Made by a program: the position numbers and the translations under genes. Below are positions 1 through 64,000 of a stretch of DNA of 64,000 nucleotides, piece by piece. The DNA comes from Streptomyces sp. HUAS MG91. Lineage in GTDB: Bacteria > Actinomycetota > Actinomycetes > Streptomycetales > Streptomycetaceae. Position 1 is the stretch's first letter, and the number at the start of each line of letters is the position of its first letter. The stretch spans positions 2,046,001 through 2,110,000 of the forward strand of contig NZ_CP159534.1 of assembly GCF_040529335.1 (NCBI RefSeq), written 5' to 3'. The notes under the pieces are model-generated. The model was not told the DNA's origin. It saw nothing but the letters and a program-made list of their open reading frames with translations, and made no database searches.

Positions 1-333
1 CACGCGTAGGCGGATCTCGACGCTCTCGCGCGTCACGGGGTCCGTGGTGAGCGCCGCCATCCAGGTCTTCGCGTACTGCTCGAAGGTCACCACTCCGGCC
101 GAGGGATCGATGTAGCGCCCTTGGGATACGTCCGCCTCGATGTTGGCCAGCCAGGTGTCAGCCTTGCGCTTCTGCTTGTCCGGGAAGCTCTTGGACTTTT
201 CCGAGCCGTCCGGGCCGATGTACCGGGCTCGGTAGCGGAGGCCGACGCCGTAGCGGTCGCTCTTGACCCTCCGGGGCTTGCCGTCCGGGCCGATCTCGAC
301 CTTGAACCAGCGGTCCTGGATGTGCCCGGCCAT
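1..333 (-). CDS. int: Site-specific tyrosine recombinase (integrase), N-terminal part only
   Basis: The first 111 codons of the element's integrase are present; the rest lies beyond the left edge. The ATG (331-333) overlaps the TGA of xis as ATGA, which fixes the start and implies translational coupling. The N-terminus contains a basic segment rich in K and R (residues about 15-57) typical of the arm-type DNA-binding region, followed by a stretch (about 83-111, 'TFEQYAKTWMAAL') like the core-binding SAM-like domain of phage integrases. The catalytic R-H-R-Y residues are not in the window, so assignment rests on this N-terminus and on xis/repSA synteny. It would catalyse attP x attB recombination, with Xis giving excision. 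Confidence 0.85.
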   Translation of the reverse strand, partial: MAGHIQDRWFKVEIGPDGKPRRVKSDRYGVGLRYRARYIGPDGSEKSKSFPDKQKRKADTWLANIEADVSQGRYIDPSAGVVTFEQYAKTWMAALTTDPVTRESVEIRLRV

Positions 334-539
334 CAGGCAGCCGCTCTTTCCATCAGGGAGTCCACCCAGGAGCGCACGTCTCCGGGGTGATAGCGAACGT
401 GCCGGCCAACGCGGAATCCCTTGGGACCAGTGCCCTTGCGACGCCACTGATAAAGGGTCTCGACCGGGACGCCGAGCAGGTCAGCAACGTCTGTCGGGGG
501 CAGGTAGCGCTCAGGCAGGGCACGCTTCACGGTCACCAC
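333..539 (-). CDS. xis: Excisionase, MerR-type helix-turn-helix
   Basis: A 68-residue protein whose middle reads as a MerR/Xis-like winged helix: 'PTDVADLLGVPVETLYQWR' is the helix-turn-helix, followed by 'GPKGFRVGRHVRYHPGDV', the typical wing. Small proteins of this type next to AICE integrases act as recombination directionality factors that bend attachment-site DNA and favour excision. Its start lies inside the end of repSA (7-bp overlap) and its stop overlaps the integrase start, so rep, xis and int look like one translationally coupled unit, as in pSAM2. Confidence 0.88.
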   Translation of the reverse strand: MVTVKRALPERYLPPTDVADLLGVPVETLYQWRRKGTGPKGFRVGRHVRYHPGDVRSWVDSLMERAAA

Positions 540-1918
540 TCCTTCTCGTCGGCAAGGTCTGCGAGTGCTTCGCGTGCTGTCTCTCGATTCAGTTGGATGT
601 CGCGGGCGATCGTGGCAGCGAGGGCGGATTCGCCGGGGGTGTGTCCGTGCCCGGCGTACTGCCAGTCGGCGAGGACGAGGACCGTTCCCGGCTCGTAGTC
701 AGGCGTGCCGAGGGCTTCGCGTTCTTGGGCGGCTCGGAAGTCGGCACGGGCCTGGCGGAGTTCGCCGAGGGTGGTCGAGTAGCGGCGGGACTTCGAGGAG
801 AAGTGGCCGCGGAAGCCCAGCATGTGAGCCCAGGCCCAGAGGCGCCGGTCCGGGTAGAGCGGATCGAGCAGCTTGCATGCGGTGATCAGTCGGCGGGCAT
901 GGTCGGGGACGCCGTGGCGGTCGAGTTCAGCGAGTTCGCCGATCCGGCGGTCGAGGGTGCCTGTGTCCTCTGCGGCTTTGGTGGCGTACTTGGCGACGTA
1001 GGAGGCGACGGCCTGTTCGGTGATGTCGGAGCCGTTGCCGAAGGCTTTGACGGGTCGCACGTCGAGCTGTCGGCCCCACCGGAAGGTACGGGCCGGTTGG
1101 TCGTCGGCGGCGGGGACGCTGACGCTCGTGTAGGCGTGCGCTGCGGCGGCCCGGATCGCGTCGTCGAGGAGGGCGACGCTGGCCCAGGAGGGCGGCGGGG
1201 TATCCGGTCCATCGGGCCCGTCGAGGCGGATCACGGAGTGGAAGTGGATGGCGCCTCGCTTCTGGAACTCGGCGACCTTGCCGTACGAGACGCGGGCAGA
1301 CTCGGCGAGTTCGCGTTGAGTGAGTCCGGCGCGAGCGGCGATCTCACGGCGGAGCCGGTTGACGAAGCGCATCCACAGTTCGCCGGACAGATTGTTGAAG
1401 AGGACCGTGCCCGCGTAGTCGTACGTGCTCGTGTCGAGCGCGGTTCCGAGGGCTGGATCATCCGGGGTGTGTCGCGTGCCGCAGCGGCAGGTGCCGCGGT
1501 CGGGCCGGTTGTGGACCGGGCCGAACGAGGGCGCGGTCAGGGTGGTGAAGACCCGGGGGTGATCGCGGACTGTGGCGGTGATGTCGCAGCGGTCGTCGCC
1601 AACGAGTCCGGCGCGGATCAGGTGGTAGGTGTCCCCGGCGTAGGTCCAGGCGCAAGCCGGGCAGCGGGAGGCGCGGCGGTTGCCGCAGGCGACGCGGAGC
1701 CGACCGCCCGGCTCGGTCTCGGTCGAGTAGTGGTGCAGGGTCTCACCGGTCGTCTTGTTCTTGGTCAGCGTCCAGCCGGTCAGGTGGATGGGGTTGGCGC
1801 AGCCGCCGGTACGGCGTATCTGGTCTTGCCAGCGGTCAAAGCCGTCGGACCCGTCCACTCTCAGCAGGTCGCCGAGGGTGGTCGGGTCCAGGCCCGCGAA
1901 GGTCGCGGTGTCGGTCAT
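533..1918 (-). CDS. repSA: RepSA-family rolling-circle replication initiator
   Basis: A 461-residue protein. The start is placed at the ATG 1916-1918, which overlaps the stop of the upstream zinc mini-protein as ATGA; an upstream extension would only add a low-complexity leader. Residues 78-89 form a C-x8-C-x2-C zinc-binding-like cluster, a second Cys pair lies near residue 145, and 'HFHSVIRLDG' (225-234) is the HUH-like metal-binding motif of rolling-circle initiators. 'YVAKYATKA', further on, carries candidate catalytic tyrosines. RepSA of pSAM2 nicks the double-strand origin and drives intermediate replication after excision. It is the longest element gene after TraSA's operon and is followed directly by xis and int. 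Confidence 0.85.
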   Translation of the reverse strand: MTDTATFAGLDPTTLGDLLRVDGSDGFDRWQDQIRRTGGCANPIHLTGWTLTKNKTTGETLHHYSTETEPGGRLRVACGNRRASRCPACAWTYAGDTYHLIRAGLVGDDRCDITATVRDHPRVFTTLTAPSFGPVHNRPDRGTCRCGTRHTPDDPALGTALDTSTYDYAGTVLFNNLSGELWMRFVNRLRREIAARAGLTQRELAESARVSYGKVAEFQKRGAIHFHSVIRLDGPDGPDTPPPSWASVALLDDAIRAAAAHAYTSVSVPAADDQPARTFRWGRQLDVRPVKAFGNGSDITEQAVASYVAKYATKAAEDTGTLDRRIGELAELDRHGVPDHARRLITACKLLDPLYPDRRLWAWAHMLGFRGHFSSKSRRYSTTLGELRQARADFRAAQEREALGTPDYEPGTVLVLADWQYAGHGHTPGESALAATIARDIQLNRETAREALADLADEKEW

Positions 1919-2103
1919 GCGCGGCCCCCGGCGAGGGCGATGGTGCGGCGGGTCGTGGTTCCGGTGCCGTGGCACTTCGAGCAGTGCACGGTGATGGTGC
2001 GCAGGTGTCCGGCGCGTGTGCGGCCGCCGAGGGTGATGGAGACGGAGGCGAAGCCGTCGCAGGCCGGGCAGATGCGGGACGTGGGGCGGGGGCGTTCGGT
2101 CAT
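1915..2103 (-). CDS. Small zinc-ribbon protein (two CxxC knuckles), AICE-associated
   Basis: A 62-residue protein with 'CPACDG' and 'CSKCHGTG', two CxxCxG knuckles like half of a DnaJ zinc-finger domain. A Gly-Gly-Arg turn and a His lie between them. It has a good Shine-Dalgarno (GGAAGGAA) and overlaps the start of repSA by 4 bp. No experimentally known function comes to mind; such mini-proteins recur in Streptomyces integrative elements. It resembles the 59-residue protein encoded at 3630-3809, so the element carries two paralogues. A role in binding nucleic acid or in RepSA function is inference only. Confidence 0.75.
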   Translation of the reverse strand: MTERPRPTSRICPACDGFASVSITLGGRTRAGHLRTITVHCSKCHGTGTTTRRTIALAGGRA

Positions 2104-2190
2104 GATGGGTGTTCCTTCCGGTTGCGAGATCGGGCAGGAGGCGCGGGCCCGGGCGGCGGAAACCTGGCAGTGGAGGCCGCCCGGGGCCGG

Positions 2191-2502
2191 TCAGCGGTGC
2201 TTGTGCTCGGAGGCCATGAGCGAGCGGACGACCAGCGCGACGATCGCGAGCGATCCGGCGGTGATGGCGACGGCCAGGAGCATGGAGACCAGGACCGCGC
2301 CCACGACGAGGACAGCCGCAGTACCGCCGCCGACGGCCAGGAGCAGGGCGCCGGGGGTGAGCTGGACCGTGGGCCGAGTCGGCTGCGGGGCCGCGGCGAT
2401 CGGTGCCGGGGTCTGCGGCACGACGGCCGTGGGCTCGATGATGGCGGGCGGAGTGACGTGGCCGGTCGGGGCGGGCATGGTCGGGACCTTGGGGCGGAGC
2501 AT
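2191..2502 (-). CDS. SpdD-like plasmid spread membrane protein
   Basis: A 103-residue protein. The start is the ATG 2500-2502, preceded by GGGAG. The first half is rich in Pro, Ala and Thr, and the second half holds two adjacent hydrophobic helices (roughly residues 50-90), ending in a short basic tail with two His. This architecture fits the Spd proteins of Streptomyces conjugative plasmids, which help intramycelial spread after the initial transfer. It lies between a 52-residue membrane peptide and the zinc mini-protein, in the same direction. The exact Spd class is uncertain. Confidence 0.6.
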   Translation of the reverse strand: MLRPKVPTMPAPTGHVTPPAIIEPTAVVPQTPAPIAAAPQPTRPTVQLTPGALLLAVGGGTAAVLVVGAVLVSMLLAVAITAGSLAIVALVVRSLMASEHKHR

Positions 2503-2522
2503 GGTCGTTCTCCCTTCGAGGG

Positions 2523-2681
2523 TTACTTGGTGATGGCGGTGTCGATGAGCGGGGCGAAGAGGCTGTCGGCGAGGAGGTAGCCGCCCAGGAGCAGAAGGGC
2601 GATGAGCCACCAGGGCGGGCGGATGAGCTTGATGCCGACGAGGCCGACGCAGGCGACGAAGAACCAGAGCGGAACGTCCAC
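2523..2681 (-). CDS. 52-residue hydrophobic spread-type membrane peptide
   Basis: A short gene with a GTG start at 2679-2681 and a strong GGAGG 7 nt upstream. The product has two membrane helices ('LWFFVACVGLVGI' and 'WWLIALLLLGGYLLADSLF') joined by a short RPP loop. It sits 20 bp before the SpdD-like gene in the transfer operon. Small two-helix peptides are regular members of the spd region of pSAM2/pIJ101-type elements; their individual roles are unknown. It is easily missed because the frame is open far upstream and the true start is GTG. Confidence 0.65.
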   Translation of the reverse strand: MDVPLWFFVACVGLVGIKLIRPPWWLIALLLLGGYLLADSLFAPLIDTAITK

Positions 2682-2692
2682 GGCGGGGCCTC

Positions 2693-2887
2693 CTAGTCGG
2701 CGACGCGGCAGCGGTGGGTGCGGGCGGCGAGCTGGGCGGCGGACTGGCTGGAGTAGTCCGAGGACCAGCCGCACCGGTCGTTGGTGCACACCGCGGCGTG
2801 CTTGGTGTGGCCCCTCTTGTTGCGGTGGGTGCCGATCTGCACGGGGCCGATCCGCAGCACGGAGTGGAAGAAGTCGCGAGCAGGCAT
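2693..2887 (-). CDS. Mobile element transfer protein (small, one C-x4-C pair)
   Basis: A 64-residue protein of a family I recognise from Streptomyces elements as 'mobile element transfer protein'. Marks are the N-terminal 'VLRIGPVQIGTHRNKRG', the pair C34/C39 in 'AVCTNDRCGWSSDYSSQ', and the end 'LAARTHRCRV'. It lies in the spd cluster between the DUF2637 protein gene and the 52-residue membrane peptide. The conserved Cys and His residues suggest metal or nucleic acid binding, but no biochemical function is known to me. Confidence 0.75.
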   Translation of the reverse strand: MPARDFFHSVLRIGPVQIGTHRNKRGHTKHAAVCTNDRCGWSSDYSSQSAAQLAARTHRCRVAD

Positions 2888-2907
2888 GGCAGTGATCTCC
2901 TCTCAGA

Positions 2908-3552
2908 TCAGGTGAGTTGGGCGGCGATCGCGTCGGCCATCGGCGCGGGGACGCCGAGGCGGGCACGCAGGGTGTCGGTGTCGATCGGGGAGCCGGTCCG
3001 GGCGCGGTGGTCGTCGGCGACCTTGCGGGCGTGGTCGACCAGAGCGGCCGAGACGGCAGGAGCCGGAGCAGCAGTGGGCAGGGCGGGAGCGTCGTCCGCG
3101 GCCGGGATGGAGTCCGCCGGGTCAGGGGCGGGAGTGGGCTCGGGGGCCGGGGCTGCGGGCGCCGGCGGAACCGGCACCCGGTCCCCGTCACTGTTCGGCG
3201 AGTGCGCCAGAAGGGTGCCGCCGAGGAAGGCGAGCGCAGGCCAGCCAGCGACGCCGAAGCGCAGCCAGGCCGGAGGGTTGGTCAGATCAAGGAACCCGGC
3301 GGTGGCGACGTTCGCGCCGAGCGAGGCCACCAGGGCGACCAGGAACCAGCACCAGGCCAGACGGGAGGGCCCGAAGTTCCGCAGCCGTCGCCAGGCCGCG
3401 ACCAGGAGCAGGTCAACCGAGATCGGATAGGCCCATGCCTTCCAGCCGTCCTGTCCGGCAGCAGAGGCAAGGTCGTGCAGGTGGGCGAAGGACAGCGCGC
3501 CAGCGATCACGGCTTGCACGAGTACGGCGTCCAGGCGGACCGAACGGGGCAT
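2908..3552 (-). CDS. spdB: SpdB-type membrane protein with DUF2637 domain
   Basis: A 214-residue protein. The ATG at 3550-3552 is preceded by an ideal AAGGAGGTGA. The N-terminal half carries about four hydrophobic helices, including the DUF2637 signature 'WAYPISVDLLLVAAWRR' near residues 37-53. The C-terminal half is Pro/Ala-rich and then folds into a short region ('VADDHRARTGSPIDTDTLR') that looks like a DNA-binding winged-helix motif. DUF2637 proteins are the SpdB/SpdA2 products of Streptomyces conjugative elements, thought to help spread across hyphal septa, possibly as a membrane partner of TraSA. Confidence 0.8.
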   Translation of the reverse strand: MPRSVRLDAVLVQAVIAGALSFAHLHDLASAAGQDGWKAWAYPISVDLLLVAAWRRLRNFGPSRLAWCWFLVALVASLGANVATAGFLDLTNPPAWLRFGVAGWPALAFLGGTLLAHSPNSDGDRVPVPPAPAAPAPEPTPAPDPADSIPAADDAPALPTAAPAPAVSAALVDHARKVADDHRARTGSPIDTDTLRARLGVPAPMADAIAAQLT

Positions 3553-3629
3553 GTCTTCACCTCCTTCGAAGAGTTGTAGCCGGGGCCGGGCGGGGCTCAC
3601 GAGATCCGGCCGCCCGGCCTAGGCGGTGT

Positions 3630-3809
3630 TCAGTCGGTGGCTTCGCCGGAGCCGAAGCAGGTCAGGCACATGCCGGTCTGCCGATGACCGGTGGTCCGCT
3701 GCTTGCGTCCGCCGACACGGACCGCGACGGAGATCTCTCCGGAGCCCTCGCAGGTCTTGCACTGCGGCGGGGCGGCGGGCTTACGAGCGGGGCTCTTGCG
3801 TGCGGGCAT
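3630..3809 (-). CDS. 59-residue zinc-ribbon mini-protein, paralogue of the one at 1915-2103
   Basis: The ATG is at 3807-3809 with the Shine-Dalgarno GGAAGGAG; the stop TGA is at 3630-3632. The product begins with a basic Ala/Pro/Lys stretch, then 'CKTCEGSG', a GGRKQRTTGHRQTG hinge, and 'CLTCFGSG'. The C-x2-C-x-G pairs and the Gly-Gly-Arg...Gly-His...Thr hinge match the other mini-protein of this element. It lies between traSA and spdB on the same strand, so it is probably co-transcribed with them. Function unknown; metal binding is inferred from the Cys pattern. Confidence 0.75.
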   Translation of the reverse strand: MPARKSPARKPAAPPQCKTCEGSGEISVAVRVGGRKQRTTGHRQTGMCLTCFGSGEATD

Positions 3810-3892
3810 GGGTGGTGCTCCTTCCGTGATCAGGCATGGACGGGGTAGGGACCTGGCGCGAGACGGTCACGCCGACCGGGAAGCGGGGAAGA

Positions 3893-5248
3893 TCAGGCCG
3901 CGCTCGGAGCGGACTCCACGGCCGGAGCCGAGATCGGCATCAGGTGCGGGAGCACGGGCCGGAACGGGGCCAGTTCGGGCAGGTCCGGAGTGCGGTCCGC
4001 GTGCCGATTGCAGATGTTGACGGCCTTGCGCAGGGACGTGTGCGGGGCCCGGATGCGAGACCAACCGCCGGTCGAGTCGCCGGAGATGGCCACGCCGCGG
4101 AGTTCGGCGGGAATCGAGATCGCGGCCAAGACTGCGTCGGGGGCGATGTCGCCGAAGGCCATGTTCGCCGAGGTCTCATCGTTCACGCGGTGAGCGGTGC
4201 GGCCGGAGAGCTGGGCGCGGAGCATCGTGATGCCCTTGCCGAGTTCGGAGCCGAAGCGCTGCCCGCAGATCTCCAGGTAGACCCCGGCAGCACGGCCGAG
4301 CTGGGCCAGGCGCACGAGCGCGGTGATGATCCGGTCTCGACGCTTCTCTTCGATCTTGTTTGCGAAGAGGGCGAGTTCGGCGACCTCGTCGACGAGGACG
4401 ACGATCGGGACCGGTCGCAGGTCCTCGGGGAGGTCCCAGATGTCGGCAGCGATCTCTGCATCCGGGATCGCGGACGCCACTCCCTGATGGGCACGGATGG
4501 TCTGGTAGACGCCCTCCATGTGGTCCACGAGCGCGTCAAGGAGGTCCGCAGCGGTGTCGGGGTTGTCGGCCAGCGCGGAGAACCGGCGGGCGAGCGGGAA
4601 CAGCTCGACACCTTGCTTGCAGTCGATCCCGACCAGGCCCACGTCACGCGGGGCGAGTTCGGCGACCAGGTTGCGCAGGTACACCGACTTGCCGGACTCG
4701 GTGGCCCCGAGGGTGAGGGCGTGCGGGATGGCACGGTAGTCGCGGTAGTGCACCGCGCCGTCCTCCCGCAGGGCGACCGGGATGCGCATCGGCGCCGGGT
4801 CGGTCTTGGCGGGCATGTGCACGCGCTTGAGCACGTCGTAGCCGGTCATGCGCAACTCGACGATGCCCGAGCGCAGCTCACGCGAGGAGACGCCGTACAG
4901 GCCAAAGGAGTGCCGTAGCCGATCAGTGGACGCGGCCACGTCGAAGGCGTCCTGCCCGGGGCGGAGCTTGATCCGTAGGACCAGGCCGGTCCGGGTCGGC
5001 CGCAGCCGCAGGATGCGCGGAGCCCGCGGGCCGGGCATGTCCCGGTTGGTCATCCGGGCGAGCCGCATTCGCCAGCGGGGCGGCGGGACCGTCAGGCCGC
5101 AGGCGTCCATGACCGAGCCGTAGCGGACCAGCAGACGCAGCGCGGCAAGGGTGACCCCGAAGGTCAGCCAGTACCAGGCGGGGCGCCGCCACCGCAGGAG
5201 ACCCGCAGCAGCAGCGACCAGCAGCACGAAGGCGAGAAGCCACGTCAT
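3893..5248 (-). CDS. traSA: TraSA-like FtsK/SpoIIIE DNA translocase for conjugation
   Basis: A 451-residue protein starting at ATG 5246-5248. Two N-terminal hydrophobic stretches (about residues 2-18 and 25-42) anchor it in the membrane. The FtsK/SpoIIIE motor follows, with Walker A 'GATESGKS' (181-188), 'GIDCKQGVEL' and Walker B 'IVVLVDE' (282-288). In AICEs and Streptomyces plasmids this single protein forms the hexameric pump that moves double-stranded DNA to the recipient by recognising short clt repeats with a C-terminal winged helix. The gene follows the 118-residue conserved gene by 2 bp, so the two are co-transcribed from the divergent promoter region near 5610-5775. Confidence 0.92.
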   Translation of the reverse strand: MTWLLAFVLLVAAAAGLLRWRRPAWYWLTFGVTLAALRLLVRYGSVMDACGLTVPPPRWRMRLARMTNRDMPGPRAPRILRLRPTRTGLVLRIKLRPGQDAFDVAASTDRLRHSFGLYGVSSRELRSGIVELRMTGYDVLKRVHMPAKTDPAPMRIPVALREDGAVHYRDYRAIPHALTLGATESGKSVYLRNLVAELAPRDVGLVGIDCKQGVELFPLARRFSALADNPDTAADLLDALVDHMEGVYQTIRAHQGVASAIPDAEIAADIWDLPEDLRPVPIVVLVDEVAELALFANKIEEKRRDRIITALVRLAQLGRAAGVYLEICGQRFGSELGKGITMLRAQLSGRTAHRVNDETSANMAFGDIAPDAVLAAISIPAELRGVAISGDSTGGWSRIRAPHTSLRKAVNICNRHADRTPDLPELAPFRPVLPHLMPISAPAVESAPSAA

Positions 5249-5250
5249 GG

Positions 5251-5607
5251 TCAGGCAGCCTTCGACTTCGAGGCGTCCGCGGCCAGCGAGGTCACAGCCA
5301 CCGCGCGGAACGAGATGCCGTGGCGCTTGCCGTTGCCGAAGTCGTTCTCCCACGGGCGGGCGATCAGCCCCGTGAGCGCGACGGGCGTACCCATCACGAG
5401 CTCACCCGAGATGCCCGGCTCGGGCACCGTGACGGCCAGGAGCTCCACCTCATCGTTGGCGGAGAACATGACGTCGACCGTCATCAGGTGGGCGCCGGTC
5501 TCGACGTCCGTGGCGATCTCGCCGGTACGGCGGTCCTTGACCTTGGGCTGCGGGGCCTTGGCCACCATCACGGCGGCGGCGGAGGTGTCAACGGGGATCT
5601 GACGCAT
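5251..5607 (-). CDS. Conserved AICE protein, probably SCO3933-family
   Basis: A 118-residue protein beginning 'MRQIPVDTS', a sequence typical of a small family encoded just before traSA-like genes in Streptomyces elements; I recall the name SCO3933-family regulatory protein. It is mostly beta-strand-like with 'DRRTGEIATDVETGAHLMTV' and 'WENDFGNGKRHGISFRA', resembling an OB-like fold, but I see no catalytic motif. It is the first gene of the minus-strand transfer operon and stands divergent from the HTH regulator at 5776, with putative operators between. A regulatory or single-strand-binding role is inference. Confidence 0.6.
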   Translation of the reverse strand: MRQIPVDTSAAAVMVAKAPQPKVKDRRTGEIATDVETGAHLMTVDVMFSANDEVELLAVTVPEPGISGELVMGTPVALTGLIARPWENDFGNGKRHGISFRAVAVTSLAADASKSKAA

Positions 5608-5682
5608 CGTCTTGTCTCCTGCTCTGAGGGGCTGTTGCCGCCGAGTTCGGCGGCGACGAGATCAGGAGACCGCGAGAAGGGG

Positions 5683-5741
5683 TGGACGTATCTCGGTCCA
5701 GAGGGACGTTTAGGGACGTCTTCGAGTAGGGTAAAACGTCC
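5683..5741. promoter_or_regulatory. Divergent control region with GGACGT direct and inverted repeats
   Basis: The 168-bp gap between the transfer operon and the regulator gene contains GGACGT at 5683-5688, 5704-5709 and 5714-5719, and its inverse ACGTCC at 5736-5741. Two of them extend to GGGACGTTT (5703-5711) and AAAACGTCC (5733-5741), an inverted pair. This pattern between a regulator and the genes it would control suggests operator sites for the divergently encoded HTH protein. The TAGGGT at 5727-5732 may be the -10 box of the plus-strand gene. Confidence 0.5.
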
Positions 5742-5775
5742 TTGGCCGTCCACGCCTCCAGGGGAGGAAGCCAAC

Positions 5776-6507
5776 ATGGCGAACGAGCGCTTACGAGCGG
5801 CGATTTCAGCTAAGGGACAGACGATTCAGTCGGTGGCTGATCACGTCGAGGTTGACCCCAAGAGCGTGGAACGGTGGATCACGCTGGGACGTACACCGCA
5901 TCGGCGCCACCGCTGGACTACTGCCAGCTTCCTCGGAGTTGATGAGATCTACCTCTGGCCCGCCATCGAGAAGCAGGCCGAAACAGCCAGTGCCTCAGAG
6001 CTGGTGACCTACTACCCCCACCGCGGGGCGGTCCCTGCGGCCCTCTGGTCGTCGCTGATCGAGAACGCGACGCACCACGTCGAGATCCTGGTGTACGCGG
6101 GGCTGTTCCTCTTCGACGGACACCCGGACCTCCCCGACCAGTTGGCCGACAAGGCGAGGGCCGGAGCACAGATCCGCGTACTCCTCGGCGATCCTGACTC
6201 GGCGATGATCCATCAGCGCGGCGAAGAGGAAGGCATCGGCACCGACCTGGCAGCGCGAGCCCGCATCACTCGCCGCTACCTGGAGCCCGCCACGGCCACT
6301 CCGGGCGTGGAGCTGCGTCTCCACGACACGATCCTCTACAACTCGATCTACCGGTTCGACGACGACGTGTTGGTGAACCCGCACGTACTCGGAGCCCCCG
6401 CAGGGCAGAACCCGGTACTGCACTTCCGCTACCTTCCGGGCGCCCGGACGTTCCGCCACTACATGCGGAGCTTCGACTACGCCTGGGATCGAGGTCACCC
6501 GGCGTAG
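5776..6507 (+). CDS. HTH regulator fused to a PLD-like (DUF5919-type) domain
   Basis: A 243-residue protein, ATG preceded by GGGGAGGAAG. Residues about 4-55 form an XRE-like helix-turn-helix ('IQSVADHVEVDPKSVERWI'). The rest (about 75-240) resembles the domain I recall as DUF5919, a phospholipase-D-like fold without an intact HxKxxxxD motif; the most similar stretch is 'HDTILYNSIYRFDDD'. Members occur widely in actinomycetes as regulators of mobile elements and neighbouring Nudix genes. It is divergent from the traSA operon and 35 bp upstream of the Nudix gene, so it probably controls transfer and immunity. The ligand of the PLD-like domain is unknown. Confidence 0.7.
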   Translation: MANERLRAAISAKGQTIQSVADHVEVDPKSVERWITLGRTPHRRHRWTTASFLGVDEIYLWPAIEKQAETASASELVTYYPHRGAVPAALWSSLIENATHHVEILVYAGLFLFDGHPDLPDQLADKARAGAQIRVLLGDPDSAMIHQRGEEEGIGTDLAARARITRRYLEPATATPGVELRLHDTILYNSIYRFDDDVLVNPHVLGAPAGQNPVLHFRYLPGARTFRHYMRSFDYAWDRGHPA

Positions 6508-6542
6508 GAGCCTCCGCCGACGGAACATGCGAGGCTGGAGCC

Positions 6543-7013
6543 ATGGCCCGCATCGACTACATCAATGATCCGAACGCCCCGAAGGCGAACAGCATCGTCC
6601 CCTCTGTGGTCGCTGTCGCCGTCAACGACGCCGGTCAAGTCCTCATGATCCGCAAAACGGATAACAACCTGTGGGCGCTCCCCGGCGGAGGGGTGGAGAT
6701 CGGCGAGTCCGTCGCAGACGCCGCCGCCCGGGAGACCAAGGAAGAGACCGGGATCGATGTCGAGGTGACGCGTGTGGTCGGTCTCTACACCGACCCGGGT
6801 CACGTCATGGCGTACGACGATGGCGAGGTCCGCCAACAGTTCTCGATCTGTTTCACGGCCCGCATCCTCGGCGGCGAGCCCCGAACGAGCAGTGAGAGCA
6901 AGGAAGTCGTCTTCGTTGATCCGGAGCAGCTGGGCGAGCTGAACATCCATCCGTCCATGCGGATGCGGATCGAGCACGGCCTGTCCAACCGCTCCGAGCC
7001 CTACATCGGGTGA
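6543..7013 (+). CDS. Nudix hydrolase, possible Pif-like transfer immunity factor
   Basis: A 156-residue protein with a complete Nudix box at residues 49-71: G-x5-E, x7, 'RETKEETGI', containing the metal-binding REx2EE core. Nudix enzymes hydrolyse nucleoside diphosphate-X compounds. In pSAM2 the Pif protein carries a Nudix motif and blocks redundant transfer between element-bearing cells, and the position here, after the regulator and at the end of the transfer module, fits that role. The stop codon is directly adjacent to the stop of the convergent HD gene (0 bp between them). A housekeeping clean-up enzyme is the alternative. Confidence 0.8.
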   Translation: MARIDYINDPNAPKANSIVPSVVAVAVNDAGQVLMIRKTDNNLWALPGGGVEIGESVADAAARETKEETGIDVEVTRVVGLYTDPGHVMAYDDGEVRQQFSICFTARILGGEPRTSSESKEVVFVDPEQLGELNIHPSMRMRIEHGLSNRSEPYIG

Positions 7014-7565
7014 CTAGGCGGCAATGCGACCACGAGTGCGCTCGACCGCGGCCCCGAGGTACGGCCGGGCCTTGCTGATCGCGTTGTGCACTTCGCTGCC
7101 GGGCTCGTACCGCACCAGGATCTCGTCGATCCGACGAGCAAAGTCGAAGGATTGGCCGGCGGGCCCGGTCGTCATGTCGGCGTAGATGAGCGCATCGAGG
7201 AGCGGCGAGTCTTCCCGCTCGTAGACGGCCAACTCAGCCGACAGCCCGCGCTGTTCAGCCTCGTACACGGCGCCGGAGTGATGGGCGACCAGCCGGACGA
7301 GCCGGTCAGGAGCACCCAGGGATTCAAGGTGGCGGGCCCCGTCGAGCGGGTGGAACCCGGTCTCGCGCAGCTCCGGCGCGTAGCCGATGTCGTGCAACCA
7401 CGCTGCGGCAACGAGGAGATCGCGCTCATCCTCCGGCACAGCCGCCACAGCCTCGCGAGCCCGTGCAGCCACAGCCTGAGTGTGAAGCCAGCGGTTACCG
7501 AGCGGGGGCAAGAGGGACTCGGCCAGGTCGGCCGCTCCCTGAGGCGTGTCCAGTGCAAGAGGCAT
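7014..7565 (-). CDS. HD-domain phosphohydrolase-like protein
   Basis: A 183-residue protein with H28 ('RWLHTQAVA'), the paired H58-D59 in 'WLHDIGY', and 'LVAHHSGAVYEA' further on, i.e. the metal ligands of an HD/HDIG hydrolase. Such enzymes cleave phosphate esters of nucleotides or nucleic acids. The chosen ATG (7563-7565) has no Shine-Dalgarno but has TACGGT 7 nt before it, so the transcript may be leaderless; an upstream ATG at 7619 would add 18 residues. It is convergent with the Nudix gene. HD genes of this type are common cargo of Streptomyces AICEs; substrate unknown. Confidence 0.75.
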   Translation of the reverse strand: MPLALDTPQGAADLAESLLPPLGNRWLHTQAVAARAREAVAAVPEDERDLLVAAAWLHDIGYAPELRETGFHPLDGARHLESLGAPDRLVRLVAHHSGAVYEAEQRGLSAELAVYEREDSPLLDALIYADMTTGPAGQSFDFARRIDEILVRYEPGSEVHNAISKARPYLGAAVERTRGRIAA

Positions 7566-8085
7566 GAATCGCACCGTATCCGAGCCGCGGAGCGCAGGAC
7601 AGTCCGGCGATGCCGACAAGGCCCCTGGCGCGCTGGCGCGGTGGAACTTTCCCTACATCATCAAGGCCCGCGCACGGCGCGGACGCGGGCCGCCTCAGCG
7701 GCCCGGCCTGCCTCCTGTCTCCGCCCCGGCTGGCCGGGCCCGGCGGCCCGCTGCGTGCATGCGGGCGAGGTCAGAAAACACCCTCTATGGCTGGGGCGGT
7801 CGGCTCCACGGCTTTAGGCAGCCACTTTGGGGCGAGCCTCTAAGATCATGGCCCAACGTCGTGCTTTAACGGGCAGGTCCACAGACTGCCCGACTCGCCA
7901 TCAGCTTAACGGGCCATGATCACTCGCCCCAAAGCAGCTCCAGCCCAAAGCCGCTCCGCCGACCTGGCTGCCCACCTCGCGCACGATCAACGAGTTTCTA
8001 CGAACCCATACTCGAGCAAGCAACAGCGATCTACAGTTCTCCTGTCCGTCATGAACAGAAGCGACTGATGAGGTGGAGCAGCACA
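7566..8085. other. 520-bp non-coding region between HD gene and DUF262 gene
   Basis: No convincing gene is present. The first part (about 7640-7750) is very GC-rich with many short self-complementary stretches. The centre holds the compound palindrome 7798-7964. The last part, from about 7970, becomes AT-richer and leads into the DUF262 gene; a six-codon ATG...TGA mini-frame lies at 8051-8068 just before that gene's ribosome-binding site. The change in composition suggests that the junction between the element backbone and the cargo lies here. Confidence 0.6.
7798..7964. repeat. Compound imperfect palindrome, candidate single-strand origin or transfer locus
   Basis: Nested inverted arms pair in order: 7798-7804 with 7958-7964 (GGTCGGC); 7809-7815 and beyond with 7943-7953 (CGGCTTT.GGC); 7825-7836 with 7923-7934 (CTTTGGGGCGAG, 12 bp perfect); 7844-7854 with 7911-7921 (GATCATGGCCC, 11 bp perfect); and an inner hairpin 7870-7876 with 7886-7892 (CGGGCAG). 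TTAACGGGC is directly repeated at 7866-7874 and 7906-7914. Such structure in non-coding DNA of a rolling-circle element resembles the single-strand origins (sti of pIJ101) or clt-type loci. Which one, if either, cannot be told by eye. Confidence 0.6.
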
Positions 8086-9204
8086 GTGGCAAAGCAGTCG
8101 GATCAGACCCCCTTGTTCGATGACCTTGAAGACGAGGATGTTACTGCCGAGCAGTCGGAGCCGCTTTCAGTACCACTGGAGGATCGTCGACTGGTCACGC
8201 AGCCGTACGACTTGTCACTTGCGACTCTGGTAGACGACATCGAGAGGGAACGCCTCCTCTTGAGCATCGAGTATCAGCGGAAGTACGTATGGGACAGGTC
8301 GAAGGCCAGCCGTCTGATCGAAAGCTTCCTACTCAACATTCCAGTTCCAGTTTGCTATTTCGCGGAGAATGAAGATGGCTCCTACGAAGTAATTGATGGA
8401 CTTCAGCGGATCCAAACAGTCAAGGACTTCCTGTCAGGGGAATTCGCCTTGCGCGGAGTTTCCGTTGTCAGCGAATTCGAAGGGTTGCACTACGACCAAC
8501 TCCCCCCCAAAGAGCAGCGCCGACTGAGCAATAGGACCATTCGATGCATCGTAATCACCGATGACTCTCACCCGGATATCAAGTTCGACGTATTTGAGCG
8601 CTTGAACACCGGTTCGGCAATGCTCGCCGCGCAAGAACTGAGGAATTGCATCTACCGAGGCGGCCTCAACACTTACCTCAAAGAGCTAGCAGAGGATCCA
8701 AACTTCTCGCGAATTCTCGGAGGGCTAAAGAATAATCGAATGGCTTACGAGGAGCTAGCCTTGCGCTTCTTCTCTTTGTACGAGGACCTCGCGGGATATC
8801 GCCCACCCCTGCGGCAATTGCTTAACGGTTACATGCGGAATCATCGCACCGGAGCTCCAGACAGTGAGGCCATCCGCGTATTCTCTGAAACTTGCACAAC
8901 CGCATTCGAAATCTTTGGCGCAGACGGCTTTAGGCCTATCAAAGACGGCAAGCTGGGCGCCTTCAATAAAGCTCTCTTCGACTCAATCATGCTGCCGCTT
9001 GCGTACGCAGATAGAGGTGCAGCGGTGAGTAAGACGGAAGAGATCAAGGAGCTACGCACGGAGCTCCTTGATCGAGAAAGCTTCCAAACTGATATCGGGC
9101 GTGCGACGGCCGACCGAAGCCGAATGCACGGACGCATCACAGCTTTCGCCAAGGGGCTTAAGAGGCTTGGTGTGCGCTGTGACCTTCCGCGACTCCCGGA
9201 CTAG
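8086..9204 (+). CDS. DUF262 (ParB/GmrS-like) protein of a two-gene cassette
   Basis: A 372-residue protein using GTG 8086-8088 with the Shine-Dalgarno-like GGTGGAG 7 nt upstream; an in-frame ATG at 8068 is the alternative. DUF262 marks are present in order: 'YQRKYVW' (63-69), 'DGLQR' (104-108, the usual DGQQR) and 'FERLNTGS' (about 170-177). DUF262 is the ParB/Srx-like NTP-hydrolysing half of type IV restriction enzymes such as GmrSD. The C-terminal half lacks any HNH/DUF1524 nuclease motif that I can see, so this is a stand-alone DUF262. Codon use (many AAT, ATT, CTA, GTA) is unlike the host. The partner HEPN gene starts 10 bp after its stop. Confidence 0.85.
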   Translation: MAKQSDQTPLFDDLEDEDVTAEQSEPLSVPLEDRRLVTQPYDLSLATLVDDIERERLLLSIEYQRKYVWDRSKASRLIESFLLNIPVPVCYFAENEDGSYEVIDGLQRIQTVKDFLSGEFALRGVSVVSEFEGLHYDQLPPKEQRRLSNRTIRCIVITDDSHPDIKFDVFERLNTGSAMLAAQELRNCIYRGGLNTYLKELAEDPNFSRILGGLKNNRMAYEELALRFFSLYEDLAGYRPPLRQLLNGYMRNHRTGAPDSEAIRVFSETCTTAFEIFGADGFRPIKDGKLGAFNKALFDSIMLPLAYADRGAAVSKTEEIKELRTELLDRESFQTDIGRATADRSRMHGRITAFAKGLKRLGVRCDLPRLPD

Positions 9205-9214
9205 GCGGAAGGAA

Positions 9215-9955
9215 ATGGCCGACACATCGCTCGGAGCATTGTCCGAGTTCATTGACAGTCTGCGCGAAGTAGAGACGCTACTAGCCGCCGCCCCATCACA
9301 GCCGTTGGGCGATGGAAGCGTTTCACGTCAGTCTCATAATCGGGATCTAGTCAATGCGGTTAACCGGTCCGCGATGGTGATGCTGGTTGCCCATTTCGAG
9401 GGATTCGTAAAGTCTGCCCTCACGGAATTGATCGATGAGATCTCCGAGGCAGAGCCTCCAACTCGCCGCCTTCCCGAAGGCCTGCTGGAACTCCACACAC
9501 GCGAACGGATACAGGAAATCTTCGGAACTGCGGGCCCAGACAGGATCCACAAGACCCGCAGACTTTTTTCAGCCTACGCATCACTATGGGATTCAGACCG
9601 AACAGTCAATCCTCGCATCCTTTCAGCCAGGGTCCTCACGCGCCAATTCACCAACGCGCGACCCGAGGTGCTCGATAGCGTCTTTTCTATCCTCGATGTT
9701 CAAGATGTCCTAGCGACAATGGACGCCCACGTGAACCAAGCCATCATGGACCGTGGCGACAGCGCAACTCGAGTCAAGGTTAGCGTCAAACTCGAGGAAA
9801 TCGTTAATCGGCGCAACAAGATAGCTCACGGTGACAAGTCTGAGAAGCCTACACGATTTGAGGTAGAGGGCCACCTAAGCTTCCTTAAGGACGTCGCAGA
9901 GTGCCTCGCGCAAGTACTTCAGCAGACGATCAACCGTTGTTGTTCTTTGCGATGA
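9215..9955 (+). CDS. HEPN-domain RNase-like protein (MAE_28990/MAE_18760-type)
   Basis: A 246-residue protein; the ATG at 9215-9217 has GGCGGAAGGA just upstream. The near-C-terminal 'VNRRNKIAHGD' gives the HEPN Rx4H signature (R200-N201...H205), the catalytic motif of many RNase toxins. An N-terminal helix with 'VAHFEGFVKSALTEL' (58-72) is also typical of this HEPN subfamily. Ten bp after the DUF262 stop and with the same atypical base composition, it forms a two-gene operon with it. HEPN RNases often act in abortive infection. I infer that DUF262 senses or controls and HEPN executes, but no experiment on this pair is known to me. Confidence 0.8.
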   Translation: MADTSLGALSEFIDSLREVETLLAAAPSQPLGDGSVSRQSHNRDLVNAVNRSAMVMLVAHFEGFVKSALTELIDEISEAEPPTRRLPEGLLELHTRERIQEIFGTAGPDRIHKTRRLFSAYASLWDSDRTVNPRILSARVLTRQFTNARPEVLDSVFSILDVQDVLATMDAHVNQAIMDRGDSATRVKVSVKLEEIVNRRNKIAHGDKSEKPTRFEVEGHLSFLKDVAECLAQVLQQTINRCCSLR

Positions 9956-10210
9956 GGGAGATGCGAAATTAGGTGGGTGCACCACATCAACCTTGATGCG
10001 AATTCATGTAACACCGAAGCGCGAGACGCCCCCTGCCTACCTCAAAGAGAGCCGAACTCCTTATGAGGTGTCACGCACAAGCGCCCTCCCGGGCCGTCCT
10101 GGGGCCGTGGAAGGGCGCTCGTTGGTGACCAGCGCTGACAACTGGCGACAGCTAAGCCGCAGCTCAGAGCGGTGATCCAGTACACGACCGCAGGTCACGG
10201 CCGCCGATGA
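9956..10210. other. Right junction region of the element (att expected), no gene
   Basis: This 255-bp stretch between the HEPN gene and the stop of dapD must contain the right end of the element. GC rises from cargo level to host level around 10,070. I see no tRNA gene or tRNA 3' half, so I cannot place the att core; its duplicate would be left of the window. A small open frame at 9993-10175 has no ribosome-binding site or recognisable product. Confidence 0.5.
10080..10119. terminator. Hairpin at element/chromosome junction, possible terminator
   Basis: AGCGCCCT (10080-10087) pairs with AGGGCGCT (10112-10119), with GC-rich self-pairing sequence between. There is no clear T run on either side. 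It could stop transcription leaving dapD (minus strand) or the HEPN operon (plus strand). Confidence 0.4.
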
Positions 10211-11203
10211 TCAGTTGTGGCTGTGCAGTACCTCGTTCAGCCCGCCCCACACCGCATTGTTCGGCCGGGCCTCGACCGTGCCGGTGACCGAGTTGCGGCG
10301 GAAGAGGATGTTCGAGGCGCCGGAGAGGTCGCGGGCCTTGACGATTTCGCCGTCGGGCATCGTGACGCGGGTGCCCGCGGTGACGTAGAGGCCGGCCTCG
10401 ACGACGCACTCGTCGCCGAGGGCGATGCCGACGCCCGCCTCGGCGCCGACGAGGCAGCGCTCGCCGATGACGATGCGGACGTTGCCGCCGCCGGAGAGAG
10501 TGCCCATCGTGGAGGCGCCGCCGCCGATGTCGGAGCCGTCGCCGACGACGACGCCCGCGGAGATGCGGCCCTCGACCATCGACGTGCCGAGCGTGCCGGC
10601 GTTGAAGTTCACGAAGCCCTCGTGCATGACCGTGGTGCCCTCGGCGAGGTGCGCGCCGAGGCGGACGCGGTCGGCGTCGGCGATGCGCACGCCCTTGGGC
10701 GCGACGTAGTCGGTCATGCGCGGGAACTTGTCGATCGAGGTGACCTGGAGGTGCAGGCCCTCGGCGCGGGCGTTCAGGCGGACCTTCTCGACGTCGTCGA
10801 CGGCGACCGGGCCGAGCGAGGTCCAGGCGACGTTGGCCAGGAAGCCGAACTGGCCGTCCAGGTTCAGGCCGTGCGGCTTGACCAGGCGGTGGCTGAGCAG
10901 GTGCAGGCGCAGGTACACGTCGTGCGCGTCCAGCGGCTTGTCGTCGAGGGAGCCGATGACCGTACGGACGGCCACGACCTCGACACCGCGGCGGGCGTCG
11001 GGGCCGATCGCCTTCGCGGCACCCTCGCCGAGCAGCTCGACGGCCTTGTCGGCGGAGAGCTTCTCGGTACCGGCCGGGCCGGGCTCGTCCGTCAGGGACG
11101 GCGCGGGGAACCAGGTGTCGAGAACGGTGCCGTCGGCGGTGACGGTGGCGAGGCCGGCGGCGACGGCGCCGGTGGAGCGGGGAGCAAGGGTCGTGTCGGT
11201 CAT
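10211..11203 (-). CDS. dapD: 2,3,4,5-tetrahydropyridine-2,6-dicarboxylate N-succinyltransferase
   Basis: A 330-residue protein of the actinobacterial DapD type. It transfers succinyl from succinyl-CoA to tetrahydrodipicolinate in the succinylase branch of lysine and diaminopimelate synthesis (cytoplasm). The C-terminal half is the left-handed beta-helix built of hexapeptide repeats ('[19 protein letters not shown]', '[17 protein letters not shown]', '[19 protein letters not shown]'); the N-terminal domain carries the family-specific segments. The start is ATG 11201-11203; the open frame continues upstream, but only this start gives the conserved N-terminus '[12 protein letters not shown]'. 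It is the first chromosomal gene right of the mobile element. Confidence 0.95.
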
Positions 11204-11298
11204 GGGGCCCAACTTAATCGGCGGGCCCCTGTTCGAGCGAACCAGCGGGGGCGGCGTCTCAGGTGCCGGGCGCCGCCCCGTGCCCGTCCGTCCGTCCG

Positions 11299-12267
11299 TC
11301 AGGGGCGGTCCCCCTTGTGGTCGACGACCGCCGTGTCCAGGAGCGCGTTCTGGAACATGATGTCGCCGGCCTTCCACGGCCGGTCCGGGGTGTCGGGGGA
11401 GTACGACTCCTTGAAGTCCTTGACGATCAGCCACCGGTCACCGAGATACTGGTAGGTGCGCGGGTCGATCAGGATCTCCCGGCGGACCGTCTGCCCCTTC
11501 TCGTCGTGCCCGACCGCGATGGCGTCCCGGCCGGCGGCGTCGTGCACGAGACGCGGGGTGACCTCGGCGCCGGGCACCGCGGCCAGCGCCCGGTACAGCT
11601 TGGCGAGGGCCTTCGGCGGCATGGGCCTGGTCTCCAGTACGACGCTCATCGCGCGCATGTCGTGCTCGCCCTCGGACTCGGGGTCGCCCTTGCCCGAGGG
11701 GTAGTAGGCGCGGACCTTCTTGAGGACGGCGTCCGGGTCGTCGGGGAGCGCGTTCAGGAACTGGAGCCGTTCGCGCGGCGAGCGGTCGTCGCCCTCCTTG
11801 CCGTTCTCGAAGCGCGGGTCCGCGTACAGCGTCCAGGACTCCTGGGCGCCCCTCTTCGGCGAGGTCTGGGTATTGCTCTTGTCCTTGGGCCAGACTCCCG
11901 GGTCGCGGGAGAGCGTCTTCGTGTAGATCCACTGCCCGGCGCGCGGGGTGGCGGGCGGGCCGGCCTGCTCCATGGCGGTCGCGGCGCGCTCCATCACCTC
12001 GCCGACCGATCCCCGTACCGTCCGGGTGTCGGCGGGCGCGGACCGGTCGGCGCCGTCCCCGCCGACCCCGGCGGCCAGCACGGCGACCGCGGTCAGCGCG
12101 GCGGCCGCCCCGACCGCGGCGAACCGCCAGTCGGCCCGCAGCCTCCGCGCCCGGCCGCCCCCGGCGGCGGCGACGAGCCTGTCCCGGCCGGGAGCGAGCC
12201 GGCCCCGGTCGGGCGTCGGCGCCCCGGCCCGGAAGTCCCGTACGTCCTTCATCTCGTCCACGTTCAC
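11299..12267 (-). CDS. CU044_5270-family membrane protein, sigma factor partner
   Basis: A 322-residue protein with a cytoplasmic N-terminus, one membrane helix (about residues 48-70) and an extracytoplasmic domain of about 240 residues containing '[15 protein letters not shown]' and '[11 protein letters not shown]'. It matches what I know as the CU044_5270 family, regularly encoded right after ECF-like sigma factors in actinomycetes. Its start overlaps the sigma factor stop by 4 bp. The layout suggests a membrane-bound partner or anti-sigma role, but no zinc-binding anti-sigma motif (HxxxCxxC) is present, so this is inferred from context. Confidence 0.7.
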
Positions 12268-12866
12268 GGCCGGACCACCTCCGCCATGTCACTCACGAAC
12301 GCCGGGTCCGCCCCCAGGGCGGCCCGTACCTTCCTGCGCGCCCGGTTCAGCCGCGACCGCACGGTCCCGACGGGTATTCCGAGCGCCTCGGCGACGTCCT
12401 GGTACGTCAGATCGGCCCAGGCCACGAGCAGCAGCACGTGCCGGTCGGCGGCGGACAGCGCGGCGAGCGCGTCGGCGAGCGGGGCCTGGGCAGCGACGCG
12501 GTCCGCGGTGTCCTCGACCCAGCCGGCCGCGACCGGGTCGCGACCGGTCCTGGCCAGCGCGCGCAGCCCGCGCACCTCCTTGCGCCGCTGCTTGCCGATG
12601 AGGTGCGCGGCGATCCCGTACAGCCACGGCCGGGCGGCGGTCCGCGCGGTGTCGTAGCGGGCGCGCACCCGGAACGCGGTGAGGAAGGTGTCGGCGGTGA
12701 TGTCGTCCGCGGCCTGCTCGCCGAGCCGCCGGGTCACGTACCGGTGGATGTCGGGCGCGTAGCGGTCGTAGAGCAGGGCGAACAGCTCGGGCTGTTCCAG
12801 GGATCTGGCGATGATCAGGCCGTCGTGCTCGCCGGGCCCGGTGTCGGGCCCCGGTGGTCCGCTCAC
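12264..12866 (-). CDS. RNA polymerase sigma factor, sigma-70 family (ECF-like)
   Basis: A 200-residue protein starting at GTG 12864-12866, 6 nt after GGAGG. Region 2 is seen in 'LFALLYDRYAPDIHRYVTRRLGEQAADDITADTFLTAFRVR', and region 4 in 'ALSAADRHVLLLVAWADLTYQDVAEALGIPVGTVRSRLNRARRKVR', with a helix-turn-helix. It is shorter than primary sigma factors and lacks region 3, so it belongs to the ECF type. The downstream gene (4-bp overlap) codes for a single-pass membrane protein likely to be its partner. Target promoters are unknown. Confidence 0.9.
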   Translation of the reverse strand: MSGPPGPDTGPGEHDGLIIARSLEQPELFALLYDRYAPDIHRYVTRRLGEQAADDITADTFLTAFRVRARYDTARTAARPWLYGIAAHLIGKQRRKEVRGLRALARTGRDPVAAGWVEDTADRVAAQAPLADALAALSAADRHVLLLVAWADLTYQDVAEALGIPVGTVRSRLNRARRKVRAALGADPAFVSDMAEVVRP

Positions 12867-12995
12867 GAGTCCTCCGTCCGCGGGTGGGGAGGCCGAGCGG
12901 GGCGGGGAACACCCCCGTGTCTCCCCGGACCCGCTCGGCGTGTCAGCCGTTGTTCCCCGCGGGCACCGGAAGAGTTCACGCCGCACAGGAAATTC

Positions 12996-13535
12996 TCAGG
13001 GGATCAGCCGGGCCAGCATCTCGCGGGCGTATCCGGCGTCGTACGCGCCGTCCGTGAGCAGCACCTGGAGCGAGATGCCGTCGAGCAGCGCGACGAGGGC
13101 CCGCGCGGTGACGGGGTCGGTCCGCTCGGCGAGGACCTCGGCCAGTCCCTGGCACCACTCGGCGGCGACGGGCCGCAGCGCGGGGCGGCGCAGGGCCGCG
13201 AGGTACAGCTCGTACTCCAGCTCGACGCCGACGCGCTCCCCGGCGAGCCATTCGCCGAGCAGCCCGGCCAGCTCACCGGCGAGGTCGAGCGCCGGGTCCT
13301 GGAAGACGCCGCGCGCGGCGACGACCTTGGCGAAGCCCTCGTTGGCCTGCCGCAGCGCGGCGACCATCAGCTCGTCGAGGGTCTTGAAGTGGTACGTGGT
13401 CGAGCCCAGCGGCACATCGGCCTCGGCGGCGACGGTGCGATGGCTCAGCCCCGCGATGCCCTTCTCCCCCACGACCCGGATCGCGGCGTCGATGATCCGC
13501 TGACGCCGCTCGGGGTCGTAGCGCCGCGCCGCCAT
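12996..13535 (-). CDS. TetR-family repressor of the adjacent SMR pump
   Basis: A 179-residue protein with a TetR N-terminal helix-turn-helix ('RIIDAAIRVVGEKGIAGLSHRTVAAEADVPLGSTTYHFKTLDELM', residues about 14-58) and a divergent ligand-binding domain. Its start overlaps the SMR stop (ATGA at 13532-13535), so both genes form one unit. Twin perfect inverted repeats sit directly upstream of the SMR gene, which suggests autoregulation of the pair by this repressor. Confidence 0.88.
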   Translation of the reverse strand: MAARRYDPERRQRIIDAAIRVVGEKGIAGLSHRTVAAEADVPLGSTTYHFKTLDELMVAALRQANEGFAKVVAARGVFQDPALDLAGELAGLLGEWLAGERVGVELEYELYLAALRRPALRPVAAEWCQGLAEVLAERTDPVTARALVALLDGISLQVLLTDGAYDAGYAREMLARLIP

Positions 13536-13855
13536 CAGTGCGCCCCGCCGAGATTGAGCAGCACGACGCCGCCGATGACGAGCACGATGCCCGCGACCTT
13601 CGCCAGGGTCAGGCCCTCACCGAGGAAGATCATGCCGATCGCGGCGATGACGGCGGTGCCCGCGCCCGCCCAGATCGCGTAGGCGGTGCCGACCTGCACG
13701 GTCTTCAGGGTCTGGGCGAGCAGCGCGAACGCGATCACGTATCCGCAGACGGTGATCAGCGAGGGCCAGAGCCGGCTGAAACCCTCGCTGTACTTCATGG
13801 CCGTGGTGGCGGCCACTTCGGCGGCGATGGCGCCCGCCAGCAGAACGTATCCCAT
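13535..13855 (-). CDS. Small multidrug resistance (SMR) efflux protein
   Basis: A 106-residue protein with four membrane helices, the typical SMR size. It has 'AEVAATTAMK' in helix 1 containing the essential glutamate E13, and 'VGTAYAIWAGAGTAVIAAIGMIFLGE', the conserved loop-helix 3. EmrE/SugE-type proteins export cationic drugs or guanidinium by proton antiport as dimers. The start is the ATG 13853-13855, with TACCCT 7 nt upstream and no Shine-Dalgarno, so it is probably leaderless; an in-frame ATG at 13873 would place the operator inside the gene. Confidence 0.9.
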   Translation of the reverse strand: MGYVLLAGAIAAEVAATTAMKYSEGFSRLWPSLITVCGYVIAFALLAQTLKTVQVGTAYAIWAGAGTAVIAAIGMIFLGEGLTLAKVAGIVLVIGGVVLLNLGGAH

Positions 13856-13893
13856 GTGTACGAGGGTACACATCGTTGTGTACGCCCGTACAC
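13856..13893. promoter_or_regulatory. Twin TetR operators GTGTAC-N4-GTACAC
   Basis: Two perfect inverted repeats, 13856-13871 and 13878-13893, each GTGTAC-N4-GTACAC, have centres 22 bp apart, close to two helical turns. The proximal one covers the likely -10 box (13863-13868) of the SMR-tetR operon, so bound repressor would block the polymerase directly. Confidence 0.8.
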
Positions 13894-13925
13894 ACCGCGC
13901 GGGCGGCGGGCAGGGTCGTGGAGTG

Positions 13926-15305
13926 TCAGGACACCGTGAAGCGGACGGTCCGCGCCTTCTTCCACTCGTCGTGGTCGAGGTCCTTGGCCGCGGTGCCGTC
14001 GCCGTACAGATCGGCGTCGCCGTTGTCGGTGATCAGCTGGGCGCTCTGGCCGGACGCCGTCAGGTCGGGCACCGAGACGACGGCCTCCCAGCCGCCGGGG
14101 TCGGTGGTGGGCAGGTCGCGGACCTTCGCGGGCGCGTGCCCCGCGACGCCGTCCCACCGGTAGAGCGCGTAGGGGTCGGAGTTGTCGTCGGCGGCCCAGC
14201 TGCCCGCGACGATCAGGTACTGGTTCGCCGCGTTCTTGCGGATGTCGCGGATGGACAGCCCGCCCAGGTCCAGCTCGATGGGGGTACCGAAGGCCGGGGT
14301 CGAACCGCTCGCGACGACCTTGTCCATGTTGGTGACGGGCACGATGAGCGCCTTGCCGCCGTTGGCCGGCGGGACGAGCGGGGCGCGGAAGCCGACGTAC
14401 GCGGTGGTGGTCGAGCCGGGCGCGAACTCCAGGCCCTCGACGTTGAACCCGTCGATCTGCTTCGGGGCCTGGCCGTCCGCCGTGGCGTCCTTGAAGCCGT
14501 AGCGGTCGCCGTTGTCCTCGTCCCAGGCGACGAGCTTGTCGCGCAGCTTCTTGTAGGAGTGGGCGTAGGTCAGCTCGGTGGCGGCGCCGGAGCCGCTGAC
14601 CGTCGTGGTGAAGACGGTGTTGCGGTCGGCCTTGTACTCGCCGTCCTTGTTGTTGCCGAGCGAGCCGGTCCAGTAGATGAGGTTGCCGACACGGGTGGCG
14701 CCCTCGATGTCGATCTCCTTGCTCGCGCCGACCTTGGACGTCATGTCCCAGGTCTTCACGGGCGCGCCGGAGACCGCGCCGTTGTACAGCCGCAGCACGT
14801 TCGTCTCGTCGTCCGCGACGATCACGTAGCCGCCGCCCGCGTCGACGGCGGCGGAGGCGTCGGACGAGCCGGTGAGGTAGCGGGTGTCGGCCGGGTTCTG
14901 CACGGCCTGGGAGGCCGCGTAGTGCAGCTTGGTGGTGGCCGTGGCGCCGCCGGTGCCGGTCACCTTCAGCGTCAGGTCGGTGTAGCCCTGGGCGCGCGCG
15001 GCGACGGAGACGGTGCGGGTCGCGCCCGTGCCGCTGACGGTGACGTCGCCGGTCTGCGCGACGGACGTCTTGCTGCTGGCCGACGCGGTCACGGTGAGGG
15101 CGGAGGCGTCGGTGCCGCTCTGGGCGACGGTCACGGTGACTGCCGGGTCGCCGCTCGCGCCGACGGCGCCGGACAGATAGGCGGCCGACAGCTTGATCGT
15201 CGGCGTACTGGCCGCGGCGGCCGGGAAGTTGACGACGGCGACGGTGAGCAGTCCGCCCGCGGCGGCGACGGCCGCGCGGCGCGCGATCCGAGAGGTGTGC
15301 GGCAC
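13926..15305 (-). CDS. Secreted protein of unknown function, beta-propeller-like
   Basis: A 459-residue protein with a clear Sec signal peptide (basic start with three Arg in the first ten residues, hydrophobic core 'AAVAAAGGLLTVAVV', AxA site near residue 32). Residues about 35-135 are Ser/Thr/Val-rich, like an Ig-like or cadherin-like surface domain. The rest ('YVIVADDETNVLRLY', 'EGATRVGNLIYWTGSLGNNKDGE', 'VEGLEFAPGSTTTAYVGFRAPL', 'LIVAGSWAADDNSDPYALYRWDG') reads like an extracellular beta-propeller, possibly DUF3616. No catalytic motif is obvious. It is transcribed alone. Confidence 0.6.
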   Translation of the reverse strand: MPHTSRIARRAAVAAAGGLLTVAVVNFPAAAASTPTIKLSAAYLSGAVGASGDPAVTVTVAQSGTDASALTVTASASSKTSVAQTGDVTVSGTGATRTVSVAARAQGYTDLTLKVTGTGGATATTKLHYAASQAVQNPADTRYLTGSSDASAAVDAGGGYVIVADDETNVLRLYNGAVSGAPVKTWDMTSKVGASKEIDIEGATRVGNLIYWTGSLGNNKDGEYKADRNTVFTTTVSGSGAATELTYAHSYKKLRDKLVAWDEDNGDRYGFKDATADGQAPKQIDGFNVEGLEFAPGSTTTAYVGFRAPLVPPANGGKALIVPVTNMDKVVASGSTPAFGTPIELDLGGLSIRDIRKNAANQYLIVAGSWAADDNSDPYALYRWDGVAGHAPAKVRDLPTTDPGGWEAVVSVPDLTASGQSAQLITDNGDADLYGDGTAAKDLDHDEWKKARTVRFTVS

Positions 15306-15412
15306 TGTGGTCCCTTCATCGACGTGATGCCGTCGGAAGGTTCCGCTCCGTACCCCAACCCCTGGTGTCGATCATGCGTACGGGGTCGGAACAGCTGGAC
15401 CGGCAACGGCAA

Positions 15413-15441
15413 AGAGCCCCGGCCGCACGGGCCGGGGCTCT
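15413..15441 (-). terminator. Strong hairpin after the suf operon
   Basis: GAGCCCCGGCC (15414-15424) pairs perfectly with 15430-15440, with one more A-T pair outside and a 5-nt loop. It lies 30-60 bp after the last suf gene in the minus direction and in front of the secreted-protein gene, so it should end the suf transcript. Confidence 0.75.
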
Positions 15442-15472
15442 CCACTGAAGGGCTGTCTGCCGCAGGGATGTC

Positions 15473-15808
15473 TCAGACGTTGAACCCGAGCGCGCGCAGC
15501 TGCTCGCGGCCGTCGTCCGTGATCTTGTCCGGGCCCCACGGCGGCATCCAGACCCAGTTGATCCGCAGCTCGTTGACGATGCCGTCGGTGGCGGACTTGG
15601 CCTGGTCCTCGATGACGTCGGTCAGCGGGCACGCCGCCGAGGTCAGCGTCATGTCGATCGTCGCGATGTTCGCGTCGTCGATGTGGATGCCGTAGATCAG
15701 GCCCAGGTTGACGACGTCGATGCCCAGCTCGGGGTCGACGACGTCGTACAGCGCCTCGCGGACCTCCTCCTCGGAGGCCGGCTTCATCTCAACAGCGTTC
15801 TCGGTCAT
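15473..15808 (-). CDS. sufT: SufT-like MIP18/DUF59 Fe-S assembly protein
   Basis: A 111-residue DUF59 protein ('VREALYDVVDPELGIDVVNLGLIY' near the start, 'MTLTSAACPLTDVIEDQ' with the conserved Cys, and 'WVWMPPWGPDKI' near the end). SufT/MIP18 proteins help the maturation of Fe-S proteins. It is the last gene of the suf operon; its ATG (15806-15808) overlaps the stop of sufU by 4 bp. The role is inferred from family and operon membership. Confidence 0.88.
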   Translation of the reverse strand: MTENAVEMKPASEEEVREALYDVVDPELGIDVVNLGLIYGIHIDDANIATIDMTLTSAACPLTDVIEDQAKSATDGIVNELRINWVWMPPWGPDKITDDGREQLRALGFNV

Positions 15809-16263
15809 GCGGTCTTCGCCTCCTCCGCGAAAGCCTGCGCCGTCGCGTCCTTCCACGCCATCCAGCTCAACAGCGCGCACTTGACTCGGGCCGGGTACTT
15901 GGAGACTCCGGCGAACGCGATCGCGTCCTCCAGGACCTCCTCCATCGCATCGTCCGGCTCGATCTGCCCCTTGGACTGCATCAGCTCCAGGAAGGTCTCC
16001 TGGATCTTCCGCGCGTCCGCGAGCTCCTTGCCGACGAGCAGGTCGTTCAGCACGGAGGCCGAGGCCTGGCTGATGGAGCAGCCCTGGCCCTCGTAGCTGA
16101 CGTCCTCGATCTTCTCGCCGTCGTACTTGACGCGCAGCGTGATCTCGTCGCCGCACGTCGGGTTGACGTGGTGCACCTCGGCGTCGCCGTCCCGCAAGCC
16201 CCGCCCGTGCGGGTGCTTGTAGTGGTCCAGGATGACTTCCTGGTACATCGAATCCAGCTTCAC
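15805..16263 (-). CDS. sufU: SufU Fe-S/sulfur relay protein
   Basis: A 152-residue IscU-like protein with the three conserved cysteines C37 ('NPTCGDE'), C62 ('GQGCSIS') and C129 ('RVKCALL') and the extra segment before the third Cys that separates SufU from IscU. In Gram-positive bacteria SufU is a zinc-dependent sulfurtransferase that receives persulfide sulfur from SufS and passes it to SufBCD. It follows sufS by 16 bp. Confidence 0.93.
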   Translation of the reverse strand: MKLDSMYQEVILDHYKHPHGRGLRDGDAEVHHVNPTCGDEITLRVKYDGEKIEDVSYEGQGCSISQASASVLNDLLVGKELADARKIQETFLELMQSKGQIEPDDAMEEVLEDAIAFAGVSKYPARVKCALLSWMAWKDATAQAFAEEAKTA

Positions 16264-16279
16264 GTTCTCAGCCAGCCCC

Positions 16280-17536
16280 TCAGCCGAAGAAGTTCCGTAC
16301 GTGCTCCAGGCCGTCGACCAGCGCGTCGATCTCGCCGGGCGTGGAGTACAGATAGAACGACGCTCGCGTGGTCGCAGGAATTCCGTACCGCAGGCAGACG
16401 GGCCGCGCGCAGTGGTGGCCGACGCGGACCGCGATGCCCTGCTCGTCGAGGACCTGGCCCACGTCGTGCGGGTGGATGTCGCCGAGCGTGAAGGAGATCG
16501 CGGCGCCCCGGTCCTCGGCCGTGGTGGGGCCGATGATCTTCAGGTCCGGGACTTCCTGGAGCTTCTTCACGGCGTACTCGGTGAGCGCCTGCTCGTGCCG
16601 CAGGACGTTCTCCATGCCGATCGCGTTCAGGTAGTCGATCGCCGCCCCGAGGCCGATGGCCTGCGAGATCGGCGGCGTACCCGCCTCGAACTTGTGCGGC
16701 GCCGGAGCGTACGTCGACGAGTGCATCGAGACCGTCTCGATCATCTCGCCGCCACCGAGGAACGGCGGCAGGTCCTCCAGGAGCTCCTGGCGGCCCCAGA
16801 GGACGCCGATGCCGGTCGGGCCGCACATCTTGTGGCCGGTGAAGGCCACGAAGTCGGCCTGGAGCGCCTGCACGTCGAGCGGCATGTGCGGGGCGGCCTG
16901 CGAGGCGTCGATCAGGACCAGGGCGCCGACCTCCTGGGCGCGGCGCACGATGGCCTCGACCGGGTTGTGGGTGCCCAGGATGTTCGACACCAGCACGAAG
17001 GAGACGATCTTCGTCTTCTCGGTGATGACCTCGTTGATGTTGCTCAGGTCGAGGCGGCCGTCGTCGGTCAGACCGAACCACTTCAGCTTCGCGCCGGTGC
17101 GCTGCGAGAGCAGCTGCCACGGCACGATGTTGGAGTGGTGCTCCATCTCCGTGATGACGATCTCGGTCTCGTGGTCGACCTTGTACGGCTCGTCGGCCCA
17201 GCCGAGCATGTTGGCGACGAGATTGAGCGACTCCGAGGCGTTCTTCGTGAAGATGACCTCGTCGCGGCTCGGCGCGTTGATGAACGCGGCGACCTTGTCG
17301 CGCGCGCCCTCGTACAGCGCCGTGGCCTCCTCGGCCAGCACGTGCACGCCGCGGTGGACGTTGGCGTTGTGCTGCTCGTAGTACTCGTTCAGGACGTCGA
17401 GCACCTGGCGCGGCGTCTGCGAGGTCGCCGCGTTGTCCAGGTACACGAGCTTCTTGCCGTCGTGGAGCACCCGGTCGAGGATCGGGAAGTCCTTGCGGAT
17501 CGCCTCGGTGTCGAGGAGGCCCGGCAGCTGTGTCAC
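16280..17536 (-). CDS. sufS: Cysteine desulfurase SufS
   Basis: A 418-residue class II PLP-dependent desulfurase. The Schiff-base lysine is K236 in 'TGHK' (233-236); the catalytic cysteine C376 lies in 'GHHCARPVCLRYG', the RxGHHCA motif of SufS. It produces persulfide and alanine from cysteine for Fe-S cluster assembly, handing sulfur to SufU. The start is a GTG at 17534-17536 that overlaps the sufC stop (GTGA), indicating translational coupling. Confidence 0.95.
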   Translation of the reverse strand: MTQLPGLLDTEAIRKDFPILDRVLHDGKKLVYLDNAATSQTPRQVLDVLNEYYEQHNANVHRGVHVLAEEATALYEGARDKVAAFINAPSRDEVIFTKNASESLNLVANMLGWADEPYKVDHETEIVITEMEHHSNIVPWQLLSQRTGAKLKWFGLTDDGRLDLSNINEVITEKTKIVSFVLVSNILGTHNPVEAIVRRAQEVGALVLIDASQAAPHMPLDVQALQADFVAFTGHKMCGPTGIGVLWGRQELLEDLPPFLGGGEMIETVSMHSSTYAPAPHKFEAGTPPISQAIGLGAAIDYLNAIGMENVLRHEQALTEYAVKKLQEVPDLKIIGPTTAEDRGAAISFTLGDIHPHDVGQVLDEQGIAVRVGHHCARPVCLRYGIPATTRASFYLYSTPGEIDALVDGLEHVRNFFG

Positions 17537-18297
17537 GCGGATACGCCACCCTTCACGTACTTGTCGTAGCCCTCGGCCTCGAGCTGGTCGGCGAGCTCGG
17601 CGCCGCCGGACTCGACGATGCGGCCGTTCGCGAACACGTGCACGAAGTCGGGCTTGATGTAGCGCAGGATGCGCGTGTAGTGGGTCACCAGGAGGGTGCC
17701 GACCTCGCCGTTCTCACGGACGCGGTTGATGCCCTCGGAGACGATGCGCAGCGCGTCGACGTCCAGGCCGGAGTCGGTCTCGTCGAGGATCGCGATCTTC
17801 GGCTTCAGGAGCTCCAGCTGGAGGATCTCGTGGCGCTTCTTCTCACCGCCGGAGAAGCCCTCGTTCACGTTGCGCTCGGCGAAGGACGGGTCCATGGAGA
17901 GCTTCTCCATGGCCTCCTTGACCTCCTTCACCCAGGTGCGCAGCTTGGGGGCCTCGCCGCGCACGGCGGTGGCCGAGGTGCGCAGGAAGTTGGAGACGGA
18001 GACGCCGGGGACCTCGACCGGGTACTGCATGGCGAGGAAGAGGCCGGCGCGGGCGCGCTCGTCGACGGACATCTCCAGGACGTCCTCGCCGTCGAGCGTG
18101 ACGGTGCCGGAGGTGATCGTGTACTTGGGGTGACCCGCCAGCGAGTAGGCGAGAGTCGACTTGCCGGAGCCGTTGGGGCCCATGATGGCGTGCGTCTCGC
18201 CCTGCTTCACGGTCAGGTCGACGCCCTTGAGGATCTCCTTCGTGGCGTTGTCCGCCTCGACGGTGACGTGCAGGTCCTTGATTTCAAGCGTTGCCAT
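17533..18297 (-). CDS. sufC: SufC ATPase of the Fe-S scaffold
   Basis: A 254-residue ABC-type ATPase with Walker A 'GPNGSGKST' (40-48), signature 'SGGEKKR', and Walker B 'IAILDETDSGLDVDAL', the D-E-T-D-S form typical of SufC. SufC dimerises with SufB and SufD; its ATP cycle opens the scaffold for cluster assembly. It is soluble, not a transporter. The ATG 18295-18297 gives the conserved 'MATLEIKDLHV' start and lies 7 bp after the Rieske gene's stop. Confidence 0.95.
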   Translation of the reverse strand: MATLEIKDLHVTVEADNATKEILKGVDLTVKQGETHAIMGPNGSGKSTLAYSLAGHPKYTITSGTVTLDGEDVLEMSVDERARAGLFLAMQYPVEVPGVSVSNFLRTSATAVRGEAPKLRTWVKEVKEAMEKLSMDPSFAERNVNEGFSGGEKKRHEILQLELLKPKIAILDETDSGLDVDALRIVSEGINRVRENGEVGTLLVTHYTRILRYIKPDFVHVFANGRIVESGGAELADQLEAEGYDKYVKGGVSA

Positions 18298-18304
18298 GGG
18301 TGCC

Positions 18305-18634
18305 TCAGGACTCCTGGGTGAGGGAGGCGCGTACGTCAACGAGGACGCTGCCCCCTTCGATCTGTACGGGGTAAACGGGGACGGGGCGCGTCGCGGGGAG
18401 GCCGGACGGCTTGCCGGTACGGAGGTCGAACGCGGAGCCGTGCAGCCAGCACTCGATCTGGCAGTCCTCCACCTCGCCCTCGGAGAGCGAGACGTTCGCG
18501 TGCGAGCAGATGTCGTTGATCGCGAACACCTCGCCCTCGGTGCGGACGACCGAGACCGGCGTGCCGTCGAGTTCCACCCGCTTCGGGGTGTCCTCCTCCA
18601 GCTCGCTCAGGTCACAGGCGCGTACGAAGGCCAT
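18305..18634 (-). CDS. Rieske-type ferredoxin within the suf operon
   Basis: A 109-residue [2Fe-2S] Rieske protein, with ligands C43/H45 in 'CSHANV' and C62/H65 in 'CWLHGS'. It resembles ferredoxin subunits of non-heme iron oxygenases. In actinomycetes such a gene lies between sufD and sufC, so it likely supplies electrons for cluster assembly or acts as a cluster acceptor; the partner is not established. Its start overlaps the sufD stop by 1 bp. Confidence 0.9.
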   Translation of the reverse strand: MAFVRACDLSELEEDTPKRVELDGTPVSVVRTEGEVFAINDICSHANVSLSEGEVEDCQIECWLHGSAFDLRTGKPSGLPATRPVPVYPVQIEGGSVLVDVRASLTQES

Positions 18635-19815
18635 CAGACGGTGGCCTCCAGCTCGGCCTCGATCTTCTCGAGGAGGCGCGCCTCGATGTCGGCGACGCCG
18701 ATCTGCTGGACCAGCTCGGCGAAGAAGCCGCGCACGACGAGGCGGCGGGCCTCGTCCGCGGGGATGCCGCGGGCCATCAGGTAGAAGAGCTGCTCGTCGT
18801 CGAAGCGGCCGGTCGCGGAGGCGTGACCGGCGCCGACGATCTCGCCGGTCTCGATCTCCAGGTTCGGCACGGAGTCGACGCGGGCACCGTCGGTCAGAAC
18901 CAGGTTCCGGTTCATCTCGTACGTGTCCGTGCCCTCGGCGGCGGCCTCGATGAGGACGTCACCGATCCACACGGCGTGCGCGTCGTCGCCCTGGAGCGCG
19001 CCCTTGTAGACGACGTTCGACTTGCAGTGCGGGGTGTTGTGGTCGACCAGGAGGCGGTGCTCCTGGTGCTGACCGGCGTCGGTGAAGTAGAGGCCGAACA
19101 GCTCGGCCTCGCCGCCGGTGCCCGCGTACTCGACGCGCGGGTGCAGGCGGACGACGTCACCGCCGAAGGTCACGACGACGGACTTGAAGGAGGCGTCGCG
19201 GCCGACGAGCGCGTTGTGCTGCGCCACGTGGACGGCCTTGTCGTCCCAGTCCTGCACGGAGACGACGGTCAGCTTCGCGCCGTCGCCGAGCAGGTAGTCG
19301 ACGTTGGCCGCGAGCACCGCGTCACCGGTGTGGTCGATGACGACGACGGCCTCGGCGAAGGCGCCCAGCTCGATGACCTGGTGGCCGTAGGCGACGCCGC
19401 CCTCGCCGTGCACCGCGATGCGGATCGGCTCGGTGAGGACCGTCTCCTTGGGCACGGAGACGACGGACGCCTCCTCGAAGACCGAGTACGCCTGGGCGGC
19501 GACGCGGTCGACGGGCTTGCCCGCCTTGCCGATGCGGGCGTCGTCCCGGCCGACGGTCTCGACGGTGACGCCGGCCGGCGCCTCCACGTCGATCTTCACG
19601 CCGGTGCCGGTGGCGACGGCGGTGCCGTCGTGCAGGCCGCGCAGCCGCTCCAGCGGCGTGAACCGCCACTCCTCCTCACGGCCGTGCGGGACCGGGAAGT
19701 CCTGCACGTCGAAGGACGGGGGCGCGCTCATGCGCGTGGCGACGGTCGACTCGGCGGCGACCGCGACAGAGCCCGCCGTCGTGGACCCCGCGGGGATGTT
19801 CTGAGCCTCAGCCAT
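18634..19815 (-). CDS. sufD: SufD Fe-S scaffold subunit
   Basis: A 393-residue SufD of the SufBCD complex, with the beta-helix core and the C-terminal 'GHASATGRFDDEQLFYLMARGIPADEARR', the segment shared with SufB. I chose the ATG 19813-19815 because 'MAEAQNIPAGSTT' is the usual Streptomyces start; an ATG eight codons upstream (19837-19839) is possible and neither has a clear Shine-Dalgarno. It binds SufC and SufB and takes part in iron acquisition for the nascent cluster. Confidence 0.93.
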   Translation of the reverse strand: MAEAQNIPAGSTTAGSVAVAAESTVATRMSAPPSFDVQDFPVPHGREEEWRFTPLERLRGLHDGTAVATGTGVKIDVEAPAGVTVETVGRDDARIGKAGKPVDRVAAQAYSVFEEASVVSVPKETVLTEPIRIAVHGEGGVAYGHQVIELGAFAEAVVVIDHTGDAVLAANVDYLLGDGAKLTVVSVQDWDDKAVHVAQHNALVGRDASFKSVVVTFGGDVVRLHPRVEYAGTGGEAELFGLYFTDAGQHQEHRLLVDHNTPHCKSNVVYKGALQGDDAHAVWIGDVLIEAAAEGTDTYEMNRNLVLTDGARVDSVPNLEIETGEIVGAGHASATGRFDDEQLFYLMARGIPADEARRLVVRGFFAELVQQIGVADIEARLLEKIEAELEATV

Positions 19816-19875
19816 GGCTGTCGTAGTGCTCGCTTTCATTGCGTACGTGAGTGGCTTGACGTCGGACGGTGGGGA

Positions 19876-21300
19876 CTAGCCCACCGAGCCCTCCATCTGA
19901 AGCTCGATCAGCCGGTTGAGCTCGAGGGCGTACTCCATGGGGAGCTCCTTGGCGATCGGCTCGACGAAGCCGCGCACGATCATCGCCATGGCCTCGAACT
20001 CGGAGAGACCGCGGCTCATCAGGTAGAAGAGCTGGTCCTCGGAGACCTTGGAGACCGTGGCCTCGTGACCCATGGAGACGTCGTCCTCGCGGACGTCGAC
20101 GTACGGGTACGTATCGGAGCGCGAGATGGTGTCGACGAGCAGCGCGTCGCACAGCACGTTCGACTTCGATCCGGCGGCGCCCTCACCGATCTCGACGAGG
20201 CCGCGGTACGACGTACGACCGCCGCCGCGCGCCACCGACTTGGAGACGATGTTGGACGACGTGTTCGGCGCCATGTGGACCATCTTGGAACCGGCGTCCT
20301 GGTGCTGGCCCTCGCCCGCGAAGGCGATGGACAGCGTCTCACCCTTGGCGTGCTCGCCCATCAGGTAGACGGCCGGGTACTTCATGGTGACCTTGGAACC
20401 GATGTTGCCGTCGATCCACTCCATGGTCGCGCCCTCGTACGCCACGGCGCGCTTGGTGACCAGGTTGTAGACGTTGTTCGACCAGTTCTGGATGGTCGTG
20501 TAGCGGCAGCGGGCGCCCTTCTTCACGATGATCTCGACGACCGCGGAGTGCAGCGAGTCGCTCTTGTAGATCGGCGCGGTGCAGCCCTCGACGTAGTGGA
20601 CGTAGGCGTCCTCGTCGACGATGATCAGCGTCCGCTCGAACTGGCCCATGTTCTCCGTGTTGATACGGAAGTAGGCCTGGAGCGGGATCTCGACGTGCAC
20701 GCCCTTCGGCACGTAGATGAAGGAGCCGCCCGACCACACGGCCGTGTTCAGCGCGGCGAACTTGTTGTCGCCGGCCGGGATGACGGTGCCGAAGTACTCC
20801 TTGAAGAGCTCCGGGTGCTCCTTCAGGGCGGTGTCGGTGTCGAGGAAGATGACGCCCTGCTCCTCCAGGTCCTCACGGATCTGGTGGTAGACGACCTCGG
20901 ACTCGTACTGGGCCGCGACACCGGCGACGAGGCGCTGCTTCTCCGCCTCGGGGATGCCGAGCTTGTCGTACGTGTTCTTGATGTCCTCGGGCAGGTCCTC
21001 CCAGGACTCCGCCTGCTTCTCCGTGGAGCGCACGAAGTACTTGATGTTGTCGAAGTCGATGCCGGACAGGTCCGAGCCCCAGTTCGGCATGGGCTTCTTG
21101 CCGAAGAGCTTCAGGCCCTTGAGACGGAGCTTGGTCATCCACTCCGGCTCGGACTTCTTCGCGGAGATGTCCTTGACGACGTCTTCGTTGATACCGCGCT
21201 TGGCAGAGGCGCCGGCCGCGTCGGAGTCCGCCCAGCCGTATTCGTACTTGCCCAGGCCCTCGAGCTCAGGGTGGGCAGTCTCCTCGATGGGGAGAGTCAT
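19876..21300 (-). CDS. sufB: SufB Fe-S scaffold subunit
   Basis: A 474-residue SufB. Conserved blocks include '[19 protein letters not shown]', '[20 protein letters not shown]' and the C-terminal '[24 protein letters not shown]'. Fe-S clusters are built on the SufB subunit of SufBC2D. It is the first structural gene after the regulator sufR and overlaps its stop by 4 bp, so the repressor and its target operon are co-transcribed and autoregulated. Confidence 0.95.
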
Positions 21301-22058
21301 GCGGGGTTCCTCCCGGCCGTGCTTGCAGATGCGTTTTTGTTGCAGTCAGTGGGGGTGGTGCTCTTGGGTGCGTTCTTGGGGATGAACGTCGTGCAGACGC
21401 CGTCACCGTGGGCAATCGTGGCCAGCCGCTGCACATGAGTGCCGAGCAACTGGGAGAACATCTCCGTCTCCGCCTCGCACAGCTGCGGAAACTGTTCGGC
21501 CACGTGGGCCACGGGACAGTGGTGCTGGCAGAGCTGCTCACCGACCGGTGCGCTACGCGCCGTAGCAGCGTACCCGTCCGCGCTCAAGGCCCTGGCCAGG
21601 GCGTGGGCCCGCTGATCGGGCTCGGCCGCGTCGATCGCGGCCTTGTACGGCGCGGCCTGCGCGGCGATCCGGGCGCGGGCGAAGGCGACCACCGCCTCGT
21701 CACCCCCGGCGGTCTCCCTGATCCAGCGGAGAGCTTCCGCGGCAAGCTTGTCGTAGGACTGGTCGAAGGCGTCCCGGCCGCAGTCGGTCAGCGCGAACAC
21801 CTTGGCGGGGCGGCCGCGGGTGCGGGCCCCGTAGACGCGCTGCTCCCTGGGCTGCACGACGTCGTCGGCGACCAGTGCGTCGAGGTGGCGGCGGACGGCC
21901 GCCTGGGTCAGGCCGAGGCGTCCGGCCAGATCGGCGACGGTGGACGGGCCGTGGTCCAGGATGGAGCGCGCGACCCGGTTGCGCGTCGATCGCTCCCCGG
22001 TCGCGAACTCCTGCGGGGCCCCGATGGGGGCCTCCTGAGCCTCGCCGACGTTTTTCAC
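21297..22058 (-). CDS. sufR: SufR-like iron-sulfur sensing repressor of the suf operon
   Basis: A 253-residue regulator. The N-terminal winged helix ('[28 protein letters not shown]') is ArsR/DeoR-like. The C-terminal part carries cysteines in '[21 protein letters not shown]', the Fe-S ligand pattern of SufR, plus one in 'DGVCTTF'. SufR binds an Fe-S cluster and represses suf when clusters are plentiful. The start is the GTG 22056-22058 with AACAAT 6 nt upstream, so a leaderless transcript is likely; the open frame extends to 22130 without a better start. Confidence 0.88.
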
Positions 22059-22128
22059 AACGCCATTGTTGCGTAATTCCTCAGAGCCTGACAAGCGACG
22101 AGGTGACCGCCGCGCGGTGCGGTGCATC

Positions 22129-22146
22129 ACTTAGGTAGACCTAAGT
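22129..22146. promoter_or_regulatory. Perfect palindrome resembling half an iron box, upstream of sufR
   Basis: ACTTAGGT-AG-ACCTAAGT is an 18-bp palindrome with 8-bp arms about 70 bp before the sufR start. TTAGG-N4-CCTAA is the core of the DtxR/IdeR/DmdR iron box, which has the longer form TTAGG-N9-CCTAA. It may be an iron- or Fe-S-responsive operator, or control the plus-strand gene at 22254. Confidence 0.5.
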
Positions 22147-22253
22147 AAGCACGTGGGGTGACCTGCGGAAACGATCTTTGATCGATCAAAATCCGCCGCT
22201 CCTGCCCCGAAATCCCCTGGCGCCCCGGGGGCCGCTCACAGACACTGCCGTTC

Positions 22254-23045
22254 ATGCCCGCACCCGAACCGACCGGCCCGCTCGTCACCCGCGCCTCCCT
22301 CGCCACGGATCTGCGCGCCCTCGGTGTCGAACCCGGCGAAACCCTCCTGGTGCACACCTCGCTCAGCAGCCTCGGCTGGGTCAACGGCGGCCCGGTCGCC
22401 GTCGTCCTGGCCCTCCTCGACGCCCTCGGCCCGGACGGCACCCTCGCGGTACCCACGCAGACCGGCGACCTGACCGACCCCGAGGGCTGGGGCAATCCGC
22501 CGGTCCCGCGCGACTGGTGGGAGACGGTCCGCGCCACCATGCCGGGCTACGACCCGGCGACCACGCCCAGCCGGGGCGTCGGCGTGCTCCCCGAGACCGT
22601 GCGCATCTGGCCCGGCGCCCTGCGCAGCGCCCACCCGCACACCTCCTTCGCGGCACTGGGCCCGCGCGCGGCCCGGATCGTCGACGGCCACGCCCCCGAC
22701 TGCCGGCTCGGCGAGCGCAGCCCGCTCGCCCGTCTGGAGGAACTGGGCGCACGGGTACTCCTCCTCGGCGCGGGCTACGACGCCTGCACGAGCTTCCACC
22801 TCGCGGAGTACCGCGTCCCGTTCCAACTGGAGGACGCCGGCCGCCCGGGCCCGGCGGGCTGGCACCCGGTCACCGAGGTGGCGATCACCGCCGACCGCTT
22901 CGACGAGCTCGGCGCGGACTTCGAACGCGACAGCCCGGTCGTCCGGGGCCGGGTCGGCGCGGCCGACACCCGCCTGTTCTCCCTCGCCGACGCGGTGGCG
23001 TACGCCCAGAAGTGGCTGCCCGCGCACCGGCCGCAAAACGAGTGA
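22254..23045 (+). CDS. AAC(3)-family aminoglycoside N-acetyltransferase-like enzyme
   Basis: A 263-residue protein of the Antibiotic_NAT fold with 'VHTSLSSLGWVNGG' near the N-terminus, 'RSAHPHTSFAALGP' and 'GAGYDACTSFHLAEY'. AAC(3) enzymes use acetyl-CoA to modify the 3-amino group of aminoglycosides; chromosomal homologues in Streptomyces may act on other amines. No resistance can be claimed without testing. It stands alone between the divergent sufR and the ABC transporter genes. Confidence 0.8.
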   Translation: MPAPEPTGPLVTRASLATDLRALGVEPGETLLVHTSLSSLGWVNGGPVAVVLALLDALGPDGTLAVPTQTGDLTDPEGWGNPPVPRDWWETVRATMPGYDPATTPSRGVGVLPETVRIWPGALRSAHPHTSFAALGPRAARIVDGHAPDCRLGERSPLARLEELGARVLLLGAGYDACTSFHLAEYRVPFQLEDAGRPGPAGWHPVTEVAITADRFDELGADFERDSPVVRGRVGAADTRLFSLADAVAYAQKWLPAHRPQNE

Positions 23046-23165
23046 CCGCATCGCGGCCCTTCCGCCCCGCCCGGCCGGCGGGCAGCCGGCCCGCTTCTCC
23101 TCGTCCATCCGGCACCCCTCTCCCCACCGGCCGGTCCTTCCGACCGGCTCCGTAGACTCGCCGAC

Positions 23166-24092
23166 ATGAGTAACGACCCCGTCGTGGAGGCCGTCGGCCT
23201 CGTCAAGCGGTACGGCGGCAAGACCGCCGTCGACGGCCTCGACCTCACGGTCGGCGCAGGCCTCGTCACCGCGGTCCTCGGCCCCAACGGCGCGGGCAAG
23301 ACCACCACCATCGAGACCTGCGAGGGCTATCGCAGGCCGGACTCCGGCACCGTCCGTGTCCTCGGCCTCGATCCGGTGCGGGACGCGGCGAGGCTGCGGC
23401 CGCGGATCGGCGTGATGCTCCAGTCCGGCGGCGTCTACTCGGGCGCCCGCGCCGACGAGATGCTCCGCCACATCGCGAAGCTGCACGCCCACCCACTCGA
23501 TGTGAACGCCCTCATCGAACGCCTGGGCCTCGGCAGTTGCGGACGCACCACCTACCGCCGGCTCTCCGGCGGCCAGCAGCAGCGCCTGGCGCTCGCGATG
23601 GCCGTGGTGGGCCGGCCCGAACTGGTCTTCCTCGACGAGCCGACCGCCGGCCTCGACCCGCAGGCGCGCCGCGCCACCTGGGACCTCGTCCGCGACCTGC
23701 GCGCCGACGGCGTCTCGGTGATCCTGACCACGCACTACATGGACGAGGCCGAGCAGCTCGCCGACGACGTCGCGATCGTGGACGCCGGCAAGGTCATCGC
23801 GCACGGCTCCCCCGAGCAGCTGTGCCGCGGCGGCGCCGAGAACACGCTGCGCTTCAGCGGCCGCCCGGCGCTCGACGTCGGCTCCCTGCTCAAGGCCCTG
23901 CCGCCCGACTCCGCGGCCGCCGAGCTGACCCCCGGCTCCTATCGCGTGAGCGGCACGGTCGACCCGCAGCTGCTGGCGACGGTCACCTCCTGGTGCGCCC
24001 AGCACGGCGTGATGCCGGACAAGATCTCCGTCGAGCGGCACACCCTCGAAGACGTTTTCCTGGAACTGACCGGCAAGGAGCTGCGCGGATGA
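23166..24092 (+). CDS. ABC transporter ATP-binding protein (drug/NodI type)
   Basis: A 308-residue protein with Walker A 'GPNGAGKTT' (39-47), 'LSGGQQQRLALAMA' signature, Walker B 'LVFLDEPTAGLDPQ' and H-loop 'TTHYMDEAE'. The C-terminal 80 residues are the DUF4162-like extension found in ABC-2 exporters. The ATG is preceded by TAGACT and 7 nt (no Shine-Dalgarno), suggesting a leaderless transcript. Its stop overlaps the start of the permease (ATGA). Confidence 0.9.
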   Translation: MSNDPVVEAVGLVKRYGGKTAVDGLDLTVGAGLVTAVLGPNGAGKTTTIETCEGYRRPDSGTVRVLGLDPVRDAARLRPRIGVMLQSGGVYSGARADEMLRHIAKLHAHPLDVNALIERLGLGSCGRTTYRRLSGGQQQRLALAMAVVGRPELVFLDEPTAGLDPQARRATWDLVRDLRADGVSVILTTHYMDEAEQLADDVAIVDAGKVIAHGSPEQLCRGGAENTLRFSGRPALDVGSLLKALPPDSAAAELTPGSYRVSGTVDPQLLATVTSWCAQHGVMPDKISVERHTLEDVFLELTGKELRG

Positions 24093-24856
24093 GCGCCGGT
24101 ACGTACGCACCGAACCCGGGAGCGGCGCCGCTCCCCCGCATGATCGCCGCGCAGGCCGTCCTCGAGACGAAGATGCTGCTGCGCAACGGCGAACAGCTTC
24201 TTCTGACGGTCGTCATCCCCACGCTCCTGCTCGTCCTGTTCTCCTCGGTCGACATCGTGGACACGGGCTCCGGCAAGGCGGTCGACTTCCTCGCCCCGGG
24301 CATCCACGCCCTGGCCGTGATGTCCACGGCCTTCACCGGGCAGGCGATCGCGACGGGCTTCGAGCGCCGGTACGGCGTCCTGAAGCGGCTGGGCGCCTCG
24401 CCGCTGCCGCGCTGGGCGCTGATGGCCGCGAAGACGCTCTCCGTGCTCGTCACGGAGGTGCTGCAGGTGATCCTGCTGACCGTGATCGCCTTCGCTCTCG
24501 GGTGGTCGCCGCACGGGAACCCGGTCGCCGTCGTGCTGCTGCTCGTGCTCGGTACGGCGGCCTTCTCCGGGCTCGGGCTGCTGATGGCCGGCACGCTCAA
24601 GGCGGAGGCCACGCTCGCCGCCGCCAACCTCGTCTTCCTGCTGCTGCTCGTCGGCGGCGGCGTCATCGTGCCGCTCGACAAGTTCCCCGACGCGGCGCAG
24701 TCCGTGCTCGGCCTCCTGCCCATCTCGGCGCTCTCCGACGGTCTGCGGGACGTGCTCCAGCACGGGGCGTCGATGCCCTGGGGCGACCTCGGCATCCTCG
24801 CCGTGTGGGCGGTCGTGGGGCTCGGCGCGGCGGGCCGGTTCTTCCGCTGGGAGTGA
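24089..24856 (+). CDS. ABC-2 type exporter permease
   Basis: A 255-residue membrane protein with about six helices, beginning 'MSAGTYAPNPG' at ATG 24089-24091 within the overlap ATGA. Motifs of ABC-2 permeases are present: 'AFTGQAIATGFERRYGVLKRLGASPLPR' after helix 2 and 'PLDKFPDAAQSVLGLLPISALSDGLRDVL' near the end. With the ATPase it forms an exporter, with two permease copies in the active complex; the substrate is unknown (drug, lipid or heme-related). The ctaA gene follows after 128 bp. Confidence 0.88.
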   Translation: MSAGTYAPNPGAAPLPRMIAAQAVLETKMLLRNGEQLLLTVVIPTLLLVLFSSVDIVDTGSGKAVDFLAPGIHALAVMSTAFTGQAIATGFERRYGVLKRLGASPLPRWALMAAKTLSVLVTEVLQVILLTVIAFALGWSPHGNPVAVVLLLVLGTAAFSGLGLLMAGTLKAEATLAAANLVFLLLLVGGGVIVPLDKFPDAAQSVLGLLPISALSDGLRDVLQHGASMPWGDLGILAVWAVVGLGAAGRFFRWE

Positions 24857-24906
24857 CGCGGCGGGCGGCCCGTATCGCTCGGTGTGATCCGACATGCCGC
24901 CAACGT

Positions 24907-24941
24907 GACGTAACTCCCGTCACAGATTCCGCAGTTACGTC
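24907..24941. promoter_or_regulatory. 9-bp perfect inverted repeat upstream of ctaA
   Basis: GACGTAACT (24907-24915) and AGTTACGTC (24933-24941) form a perfect inverted repeat with a 17-bp spacer, 32 bp before the likely -10 box TACGAT (24973-24978) of ctaA. Position and symmetry fit an activator or repressor site. I do not recognise the motif. Confidence 0.45.
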
Positions 24942-24984
24942 CCCCTCGTGAAGCCGCGCACAAGCGGCCCCCTACGATGGGCCC

Positions 24985-25980
24985 GTGCCAAACCTGAACC
25001 GCGCCGACGCCGTACAGGCGGTGCGCAACCCGCTCGCCTTCATCGCCGACCGCTGGACCCCCACGCGGCGGACCGTCCAGCGTGCGGCGCTCTCCGCCGT
25101 CGTCATGACGGTGATCATCGTCGTCACCGGCGGCGCGGTGCGCCTGACCGGATCGGGCCTCGGCTGCCCGACCTGGCCCAAGTGCACCGACCAGTCGCTG
25201 ACCGCGACGAGCGAGATGGGCTTCCACGGAGCCATCGAGTTCGGCAATCGCATGCTCACCTATGTGCTGTGCGCCGCGGTCGGCTGGGCGATCATCGCCG
25301 CCCGCTCGCAGAAGCCGTGGCGCCGGTCGCTGACCCGGCTCGGCTGGACGCAGTTCTGGGTCGTCATGGGCAATGCGGTGCTGGGCGGCATCGTCGTCCT
25401 GGTCGGCCTGAACCCGTACACGGTCGCGGCCCACTTCGTGCTGACCACCGCGCTCCTCACGGTCGCCGTCCTGATGTGGCAGCGCACCCGCGAGGGCGAC
25501 GCGGCCCCCCGCCCGCTGGTCGGCCAGGCCATCAAGCAACTGGTCTGGTTCCTGGTCGCGGCGGCCGGCCTGCTCATCCTCGTCGGCACCGTGGTGACCG
25601 GTGCGGGCCCGCACGCGGGCGACTCCAGCGACGTCCCGCGGATGCCGCTGGACTGGGAGACCGTCAGCAAGCTGCACGCGGTACTCGCCTGGATCGTGGT
25701 GACGCTGACCTTCGCCCTGTGGTTCGTCCTCAAGGCCGTCGACGCCCCGAAGGGTCCGCTGAACCGCACCCGCGACCTGTTCCTGATCCTCCTGGCGCAG
25801 GGCGTCATCGGCTACGTCCAGTACTTCACCGACCTTCCCGAGGTGCTGGTCGCCCTGCACATGCTGGGCTCGGCGCTGGTCTGGATCGGGGTGCTGCGAG
25901 TGGTCCTGTCGCTGCGCGAGCGCCCGGAGACGGCCGCGGACGTACCGGCTCAGGCGGGCTCGGAGCTGTCGGCGGTCTGA
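24985..25980 (+). CDS. ctaA: Heme A synthase (COX15/CtaA)
   Basis: A 331-residue membrane protein with eight helices in two four-helix halves. Conserved elements are 'GGAVRLTGSGLGCPTWPKC' near residues 49-67 with the cysteine pair, and His residues in 'EFGNRMLTY', 'AAHFVLTTALLT', 'KLHAVLAW' and 'ALHMLGS'. It oxidises heme O to heme A for the aa3-type cytochrome oxidase. The GTG start at 24985 follows TACGAT by 6 nt, so the mRNA is probably leaderless. The heme O synthase ctaB lies 3 kb away on the opposite strand. Confidence 0.93.
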   Translation: MPNLNRADAVQAVRNPLAFIADRWTPTRRTVQRAALSAVVMTVIIVVTGGAVRLTGSGLGCPTWPKCTDQSLTATSEMGFHGAIEFGNRMLTYVLCAAVGWAIIAARSQKPWRRSLTRLGWTQFWVVMGNAVLGGIVVLVGLNPYTVAAHFVLTTALLTVAVLMWQRTREGDAAPRPLVGQAIKQLVWFLVAAAGLLILVGTVVTGAGPHAGDSSDVPRMPLDWETVSKLHAVLAWIVVTLTFALWFVLKAVDAPKGPLNRTRDLFLILLAQGVIGYVQYFTDLPEVLVALHMLGSALVWIGVLRVVLSLRERPETAADVPAQAGSELSAV

Positions 25981-26014
25981 CGCTGTCCGCGCGGCCTTCG
26001 TCGAGAACCACCGC

Positions 26015-26830
26015 TCACCCTCCATCGAGGACCTCCGTGAGGCGGGCCGCGTAGGCGCGCGGGTGCGTCGTGTTCCCGTTGTGCCCGCCGGGGAACTCTC
26101 GCGCCTCGACTCCCCGGATCCGGGCGAGCTCCAGGGCGCACCGCCGGTCGAACACCTCGGGAGCCGTGGTCCGGCCGACCGCCGGCACGATCCGCACCGC
26201 GCTGCGGGCGAGCAGGTCGACGTCCAGCTCCGCCTGGACGACCGCGGTGAACTCCCGCTCGATGAAGAATCCGAAGTTCGCCTCGCGCTGCGCGGTGAGC
26301 GGCATCGGCGTGAGATGCGGCTCGGTCTCCTGGTGCGCCCGGTCGATACCGAGTACGCGTGCCATCTCCGGGAAAGCCGCCGACAGGCCCCGCTCGCGGT
26401 AGAGCCGTTGCAGGGCGAGCAGTTCTCGCACGTGCGCGGGGCGGCTGTCGGCGGGCAGCAGGGCGGGTGACACCGGCTCGTGCGCGACGAGGGTGGCCAG
26501 CTGCTCCGGGTGGCGCAGCGCCAGGTGGAGTCCGATGGAGGCGCCCATGCTGCAGCCCAGCATCAGCGCGGGCCGGTCGGTCAGCTCGGCCAGCAGCCGG
26601 TGCACGTCGTCGGCGTGCTGGGTCAGGCGCACTCCTCCGTCCGGCGCCGCGCGCTCGCTGCGGGACAGGCCCCTGCGGTCGTACGTCACCACGGTGTAGC
26701 GGTCGGTGAGCCGGCCGACCAGATCGACACTGCGGCCGGCGTCCCCTTCTCCGCTCTGCGCGATGAGCAGCAGCGGGCCCCTCCCCCGGACCTCGTAGTA
26801 CAGCTTGGCGCCCTCGACGGTGAGAAACAT
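26015..26830 (-). CDS. Alpha/beta-fold hydrolase
   Basis: A 271-residue alpha/beta hydrolase with the nucleophile elbow 'GCSMGA' (about residues 92-97), the oxyanion region 'LIAQSGEGDAG' and the catalytic His in 'GGHNGN' near the end. Such enzymes hydrolyse esters, epoxides or other small substrates. It is divergent from a MarR-family regulator across a region with five tandem repeats, a common arrangement for an inducible detoxification or catabolic gene. Substrate unknown. Confidence 0.85.
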   Translation of the reverse strand: MFLTVEGAKLYYEVRGRGPLLLIAQSGEGDAGRSVDLVGRLTDRYTVVTYDRRGLSRSERAAPDGGVRLTQHADDVHRLLAELTDRPALMLGCSMGASIGLHLALRHPEQLATLVAHEPVSPALLPADSRPAHVRELLALQRLYRERGLSAAFPEMARVLGIDRAHQETEPHLTPMPLTAQREANFGFFIEREFTAVVQAELDVDLLARSAVRIVPAVGRTTAPEVFDRRCALELARIRGVEAREFPGGHNGNTTHPRAYAARLTEVLDGG

Positions 26831-26890
26831 CGGATCCCCCAGGTGGCATCTGCCGGGCGGCCCGTTCGCCGCCGCACACCCACACCGTAC

Positions 26891-26960
26891 TTCATCTATT
26901 TCGATGCATCAAGATAGATTCATCAGAATGGATTCATCTCCAGAGATTCATCTGAACCGA
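26891..26960. promoter_or_regulatory. Five tandem 14-bp repeats (TTCATC-N6-GA), MarR operator array
   Basis: Five direct repeats of exactly 14 bp start at 26891, 26905, 26919, 26933 and 26947. All end in GA and begin TTCATC, except the second (TGCATC). The array ends 2 bp before the -10 box TAATCT (26963-26968) of the plus-strand marR gene, which is 6 nt from its ATG. GATGCATC at 26903-26910 is a palindrome. Multiple repressor dimers could bind and silence both divergent genes. Confidence 0.7.
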
Positions 26961-26974
26961 TGTAATCTCCGGGC

Positions 26975-27445
26975 ATGAGCGCCTCCCTCAGCCCCGTAGA
27001 ACTGTTCCTGCTCGGCCGCACGCTGATGAAGATCGGCGAGGAGTCACTGCCCGAGCCGGCTCTCGGCGCGGGTCCGTTCCGCGGGGGCACCCGGGCGGTC
27101 CTGGTCGTGCTCAGCGACGTCTACGCCCACGACAACACGTCCGTCGGTGCCATCGCCTCCCGCACGGGCCTGCCCCAGAGCCAGGTCTCCGGTGCCGTCG
27201 CCCGACTCAAGGAGACCGGCTCCGTCGTGACGGCGCCCGACCCCGACGACGGCAGGCGCCAGCTGATCCGCCAGGCCGGCGAGGTCTCCGGGCGGATCGC
27301 CGAGGTGCGCGCCGCCGGGATCGACGAGGCACTGGCCACCGCGCTCGGCACCGACGACCCGGACCGGCTGCGCGAGGTCGGCGACGCGCTGGCCGTGCTG
27401 GCCCGGCACCTCACACCGGAATCGGTCGGCCGCCTGCGCCCGTAG
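26975..27445 (+). CDS. MarR-family transcriptional regulator
   Basis: A 156-residue protein with a winged helix-turn-helix ('TSVGAIASRTGLPQSQVSGAVARLKETGSVV', about residues 53-83) and the wing 'APDPDDGRRQLI'. MarR proteins repress divergent or adjacent genes and release on binding small aromatic or oxidising ligands. The start follows TAATCT by 6 nt, suggesting a leaderless mRNA. The divergent alpha/beta hydrolase is the likely target, via the 14-bp repeat array. Confidence 0.85.
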   Translation: MSASLSPVELFLLGRTLMKIGEESLPEPALGAGPFRGGTRAVLVVLSDVYAHDNTSVGAIASRTGLPQSQVSGAVARLKETGSVVTAPDPDDGRRQLIRQAGEVSGRIAEVRAAGIDEALATALGTDDPDRLREVGDALAVLARHLTPESVGRLRP

Positions 27446-27500
27446 CCCCCGGAAGGGTTCAGCCGGCCGCCCACCCCTGGACCCCTCGGGCCGGGTCCGG

Positions 27501-28625
27501 TCAGCCGTCCGTGTCCGTTGCCCCGAGCCCGTACACCCGCCGTGCCGTCCCCGACGCGATCATCCCGGCGACCCGCTGCGCGTCGTGCAGCGACCACGCC
27601 CCGTCGGCCACCCATCCGCCGAGCACCCGCCCGAGCGCCTCGCGGAACAGCCGGGCGCCGACCACGTGCAGTTCGGGCAGGCCGCGCGCGCCGCTGGAGA
27701 AGAGGAGCTTGCCGAACGGGGCGAGTTCCAGGATCTCCGCCAGCACCGCTCCGGCCCGCGCTCCGGTGCGGGCGAGGGCCGGGCCGAGATCCGCGTAGAC
27801 ATGCGGGAAGATCCCCGCCAGATGGGCAGCGTGCCGATGGTACGGGTAACCGTGCAGCAGTACGAGATCGGTGCCGAGCCCCGCGGTGGCCCGGGCGAAG
27901 TCGGCGAGCAGCACCGGGTCCGTGCGGTCGATGCGCAGCCCGGGTTCGCCGAGTCCGGCGTGGAGCTGGAGCGGCCTGCCGGAGGCGACCGCGATCCACA
28001 GCAGATGGCGCAGCAGGACGGGGTCGGTCACCGGCCCGCCCACCGCGCGGCCCGCCAGCCAGCGCCCGGCGGCCCCGCGCACCTCGCCGGGGCCCGGCGG
28101 CTGCGGTGCGAGCGCGAGACCGTGCCGCACCCCGGCGACCGAGGTGAACGCGACGGCGCCGACGGCCGCGGCGTGCACCGACTCGGCGAGGTTCGCGAGG
28201 AAGGACTCGACGGTGCCGGAGGTGTCCGCGACCTGCTCGGCCAACAGTTCGAGGCGGACGATCTCGTGGGCCTCGGCCTCCGCGGCCGAGGCCATCTCGG
28301 TCGGGCCGGTCAGATCGTCGGGCAGTCCCGTGTCCATGAGGTACGTGGTGATGCCGCTGCCGCGCAGCAGCCGCCGTCCCGCTTCCAGGACGCCGAGTTC
28401 GCGGCGTCTGGCCAGATAGCGGGCGGGCGGGCAGTGCGGTTCCAGACCGAGCAGGGGCGGGCACCAGCGGCGTACCGCGAAACCGGTCTGGGTGTCGAAG
28501 AACGTGGTGCCGGGTGCGGGCGGCCCCTCGCCCCGGCCGAGGTGGGCCTCGAACGTGCCGAGGCCCAGCTCCGTACGGAGCACCCCGTGGCAGTACTGGT
28601 CCACGAGGGACGGCGTTTCGATCAT
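27501..28625 (-). CDS. Amidohydrolase-family protein
   Basis: A 374-residue TIM-barrel amidohydrolase. It has 'PSLVDQYCHGVL' near the N-terminus (H13 in place of the usual HxH, so the metal pair may be incomplete), 'LQLHAGLGEPG' with an HAG motif, 'LVLLHGYPYHRHAAHLAGIFPHVYADLG' and 'LLFSSGARGLPE' as the conserved strand ends. It resembles Amidohydro_2/FluG-N-terminal proteins that act on amides or decarboxylate small aromatics. It is transcribed alone; substrate unknown. Confidence 0.75.
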   Translation of the reverse strand: MIETPSLVDQYCHGVLRTELGLGTFEAHLGRGEGPPAPGTTFFDTQTGFAVRRWCPPLLGLEPHCPPARYLARRRELGVLEAGRRLLRGSGITTYLMDTGLPDDLTGPTEMASAAEAEAHEIVRLELLAEQVADTSGTVESFLANLAESVHAAAVGAVAFTSVAGVRHGLALAPQPPGPGEVRGAAGRWLAGRAVGGPVTDPVLLRHLLWIAVASGRPLQLHAGLGEPGLRIDRTDPVLLADFARATAGLGTDLVLLHGYPYHRHAAHLAGIFPHVYADLGPALARTGARAGAVLAEILELAPFGKLLFSSGARGLPELHVVGARLFREALGRVLGGWVADGAWSLHDAQRVAGMIASGTARRVYGLGATDTDG

Positions 28626-28739
28626 CCGGGGCTCTCCGTATATGGACCGTGCTCCTACAGTCCTAACGGGTGACAGGGCACCTGGTGTTGCTCAACCTTG
28701 CGTCGCACACCTGCGCCCATGACGGCCCGGACGCGCCGG

Positions 28740-29075
28740 TCAGCCGCCGATCTGGATGCCCGCCATGCGCTTCCACTCGTACGGGCCGGTCTCGACCTTG
28801 GCGGCGAAGTCGCCGTCGAAGTCCTCGTGGAGGGTGATCCCGGCCTTCTCGACGGCCTTCTGGGCGATCTCGTACGTCCGCGCGACCAGGTCGCCCCAGC
28901 CGCCGTCCTCGCCGACGAGGACGATGCGGGTCCCGCGCTCGCCGATGTACGCGAGCTGCCCCTCGGCGCCGCCGTGGGCCTTGGCGAACACGCCGATCTG
29001 CCGGGCCAGCTTGGCCGCCCGACGCTCGTCCTTCGCCGCCCGACCGGGTGCCTCAACCTCTTGAGTCTCTGCCAT
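28740..29075 (-). CDS. Conserved small actinobacterial protein, function unknown
   Basis: A 111-residue hydrophilic protein starting at ATG 29073-29075 ('MAETQEVEAPG'). It has a basic helical region ('AAKDERRAAKLARQIGVFAKAHGG') followed by 'YIGERGTRIVLVGEDGGWGDLVARTYEIAQKAVEKAGI' and a C-terminal 'YEWKRMAGIQIGG'. I know it as a conserved protein of actinomycetes, but no function. It is separated from ctaB by a perfect long hairpin. Confidence 0.7.
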   Translation of the reverse strand: MAETQEVEAPGRAAKDERRAAKLARQIGVFAKAHGGAEGQLAYIGERGTRIVLVGEDGGWGDLVARTYEIAQKAVEKAGITLHEDFDGDFAAKVETGPYEWKRMAGIQIGG

Positions 29076-29110
29076 GGACAGGATGCTACCGACGAGTAGG
29101 GAAACAAGCG

Positions 29111-29150
29111 ATGGGTGGGGTGCGTGGCCTGGGCCACGCACCCCACCCAT
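29111..29150 (-). terminator. Long perfect hairpin downstream of ctaB
   Basis: A 19-bp arm (29111-29129) is mirrored perfectly by 29132-29150 around a 2-bp centre. It begins 22 bp after the ctaB stop codon on the minus strand and should end ctaB transcription, with a weak T-rich stretch after it. The same structure stands before the next gene's start, so it may also insulate the two units. Confidence 0.8.
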
Positions 29151-29171
29151 CGGAAGTGCCTCAGCGGCGCG

Positions 29172-30119
29172 TCAGCGCAGGAACGGGTCCACCGCGACCG
29201 CCACGAACAGCAGCGACACATAGGTGATGGACCAGTGGAACAGGCGCATCTCCTTGAGCTTGCCGCCCGTGACCTCGGCCTTGGCACGGTTCTGCAGACC
29301 GTGCGCCTCCCACAGCCAGAAGCCGCCCGCGAGCAGTGCGACCACGGTGTAGAACCAGCCGGTGTAGCCGAGCGGCGTGAGCAGCAGCGAGACCGCGACC
29401 ATCACCCAGCTGTAGATGACGATCTGCTTCGCCACCACCTTGTTGGAGGCGATGACCGGAAGCATCGGCACGCCCACGCGCGCGTAGTCGTCCTTCACCT
29501 TCATGGACAGCGGCCAGTAGTGCGGCGGCGTCCAGAAGAACATCACCAGGAAGAGGATGACCGGCGCCCACGACATCGAGTTGGTCACCGAGGACCAGCC
29601 GATGAGCACGGGCAGGCAGCCGGCGATGCCGCCCCACACGATGTTCTGCGACGTCCGCCGCTTCAGGATCATCGTGTAGACGACCACATAGAAGAGCAGG
29701 GCGCCGAGCGACAGCCAGGCCGACAGCCAGTTGACCGCGAAACCGAACAACAGTGTGGAGATCACCGCGAGCGAGATGCCGAAGACCAGGCACTCGTTCG
29801 GGCTCACCATTCCGGTGACCAGCGGTCGCTGCGACGTGCGCTCCATGAGGGCGTCGATGTCGCGGTCGTACCACATGTTCAGCGCGTTGGCGCCGCCCGC
29901 CGACAGGTAGCCGCCGAGGCAGGTGACGAGCACCAGCTTCAGGTTCGGCACACCCTGCTCGGCGAGGAACATCACCGGAACCGTGGTGATGAGCAGCAGC
30001 TCGATGATCCGCGGCTTGGTCAGCGCCACGAACGCCTTGACTCGGGCCCCGAACGGCCGCTGGCTCCGGTTGCTGCTGCTCGTCAGCGCTCCCGCTGGAC
30101 GGGATTCGACGGCCGTCAC
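29172..30119 (-). CDS. ctaB: Protoheme IX farnesyltransferase (heme O synthase)
   Basis: A 315-residue UbiA-type prenyltransferase with about nine membrane helices. The motifs '[20 protein letters not shown]' (first Asp-rich loop, DxxxD) and '[18 protein letters not shown]' (second loop) are present in their usual order, apart from W for Y in the latter. It attaches farnesyl to heme B, giving heme O for CtaA. I placed the start at GTG 30117-30119, 5 nt after AGGGG, giving '[10 protein letters not shown]'; another GTG lies 6 nt upstream (30125), and an ATG at 30206 would add a poorly conserved leader. Confidence 0.92.
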
Positions 30120-30551
30120 GCACACCCCTGACAGAGACTCCAGCGAGCCGCCGAAGAAGACCACTTGATGTGAAGTCCCGGTAAAGGCTCGCGCGTACCA
30201 CGCCACTGTAGACGTTGCCTATACCTCGCCCTCCGTGGGGGTGGGGTCGTGTTGGGCAGCATGCCGCGAAGGACGCAACGCTCACGCGTGCGGCCCGCCC
30301 GCTGTCCGTTTCGCCCGGGTCCGCGGGGGCACTCCAGATGAGCCCTCACGCCCCCGGATGAGCCCGCAGATGAGCGGGTCCGTATTCACGTGAAGAACGG
30401 CCCGGATCCCTGTCAGGAGGCGGATTCAGCGCAGGCCCGGCAGTCTGGAACAAGTCGAGAAAATGCGCGTTCCAGCAAAGGTAGGCTCGACAACGGCCGG
30501 TGAGACCGACATCACCGGCATTAGCCATGTGGAGAGGAGCCCTGACTCAGG
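30120..30551. other. Divergent ctaB/tkt intergenic region, 432 bp
   Basis: No gene is supported. It contains the promoters of ctaB (leftward) and the tkt operon (rightward). GATGAGC occurs several times around 30335-30375. The part nearest tkt has an inverted repeat and a -10-like box (30445-30487). Two short open frames on the minus strand lack starts with ribosome-binding sites. Confidence 0.5.
30445..30487 (+). promoter_or_regulatory. Putative tkt operon promoter with CTGGAAC inverted repeat
   Basis: CTGGAAC (30445-30451) and GTTCCAG (30469-30475) form an inverted repeat ending 6 bp before TAGGCT (30482-30487), a good actinobacterial -10 box, 64 nt upstream of the tkt GTG. It may be an operator or activator site for the pentose phosphate operon. 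No -35 box is clear. Confidence 0.45.
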
Positions 30552-32639
30552 GTGAGTACCAAGCCGACCACCACAGACCTCGAGTGGACCGATGTGGACC
30601 AGCGGGCCGTGGACACCGCCCGGGTCCTGGCCGCCGATGCCGTACAGAAGGTCGGTAACGGCCATCCCGGTACGGCGATGAGCCTGGCCCCGGTCGCGTA
30701 CACCCTCTTCCAGAAGGTGATGCGACACGACCCGGCGGACGCCGACTGGGTCGGGCGCGACCGTTTCGTGCTGTCCGCGGGCCACTCGTCCCTGACCCTC
30801 TACATCCAGCTGTACCTGGCCGGTTTCGGCCTGGAGCTGGACGACCTGAAGGCGTTCCGCACCTGGGGCTCCAAGACCCCCGGACACCCGGAGTACGGCC
30901 ACACCACCGGCGTGGAGACGACGACCGGCCCGCTGGGCCAGGGCGTCGCCAACGCGGTGGGCATGGCGATGGCCGCCCGCTACGAGCGCGGCCTGTTCGA
31001 CCCGGAGGCCGCCGCGGGCACCTCCCCGTTCGACCACTTCATCTACGCCATCGCCGGTGACGGCTGCCTCCAGGAGGGCATCTCCTCCGAGGCGTCGTCG
31101 ATGGCCGGGCACCAGAAGCTCGGCAACCTGGTCCTGCTGTGGGACGACAACCACATCTCGATCGAGGGCGACACCGAGACGGCCGTCTCCGAGGACACCT
31201 GCAAGCGCTACGAGGCGTACGGCTGGCACGTGCAGCGGGTCGCCCCGAAGCCGGACGGCGACCTGGACCACGAGGCGATCTACAACGCCATCGAGGCGGC
31301 CAAGAAGGTCACGGACAAGCCGTCCTTCATCGCCATGCGCTCGATCATCGCCTGGCCCGCGCCGAACGCGCAGAACACCGAGGCCGCCCACGGCTCGGCG
31401 CTCGGCGACGACGAGGTGGCCGCCACCAAGCGCGTCCTCGGCTTCGACCCGGAGAAGAAGTTCGACGTCTCCGACGAGGTCATCGGCCACACCCGCAAGG
31501 CCCGCGACCGCGGCGCCGAAGCCAAGGCCGCGTGGGAGAAGTCGTTCCAGGAGTGGCGCACCGCCAACCCGGAGCGCGCCGCCGAGTTCGACCGCATCAA
31601 CGCGGGCGAGCTGCCGGCCGACTGGGAGAAGAGCATCCCGGTCTTCGAGACGGGCAAGGCCGTCGCCACCCGCGCCGCGTCCGGCAAGGTCCTCCAGGCC
31701 CTCGGCCCGGTCGTCCCCGAGCTGTGGGGCGGCTCCGCCGACCTCGCCGGCTCGAACAACACGACGATCGACAAGACGTCGTCCTTCCTCCCGGCGGGCA
31801 ACCCGCTGCCGGAGGCGGACCCGTACGGCCGCACGATCCACTTCGGTATCCGCGAGCACTCCATGGCCGCGGAGATGAACGGCATCGCGCTGCACGGCCA
31901 CACCCGCATCTACGGCGGCACCTTCCTGGTGTTCTCCGACTACATGCGCAACGCCGTCCGGCTCTCGGCCCTGATGCACCTGCCGGTCACGTACGTGTGG
32001 ACGCACGACTCCATCGGCCTCGGCGAGGACGGCCCGACCCACCAGCCGGTCGAGCACCTGGCCTCGCTGCGGGCGATCCCCGGGCTGCACGTGGTCCGCC
32101 CCGCGGACGCCAACGAGACGGCCATCGCCTGGCGCGAGATCCTCAAGCGCGGCAAGAAGGACTACGGCAAGAGCGCCCCGCACGGCCTGTCGCTGACCCG
32201 TCAGGGCGTGCCGACGTACGAGCCGAACGAGGACACCGTCAAGGGCGGCTACGTGCTCGTCGAGGCGTCCAAGGCGACGCCGGACCTGATTCTGATCGCC
32301 ACCGGTTCCGAGGTGCAGCTGGCCGTCGAGGCCCGCGAGCAGCTGGAGTCCGAGGGTGTCGCCACGCGCGTGGTGTCGATGCCGTGCGTCGAGTGGTTCG
32401 AGGAGCAGGAGCAGGGGTACCGGGAGAGCGTCCTGCCGCCCGCGGTGAAGGCCCGGGTGTCGGTCGAGGCCGGTATCGGTCTGACGTGGCACAAGTACGT
32501 GGGTGACGCGGGCCGCATCGTCTCGCTGGAGCACTTCGGTGCCTCCGCCGACGGCAAGGTCCTCTTCAAGGAGTTCGGTTTCACCGCCGAGAACGTGGTG
32601 GCCAAGGCGCGGGAATCCCTCGCGGCGGCCCAGCGCTGA
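30552..32639 (+). CDS. tkt: Transketolase
   Basis: A 695-residue transketolase (GTG start, '[16 protein letters not shown]'). It moves two-carbon units between sugar phosphates in the pentose phosphate pathway with thiamine diphosphate. Conserved parts: '[13 protein letters not shown]', '[22 protein letters not shown]', the TPP-binding '[15 protein letters not shown]...DDNHISIEG', and '[18 protein letters not shown]' in the second domain. It is the first gene of the plus-strand tkt-tal-zwf-opcA-pgl operon; tal follows after 35 bp with a weak Shine-Dalgarno (GGAGAT). Confidence 0.97.
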
Positions 32640-32674
32640 CGCCCGTACACGACGACATAGGAGATGCAATTTCC

Positions 32675-33793
32675 ATGACAGACGCACTGAAGCGCCTCTC
32701 CGAGGAGGGCGTGGCGATCTGGCTGGACGACCTGTCGCGCAAGCGGATCACGTCCGGCAATCTCGCCGAACTGATCGACCAGCAGCACGTCGTGGGCGTC
32801 ACCACCAACCCGTCGATCTTCCAGAAGGCGATCTCGGAGGGCGACGGCTACGACCAGCAGCTCGCCGACCTCGCGGCCCGCAAGGTGACCGTCGAGGAAG
32901 CCATCCGCATGATCACGACGGCGGACGTCCGCGACGCCGCCGACATCCTGCGCCCGGTCTTCGACTCGACGGGCGGCCAGGACGGCCGGGTCTCCATCGA
33001 GGTCGACCCGCGTCTCGCGCACAACACCAAGGCGACGGTCGCCGAGGCCAAGCAGCTCGCGTGGCTGGTGGACCGGCCGAACACGCTCATCAAGATCCCG
33101 GCGACGAAGGCCGGCCTGCCGGCGATCACCGAGGTCATCGGCAAGGGCATCAGCGTCAACGTGACGCTGATCTTCTCGCTCGAGCGCTACCGCGAGGTCA
33201 TGGACGCCTACCTGGCCGGTCTGGAGAAGGCCAAGGCCGCGGGCCTGGACCTGTCCAAGATCCACTCGGTGGCGTCCTTCTTCGTGTCCCGCGTGGACAC
33301 CGAGATCGACAAGCGGATCGACGCCCTGGGCACCGACGAGGCGAAGGCCGCGCGCGGCAAGGCCGGTCTGGCCAACGCGCGTCTGGCGTACGAGGCGTTC
33401 GAGGAGGTCTTCTCCTCCGACCGCTGGTCGGCCCTCGACAAGGCGCAGGCCAACAAGCAGCGTCCGCTGTGGGCCTCGACCGGCGTGAAGGACAAGGCGT
33501 ACAAGGACACCCTGTACGTCGACGACCTGGTCGCCCCGGGCACGGTGAACACCATGCCGGAGGCCACGCTGGAGGCCGCGGCCGACCACGGCCAGATCTC
33601 CGGGAACACCATCGCGGGCACGTACGACAGGTCCCGCCAGGAGATCGAGGCCGTCGAGAAGCTCGGCATCTCGTACGACGAGGTCGTCCAGCTCCTCGAG
33701 GACGAGGGCGTCGAGAAGTTCGAGGCGGCCTGGAACGACCTGCTCAAGTCGACCGAGGCGGAGCTCAAGCGCCTCGCCCCTTCGGAGGGCTGA
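32675..33793 (+). CDS. tal: Transaldolase
   Basis: A 372-residue transaldolase of the longer bacterial type. The Schiff-base lysine is K140 in '[10 protein letters not shown]'. Other marks are '[13 protein letters not shown]' near the N-terminus and '[23 protein letters not shown]'. It transfers the dihydroxyacetone unit between sedoheptulose-7-phosphate and erythrose-4-phosphate. It ends 4 bp before the TTG start of zwf, so translation is coupled. Confidence 0.97.
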
Positions 33794-33797
33794 ACCC

Positions 33798-35333
33798 TTG
33801 ACCGCACACGGAGCGAACCGCAATCCGCTCCGTGACGCCGCAGACCGACGGCTCCCGCGCATCGCGGGGCCGTCGGGTCTGGTCATCTTCGGCGTTACGG
33901 GTGATTTGTCACGTAAAAAGCTGATGCCTGCCGTTTATGACCTCGCCAACCGGGGTCTGCTCCCCCCGGGCTTCTCGCTGATCGGGTTCGCCCGCCGCGA
34001 GTGGCAGGACGAGGACTTCGCGCAGGAAGTGCACGACGCGGTCAAGCAGCACGCCCGTACGCCGTTCCGCGAAGAGGTCTGGCAGCAGCTCATCCAGGGC
34101 ATGCGCTTCGTCCAGGGCAACTTCGACGACGACGACGCCTTCGAGAACCTCAAGGCGACGATCAACGACCTCGACAAGTCGCAGGGCACGGGCGGGAACT
34201 TCGCGTTCTACCTCTCCGTACCGCCCAAGTTCTTCCCGCAGGTAGTACAGCAGCTCAAGAAGCACGGCCTCGCGGACGCGCCCGAGGGCTCGTGGCGGCG
34301 GGCCGTCATCGAGAAGCCCTTCGGCCACGACCTCGCGTCCGCCCAGGACCTGAACGCGATCGTGCACGAGGTGTTCGACCCGGACCAGGTGTTCCGGATC
34401 GACCACTACCTCGGCAAGGAGACCGTCCAGAACATCCTGGCGCTGCGCTTCGCCAACCAGATGTTCGAGCCGATCTGGAACCGGTCGTACGTGGACCACG
34501 TGCAGATCACCATGGCCGAGGACATCGGCATCGGCGGCCGCGCGGGCTACTACGACGGCATCGGCGCAGCCCGTGACGTCATCCAGAACCACCTGCTCCA
34601 GCTGATGGCCCTGACCGCCATGGAGGAGCCCGCCTCCTTCGACGCGGACGCGCTCGTCGCCGAGAAGGCCAAGGTGCTCGGCGCGATCAGGCTGCCGAAG
34701 GACCTCGGCAAGGACACGGTGCGCGGCCAGTACGCGGCCGGGTGGCAGGGCGGCGAGAAGGCCGTCGGCTATCTCCAGGAAGACGGCATCGACCCGAAGT
34801 CGAAGACCGACACCTACGCGGCCGTGAAGCTGGAGGTGGACAACCGCCGCTGGGCGGGCGTCCCGTTCTACCTGCGCACGGGCAAGCGGCTCGGCCGGCG
34901 CGTCACCGAGATCGCCGTCGTCTTCCAGCGCGCACCGCACTCCCCCTTCGACCACACGGCGACGGAGGAGCTGGGCCAGAACGCGATCGTGATCCGCGTC
35001 CAGCCGGACGAGGGCATCACGGTCCGCTTCGGCTCCAAGGTGCCGGGCACGTCGATGGAGATCCGGGACGTCTCGATGGACTTCGCCTACGGCGAGTCGT
35101 TCACCGAGTCGAGCCCGGAGGCGTACGAGCGGCTGATCCTGGACGTCCTGCTGGGCGACTCGAACCTCTTCCCCCGTACGGAGGAGGTCGAGCTGTCCTG
35201 GAACATCCTCGACCCGATCGAGCAGTACTGGGACACGCACGGCAAGCCCGCGCAGTACCCGTCCGGCACGTGGGGGCCCGCCGAGGCGGACGAAATGCTC
35301 GCACGAGACGGACGGAGCTGGCGGCGCCCATGA
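33798..35333 (+). CDS. zwf: Glucose-6-phosphate 1-dehydrogenase
   Basis: A 511-residue G6PDH using a TTG start at 33798. The nucleotide-binding fingerprint is 'GVTGDLSRK' (32-40) and the substrate-binding 'RIDHYLGKE' contains the catalytic His and Lys residues. It makes 6-phosphogluconolactone and NAD(P)H at the entry of the oxidative pentose phosphate pathway. Its stop overlaps the ATG of opcA (ATGA). TTG as start is unusual; the next in-frame ATG lies far inside the conserved domain, so a shorter form is unlikely. Confidence 0.95.
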   Translation: MTAHGANRNPLRDAADRRLPRIAGPSGLVIFGVTGDLSRKKLMPAVYDLANRGLLPPGFSLIGFARREWQDEDFAQEVHDAVKQHARTPFREEVWQQLIQGMRFVQGNFDDDDAFENLKATINDLDKSQGTGGNFAFYLSVPPKFFPQVVQQLKKHGLADAPEGSWRRAVIEKPFGHDLASAQDLNAIVHEVFDPDQVFRIDHYLGKETVQNILALRFANQMFEPIWNRSYVDHVQITMAEDIGIGGRAGYYDGIGAARDVIQNHLLQLMALTAMEEPASFDADALVAEKAKVLGAIRLPKDLGKDTVRGQYAAGWQGGEKAVGYLQEDGIDPKSKTDTYAAVKLEVDNRRWAGVPFYLRTGKRLGRRVTEIAVVFQRAPHSPFDHTATEELGQNAIVIRVQPDEGITVRFGSKVPGTSMEIRDVSMDFAYGESFTESSPEAYERLILDVLLGDSNLFPRTEEVELSWNILDPIEQYWDTHGKPAQYPSGTWGPAEADEMLARDGRSWRRP

Positions 35334-36445
35334 AGATCGACCTGACGGACACCACCTCCAGCAAGATCAACAAAGCCCTGGTGCAGGGGCGCCGCGCCAT
35401 CGGCACCCCGGCCGTCGGCATGGTGCTCACCCTCGTCATCGTCACCGACGAGGAGAACGCCTACGACGCCCTGAGGGCGGCCAACGACGCCTCGCGCGAG
35501 CACCCTTCGCGCACCCTCGTGGTGATCAAGCGCGTCTCCCGCTCCCCGCGCGACCGCACGAAGTCGCGGCTCGACGCCGAGGTGCGGGTCGGCGCGGAGG
35601 CGGGCACCGGCGAGACCGTGATGCTCCGGCTGTACGGCGAGGTCGTGAACCACGCCCAGTCGGTCGTCCTGCCGCTGCTCCTCCCCGACGCCCCCACGGT
35701 CGTCTGGTGGCCCGTGGACGCCCCGCTGGACCCCGCGAACGACCCGCTGGGCGCCCTGGCCCAGCGGCGCGTCACGGACACGTACGCGGCCGAGCAGCCG
35801 GTCCACGAGCTGGAGGCCCGCGCGGCGTCCTACTCCCCCGGCGACACCGACCTGTCCTGGACCCGGATCACGCCGTGGCGCTCCATGCTCGCGGCGGCCC
35901 TCGACCAGGTCACGACGGACGTCACGTCGGTCGAGGTCGAGGGCGAGGAGTTCAACCCGAGCTGCGAGCTGCTGGCCATGTGGCTCGCGGACCGGCTGGA
36001 CGTCCCCGTCAAGCGCACCCTCTCGGCGGGCCCCGGCCTGACCGGCGTGCGGCTCGACTCCACGCACGGCCCGATCGTCCTCGACCGGGCCGACGGCACG
36101 CTGGCGACGCTCTCCATCCAGGGGCAGCCGGACCGCGCGGTCGCGCTCAAGCGGCGCGAGACGTCCGAGCTGATCGCGGAGGAGCTGCGCCGGCTGGACC
36201 CGGACGACACCTACGCGGCCGCCCTGCGGTTCGGCGTGGACCGGCTCGGCGAACCGGCGGACCAGAAGACGGTTCCCGCGGAGCCCGCGCCGGCCGAGAA
36301 GGAGACCGAGGCGGAGGCCCGGCCCGCGCCGGCGAAGAAGGCCGTCGCGAAGAAGGCTCCCGCCAAGAAGACGGCGGCCAAGAAAACAGCAGCCAAGAAG
36401 GCCCCTGCCAAAAAGGCTCCGGCCAAGAAAGCGGCAAGCAAGTGA
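35330..36445 (+). CDS. opcA: OpcA, G6PDH assembly/activator protein, with Lys/Ala-rich tail
   Basis: A 371-residue OpcA. The first about 310 residues are the OpcA domain ('TLVIVTDEENAYDALRAAND', 'PTVVWWPVDAP', 'DLSWTRITPWRSMLA'). OpcA is needed for G6PDH activity in cyanobacteria and actinomycetes and is encoded next to zwf. The last 55 or so residues are an unusual low-complexity tail: first Pro/Ala/Glu, then repeats of the form AAKK/APAKK, like a histone H1-type or UvrA tail. The pgl start lies inside the stop (GTGA). Confidence 0.9.
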   Translation: MKIDLTDTTSSKINKALVQGRRAIGTPAVGMVLTLVIVTDEENAYDALRAANDASREHPSRTLVVIKRVSRSPRDRTKSRLDAEVRVGAEAGTGETVMLRLYGEVVNHAQSVVLPLLLPDAPTVVWWPVDAPLDPANDPLGALAQRRVTDTYAAEQPVHELEARAASYSPGDTDLSWTRITPWRSMLAAALDQVTTDVTSVEVEGEEFNPSCELLAMWLADRLDVPVKRTLSAGPGLTGVRLDSTHGPIVLDRADGTLATLSIQGQPDRAVALKRRETSELIAEELRRLDPDDTYAAALRFGVDRLGEPADQKTVPAEPAPAEKETEAEARPAPAKKAVAKKAPAKKTAAKKTAAKKAPAKKAPAKKAASK

Positions 36446-37227
36446 GTGCAGCACCCCAACTGGTCGTCCATCGCGACAAGGAGCTGATGGCGCAGGCGGC
36501 CGCGGCCCGGCTGATCACCAGGATCGTCGACGCCCAGGCCGCCCGCGGCACCGCCTCCGTCGTCCTGACGGGCGGCCGCAACGGCAACGGCCTGCTGGCC
36601 GCGCTGAGTTCGTCCCCGGCCAGGAACGCGATCGACTGGGGCCGCCTCGACCTGTGGTGGGGCGACGAGCGGTTCCTGCCGGACGGCGACCCCGAGCGCA
36701 ACTACACGCAGGCCAAGGAAGCGCTGCTCGACGCCGTTCCGCTCGACCCCGCGCGCGTGCACGCCATGCCCGCGTCGGACGGGCCCCACGGGGACGACGC
36801 GGACACGGCCGCCGAGGCGTACGCGGCCGAACTGGCCGCCGCTGCCGGGCCCGAGGACCACGGGGACGTCCCCACCTTCGACGTCCTGATGCTGGGCGTC
36901 GGCCCGGACACGCACGTCGCGTCGCTCTTCCCCGAGCTGCCGGCGGTCCGCGAGACGGAGCGCACGGTCGTCGGTGTGCACGGCGCCCCGAAGCCCCCTC
37001 CCACGCGCGTGTCGCTCACGCTCCCGGCGATCCGGGCCGCGCGCGAGGTGTGGCTGCTCGCGGCGGGCGAGGACAAGGCCGAGGCAGCGGCGATCGCCCT
37101 GTCGGGCGCGGGAGAGGTCCAGGCCCCGGCGGCGGGCGCCTACGGCCGCTCGCGCACGCTGTGGCTGCTCGACGCGACCGCCGCCTCGCAGCTTCCTCCG
37201 GAGCTGTATCCGCCGGCGGTGTCCTGA
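36442..37227 (+). CDS. pgl: 6-phosphogluconolactonase
   Basis: A 261-residue Pgl of the NagB-like fold, GTG start at 36442-36444. It hydrolyses 6-phosphogluconolactone made by Zwf. Conserved blocks: 'ASVVLTGGRNGNGLLAAL', 'LWWGDERFLPDGDPERNYTQA', 'DVLMLGVGPDTHVASLFPEL' (active-site loop), and 'PTRVSLTLPAI'. It is the last gene of the operon, followed by a strong terminator 13 bp after the stop. Confidence 0.93.
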   Translation: MSAAPQLVVHRDKELMAQAAAARLITRIVDAQAARGTASVVLTGGRNGNGLLAALSSSPARNAIDWGRLDLWWGDERFLPDGDPERNYTQAKEALLDAVPLDPARVHAMPASDGPHGDDADTAAEAYAAELAAAAGPEDHGDVPTFDVLMLGVGPDTHVASLFPELPAVRETERTVVGVHGAPKPPPTRVSLTLPAIRAAREVWLLAAGEDKAEAAAIALSGAGEVQAPAAGAYGRSRTLWLLDATAASQLPPELYPPAVS

Positions 37228-37239
37228 CCGCTGACGCAC

Positions 37240-37289
37240 TCGGGCCCCGTACGGGCGCAGGTGAACACCTGTGCCGGTACGGGGCCCGA
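37240..37289. terminator. Bidirectional terminator after tkt-pgl operon
   Basis: TCGGGCCCCGTAC (37240-37252) pairs perfectly with 37277-37289, and inside these the sequence GGCGCAGGTG folds back with one wobble pair, making a hairpin of about 23 pairs. It lies between the convergent ends of pgl and the MarR gene and could serve both. Confidence 0.8.
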
Positions 37290-37330
37290 CGCGTTCCGGG
37301 GTGGTCCGGGGTGGTTCCGGGGCGGAGTCC

Positions 37331-37837
37331 TCAGAAGCCGCGCACTTTCCAGCGCCCCTCCAGCTGGGCCAGCAACTCACCCAGCCGTCCGGCGAGTTCC
37401 GCGCTCCGGTCCGGGGCCAGGCCCGCGAGCAGGGTGCGTTCGAAGGCCAGTTGCTCGGGCAGCACGGTGTCGAGGACGTCCCGGCCCGGCCCGGTGAGGC
37501 GCGCGTGGGACACCCGGCGGTCCCGGTCGTCGGTGCGCCGCTCGACGAGTCCGCGTTCGGTGAGCCCGCGCAGCCGCTTGGTGACCGCGGCGCCGGAGGA
37601 GAACGTCTCCCGGGCCAGTTCCCCGGGGGTGAGATCACCGCCGGTCCGGCGCAGCGCGCCCAGCAGGTCGAACTCGGCGCGGGACAGCCCCGCGTCGCGC
37701 AGGGCCGCGCTCTCCGCCTGCTGGAGGAGGGCGGCGCAGCGGTTGATCCGGCCGATCAGCTCCATGGGGCCCGTGTCGAGGTCCGGGTGGACGCCGCGCC
37801 ACTGCTGGACCACGGCGGCCATGACGTCGTCGGTCAT
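37331..37837 (-). CDS. MarR-family regulator paired with FUSC protein
   Basis: A 168-residue winged-helix protein with the helix-turn-helix 'PGELARETFSSGAAVTKRLRGLTERGLVERRTDDRDRRVSHARLT' and an N-terminal dimerisation helix region ('LIGRINRCAALLQQAES'). Its start (ATG 37835-37837) overlaps the stop of the FUSC gene, so it is the second gene of that operon. It probably regulates the operon through the palindrome at 39554-39567. Confidence 0.85.
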   Translation of the reverse strand: MTDDVMAAVVQQWRGVHPDLDTGPMELIGRINRCAALLQQAESAALRDAGLSRAEFDLLGALRRTGGDLTPGELARETFSSGAAVTKRLRGLTERGLVERRTDDRDRRVSHARLTGPGRDVLDTVLPEQLAFERTLLAGLAPDRSAELAGRLGELLAQLEGRWKVRGF

Positions 37838-39534
37838 GCCCGCTGCTCCCCGGCGCCGACGAGGGGTTCGTCGCGCACCAGACCCTGCCGTCGTACGGTC
37901 GCGGCGAGCGTGCGGTGGGCCCGCTGTTCGGTGCGCATCAGTTGCTCCTCGGGCAGGGCGCGCTGCCACCATTCGCCGGCGGCGGTGTCGGCGGCGTCCC
38001 TCAGCTCCACCAGGCTGGTGGTGAGCCGGCGGCGGGCGACGGCGAGATCGGCGGCCGAGCCCGCGGGGACGGCCAGCGCGCTGTCGGCGCCCGCGGTGGC
38101 CCGCTCGGTGGCGGCGAGGGCCTGCTCCATCCGGCCGCCGATGCGCCGGTTGGTGATGAGGATGGCCGCGGCCAGGCCGACCACGACACCGGCGAGGGTG
38201 TCGAGGACACGGTCGGTGACGAGCTCCGAGACGGGCCCGACATGGGCGAACTCGATGATCAGCAGCGCCATCGGCGTGACCGAGACGGAGCCGAGCCAGT
38301 AGTTGCGGCTGATCAGCATCTCGTTGCAGAAGCTGAGGACGACGCACAGCACGGCCAGGACGACGACGCTGGTCCGGGCCAGCGGGACGAGCGCGAGGAA
38401 GACCAGGACGCCCAGGACGTTGCCGAGCAGCCGCTGGAGCACGCGGTGCCAGGTGAGGGTGACGTTCGCCTGGTAGATCGCGGCGGCCGAGACGATCGCC
38501 CAGTACGGGTGGCCCACGCCGAGCGCCAGGCTCACGTATCCGGCGGCCGCGCAGCCGACGGCGCAGCGTGCGGCGATGGGCAGCACCGCCGATCCGGGCC
38601 GCAAAAGAAGCGACACGAGCCGCTTGCGGCCCTGCGCGCGGCGCCCCGCGCGCTCGGCGTCGATGCCCAGCAGTTCGTCGCCGCCGCCCTCGGGCAGCTC
38701 CACCTCGGGCAGGGCGCCGCGGCCGCGCACCTGGCGGGCCCAGCCGAGCAGCTGGTCGCTGTCGCCCGCGCGGGGCGTGCCGGCCAGCGCGGCTTCGGCG
38801 TGCAGCACGAGGTGTTCCAGGGTGCGCCGGGCCGGGGTGCGCTCACCGGCGGCCAGCAGGGACTGCCAGGCGCCCTGTACGGCCGCCGCGGCGGCGTGCC
38901 GGGCCCGGGCACGCCGGGCGGCGTCGTCGGCGGCGAGACAGGCCGCCGAGGCCTCCAGGGCCCGCGCGGTGGCACGCCGCTCGGGTCCCTCGCGCCGGAC
39001 CAGGGCCGGGGCCAGGGCGACGCACGCGCCGACGATGCCCGCGCCGAAGGTCAGCAGGACGTGGAAGGGGACCTCGTGCAGCTCCTGCGGGGCGAACAGG
39101 GTGCCCGACACGACGAAGACGGGGATCACATGGCCGGGCGGGCCGATGCGGGTGGCGTCGCAGACGGCCTTCTGCACGCCGGCGAGCACGGCGGCGATCG
39201 CGATCAGCGCGGCGACGCTGTCGACGAGCGAGGCGCAGACCAGGGCGACGGCCATGCCCGCGGTCATGCCGACGACGACCCAGGCGGTGGCCCGGACGCG
39301 TGCGCTGTAGGGCAACTGATGCCCGTAGAGCGCGCAGAACCCACCGGCCATGGCGTACATCGCCAGCTCGCTGCGGCCCGCGACGAGCAGTGGCACGAGG
39401 ACGAGGGCGGCCGCCACGGCGACGCTGGTCGCGGGCTTGAACCAGATGTCGGACGGCCGGTTGATGCGGAGCACGCCGGTCAGCGGAAGTCTTCGGACGG
39501 GGGGCTGTCTGGTGGCGGACGCGGCATTGCTCAT
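37834..39534 (-). CDS. FUSC-family membrane protein (aromatic acid exporter-like)
   Basis: A 566-residue protein with two sets of about five to six membrane helices (residues about 33-175 and 310-475) flanking a long cytoplasmic alpha-helical section. This is the FUSC/ArAE-type layout; the second half carries the FUSC motif region 'GHPYWAIVSAAAIYQANVTLTWHRVLQRLLGNVLGV'. Members export aromatic acids or sulfonates or give resistance. With the MarR gene behind it, it is likely induced by an aromatic compound; substrate unknown. Confidence 0.82.
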   Translation of the reverse strand: MSNAASATRQPPVRRLPLTGVLRINRPSDIWFKPATSVAVAAALVLVPLLVAGRSELAMYAMAGGFCALYGHQLPYSARVRATAWVVVGMTAGMAVALVCASLVDSVAALIAIAAVLAGVQKAVCDATRIGPPGHVIPVFVVSGTLFAPQELHEVPFHVLLTFGAGIVGACVALAPALVRREGPERRATARALEASAACLAADDAARRARARHAAAAAVQGAWQSLLAAGERTPARRTLEHLVLHAEAALAGTPRAGDSDQLLGWARQVRGRGALPEVELPEGGGDELLGIDAERAGRRAQGRKRLVSLLLRPGSAVLPIAARCAVGCAAAGYVSLALGVGHPYWAIVSAAAIYQANVTLTWHRVLQRLLGNVLGVLVFLALVPLARTSVVVLAVLCVVLSFCNEMLISRNYWLGSVSVTPMALLIIEFAHVGPVSELVTDRVLDTLAGVVVGLAAAILITNRRIGGRMEQALAATERATAGADSALAVPAGSAADLAVARRRLTTSLVELRDAADTAAGEWWQRALPEEQLMRTEQRAHRTLAATVRRQGLVRDEPLVGAGEQRA

Positions 39535-39553
39535 ATCAAAAGGTTAGCATGTG

Positions 39554-39567
39554 TTTTACCCGTAAAA
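39554..39567. promoter_or_regulatory. Palindrome TTTTAC-CC-GTAAAA before the FUSC-marR operon
   Basis: A perfect 14-bp inverted repeat, AT-rich in very GC-rich surroundings, lies 20 bp upstream of the FUSC gene start. Size, symmetry and context fit an operator for the MarR protein encoded second in the operon. Confidence 0.6.
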
Positions 39568-39608
39568 GATTACGGCAGGGATCACGCCGGCAACGACGGC
39601 TGTTCGCG

Positions 39609-40091
39609 CTACCGCCCAGCGACCTGGTACTCGGTTCCGTCCTTCTCGCGCACGAGCAGACCGTCGATGACGCAGTAGCGGCGCAGGGCCGCGGTGTCGT
39701 CGTGGACGGTGCGCAGTGCCTCGTTGACCTCGCGCTCGCTGTAGGAGCGGTCCGCGTCGAAGAGGGTGTCCGTGAGGTGGACGAGGAGCTGGTGGCGGAC
39801 GGCGGGGCGCACCGGGATGGCCGTCAGCCGGCCGCCCGCGAAGAATCCGGTGAGGTTGCGCGGCACCCCGGTGGTCGGCTGCTCGGGCGTCCTGGCCCGC
39901 CGGAACACCTCGGTCCCGGCGCGCAGCGACCCCTCGGCGTCACGCTCAACGAGCCCGGCCGCGATCAGCTTGCCCAGATGCTTGCGGGCGACCGGAGAGT
40001 CGGCCTCGCGCGGTGGCAGGTCGTCGAGGACGATGCGCGCGTACAGCCTGAGGCGCTCGGGGTCGGCGAGCGCTGAGAACAACTGGTCCAC
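39609..40091 (-). CDS. DUF2087-domain transcriptional regulator
   Basis: A 160-residue protein starting at GTG 40089-40091 after GGGAGG. The N-terminal part is an ArsR-like winged helix ('LFSALADPERLRLYARIVLDD', 'KHLGKLIAAGLVERDAEG'), the C-terminal part is DUF2087 ('DTLFDADRSYSEREVNEALRTVHDDTAALRRYCVIDGLLVREKDGTEY'). Such proteins are thought to regulate transcription, but the ligand is unknown. The reading frame is open far upstream of the chosen start but without recognisable homology. It is not tightly linked to pgi. Confidence 0.78.
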   Translation of the reverse strand: MDQLFSALADPERLRLYARIVLDDLPPREADSPVARKHLGKLIAAGLVERDAEGSLRAGTEVFRRARTPEQPTTGVPRNLTGFFAGGRLTAIPVRPAVRHQLLVHLTDTLFDADRSYSEREVNEALRTVHDDTAALRRYCVIDGLLVREKDGTEYQVAGR

Positions 40092-40159
40092 GGGGGCCTC
40101 CCGGCAGGGTGACGGACGGAACCGGCAGTCTCGCCCGCCACCGGCCCCCGCGCATCCGA

Positions 40160-41815
40160 TTAACGGCCTCGCAGCTCCCGGTACTTGGCCACGAGCGCCT
40201 TGGTCGACTCGTCGAGCCCGGGCACGTCCGCGCCCTCGATCAGGGCGGGCTCGACGCGCTTGGCGAGGACCTTGCCGAGTTCGACGCCCCACTGGTCGAA
40301 GGAGTCGATGTTCCACACGGCGCCCTGGACGAACACCTTGTGCTCGTAGAGAGCGACGAGCTGGCCGAGCACCGACGGAGTGAGCTTCTTCGCCAGGATC
40401 GTCGTGGTCGGGTGGTTGCCCTTGAACGTCTTGTGCGGCACCAGCTCCTCGGCCACCCCCTCGGCGCGCACCTCGTCGGGCGTCTTGCCGAAGGCCAGCG
40501 CCTGCGTCTGCGCGAAGAAGTTGGCCATCAGCAGATCGTGCTGCGCGACGAGCCCCGGCAGCAGATCGGCGACCGGCTCGGCGAAACCGATGAAGTCCGC
40601 CGGGATCAGCTTCGTACCCTGGTGGATCAACTGGTAGTACGCGTGCTGCCCGTTCGTGCCCGGCGTGCCCCACACCACCGGGCCGGTCTGCCAGGCCACC
40701 TCGTCACCGTTGCGCTGCACGTACTTGCCGTTCGACTCCATGTCGAGCTGCTGCAAGTAGGCGGTGAATTTCGACAGGTAGTGACTGTAGGGCAGAACGG
40801 CGTGCGACTGGGCGTCGTGGAAGTTGCCGTACCAGATGCCCAGCAGGCCCATCAGCAGCGGCACATTGGACTCGGCGGGCGCGGTGCGGAAGTGCTCGTC
40901 GACGAGGTGGAACCCGTCGAGCATCTCGCGGAACGCGTCCGGGCCGATCGCGATCATCAGCGAGAGGCCGATCGCCGAGTCGTACGAGTACCGTCCGCCG
41001 ACCCAGTCCCAGAACTCGAACATGTTGGCCGTGTCGATGCCGAACTCGGCGACCTTCTCGCTGTTGGTCGACAGGGCCACGAAGTGCTTGGCGACGGCTT
41101 CCTGATCGGCCCTCAGTTCGGTGAGCAGCCAATTGCGGGCGGATGTCGCGTTGGTGATCGTCTCGATCGTCGTGAACGTCTTCGAGGCGATGATGAACAG
41201 CGTCTCCGCCGCGTCCAAGTCGCGTACGGCCTCGTGGAGATCGGCCCCGTCCACGTTCGAAACGAAGCGGACCGTGAGGTCGCGGTCGGTGAAGGAGCGC
41301 AGCACCTCGTACGCCATGGCGGGTCCGAGGTCGGAGCCACCGATACCGATGTTGACGACGTTCTTGATGCGCTTGCCGGTGTGGCCGGTCCACTCGCCGG
41401 AACGGACCTTGTCGGCGAACGCGCTCATCTGGTCGAGGACGGCGTGCACGCCCGGCACGACGTTCTCCCCGTCGACCTCGATCACGGCGTCGCGCGGGGC
41501 CCGCAGCGCGGTGTGCAGGACGGCCCGGTCCTCGGTCGTGTTGATCTTCTCGCCGCGGAACATGGCGTCGCGCAGCGCGAAGACACCGGTCGCCTCGGCC
41601 AGCTCGCGCAGCAGTCGCAGCGTCTCGTCCGTGACCAGGTGCTTGGAGTGGTCGACGTGGAGATCGCCGACCTGGAGCACATAGCCGGAGCCGCGCGCGG
41701 GATCGGCCGCGAACACCTCGCGGAGCTGTACGTCGCCCAGCTGTTCCCGGTGCTTGGCGAGCGCCTGCCACTCGGGGGTCTGGGTCAGCACTGCCTGCTT
41801 GTCGGACGCGTTCAT
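40160..41815 (-). CDS. pgi: Glucose-6-phosphate isomerase
   Basis: A 551-residue Pgi, linking glycolysis to the pentose phosphate genes nearby. Conserved features: '[16 protein letters not shown]' , 'VSNVDGADL', '[13 protein letters not shown]' and the C-terminal '[13 protein letters not shown]' with the catalytic region '[15 protein letters not shown]'. The start is ATG 41813-41815 with GAAGGTCGAG upstream; the longer frame adds 20 residues without conservation. It is a single-gene unit on the minus strand. Confidence 0.96.
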
Positions 41816-41948
41816 CTCGACCTTCAGCCTTCTCTCGTACGCGCGTACGGGCGATGCCCCACTACTGCCACCCAACCTAGTTGATCAGGGTGAATCGGGC
41901 CTTTCGGCGCAACGAAAACCTGGGCGCGCGAGGACCCGGGCACGCGGA

Positions 41949-41980
41949 CGGGCCGGGCACCGTCCCTGGTGCCCGGCCCG
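41949..41980 (-). terminator. Terminator downstream of rbpA
   Basis: A perfect 13-bp stem (41949-41961 with 41968-41980) with a 6-nt loop starts 9 bp after the rbpA stop on the minus strand. Confidence 0.78.
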
Positions 41981-41989
41981 TCCGGCAGG

Positions 41990-42325
41990 TCAGATCTCGC
42001 CCCGCAGTTTCGCGAGCGCCTCGGCGAGGATGGCCTCGCCGTCGGCGTCACTGCGACGCTCCCGTACGTACGCGAGGTGCGTCTTGTACGGCTCGGTGCG
42101 CGGCGGGTCCGGTGGATTGTCCCGGTCCTGCCCCGCCGGGAAGCCGCAGCGCGGACAGTCCCAGGTCTCCGGCACCTGCGCGTCGGAGGCGAAGCTCGGC
42201 TGCGTCTGGTGCCCGTTCGAACACCAGAAGGAGATGGCCAGGCGCGGCGCGGACTCGCCGCGCTCGGCCTCGCCCATCGGCCCCGCCCCGACCCGACTTC
42301 CTCGGATCGCGTTGCCACTTGCCAC
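41990..42325 (-). CDS. rbpA: RNA polymerase-binding protein RbpA
   Basis: A 111-residue RbpA. N-terminal tail 'MASGNAIRGSRVG', Cys pairs C35...H39 and C57/C60 in 'CSNGHQTQPSF' and 'WDCPRCGFPAG' (zinc-ribbon-like core), and the C-terminal sigma-interaction region 'RRSDADGEAILAEALAKLRGE'. It binds RNA polymerase holoenzyme with the main sigma factor HrdB and stimulates open-complex formation. A sequence like a SigR promoter lies upstream (42408-42435). Confidence 0.95.
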   Translation of the reverse strand: MASGNAIRGSRVGAGPMGEAERGESAPRLAISFWCSNGHQTQPSFASDAQVPETWDCPRCGFPAGQDRDNPPDPPRTEPYKTHLAYVRERRSDADGEAILAEALAKLRGEI

Positions 42326-42407
42326 GGTCGTAACTCCCTGCGTGATGGTGCCGCGAAGCGTGTCGGCGTCTCGCTTCGCCGCGGAGCGCCACAGTCTACG
42401 TAAGGCC

Positions 42408-42435
42408 CAACGCGCGTCCAGTGATTGGAGTTACC
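42408..42435 (-). promoter_or_regulatory. SigR-type promoter candidate for rbpA
   Basis: On the minus strand GGTAAC (42430-42435) is followed after exactly 18 bp by GTTG (42408-42411). The sigma-R consensus is GGGAAY-N18-GTT. The site lies about 83 nt upstream of the rbpA ATG. rbpA of S. coelicolor is known to be induced by thiol-oxidative stress through SigR, which supports the call; the third -35 base deviates. Confidence 0.55.
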
Positions 42436-42551
42436 TCCCTCCACCTAGACGCAAGCCCCATGATAGGCCGCGCAGTTGAGCGCGTACCTTACATGGGGCC
42501 TTACGTGAAAATTCCTGACCTGTGTGCAGTTGCGACGAGTCGCTGCGAAGA

Positions 42552-42788
42552 TCAGTTGTTGATCTTCATGAGAATGCCGAGCACGACGATGCACGCGAAC
42601 CAGAGCAGACCGATCACGACGGTGATCCGGTCCAGGTTGCGCTCGGCGACCGAGGAGCCACCGACGGAGGACTGCATGCCGCCACCGAACATGTCGGAGA
42701 GGCCGCCACCCTTTCCCTTGTGCATGAGCACCAGGAGCATCAGCAGCAGGCTGAAGACGATCAGGGCGATCGAGAACCCCATAACCAC
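42552..42788 (-). CDS. secG: Preprotein translocase subunit SecG
   Basis: A 78-residue SecG with two membrane helices (residues about 4-22 and 53-73) and the intervening 'HKGKGGGLSDMFGGG' loop typical of SecG. It associates with SecYE and helps protein export. GTG 42786-42788 is annotated as start; an ATG two codons later (42782) is equally possible. It is the last gene of gap-pgk-tpiA-secG, with about 155 bp to tpiA. Confidence 0.92.
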   Translation of the reverse strand: MVMGFSIALIVFSLLLMLLVLMHKGKGGGLSDMFGGGMQSSVGGSSVAERNLDRITVVIGLLWFACIVVLGILMKINN

Positions 42789-42943
42789 GGCTGGACCAAC
42801 TTCCTCGGACTGAACTCGGACTTAACTCTGACTTAAACGGACGACCAGGGCCGAGCAGCATGCCGCTCGGCCCCGCAAGGGTACGACGTATCGTCGCCGA
42901 CGCCTACTCACTGCCCGGCGGACAGGTCGGCTGTCTTCCCGGC

Positions 42944-43720
42944 CTACTGCTCGGCGAAGCGGACGATCTTGACGAACTCGTCGGCGTCCAGCGAGGCGCC
43001 GCCGACCAGGGCACCGTCGATGTCGGCCTGGCCCATGATCTCCTTGACGTTGCCCGACTTGACCGAGCCGCCGTACTGGATGCGGATCTTCTCGGCGACG
43101 TCCTCGGAGTACAGCTCGGCCAGCTTGCCGCGGATGGCCTTGCAGACCTCCTGCGCGTCGTCGGCGCCGCACACCTTGCCGGTGCCGATGGCCCACACGG
43201 GCTCGTAGGCGATGACGATCGTCTCGGCCTGCTCGGCGGCGAGGTCCTTGAGGCCGCCCTCGACCTGGGCGAGGGTGTGGGAGACGTGGTTGCCCGCCTC
43301 GCGGACGTCCAGCTCCTCACCGACACACAGGATCGGCGTGATGCCGTGCTTGTAGGCGGCCTTCACCTTGGCGTTGACGATCTCGTCGGTCTCGTTGTGG
43401 TACTGCCGGCGCTCGGAGTGGCCGATCGCGACGTACGTGCACTTGAGCTTGGCGAGCATCGGGCCCGAGATCTCACCGGTGTAGGCACCGGAGTCGTGCG
43501 CCGAGACGTCCTGAGCGCCGTACTTGATCTTGAGCTTGTCGCCGTCCACCAGCGTCTGCACGGAGCGCAGGTCGGTGAAGGGCGGCAGGACGGCGACCTC
43601 GACGGCTTCGTAGTCCTTGTCCGCGAGGGCGAAGGCGAGCTTCTGGACGTGGGCGATGGCCTCGAGGTGGTTGAGGTTCATCTTCCAGTTGCCCGCCATG
43701 ATCGGCGTGCGGGTGCTCAT
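42944..43720 (-). CDS. tpiA: Triosephosphate isomerase
   Basis: A 258-residue TIM-barrel enzyme: 'GNWKMN' (N11, K13), 'IGHSERR' with the catalytic His, and '[14 protein letters not shown]' with the catalytic Glu. It interconverts dihydroxyacetone phosphate and glyceraldehyde-3-phosphate. The start lies 5 bp after the pgk stop, so the two are co-translated. Confidence 0.97.
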
Positions 43721-43725
43721 AAAGG

Positions 43726-44937
43726 TCAGTCCTCCAGTGCGGCGAGACCGGGCAGCGTCTTGCCCTCGAGGTACTCGAGGGAGGCGCCGCCGCCGGTCGA
43801 GATGTGGCCGAATGCCTTCTCGTCGAAGCCCAGGGTACGGACCGCGGCGGCGGAGTCGCCGCCACCCACCACGGTGAAGGCCGGGGAGTCGATGAGGGCC
43901 TGGGCGAGCTCCTTGGTGCCCCCGGCGTAGTCGGGGTGCTCGAAGACGCCCATCGGGCCGTTCCAGAACACGGTCTGCGCGTCGGCGAGCTTCGAGGCGT
44001 ACAGCTTGCGGGTCTCCGGGCCGATGTCCAGGCCCTCCTGGTCGGCCGGGATGGCGTCCGCGGCGACGGTGGAGGGGTTCGCCGGGGCCTTGGTCTTGAG
44101 GTCGGGGAACTCCGTCGACACCAGGACGTCCACCGGCAGCACGATCTCCACGCCACTCTTCTCGGCGCGCTCCAGGTACTCGGTGACCGCCGGAAGCTGG
44201 TCCTCCTGGAGGAGCGAGATGCCGACCTCGTAGCCCTTGGCCTTGAGGAACGTGTACGCCATGCCGCCGCCGATGAGGAGACGGTCGGCCTTGCCGAGCA
44301 GCTCGTCGATGACGGCTAGCTTGTCGGACACCTTGGCGCCGCCGAGCGCGACCACGTACGGGCGCTTGACGTCGTCGGTGAGCTTCTTCAGGACGCCGAC
44401 CTCGGTGGCGATGAGGAAGCCGGCGTAGTGCGGGAGCCGCTTCGGCAGGTCGTACACCGAGGCGTGCTTGCGGTGCACCGCGCCGAAGCCGTCGCCCACG
44501 TAGATGTCGGCGAGGGCGGCGAGCTGATCGGCGAACTCGCCGCGCTCGGTGTCGTCCTTGCTCGTCTCCCCCGCGTTGAACCGCAGGTTCTCGATGACGG
44601 CGACCTGACCCGGCTCCAGGCCGTTCACGGCGTCGTGGGCGGCGGGGCCGACGGTGTCCTGGGCGAAGGCGACCGGCTTGCCGAGCAGCTCGGCGAGGCG
44701 CTCGGCCGCGGGCAGCAGGGAGAACTGCGGGTCCGGGGCGCCCTTGGGGCGGCCCAGGTGGGAGGCGACGACGACCTTCGCGCCCGCCCCGGCCAGGGCC
44801 TCGACGGTCGGCAGGACGGCGCGGATGCGGCCGTCGTCGGTGATGAGGCCGTCGGCCAGCGGCACATTGAGGTCGGCGCGGACGAACACCCGCTTGCCGT
44901 CGACCCCTTCGGCGAGAAGTTCCTCAATGGTCTTCAT
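43726..44937 (-). CDS. pgk: Phosphoglycerate kinase
   Basis: A 403-residue Pgk with 'RADLNVPL', 'SHLGRPKG' near the N-terminus, '[16 protein letters not shown]' and the C-terminal nucleotide-binding '[11 protein letters not shown]...[11 protein letters not shown]'. It makes ATP from 1,3-bisphosphoglycerate. It is separated from gap by a strong hairpin, so a separate promoter or partial read-through is likely. Confidence 0.97.
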
Positions 44938-44986
44938 GAGTGGGCTCCTTGAGAGGACTGGTCGTACGAGGCTGAGAGGCTGACGT

Positions 44987-45036
44987 GCGAAGGGCCCGGA
45001 CCGTCGCGCGGCGCCGCGCGGGTCCGGACCCTTCGC
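44987..45036 (-). terminator. Hairpin between gap and pgk
   Basis: GCGAAGGG.CCGGACC (44987-45002) pairs with GGTCCGG.CCCTTCGC (45021-45036) with one mismatch each; the loop contains a CGCGCGGC/GCCGCGCG inner stem. It lies 40 bp after the gap stop codon and may terminate or attenuate transcription into pgk. Confidence 0.75.
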
Positions 45037-45075
45037 TCACATCTGAGTGCCTTGCTGCTCCAGAACCTTAGAGGT

Positions 45076-46590
<1,515 letters not shown>

Positions 46591-46634
46591 AAAAAGCCGG
46601 TGGCGACACCCTCGAAGGGGTGCCGCCACCGGCT
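46591..46634 (-). terminator. Rho-independent terminator after whiA
   Basis: A 17-bp stem with one mismatch (46596-46612 with 46618-46634) is followed on the minus strand by five T residues (46591-46595), the most canonical terminator of the window. It sits 20 bp after the whiA stop. Confidence 0.88.
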
Positions 46635-46653
46635 CGTTCACCTACCTGCGGGA

Positions 46654-47679
46654 TCAGCCCGCCATGTTGTCCGCGAGGCTGTCCGCCAGGCCGTCCGCCA
46701 TTTCGTCGGCCAGCTCCTCCGTCAGGTTCGACTCCGTGCCCGGGATGCCGAGGTCCTGCGCCCGCTTGTCCGCCATGGCCAGCAGGCGGCGGATCCGGCC
46801 GGCGACGGCGTCCTTGGTCAGCGGCGGGTCGGCGAGCGCGCCCAGCTCCTCCAGGGAGGCCTGCTTGTGCTCCATGCGCAGGCGGCCGGCGGCCGCCAGG
46901 TGCTCGGGCACCTCGTCGGCCAGGATCTCCAGGGCGCGCTGCACCCGGGCGCCCGCGGCGACCGCGGCGCGGGCCGAACGGCGCAGGTTCGCGTCGTCGA
47001 AGTTCGCCAGGCGGTTGGCGGTGGCGCGGACCTCGCGGCGCATCCGCCGCTCCTCCCACGCGAGCACCGACTCATGGGCGCCCATCCGGGTGAGCAGCGC
47101 GCCGATCGCGTCGCCGTCGCGGACGACGACCCGGTCCACGCCGCGCACCTCGCGCGCCTTGGCGGCGATCGAGAGCCTACGGGCGGCGCCGACCAGCGCG
47201 AGCGCGGCCTCCGGGCCCGGGCAGGTCACCTCCAGCGAGCTGGAGCGCCCGGGCTCGGTGAGCGAGCCGTGCGCCAGGAACGCGCCCCTCCAGGCCGCCT
47301 CCGCGTCGCAGGTGGCCCCCGAGACCACCTGCGGGGGCAGACCGCGGATCGGGCGGCCGCGGCCGTCCACGAGCCCGGTCTGGCGGGCCAGCTGGTCGCC
47401 GCCTGCGACGACCCGTACGACAAAGCGCGAGCCGCGGCGCAGCCCGCCCGGTGCCATCACGATCAGCTCCGAGCTGTGCCCGAAGATCTCGAGAATGTCC
47501 CGCTTGAGCCGCCGGGCGGCCATCGCGGTGTCCAGCTCCGCCTCGATCACGATGCGGCCGCTCACCAGGTGAAGGCCGCCCGCGAAGCGCAGGATCGCCG
47601 AGACCTCGGCCTTCCTGCAGCAGGTCCGGGTGACGGGAAGCCGGGAGATCTCGTCCTTCACCGCTGCCGTCATCGCCAT
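46654..47679 (-). CDS. whiA: WhiA sporulation regulator
   Basis: A 341-residue WhiA with the N-terminal LAGLIDADG-like domain ('[22 protein letters not shown]', '[19 protein letters not shown]') and a C-terminal helix-turn-helix ('[31 protein letters not shown]'). In Streptomyces WhiA works with WhiB to switch aerial hyphae into sporulation septation. Its 5' end overlaps the yvcK-like stop by 10 bp, in the typical rapZ-yvcK-whiA order. Confidence 0.97.
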
Positions 47680-48707
47680 GGGCCGATCCTTCCATGCATC
47701 CGAAAAATACGGTCGTACGCGGCGGCCAACAGCTCCGGATCATGTCTTGGAGTCCCGTCGGGCCTGGCCACCGGCGCCAGCTCGACCGCGGCACCGAATC
47801 GCTCCTTGGCGGCATCGATGAGTTCGTCGCGGTCGGGCACGGCGGCCTCGTCGGCCAGCACCACGTCCAGGGCGAGTTTAGGGGCGTGTCGTCCCAAAAC
47901 CTCCAAATGACGCTGCGGGGAGAAGCCATCGGTTTCTCCGGGTTGCGGGGCGAGGTTGAGCGAGAGGACCTTGCGGGCCTTCGTCTCGATGAGCGCGTCG
48001 AGCAGCTCGGGCACCAGGAGGTGCGGAATCACGGAGGAGAACCAGGAGCCCGGGCCGAGCACCACCCAGTCCGCGTCGAGTACCGCGGCGACCACCTCGG
48101 GGACGGCCGGCGGGTCGTGCGGCACCACGTGCACGGACTGGACCTCGCCCAGGGTGAGGGCGACGTTCGCCTGGCCGCGGATGGTCCGGATGTCGTCCGG
48201 GCGCGCCGGATCGTCTCCCCTGACCTCGGCCTGCAGCTCCAGCGGCACCGCCGACATGGGAAGGACGCGCCCGTGCGCGCCCAGCAGCTTGCCGACCAGG
48301 TCCAGGGCCTGGACGTGGTCGCCGAGCTGCTCCCACAGGGCGACGATCAGCAGATTGCCGACCGCGTGGCCGTTCATCTCCCCCGGTGACTGGAAACGGT
48401 GCTGGATGACGCGGGCCCAGGTCTGGCCCCAGTCGTCGTCGCCGCACAGGGCCGCGAGGGCCTTGCGCAGGTCGCCGGGCGGCAGCACGCCCAGCTCGTC
48501 GCGCAGGCGCCCGCTGGAGCCGCCGTCGTCGGCGACCGTGACGACGGCCGTGAGGTCGCCCGTAATGCGGCGCAGCGCCGCGAGCGACGCCGACAGACCC
48601 ATGCCGCCGCCGAGCGCGACGACCTTGGGCGTCGCGCCCCTGCCGGGCTTCGCCGGTGAGCTTCTGCGGCGGATCCTGCTGGTGAGCCGCAGCGTACGTC
48701 CCGTCAT
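47670..48707 (-). CDS. yvcK: YvcK/CofD-like gluconeogenesis factor
   Basis: A 345-residue protein of the YvcK/CofD family: '[19 protein letters not shown]' (UDP-sugar/nucleotide binding), '[29 protein letters not shown]', and '[22 protein letters not shown]'. In Bacillus YvcK affects carbon metabolism and cell shape, and binds UDP-GlcNAc; the role in Streptomyces is less clear. Start ATG 48705-48707 overlaps the rapZ stop as ATGA. Confidence 0.93.
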
Positions 48708-49726
48708 TCGCGGCCCATGTCCCGGTGGACGACCACGGTCTCCACGCCCTGCGCGGCGAGGCGCGCGGCGAGCTTCTCCGAGGTGGCGACGGAGCGGTGC
48801 TTGCCGCCGGTGCAGCCGACGGCGATGGTCACGTACCGCTTGCCCTCGCGGCGGTAGCCGGCCGCGATCAGCTGGAGCAGCTCGGTGTAGCGGTCCAGGA
48901 ACTCCTTCGCGCCGGGCTGCGAGAAGACGTAGTTCGAGACCTCTTCGTTGAGTCCCGTGAAGGGGCGCAGCTCGGGCACCCAGTGCGGGTTCGGCAGGAA
49001 GCGCATGTCGACGACGAGGTCGGCGTCGACGGGCAGCCCGTACTTGAAGCCGAACGACATGACGGTGGCCCGCAGTTCGGGCTCCTCCTCGCCCGCGAAC
49101 TGGGCGTCCATCTTGGCGCGCAGCTCGTGCACGTTCAGGCTGGAGGTGTCGATGACGAGGTCGGCGTCGCCGCGCAGCTCGCGCAGCAGCTCGCGCTCGG
49201 CGTCGATGCCGTCGACGATGCGGCCGTCGCCCTGCAGGGGGTGCGGGCGGCGCACCGACTCGAAGCGGCGCACCAGTGCCTCGTCGGAGGACTCCAGGAA
49301 GACGATGCGCCGGGTGACGTGCTTGCTCTCCAGGTCGGCGAGGGATTCCCGGAGGTTGTCGAAGAAGCGGCGGCCGCGGACGTCGACGACGACGGCGATC
49401 CGTGCCACGTTGCCCTGCGAGCGGGCGCCGAGCTCCACCATGGTGGGGATCAGCGCGGGCGGCAGGTTGTCGACGACGAACCAGCCGAGGTCCTCCAGAC
49501 ACTTGGCGGCGGTGGAGCGGCCCGCGCCCGACATGCCCGAGATGATCACCAGCTCGGGGATGGCGGATTCGGGGACGCCCGGGGCGTCCTGGGTGGTGCC
49601 TGTGCCGGTACTCACTGGTGCTCCATGGTCGGATTGCGGGCCGGTCGGCCGCTGCGGTGGTGCGGGGCTGTGCGCCGTACCGCTGGTGTCGCCGGTGTCG
49701 CTGCTCTCGTGGTCCTGCTCGGTCAT
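48704..49726 (-). CDS. rapZ: RapZ-like nucleotide-binding protein
   Basis: A 340-residue protein. Residues 1-57 are a low-complexity extension not found in E. coli RapZ. Walker A is 'GMSGAGRST' (64-72), followed by the RapZ block '[16 protein letters not shown]'. The C-terminal '[21 protein letters not shown]' is the conserved signature. E. coli RapZ binds GlmZ sRNA, but in Gram-positive bacteria the function is less defined. It overlaps uvrC (stop) by 4 bp and yvcK by 4 bp. Confidence 0.93.
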
Positions 49727-51813
49727 GGCTCCTGCCCCCGTCGTTCTTCCGCGGCGCCCACGGGCTCCTCGGTGGGCCGCGCGTCCGGCGCGCGGTCCGT
49801 GGTGTGGTCTTCGGTCTGCTCTTCGGTGCGGTCGTCGTCTTCCATGATCTCTCCGGTGGCCGTGTTCACCGCAGGTGCCGCCGGTGCCGCCTGCGCGAAG
49901 GCGGCCACGATGGTCTCAGCGGTCTTGCGGCCTATGCCCGGAACCTCACAGATCTGGTCGATTGTGGCGGACCTCAGTCGCTTCACCGAACCGAAGTGCT
50001 TGATGAGGGCCTGCTTACGGGCGTCTCCGAGTCCCGGTACGTCGTCCAGCGGACCGGCCCTGAAGCGCTTGGCCCGCTTGGTGCGCTGGTAGGTGATCGC
50101 GAAGCGGTGGGCCTCGTCGCGCACCCGCTGCAGAAGGTAGAGCCCCTCGCTGGTGCGGGGCAGCACCACCGGGTCGTCCTCGTCCGGCACCCAGACCTCT
50201 TCGAGGCGCTTGGCGAGGCCGCACACGGCGATGTCGTCGATGCCCAGCTCGTCCAGGGCCCGCTTGGCCGCCGCGACCTGCGGCTGGCCGCCGTCCACCA
50301 CGACGAGCTGGGGCGGATAGGCGAACTTCTTGGGCCGTCCGTCGTCCTCGGTGAGGCGCATCTCCTGCTCGGTCTCGTCGTCCAGCTCGGTGTCGGACCA
50401 GTCGGCCGACTTCTCCTGGGCGGCGAGATAGCGCTTGAAGCGGCGCGTGATCACCTCGTGCATGGAGCGGACGTCGTCCTGCCCCTCGAAGCCCTTGATC
50501 TGGAAGCGCCGGTACTCGCTCTTGCGGGCCAGCCCGTCCTCGAAGACGACCATGGAGGCGACGACGTCGTCGCCCTGGAGGTGGGAGATGTCGTAGCACT
50601 CGATGCGCAGCGGCGCGCCGCCCAGGTCGAGGGCCTCGGCGATCTCCTCCAGGGCGCGGGAGCGGGTGGTCAGGTCGGAGGCGCGCTTGGTCTTGTGCAG
50701 GACCAGCGCCTGCTGCGCGTTCCTGTGCACCGTCTCCATGAGGGCCTTCTTGTCGCCGCGCTGCGGGATGCGCAGCGAGACGATCGAGCCGCGGCGCTCG
50801 GTCAGCCAGGCCTGGATCGGCTCGACGGGCTCGGGCAGCGCGGGGACGAGGACCTCCTTGGGGACGGCGTCGCCGCTCTCCTCCCCGTAGAGCTGCTGGA
50901 GCGCGTGCTCGACCAGGTCACCGCTGGTGACGGCCTCGACCTTGTCGGTGACCCAGCCGCGCTGGCCGCGGACGCGCCCGCCGCGCACGTGGAAGATCTG
51001 CACGGCCGCTTCCAGCTCGTCCTCCGCGAGGGCGATGAGGTCGGCGTCGGTGGCGTCGGCGAGCACGACCGCGCTCTTCTCCATGGCCTTCTTCAGGGCC
51101 TCGATGTCGTCGCGCAGGCGCCCCGCCCGCTCGTACTCCATCTCCTCCGCCGCCGCCTGCATCTCCTTCTCCAGCCGGCGGATGTACGTCCCCGTGCGCC
51201 CGGCCATGAAGTCGCAGAACTCCTCGGCCAGTTCGCGGTGCTCGTCCGGGGTGACGCGGTCCACGCAGGGCGCCGAGCACTTGCCGATGTAGCCCAGGAG
51301 GCAGGGGCGGCCGGTCCTCGCCGCGTTCTTGAACACTCCGGTGGAGCAGGTGCGCACCGGGAAGACGCGCAGCAGAAGGTCGACGGTGTCGCGGATCGCC
51401 CAGGCGTGTGTGTACGGCCCGAAATAGCGCACGCCCTTCTTCTTCTGGCCGCGCATGACCTGGACGCGGGGGAATTCCTCGTTCATGGTCACCGCGAGGT
51501 ACGGATAGCTCTTGTCGTCGCGGTACTTCACGTTGAACCGGGGGTCGTACTCCTTGATCCAGGAGTACTCCAGCTGCAGCGCCTCGACCTCCGTGGACAC
51601 CACCGTCCACTCCACGGACGCGGCCGTGGTGACCATGGTGCGGGTGCGGGGGTGCAGGTTCGCCAGGTCCTGGAAGTAGTTCGCCAGGCGCTGACGAAGA
51701 CTCTTCGCCTTTCCGACGTAGATCACCCGGCGGTGTTCGTCACGGAACCTGTACACCCCTGGGGAGTCGGGAATCTGTCCCGGCTTGGGGCGGTAGCTGG
51801 AGGGGTCGGCCAT
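49723..51813 (-). CDS. uvrC: UvrABC excinuclease subunit C
   Basis: A 696-residue UvrC with the N-terminal GIY-YIG nuclease ('[30 protein letters not shown]'), the Cys cluster '[15 protein letters not shown]', the UVR motif '[16 protein letters not shown]', the RNase H-like C-terminal nuclease and the terminal helix-hairpin-helix ('[16 protein letters not shown]'). It makes both incisions in nucleotide excision repair. The start ATG 51811-51813 has TAGGGT 7 nt upstream and no Shine-Dalgarno, suggesting a leaderless mRNA. The last about 50 residues are an acidic Glu/Asp-rich tail. It begins the rapZ-yvcK-whiA unit. Confidence 0.96.
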
Positions 51814-52213
51814 GTCAGACACCCTACTTCCGGGGTGTGACAGTTCGGGCCTGACCGGCTCCGGACCGGCCGCGCACCACGCCGGGTCAGCCCGTCCGGC
51901 GGGGGGACCGAGCGGCTGGTGCCGGGCCGCTCCCGGGCCGGCGCCAGCGTCTTTCGCCGGGTCGGGACGGGGTTCGGGGGCTGCTCACGGCCGCACCGCC
52001 ATGTCCGGTCACCGTGGCGGGGATCGGCCCTTGTCGAGGCCAGGTCAACACGCTTCAATGCCGGGTGACTTCGGGCGGTGAACGACGTCGTACGGTTGTG
52101 AGCGATTCCTGTACGCGACCTGCCGCCCCCACTCCGACAGGCGCGAACGCCCCCGATACAGCGATGTGGATGTTCACATTCCGCAGGCGTGCGCGGAGAA
52201 GCAGGAGACCCCG
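51814..52213. other. 400-bp region between uvrC and the HTH protein, no gene
   Basis: It contains the leaderless uvrC promoter at 51821-51826 (read leftward). The rest is GC-rich without a convincing gene; a longer open frame on the minus strand overlaps uvrC's 5' end and lacks a start signal. The rightward gene's Shine-Dalgarno (AGGAG) lies at about 52200. Confidence 0.5.
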
Positions 52214-53194
52214 ATGCGACTGGGCGAACAGCACACTGAAGCGAAACGGCCACCGGCACTGGAGGCGGCGCTGCGCACCGGCCCCTTCCATGTCGCCCTG
52301 CGGGCCGCGATCGCCGCCCGGCGACTGCCGCTGCACCGGGTGCAGCACCATCTGTCCCGCCAGGGCATCAAGGTCGGCGTGACCAGCCTGAGTTACTGGC
52401 AGCAGGGCGCTCGAAGACCGCAGCGGGACGAGTCGATGCGGGCGGTGCGTGCTCTGGAGGAGATCCTTCAGCTGCCCGACGAGTCCCTGATCCGGCTGCT
52501 GGGACGGAGTGAGAAGCCGGTCGGCGAGAAGGCGGTCGGCGAGAGGACGGTCGGTGAGCAGCCGTCCGCACCGCGCCCGTACCGCGCTCCTTCCACGCCC
52601 TCGGGGGTGCTCCATCGGCTGCTGACGGAACTGGGGTCGCCCCTGGACGGAGGCCTGCACACCGTCGGGCACTTCGAACGTGTCCGGATCGGGGCCCGCA
52701 GGGAACTGCTCGGCCGGGACTCGCAGCACATCGTGCGGGCCCATCGCGACGGGGTGGACCGCTATGTGGCCGTCCACCACGGAGATCCGGGCTGCTCCCC
52801 CAGGGATGTGGCGGTGGAGGCCACGGAGAACTGTCGTACGGGACGGATGTGCTGGGACAGCGGAAGCGGCGTTCTGGTGGCCGAACTGCTCTTCGACACA
52901 CGGCTGCGGGCCGGTGACACCCATGTGTTCCGCTACGGATTCGAGGACGGCACCGCGGGCGCGTCGTCCGAGTACGTGCGCGGGTTCAGCTGCGCCGGCG
53001 GGCAGTACGCGCTCCAGGTGCGGTTCGCCGACGACACGCTGCCCGTGCGCTGCCACGGCTTCGCCCAGCGATCGACGGCGGCCCCGCGCGTCGGCCGCTC
53101 GGAACTGGCGCTGAGCGATCGGCACCGGTCGGTGCACCTGGTGGAGCAGCAGGTGCGGGTGGGGCTGCTGGGGATCGGCTGGGACTGGGAGTAG
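52214..53194 (+). CDS. Actinobacterial HTH protein of unknown function
   Basis: A 326-residue protein. The ATG at 52214 has AGGAG 7 nt upstream; a longer form from 52166 lacks a ribosome-binding site. Residues about 25-90 contain an XRE-like helix-turn-helix ('LHRVQHHLSRQGIKVGVTSLSYWQQGARRPQR'). A spacer with three five-residue repeats (VGEKA/VGERT/VGEQ) leads to a domain (about 140-326) of mainly beta character ('GHFERVRIGARRELLGRDSQHIVRAHRDGVDRYV', 'EYVRGFSCAGGQYALQVRFA') that I do not recognise. It may be a regulator; alone in its transcription unit. Confidence 0.65.
   Translation: MRLGEQHTEAKRPPALEAALRTGPFHVALRAAIAARRLPLHRVQHHLSRQGIKVGVTSLSYWQQGARRPQRDESMRAVRALEEILQLPDESLIRLLGRSEKPVGEKAVGERTVGEQPSAPRPYRAPSTPSGVLHRLLTELGSPLDGGLHTVGHFERVRIGARRELLGRDSQHIVRAHRDGVDRYVAVHHGDPGCSPRDVAVEATENCRTGRMCWDSGSGVLVAELLFDTRLRAGDTHVFRYGFEDGTAGASSEYVRGFSCAGGQYALQVRFADDTLPVRCHGFAQRSTAAPRVGRSELALSDRHRSVHLVEQQVRVGLLGIGWDWE
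52517..52561 (+). repeat. Three 15-bp in-frame repeats in the HTH gene
   Basis: Three consecutive 15-bp units (52517-52531, 52532-52546, 52547-52561) share the core CGGTCGG(C/T)GAG and code for P/A/T-V-G-E-K/R/Q. They form the linker between the helix-turn-helix and the C-terminal domain and could vary in copy number between strains. Confidence 0.7.
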
Positions 53195-53227
53195 GTCGCG
53201 CCGGGATCAGGACGTTCCCGGCGCGGG

Positions 53228-53659
53228 CTACGACCGGGGGCCCGCGACGATCTTGCCGCTCTCGACCTTCACCGACAGCTCCTCCAGCGGTTCCGTCGCC
53301 GGGGACTGGAGCACCTTGCCGGTGGTGGCGTCGAACTTGCTGCCGTGGCAGTTGCAGGTCAGCTCGGTGCCCTTGAGCATGGCGATCGGGCAGCCCGCGT
53401 GGGTGCAGATCGTGCTGAAGGCCTTGTAGGCGCCGCCCTTGGCGCGGCTGACCACGACGTGCTCGTCCTTGTAGAGCTTCGCGCCGCCCTCGGGGATCTC
53501 GTCGGCCTTGCCCAGGTCGACGGGGGCGGTGGGGGCGGCGGCCGCGCCCGAGCCGGCCCCGGTGGAGCACGCGGTCAGGCCGATCCCGGCCGTTCCCGCC
53601 ACGGCGACGCCGCGCAGCGCGGTGCGGCGGGAGATGCGGGAAGAGGTCGTGCCGGGCAT
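53228..53659 (-). CDS. Exported Rieske [2Fe-2S] protein with Tat signal and lipobox
   Basis: A 143-residue protein starting at ATG 53657-53659. A twin-arginine signal ('SRRTALRGVAVAG') is followed by a lipobox-like 'LTACS', so it is probably exported folded and attached as a lipoprotein. The Rieske ligands are in 'CTHAGC' and 'CNCHGSKF'. It resembles small Rieske domains of cytochrome bc-type or dioxygenase systems, but no partner is nearby. A role in electron transfer at the outer membrane surface is inferred. Confidence 0.85.
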   Translation of the reverse strand: MPGTTSSRISRRTALRGVAVAGTAGIGLTACSTGAGSGAAAAPTAPVDLGKADEIPEGGAKLYKDEHVVVSRAKGGAYKAFSTICTHAGCPIAMLKGTELTCNCHGSKFDATTGKVLQSPATEPLEELSVKVESGKIVAGPRS

Positions 53660-54105
53660 CGGGGCTCCACGGGTGTCGCTGGGCGGAGGCAGCCCGGCGA
53701 CAGGCCGGGAACCGACCGGCATCGAGGCTGACCAGAGGTGACAGATCTGACGATACCGGCGGGGAAACAGGCACGTGGCGGGGCCCCTGGGGTGGGAGGT
53801 GGGAGCGCCGCCCGGTCCTGGTCTCGACCGGAGGTGGGAGCGCCGCCCGATCGAGACCTCGGTGTGCCCGCTTCGGCCGTGATCGTGCCCGGGTCGGGGG
53901 CGGGTGGTGCCTCGCGGGCCGCCGACGCTCTAGCCTGCCGTCGGGCGACCCGCCGCACATGGGCGGTGTCGCTCAGGTCGTCCACGGTGTGCGCGGCGCG
54001 GACCGTGATCACGGCGTCGCCCGGTTGTCCTCGGGCCGTCGCCGGATGCCCGGCCGCCGCCCGCCCCGCATGAACCACCCCGTCCGCCACCCGAAAGGAC
54101 CCGCT
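53660..54105. other. 446-bp region between Rieske and sugar kinase genes
   Basis: No gene is supported. It holds a 19-bp direct repeat with an associated inverted repeat (53796-53858) and the promoters of both divergent genes. Open frames on both strands are shadow-like. Confidence 0.5.
53796..53858. repeat. 19-bp direct repeat flanked by GGTCTCGA/TCGAGACC
   Basis: GAGGTGGGAGCGCCGCCCG occurs at 53796-53814 and again at 53831-53849 (35 bp period). Between and after them GGTCTCGA (53820-53827) and TCGAGACC (53851-53858) form an inverted repeat that encloses the second copy. It could be a bound regulatory region of either divergent gene. Confidence 0.7.
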
Positions 54106-55047
54106 GTGATCGTCGTCGCCGGAGAGGCCCTGATCGACCTCGTCCCGCTGGGGTCGAGCCCGGACGACGGCGCGGAGCGACGGGCTCCCGGGCTGCCCCC
54201 GCTCGCACCGCGGCTGGGCGGCGGCCCGTACAACACGGCGGTGGCGCTCGGCCGGCTCGGCTCTCCCGTCGCCTTCTGCTCGCGCCTGTCGCGGGACGGC
54301 TTCGGCGAGGCCCTGCTGGCCGGCCTGCGCTCCGCGGGGGTGGACACGGCGCCCGTGCAGCGGGGCGACGAGCCGACGACGCTGGCGGTCACGTCCATCG
54401 GGCCCGACGGCTCGGCCGGTTACTCCTTCTACGCGGAGGGCACCGCCGATCGTCTCTTCTCGGCGCCGGACCGGCTTCCGGCGGGCACGCGCGCGGTGTC
54501 GTTCGGCACCTGCTCGCTGGTTCTGGAGCCGGGTGCCAGTGCTTATGAGGAACTGATGCGGACGGCCGCCGCCCAGGGCCTGTTCACCGCGCTCGATCCG
54601 AACATCCGGGCCGGGCTGATCTCCGACGCGGACGCCTACCGGGCCCGCTTCAAGAACTGGCTGCCCTCGACCACACTCCTGAAGCTCTCCGAGGAGGACG
54701 CGCAGTGGCTCGGCGGCACACCGCGGGAATGGCTGTCCGGCGGACCCGCCGCCGTGGTGCTCACGCGGGGCGGAGACGGGCTGACCGTCTACACGCGGGA
54801 CGGCGGCGAGTACGCCGTCCCGGGTGAGCGGGTCGAGGTCGTCGACACCATCGGCGCCGGTGACACGGTCAACGCAGCGCTGCTGCACGGTCTTTCCCGG
54901 CAGGGCGCCCTCTCCCCCGCCGCCGTCGACGGCCTGGACGGCGACGGCTGGACCCGTCTGCTCGGGTTCGCGGCGCGCGCGGCGGCGATCACCTGCTCCC
55001 GCGCGGGGGCGGAACCGCCGTTCGGATCCGAGGTCGGGGAGGTATAG
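54106..55047 (+). CDS. PfkB-family carbohydrate kinase
   Basis: A 313-residue ribokinase-type kinase starting at GTG 54106-54108 (AAAGGA 7 nt upstream). N-terminal 'AGEALIDLVPLG', 'GGGPYNTAVALGRLG', and the C-terminal PfkB signature 'DTIGAGDTVNAALLHGL', where the D of GAGD is the catalytic base. It likely phosphorylates fructose or another sugar with ATP. It stands alone, so the substrate cannot be inferred from neighbours. Confidence 0.88.
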   Translation: MIVVAGEALIDLVPLGSSPDDGAERRAPGLPPLAPRLGGGPYNTAVALGRLGSPVAFCSRLSRDGFGEALLAGLRSAGVDTAPVQRGDEPTTLAVTSIGPDGSAGYSFYAEGTADRLFSAPDRLPAGTRAVSFGTCSLVLEPGASAYEELMRTAAAQGLFTALDPNIRAGLISDADAYRARFKNWLPSTTLLKLSEEDAQWLGGTPREWLSGGPAAVVLTRGGDGLTVYTRDGGEYAVPGERVEVVDTIGAGDTVNAALLHGLSRQGALSPAAVDGLDGDGWTRLLGFAARAAAITCSRAGAEPPFGSEVGEV

Positions 55048-55085
55048 CGACCTGGACGCCGCACCGCGCTCGGGCCGCGTCGAAC

Positions 55086-55943
55086 TCAGCCGTTGACCGC
55101 TCGCAGCGCCCCCGGCGCACGGCCGTTGAGCCGGTCGAGGGCTGCCGCCGTGGGCTCGTCGACCGGCAGGTGGACCATGATCGTCTGTGCGTCGGCGTCC
55201 GGCAGGAACAGGGTCTCGTGCGCCAGACGCAGCGGACCCGCCTCGGGATGCGCCACCAGGTCGTGGCCGGTGCGCCTGGGCGGTGTCGGCGCCGCCGCCA
55301 TCCGGTCGGTGAAGGGTGCGCCGGCGGTGACGGTCAGCTCGTCGACGAGGGAGACGACGTGCGGGTCCACGAGGGGTGCGCCCTGCCGGAACCGCGCCAC
55401 CTGGTCGTCGGCCACACGGTCCCAGTCGGGGTAGGCGGCACGCGCCCGGTCGTCGGTGAACAAGTACCGGACGATGTTGGGCCGTTCGCCGTCGAGGATG
55501 CCGAGCGGTCCGGCGAACCGGGCGTAGCCGTCGGTGTGGGCCAGGATGTCGCCGACCCAGTTCACGAGGACCGCCGGGGTCGGTTCGAGGCGGCGCAGCA
55601 GCTCGCGGACAGCGGGCCGCACCGCCTGTGACGGTGCCGTGGCCCCGGAGCAGAACGCGGCGTCCACTCCGTTCGATTTGGCGAGTCTGCGCAGCAGCAG
55701 CCGCTCATCCGTGGCCAGCCGCAGGGCATCGGCGAGCGAGCCGAGGACCGACGGGGACGGGTTGCGGTCGCGGCCCTGTTCAAGGCGGGTCAGATACTCC
55801 ACGCTGACCCCGGCCAGTGTGGCCAGCTCGGAGCGGCGCAGACCGGGAGTGCGGCGGCGCGGACCGGCCGGCAGTCCCACCTCGGCGGGAGTGACCGCTT
55901 CCCGGTGCGTGCGCAGGAACGTACCCAACTCGTTGTCACCCAC
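55086..55943 (-). CDS. XRE-family regulator with MmyB-like ligand-binding domain
   Basis: A 285-residue protein. Residues about 5-75 form an XRE helix-turn-helix ('PGLRRSELATLAGVSVEYLTRLEQGRDRNPSPSVLGSLADAL'); the rest is the MmyB-like domain ('VNWVGDILAHTDGYARFAGPLG', 'QTIMVHLPVDEPTAAALDRL'). I placed the start at GTG 55941-55943 because 'VGDNELGTFLRTHREAVTP' is the usual N-terminus and TACGTT lies 6 nt upstream (leaderless); an ATG at 55976 is the alternative. It is divergent from the yceI-like gene and may control it. Confidence 0.82.
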   Translation of the reverse strand: MGDNELGTFLRTHREAVTPAEVGLPAGPRRRTPGLRRSELATLAGVSVEYLTRLEQGRDRNPSPSVLGSLADALRLATDERLLLRRLAKSNGVDAAFCSGATAPSQAVRPAVRELLRRLEPTPAVLVNWVGDILAHTDGYARFAGPLGILDGERPNIVRYLFTDDRARAAYPDWDRVADDQVARFRQGAPLVDPHVVSLVDELTVTAGAPFTDRMAAAPTPPRRTGHDLVAHPEAGPLRLAHETLFLPDADAQTIMVHLPVDEPTAAALDRLNGRAPGALRAVNG

Positions 55944-56044
55944 CCGGCGAACGTACCAAGACAGGTGGCCGCTCATCGTGACCCTGCCACTACCACCCTT
56001 GGCTCGGCCTTCCTGGCTCCCGGCACGCGGCACACAGTGGGCGC

Positions 56045-56647
56045 ATGGCTGACAACGACTCCGCGACCACCGACTCCGCTTCCGTTTCCGCGACCTCCAC
56101 CGCCGCGCTGCCCCTGGTCCCCGGCGACTGGACCCTGGATCCCCTGCACTCGGCGGTGAACTTCACGATCCGGCATCTGGGGATTGCCAAGGTGCGCGGC
56201 CGCTTCACCCAGGTGGAGGCCGGGCTGTACATCGGCGAGACGCCGGCCGACGTGCGGGTGTCGGCCACTGTCTCGCTCGCCTCGATCGACACGGGCAACG
56301 CCGACCGTGACGCCCACACCCGCTCGGCTGATCTCCTGGACGTGGAGCGGCGTCCGACCATGACCTTCCGCTCCACCGGGGTGAGCGGCTCGGAGGAGGA
56401 CTGGTCGCTGGAGGGCGAACTGACCATCGGCGACGTGACCCGGCCGCTGACACTCGACGTGGAGTTCGGCGGGGTCGTCGATGTGCCCGCGGACGGCAGC
56501 CGGCACGCCGGATTCGAGGCGACGGGAGAGATCCGTCGCAGGGACTTCGGGCTCGAATTCGGCGGTGGCCTGCTCAGTGATGTTGTCAAGGTTCAACTGG
56601 ACATGCAGTTCGTGGCGCCTCGTGAACCGCAGGACCAGGCTGGCTGA
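56045..56647 (+). CDS. YceI-family lipid-binding protein
   Basis: A 200-residue YceI: 'GDWTLDPLHSAVNFTIRHLGIAKVRGRF' near the N-terminus, 'DLLDVERRPTMTFRSTGV' and 'LEGELTIGDVTRPLTLDVEFGG'. These small beta-barrels bind polyisoprenoids or other long-chain molecules. No signal peptide is visible, so it is probably cytoplasmic. It is divergent from the XRE/MmyB-like gene 102 bp away and ends before two strong hairpins. Confidence 0.9.
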   Translation: MADNDSATTDSASVSATSTAALPLVPGDWTLDPLHSAVNFTIRHLGIAKVRGRFTQVEAGLYIGETPADVRVSATVSLASIDTGNADRDAHTRSADLLDVERRPTMTFRSTGVSGSEEDWSLEGELTIGDVTRPLTLDVEFGGVVDVPADGSRHAGFEATGEIRRRDFGLEFGGGLLSDVVKVQLDMQFVAPREPQDQAG

Positions 56648-56660
56648 CTGTTGAACGCAG

Positions 56661-56699
56661 GGCGCCCCGCGGGGAGTTCCCACGGGGCGCCAAAATTTT
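56661..56699 (+). terminator. Terminator after yceI-like gene
   Basis: GGCGCCCCG (56661-56669) pairs with CGGGGCGCC (56683-56691) and is followed by AAAATTTT (56692-56699). It begins 13 bp after the stop codon. Confidence 0.8.
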
Positions 56700-56733
56700 C
56701 ACTGAACGTCACCACGCGCTCACTGAGCGTTCG

Positions 56734-56779
56734 CACGGGAGTGGTCCTGCCCGTGCTCTCGGGCAGGGCCACTCCCGTG
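56734..56779 (-). terminator. Terminator after uvrA
   Basis: A 20-bp stem with one T-G wobble pair (56734-56753 with 56760-56779) and a 6-nt loop. It lies directly after the uvrA stop codon (minus strand) and may also stop rightward read-through. Confidence 0.8.
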
Positions 56780-56781
56780 TG

Positions 56782-59862
<3,081 letters not shown>

Positions 59863-60149
59863 GCCGGTCCGCACCTTTCTAGAGAGAAGCGACAGGGGCT
59901 GAGGCCCCCGTCTCCCGAGGTCTGACTCTCGAAGACGCCCCCGAGAGATCCCCGGGAAAGTCATGAGAAGGCTGTCCCTCGAAGAGTAGAGGGAGCCACT
60001 GACAACGCCGGTTGGTTTCCCTGCTTGCTAACAAACCCGGACCTTCAACCATGCCCGAAGTCGCACTCGACCATATAGCACGTGCATTCGATTCAGGCGC
60101 GACGTCGGCCACCTTCACCCGAAGGTGTGGCGGAGCTATCGTCGGCGCC

Positions 60150-60875
60150 ATGATTGATCACGTGCGCGACCTGGCGTCTGTACACGAAGCGACCGACAGG
60201 CTGCTCGCCGTGGTCGGCACCCTGGACAACGCCGCTGTGACCGAGCCGTCACGGCTTCCGGGCTGGAGTCGTGGCCATGTGCTCGCCCACCTCGCCCGGA
60301 ACGCGGACGCCCTCGTCAACGTCCTCGCCGGCCGCCCCATGTACGCGAGCGCCGAGGTCCGCGACGCCGACATCGCGCGCGACGCCCCGCGCGGGCTGCG
60401 CGAACAGGTCGACGACGTGCGCGAGAGCGCGGAGCGCTTCCGGAGGACGGGGGCCGAGGACGCGGACTGGTCGCGCACGGTCGAGCTGCGCAACGGCGTG
60501 CTGGACACCGCCGCCAATGTGCCGTTCCGGCGCTGGATCGAGGTCGAGCTGCACCACGTGGACCTCGGGATCGGCTACGAGCTGGAGGACCTGTCGGAGG
60601 AGTTCACCCAGCGGGAGATCAACTTCCTGGCGAACCGGTTCCGCAATCACCCGGATCTGCCACCGCTCCTGATCAAGCAGGACGACGGCCGGATGCTGTC
60701 GACCGGAGCCGTGCAGACCCTCTCCGTGAAGGAGATCGAGGACGGTGCGGTCCCGCCGCTCGGCATCGTGGTGCAGGGCCGCCAGGCCGACCTGCTGGGA
60801 TGGCTCGCCGGACGCAGGGACGGCGGTGCGCTCAGCGTCGACCGGGGCACCCTGCCGACCTTGCCCCCGCTATAG
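60150..60875 (+). CDS. Maleylpyruvate isomerase-like (MDMPI) protein
   Basis: A 241-residue protein of the DinB/MDMPI fold, with 'LPGWSRGHVLAHLARNADALVNVLAG' near residues 37-62 (metal-ligand His), 'WIEVELHHVDLGIGY' (two more His) and a C-terminal beta-rich domain. Mycothiol-dependent maleylpyruvate isomerases have this layout, so a mycothiol-dependent function is likely, but the substrate is unknown. The ATG follows TATCGT by 7 nt without a Shine-Dalgarno. The MBL-fold gene follows after 9 bp. Confidence 0.82.
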   Translation: MIDHVRDLASVHEATDRLLAVVGTLDNAAVTEPSRLPGWSRGHVLAHLARNADALVNVLAGRPMYASAEVRDADIARDAPRGLREQVDDVRESAERFRRTGAEDADWSRTVELRNGVLDTAANVPFRRWIEVELHHVDLGIGYELEDLSEEFTQREINFLANRFRNHPDLPPLLIKQDDGRMLSTGAVQTLSVKEIEDGAVPPLGIVVQGRQADLLGWLAGRRDGGALSVDRGTLPTLPPL

Positions 60876-60884
60876 GCTGAGCCC

Positions 60885-61541
60885 ATGACGTACAGCGGAA
60901 CGGTGAAGGTCGGCGGCCCGGCGGACGTGCACGAGCTGCAGAGCCTGATGATCTCCAAGGTCGCGGTCGGGCCGATGGACAACAACGCCTATCTGCTGCG
61001 CTGCCGCGCGACCGACCAGCAGCTCCTCATCGACGCGGCGAACGAGCCGGCGACGCTGCTGCGCCTCATCGGTGACGACGGCATCGCGGCCGTCGTCACC
61101 ACGCACCGGCACGGGGACCACTGGCAGGCCCTGTCCGAGGTCGTCGCGGCGACCGGCGCGCGCACGTTCGCCGGGCGCGACGACGTCGAGGGCATCCCGG
61201 TGGCGACGGACGTGGCCGTGGCCGACGGGGAGACGATCGAGTTCGGGCAGATCTCCCTCACGGCACGCCACCTGGTGGGCCACACGCCCGGTTCCATCGC
61301 GCTGGTCTACGACGACCCGCACGGCCACCCGCACGTCTTCACCGGTGACTGCCTCTTCCCGGGCGGCGTGGGCAACACCTGGAAGGACCCGCAGGCGTTC
61401 ACCAGTCTCATCGACGACGTGGAGACGAAGATCTTCGCACCGCTCCCCGACGAGACCTGGGTCTACCCGGGCCACGGCAACGACACGACCCTGGGGGCCG
61501 AGCGACCGCATCTGCAGGAGTGGCGCGCCCGGGGTTGGTGA
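60885..61541 (+). CDS. Metallo-beta-lactamase-fold hydrolase (glyoxalase II-like)
   Basis: A 218-residue MBL-fold enzyme with 'HRHGDHW' (metal ligands), 'LVGHTPGSIALVY' (His ligand), 'FTGDCLFPGGVGN' (bridging Asp) and 'VYPGHGNDTTLG' (last His). It probably hydrolyses mycothiol or glutathione-like thioesters. TAGGCT (60873-60878) overlaps the stop codon of the preceding gene and lies 6 nt before this ATG, so it may have its own leaderless transcript besides read-through. Confidence 0.88.
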   Translation: MTYSGTVKVGGPADVHELQSLMISKVAVGPMDNNAYLLRCRATDQQLLIDAANEPATLLRLIGDDGIAAVVTTHRHGDHWQALSEVVAATGARTFAGRDDVEGIPVATDVAVADGETIEFGQISLTARHLVGHTPGSIALVYDDPHGHPHVFTGDCLFPGGVGNTWKDPQAFTSLIDDVETKIFAPLPDETWVYPGHGNDTTLGAERPHLQEWRARGW

Positions 61542-61655
61542 CCCAAGAGGCCCGTACGGGGCGGGTGTTCACGAACCTGCAACACCGTTCCCACCATGCG
61601 GACAGTTGCCCGTCTGACCTCGACAGACGGGCCTGAGCGCTGCCAGTCTCCCGCC

Positions 61656-62537
61656 ATGCCTCTCGACAACCGCACCGTGCGACTCGCCCTCTGCTCGACC
61701 GTGGTCCTCGCCGCGACGGCGGCCTGCGCCCCCGAATCCGAGAACTCCGGGAACACGGCCGGCGACAAGTCCGCGACCGCCTCCTCCTGCGCTCCCGGCA
61801 AGCTGTCCACGGTGGCCTCCGGGAAGCTCACCGTGGGGACGGACAAGCCCGCCTACGCCCCGTGGTTCCAGGACGACGACCCGGCCAACGGCAAGGGCTT
61901 CGAGTCGGCCGTCGCGTACGCCGTGGCGAAACGGCTCGGTTACCAGAAGCCTCAAGTGGCCTGGCAGACCGTGCCGTTCAACAGCTCTTTCGCGCCGGGT
62001 GCCAAGAAGTTCGACTTCGACATCAACCAGGTGTCGATCAGTGACGCGCGCAAGAAGGCCGTGGCGTTCTCGTCCGGCTACTACGACGTGCGGCAGGCCG
62101 TCGTCGCCCTGAAGTCCTCCAAGGCGGCCGGGGCGAAGACCGTGGCCGATCTCAAGAACGTGAAACTGGGCGCGCAGGTCGGCACCACCAGCCTGGACTT
62201 CATCAACGACCTGGTGAAGCCGGACCAGAAGCCCGCCGTCTACCAGAAGAACGACTTCGCCAAGTCCGCCCTGAAGAACGGCCAGGTGGACGCGATCGTC
62301 GTCGACCTGCCGACCGCCTTCTACATCACGGGCGCCGAGGTCACCGACGCCAAGGTGGTGGGTCAGTTCGACAACACCGGTGGCACACCCGAGCAGTTCG
62401 GCCTCGTCCTCGACAAGGAGAGCGACCTCACCGCGTGCGTGACGGGCGCCGTGGACTCCCTCCGCAAGGACGGCACCCTCGCCTCTCTGGAGAAGAAGTG
62501 GCTGTCCGAGGCCGTCGACGCTCCGGTGCTGAAGTGA
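61656..62537 (+). CDS. Amino acid ABC transporter substrate-binding lipoprotein
   Basis: A 293-residue protein with a lipoprotein signal ('RLALCSTVVLAATAACAPE', lipobox TAAC, residues about 8-22) and the SBP_bac_3 fold ('GKLTVGTDKPAYAPWFQ', 'FDFDINQVSISDARKKAVAFSSGYY', 'KLGAQVGTTSLDFIND'). It captures a polar amino acid at the cell surface and passes it to the permease encoded next. Start ATG 61656; the open frame reaches back to 61596 without a better start. Its stop overlaps the permease GTG. Confidence 0.92.
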   Translation: MPLDNRTVRLALCSTVVLAATAACAPESENSGNTAGDKSATASSCAPGKLSTVASGKLTVGTDKPAYAPWFQDDDPANGKGFESAVAYAVAKRLGYQKPQVAWQTVPFNSSFAPGAKKFDFDINQVSISDARKKAVAFSSGYYDVRQAVVALKSSKAAGAKTVADLKNVKLGAQVGTTSLDFINDLVKPDQKPAVYQKNDFAKSALKNGQVDAIVVDLPTAFYITGAEVTDAKVVGQFDNTGGTPEQFGLVLDKESDLTACVTGAVDSLRKDGTLASLEKKWLSEAVDAPVLK

Positions 62538-63415
62538 CCGCCGCCGACCGGCCCGCCGCGGACAAGGACGCGTACGTCCCCTCCGAGCGGCGCCTGGCCC
62601 GTGAGCGCCACAAGCGGGCCCGTACCCGGCGCGCTACCGCCGTCGCCGCGCTCAGCACCCTGGTGACCGGCGCGGTCCTGTTCTTCGTCGTCACCCGCTC
62701 CCCCGGCTGGGACCGCACGAAGGAGACCTTCTTCAGCGCGCACTACGCGCGCGTGGCGCTGCCCGACGTCCTGGAAGGCCTGTGGCTGAACGTACGCCTC
62801 CTGGTGGTGTGCGGAGCGTGCGTGCTCGTCCTCGGGATGCTGCTGGCCCTGGCCCGCACCCTGCGGGGCCCGGTGTTCTTCCCGCTGCGGGCCCTGGCCA
62901 CGGCGTACACGGACTTCTTCCGTGGACTGCCGCTCATCATCTGCCTGTTGCTGATCATCTTCGGTGTGCCCGCCCTGCGTCTCCAGGGAGTCACCACGGA
63001 TCCCGTGCTCCTGGGAGGGGCCGCGCTGGTGCTGACCTACTCGGCGTACGTCGCCGAGGTCTTCCGCGCCGGCATCGAGTCGGTGCACTCCTCGCAACGG
63101 GCCGCCGCGCGCTCCCTGGGGCTCAGCAACCGCCAGACGCTGCGCTACGTGGTGCTGCCCCAGGCGGTGCGCCGCGTCGTGCCTCCCTTGCTGAACGACC
63201 TGGTGTCGCTGCAGAAGGACACCGGGCTCGTCTCCATCGGGGGCGCGGTGGACGCCGTGTACGCGGCGCAGATCATCGCGAGCAAGGACTTCAACTACAC
63301 GCCCTACGTGGTCGCGGGGCTGGTGTTCGTCGCACTCACCATCCCCATGACCCGCTTCACGGACTGGGTGACGGCCCGTATGGACCGCCGCCGGGCTCAA
63401 GGAGGCCTCGTATGA
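62534..63415 (+). CDS. Amino acid ABC transporter permease
   Basis: A 293-residue permease, GTG start at 62534. A basic cytoplasmic N-terminus precedes about six helices with the HisM/GlnP motif 'YSAYVAEVFRAGIESVHSSQRAAARSLGLSNRQTLRYVVLPQAVRRVVPPL', which contacts the ATPase. It moves the substrate through the membrane. Stop and start of the ATPase gene overlap (ATGA at 63412). Confidence 0.92.
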   Translation: MTAADRPAADKDAYVPSERRLARERHKRARTRRATAVAALSTLVTGAVLFFVVTRSPGWDRTKETFFSAHYARVALPDVLEGLWLNVRLLVVCGACVLVLGMLLALARTLRGPVFFPLRALATAYTDFFRGLPLIICLLLIIFGVPALRLQGVTTDPVLLGGAALVLTYSAYVAEVFRAGIESVHSSQRAAARSLGLSNRQTLRYVVLPQAVRRVVPPLLNDLVSLQKDTGLVSIGGAVDAVYAAQIIASKDFNYTPYVVAGLVFVALTIPMTRFTDWVTARMDRRRAQGGLV

Positions 63416-64000
63416 CCGAGCCCGTGCTGCGGATGCGGTCCGTGCGCAAGACGTTCGGCGGGAGCGTCGTGCTGCGCGACGTCGACCTCGATGTCGCCCC
63501 GCACACCGTGACGGCGCTGATCGGCGCCTCAGGTTCGGGAAAGTCGACACTGCTGCGCTGCGCCAACCTCCTGGAGGAGATCGACGACGGGGCGATCTGG
63601 CTGGACGGCGAGGAGATCACCGATCCGCGCACGGACGCGGACGCCGTGCGGCGCCGGATCGGGATCGTGTTCCAGGCGTACAACCTGTTCCCGCACCTGA
63701 CCGTCCTGGAGAACGTCACGCTGGCGCCGCGCCGGGTGCACGGCATCGCCAGGAAGACGGCCGAGGAGCAGGCCAGGGAGCTGCTGGAGCGACTCGGGCT
63801 CGGGGCGAAGGCCGACGAGTACCCGGACCGGCTCAGCGGCGGCCAGCAGCAGCGTGCGGCGATCGTGCGGGCCCTCGCCGTGCGGCCGCGGCTGCTGCTC
63901 CTCGACGAGATCACCGCAGCCCTCGACCCGGAACTGGTGGGAGAGGTCCTCGACGTCGTACGCGACGTGAAGAACGAGGGCATGACCATGGTGCTGGCCA
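63412..64000 (+). CDS. Amino acid ABC transporter ATPase, C-terminus cut by the window
   Basis: The first 196 codons of a GlnQ-type ATPase: Walker A 'GASGSGKST' (38-46), Q-loop 'IGIVFQAYNLFPHLTVLENV', signature 'LSGGQQQRAAIVRALA' and Walker B 'LLLLDEITAALDPEL'. The remaining 50 or so residues, including the H-loop, lie beyond the right edge. With the two genes before it, it makes a complete three-component importer. Confidence 0.92.
   Translation, partial: MTEPVLRMRSVRKTFGGSVVLRDVDLDVAPHTVTALIGASGSGKSTLLRCANLLEEIDDGAIWLDGEEITDPRTDADAVRRRIGIVFQAYNLFPHLTVLENVTLAPRRVHGIARKTAEEQARELLERLGLGAKADEYPDRLSGGQQQRAAIVRALAVRPRLLLLDEITAALDPELVGEVLDVVRDVKNEGMTMVLA

Follow-up and report, generated by a model that had tools for sequence, protein, structure and literature searches.

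A DUF262-HEPN gene pair at the cargo end of a Streptomyces AICE: a candidate two-gene defence cassette

PD-T4-2, a system that protects E. coli against phage T4, consists of two adjacent genes, a DUF262 gene followed by a HEPN gene with an Rx4H motif, and the locus described here has the same composition. T4 plaqued more efficiently on ECOR65 once PD-T4-2 had been deleted (Vassallo et al. 2022, PMC9519451), and the system has been placed both among DUF262 systems and among HEPN systems of family PF18735 in PMC10952713. In two PD-T4-2 members (L090 and L160), the DUF262 gene is followed by a gene of 167-168 aa carrying Rx4H; one such second protein has a sub-threshold Pfam match to PF18735 (2.3e-4). 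Related arrangements appear in the tables of Anantharaman et al. (2013, PMC3710099), where Ribo L-PSP-HEPN is entered as 'operon with ParB' and the MAE_28990 HEPN is placed in an operon with a ParB nuclease. The HEPN protein studied here belongs to the same RiboL-PSP/MAE_28990 families and has the same kind of operon partner, and those HEPNs, too, are predicted conflict RNases. Unlike the present analysis, the available part of PMC3710099 offers table entries, with neither an experiment nor a division by lineage or partner. A first-pass annotation of this DNA had held that no characterised system has such a composition, a view that PD-T4-2 and the ParB-operon HEPNs tabulated in 2013 overturn. 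The pair was not found in the accessible portions of PMC13092281 or PMC12839542.

Three further groups of systems share one half of the pair. GmrSD, BrxU and SspE contain a DUF262 (GmrSD_N) NTPase domain; in BrxU and SspE this domain hydrolyses NTPs and is coupled to a nuclease, and in SspE hydrolysis comes after recognition of phosphorothioate DNA (PMC10952713). In contrast to these proteins, the DUF262 protein described below has no DUF1524 or HNH part, and its partner is a HEPN protein in trans. HEPN-MNT toxin-antitoxin modules likewise include a HEPN protein with Rx4H, but pair it with a minimal nucleotidyltransferase instead of DUF262. Menshen (NsnABC) contains a stand-alone DUF262 protein of the NsnA type, as does our locus, but has the ATPase NsnB where the latter has HEPN.

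The window, as the term is used here, is a 64,000-nucleotide stretch of the Streptomyces sp. HUAS MG91 genome, positions 2046001-2110000 of the larger of its contigs. Its relevant features, in window coordinates, are as follows.

1..447, minus strand: N-terminal part of the AICE tyrosine integrase (whole gene L141:7092-8447; Pfam Phage_integrase, 6.2e-18)
533..1975, minus strand: RepSA-type replication initiator of the AICE (Pfam RepSA, 9.9e-147)
3893..5353, minus strand: FtsK/SpoIIIE-type conjugative DNA translocase of the AICE (Pfam FtsK_SpoIIIE, 2.3e-41)
6543..7013, plus strand: Nudix hydrolase of the AICE backbone (Pfam NUDIX, 9.8e-22; DNA conserved in L158)
7014..7619, minus strand: HD-domain protein, the final backbone gene ahead of the cassette (Pfam HD, 7.2e-8; colinear with L158 to window position 7965)
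8086..9204, plus strand: stand-alone DUF262 (GmrSD_N) gene, 372 aa (Pfam GmrSD_N, 9.1e-25)
9205..9214, plus strand: 10-bp spacer with a GGAAGGA purine run ahead of the HEPN ATG (from the sequence)
9215..9955, plus strand: HEPN gene, 246 aa, with Rx4H (R200...H205); predicted RNase effector
10211..10224, plus strand: attR core TCAGTTGTGGCTGT, the final 14 bases of dapD (exact direct repeat)
10211..11434, minus strand: dapD (tetrahydrodipicolinate N-succinyltransferase; longest ORF), the chromosomal attachment site (Pfam THDPS_M, 8.5e-18)

Close homologues of the DUF262 protein align from the GTG at 8086, from which its residues are numbered here; an alternative in-frame ATG at 8068 would give 378 aa. 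The HEPN gene starts at the ATG at 9215, 10 bp past the end of the DUF262 gene. GC content is 54.3% in the DUF262 gene and 54.8% in the HEPN gene, compared with 63.7-72.2% in five measured neighbour genes (about 70% around). A promoter scan found none, and terminator-like sites were no more frequent than expected by chance. Neither protein is assigned an NCBIfam family, and a sequence search of solved structures returned no relative of either at E <= 1.

GmrSD_N is the sole Pfam domain of the DUF262 protein; an HNH or DUF1524 nuclease was not matched by Pfam at E <= 1 in this protein and was also absent from the HEPN protein. The DUF262 protein carries the motifs YQRKYVW, IDGLQR and FERLNTGS, and residues Q64, R65, W69, D104, G105, Q107, R108, F170, R172 and N174 are invariant across 44 sequences. 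Its structure model is closest to BrxU, with ParB and SspE next, and the protein is predicted to be a ParB/Srx-fold NTPase acting as a sensor or regulator. The HEPN protein matches HEPN_RiboL-PSP (1.9e-23) and HEPN_MAE_28990 (5.8e-18) and contains the motif R200-N-K-I-A-H205, whose R200 and H205 do not vary in any of three HEPN alignments (21, 30 and 42 sequences); homologues in other actinobacteria are 48-84% identical and retain both residues. Its AlphaFold model has a pLDDT of 91.5. HEPN proteins rank highest among its structural matches, the best aligned solved chains being HEPN-MNT toxins and AbiA, a ranking that comes from a second structure aligner only, since Foldseek against the PDB gave no match at E <= 0.001. 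The protein is a predicted RNase effector acting through Rx4H. The first-pass annotation had described the pair as a stand-alone DUF262 protein without a nuclease part and, after a 10-bp gap, a HEPN protein with an RNase signature, encoded by genes much richer in AT than the host; the open reading frames, their spacing, the motifs, the Pfam matches and the base composition all bear this out. Loss of the active sites among homologues, which that annotation had considered, is not what was found, as the homologues keep both R200/H205 and the motifs of DUF262.

The likeness to PD-T4-2 does not extend far into sequence. The window DUF262 protein is 24% identical to PD-T4-2_A of L090 and scores 152 bits against the PD-T4-2_A model, compared with 473 bits for a true member; PD-T4-2_A falls among the HEPN-paired proteins of a starred clade (98) other than the window's. 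The second proteins differ in length (167-168 aa in the two PD-T4-2 members, 246 aa in the window) and share no detectable similarity: PADLOC listed no PD-T4-2_B model for the window HEPN at E <= 1, BLASTP against PD-T4-2_B gave an E of 0.34, and profile-profile comparison gave a probability of 0.2% (two-sequence profile). PDLC04028 had no match anywhere in the window's own genome. Assignment to PD-T4-2 by sequence was rejected because the HEPN lacks a PD-T4-2_B match and the DUF262 protein lies on another branch. Judged by these comparisons, the pair resembles PD-T4-2 in composition and is not filed as PD-T4-2; it is, on the same basis, a separate, widespread and divergent lineage of a known DUF262-HEPN kind.

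DUF262 relatives were collected by scanning one genome per species, and the best 80 of at least 163 confirmed loci were used. By record title, these 80 belong to Actinomycetota, Pseudomonadota, Bacteroidota, Bacillota, Cyanobacteria, Chloroflexota and others. The partner in these best 80 loci is HEPN in 46, a fused HNH in 25, NsnB as a neighbour in 2 (L070 and L088) and neither in 4 (L014, L015, L024 and L085); 3 fragmentary loci (L062, L069 and L078) are unclassified. The HEPN class comprises 44 loci recognised by Rx4H motif and size, plus L031 and L044, recognised by tblastn. The first downstream ORF was identified in 68 of the 80 loci and matches HEPN_RiboL-PSP (PF18735) at E <= 0.01 in 44 of them (45 of 69 counting the window), although the motif count of 44 and the Pfam count of 44 may differ in members, the Pfam output consisting of totals. 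The 25 fused HNH domains were found by pattern; of the 26 DUF262 proteins put through Pfam, all but one of them long, 24 match PF01844, and the 26th, L013, has no HNH. Three cyanobacterial loci (L014, L015 and L024) encode short DUF262 proteins near the window clade with no HNH, and tblastn with other HEPNs found no HEPN gene in them.

The pairing also occurs on plasmids. The window DUF262 matches 779 plasmid records, 518 of them from Escherichia, with only 50 matching across at least 80% of DUF262; the pair was present in all four of the plasmid relatives that were opened. One of the plasmid loci, on the conjugative, IncF-type E. coli plasmid pRHB15-C18_2 (L002:5022-6617), encodes DUF262 and a 180-aa HEPN and adjoins pemIK. 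The window HEPN itself had no tblastn match in the plasmid collection at E <= 1e-3, and among viral contigs 40 matches to the pattern included no relatives.

In the reverse direction the association is weaker. PF18735 was found at 13 places in 11 of 296 Actinomycetota genomes. DUF262 adjoins 5 of the 13 (own locus included) and 5 of the 9 above cut-off; one further place, L166, sits at a contig end. A profile of close HEPNs, run on 391 genomes of the window's order, matched 20 places in 19 genomes; 6 of these places adjoin DUF262 (own locus included), and the strong matches were confined to the window's own genome and G364 (2 of 391). Taken together, the two search directions indicate that this DUF262 family usually occurs with HEPN, whereas the HEPNs occur elsewhere too. 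In genome G713, two 3-kb loci (L167 and L173) contain several HEPN-matching ORFs in series without DUF262.

The first-pass annotation had called for a check on how often the two genes adjoin in other genomes and on whether they cluster in defence islands. Recurrence across phyla is borne out by the 46 HEPN pairs in the best 80 loci; the second expectation fared less well. When 149 genes flanking 44 HEPN-pair loci were compared with 112 control genes, the flanking genes included, among the matches listed, phage integrase (4), resolvase (3), DDE transposase (2), DNA methylase N6_N4 (2) and an ApaLI-type restriction enzyme (1), and none of these was among the families listed for the controls. Since the families listed are 25 of 151 and 25 of 89, the controls are exclusively actinobacterial and the genes were picked crudely, this signal is counted as weak, and clustering of HEPN pairs in defence islands is weakly indicated.

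The two genes are closely spaced: intergenic distances fall within -8 to +20 nt for 36 of the 44 pairs (gene starts set mechanically). Across 60 pairs, DUF262 and HEPN tree distances correlate with r = 0.81, compared with a maximum of 0.23 in 2,000 permutations, and the nearest neighbour is identical in both trees for 50 of the 60. As far as trees can tell, this shows that DUF262 and HEPN are co-inherited, which is not proof of contact.

The commonest alternative to a HEPN partner within the same DUF262 family is a fused C-terminal HNH. Long DUF262 forms carry this HNH and have no HEPN partner, and short forms are mostly HEPN-paired; a HEPN profile found no HEPN fused to DUF262 in 29 DUF262 proteins longer than 400 aa. 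Among the scanned proteins of the HNH-type loci (25, including L017, L030 and L038-L041), two have an EVE domain and one has Mrr_N. Partner type was followed on trees using 61 HEPN, 25 HNH and 2 NsnB labels, the four loci with neither partner being dropped. HEPN versus HNH requires one change on the 92-protein tree (quick search), compared with a minimum of 17 over 200 shuffles, and two changes on a tree built from N-terminal parts; the NsnB loci nest in an otherwise HNH-bearing group. One or two changes indicate an old exchange or exchanges of effector that were long kept, and not repeated swapping. For the same reason a Fisher value of 2e-13 is unusable: it treats related sequences as independent, although the trees call for no more than one or two changes of the trait.

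The pair lies on a RepSA/FtsK-type AICE at the 3' end of dapD. As expected of pSAM2-like AICEs, the element has an integrase, RepSA, an FtsK-type transfer gene and att direct repeats. The integrase gene begins within the window and terminates 908 bases ahead of its start, and the attL copy of TCAGTTGTGGCTGT lies 947 bases upstream of the window start (L141:7053); the two flanks compared share no exact direct repeat longer than this 14-bp sequence. The repeats at -947 and 10211-10224 delimit an element of about 11.2 kb in which the pair is the final cargo before attR, in line with the earlier placement of the pair at the cargo end of a conjugative element. pSAM2 carries a Nudix immunity factor, Pif, and the Nudix protein encoded at 6543-7013 may for that reason be its counterpart.

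Comparison with other genomes separates the pair from the element. In G547 (L158) the same dapD site is occupied by a colinear AICE that lacks the DUF262-HEPN pair. Its backbone is 79-82% identical across most of window positions -950 to 7965 (one stretch is 76%, with a gap at 3567-3890), and window 7966-10078 is exchanged for about 630 bp with no match and a longest ORF of at most 130 aa. This segment (L158:13166-13798) identifies the interval from the HD gene to attR as a place where cargo is exchanged. In G549 (L159), the left flank and dapD are 692 bp apart and the intervening DNA does not match the element; the site looks like an unoccupied one, although its 692 bp do not align. G364 holds the nearest relative of the pair. 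There, within 19 kb, window 7788-9867 is matched and the AICE backbone is not, and the pair, on a 407-kb contig, adjoins a gene that by eye resembles a DNA methylase. Missing from the G547 AICE and present in G364 with no AICE backbone match within 19 kb, the pair behaves as a cassette.

The PADLOC model that best matches the window DUF262 is NsnA of Menshen (2.9e-79, 265 bits), above PD-T4-2_A (5.7e-45, 152 bits), and the pair could accordingly be taken for a partial Menshen system, an NsnA without NsnB and NsnC. We regard this as highly improbable. The match lacks specificity, because for each of the four HEPN-paired plasmid loci scanned the DUF262 protein likewise scores higher with NsnA than with PD-T4-2_A (PADLOC models PDLC03877 and PDLC04027). 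Window gene order is DUF262, HEPN, then dapD, the own-genome NsnB matches are far from the pair, and L070 and L088, where NsnB does adjoin DUF262, group apart from the window. Menshen identity was rejected because the gene beside DUF262 encodes HEPN and not NsnB. The higher score of NsnA over PD-T4-2_A could produce false partial Menshen calls. Five HEPN partners were also scanned singly with PADLOC 2.0: PD-T4-2_B was unmatched in four and weak in one (E 0.0034), and the best score of their DUF262 partners was NsnA. With HEPNs that lack a PD-T4-2_B match and DUF262 proteins scored as NsnA, automatic annotation probably misses or misnames DUF262-HEPN pairs.

The reading that we favour, at a probability of roughly 0.6, is that the two genes of the cassette together make up an anti-phage or anti-invader system, carried as exchangeable AICE cargo, in which a DUF262 sensor would control a HEPN RNase. 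The observations behind it are the gene content, catalytic and NTP motifs that are intact, the short distance between the genes and their co-inheritance across phyla, the existence of an HNH-fused form, and presence or absence of the cassette in related loci; the literature adds that a system of like composition, PD-T4-2, protects E. coli against T4. By analogy with BrxU and SspE, the DUF262 NTPase would sense infection, perhaps through invader DNA or a change in nucleotide state, and would control HEPN in trans, freeing or activating it; HEPN would then cut RNA at its Rx4H site, so that translation stops or the infected cell dies. For the window pair itself we infer DUF262-HEPN contact, RNase activity, a trigger and a defence phenotype. 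The first-pass annotation had proposed a sensor-effector pair in which HEPN replaces the fused nuclease. Recurrence, conserved sites, co-inheritance and the HNH alternative agree with that proposal, but the replacement would have happened in one or two exchanges only.

Two near-contiguous genes on a mobile element would also suit a toxin-antitoxin module, with HEPN as toxin and DUF262 as antitoxin or regulator, that keeps the AICE stable or protects it from rival elements and not from phages. HEPN toxins are known from HEPN-MNT modules, to which the HEPN model aligns best, and the E. coli plasmid relative lies next to pemIK; a dyad of MAE_18760 HEPN and a ParA/Soj ATPase has itself been proposed as a toxin-antitoxin in PMC3710099. 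Here, however, the partner resembles an NTPase and is 372 aa long, its kin (in GmrSD, BrxU, SspE and PD-T4-2) serve in restriction or defence, and in G364 the pair stands on a 407-kb contig where, within 19 kb, only the cassette region matches the window element. Antitoxins are usually small proteins. On balance we find element maintenance unlikely as the role of the pair. Less likely still is that the genes are captured cargo in decay, without present function in this host, as might be read from their low GC relative to the host and from the scarcity of strong HEPN-family matches, seen in just 2 of the order's 391 genomes with the window's own counted. Neither ORF is broken, and the actinobacterial HEPN homologues keep R and H at 48-84% identity. 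Since GC is likewise low in the G364 pair (55.3% and 56.4%, with 67.2% across the surrounding 19-kb stretch), a low GC seems to belong to the cassette itself and not to be a sign of decay here.

A broader reading, put forward tentatively and with somewhat less than even confidence, is that there is one large, cross-phylum immune family of DUF262 and HEPN, of which PD-T4-2 is one branch, and in which a DNA or nucleotide sensor like those of type IV restriction switches on an RNase and not a DNase. The window pair would then represent an uncharacterised actinobacterial lineage able to travel on AICEs. In several restriction-like systems DUF262 provides the half that senses and acts as NTPase, and the nuclease cuts DNA; if the proposal is true, restriction-type sensing here leads to the destruction of RNA. 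With a predicted RNase, encoded separately, as the usual partner in this related DUF262 family and a fused HNH in sister proteins, the family would offer a clean case for studying how one sensor drives two kinds of effector.
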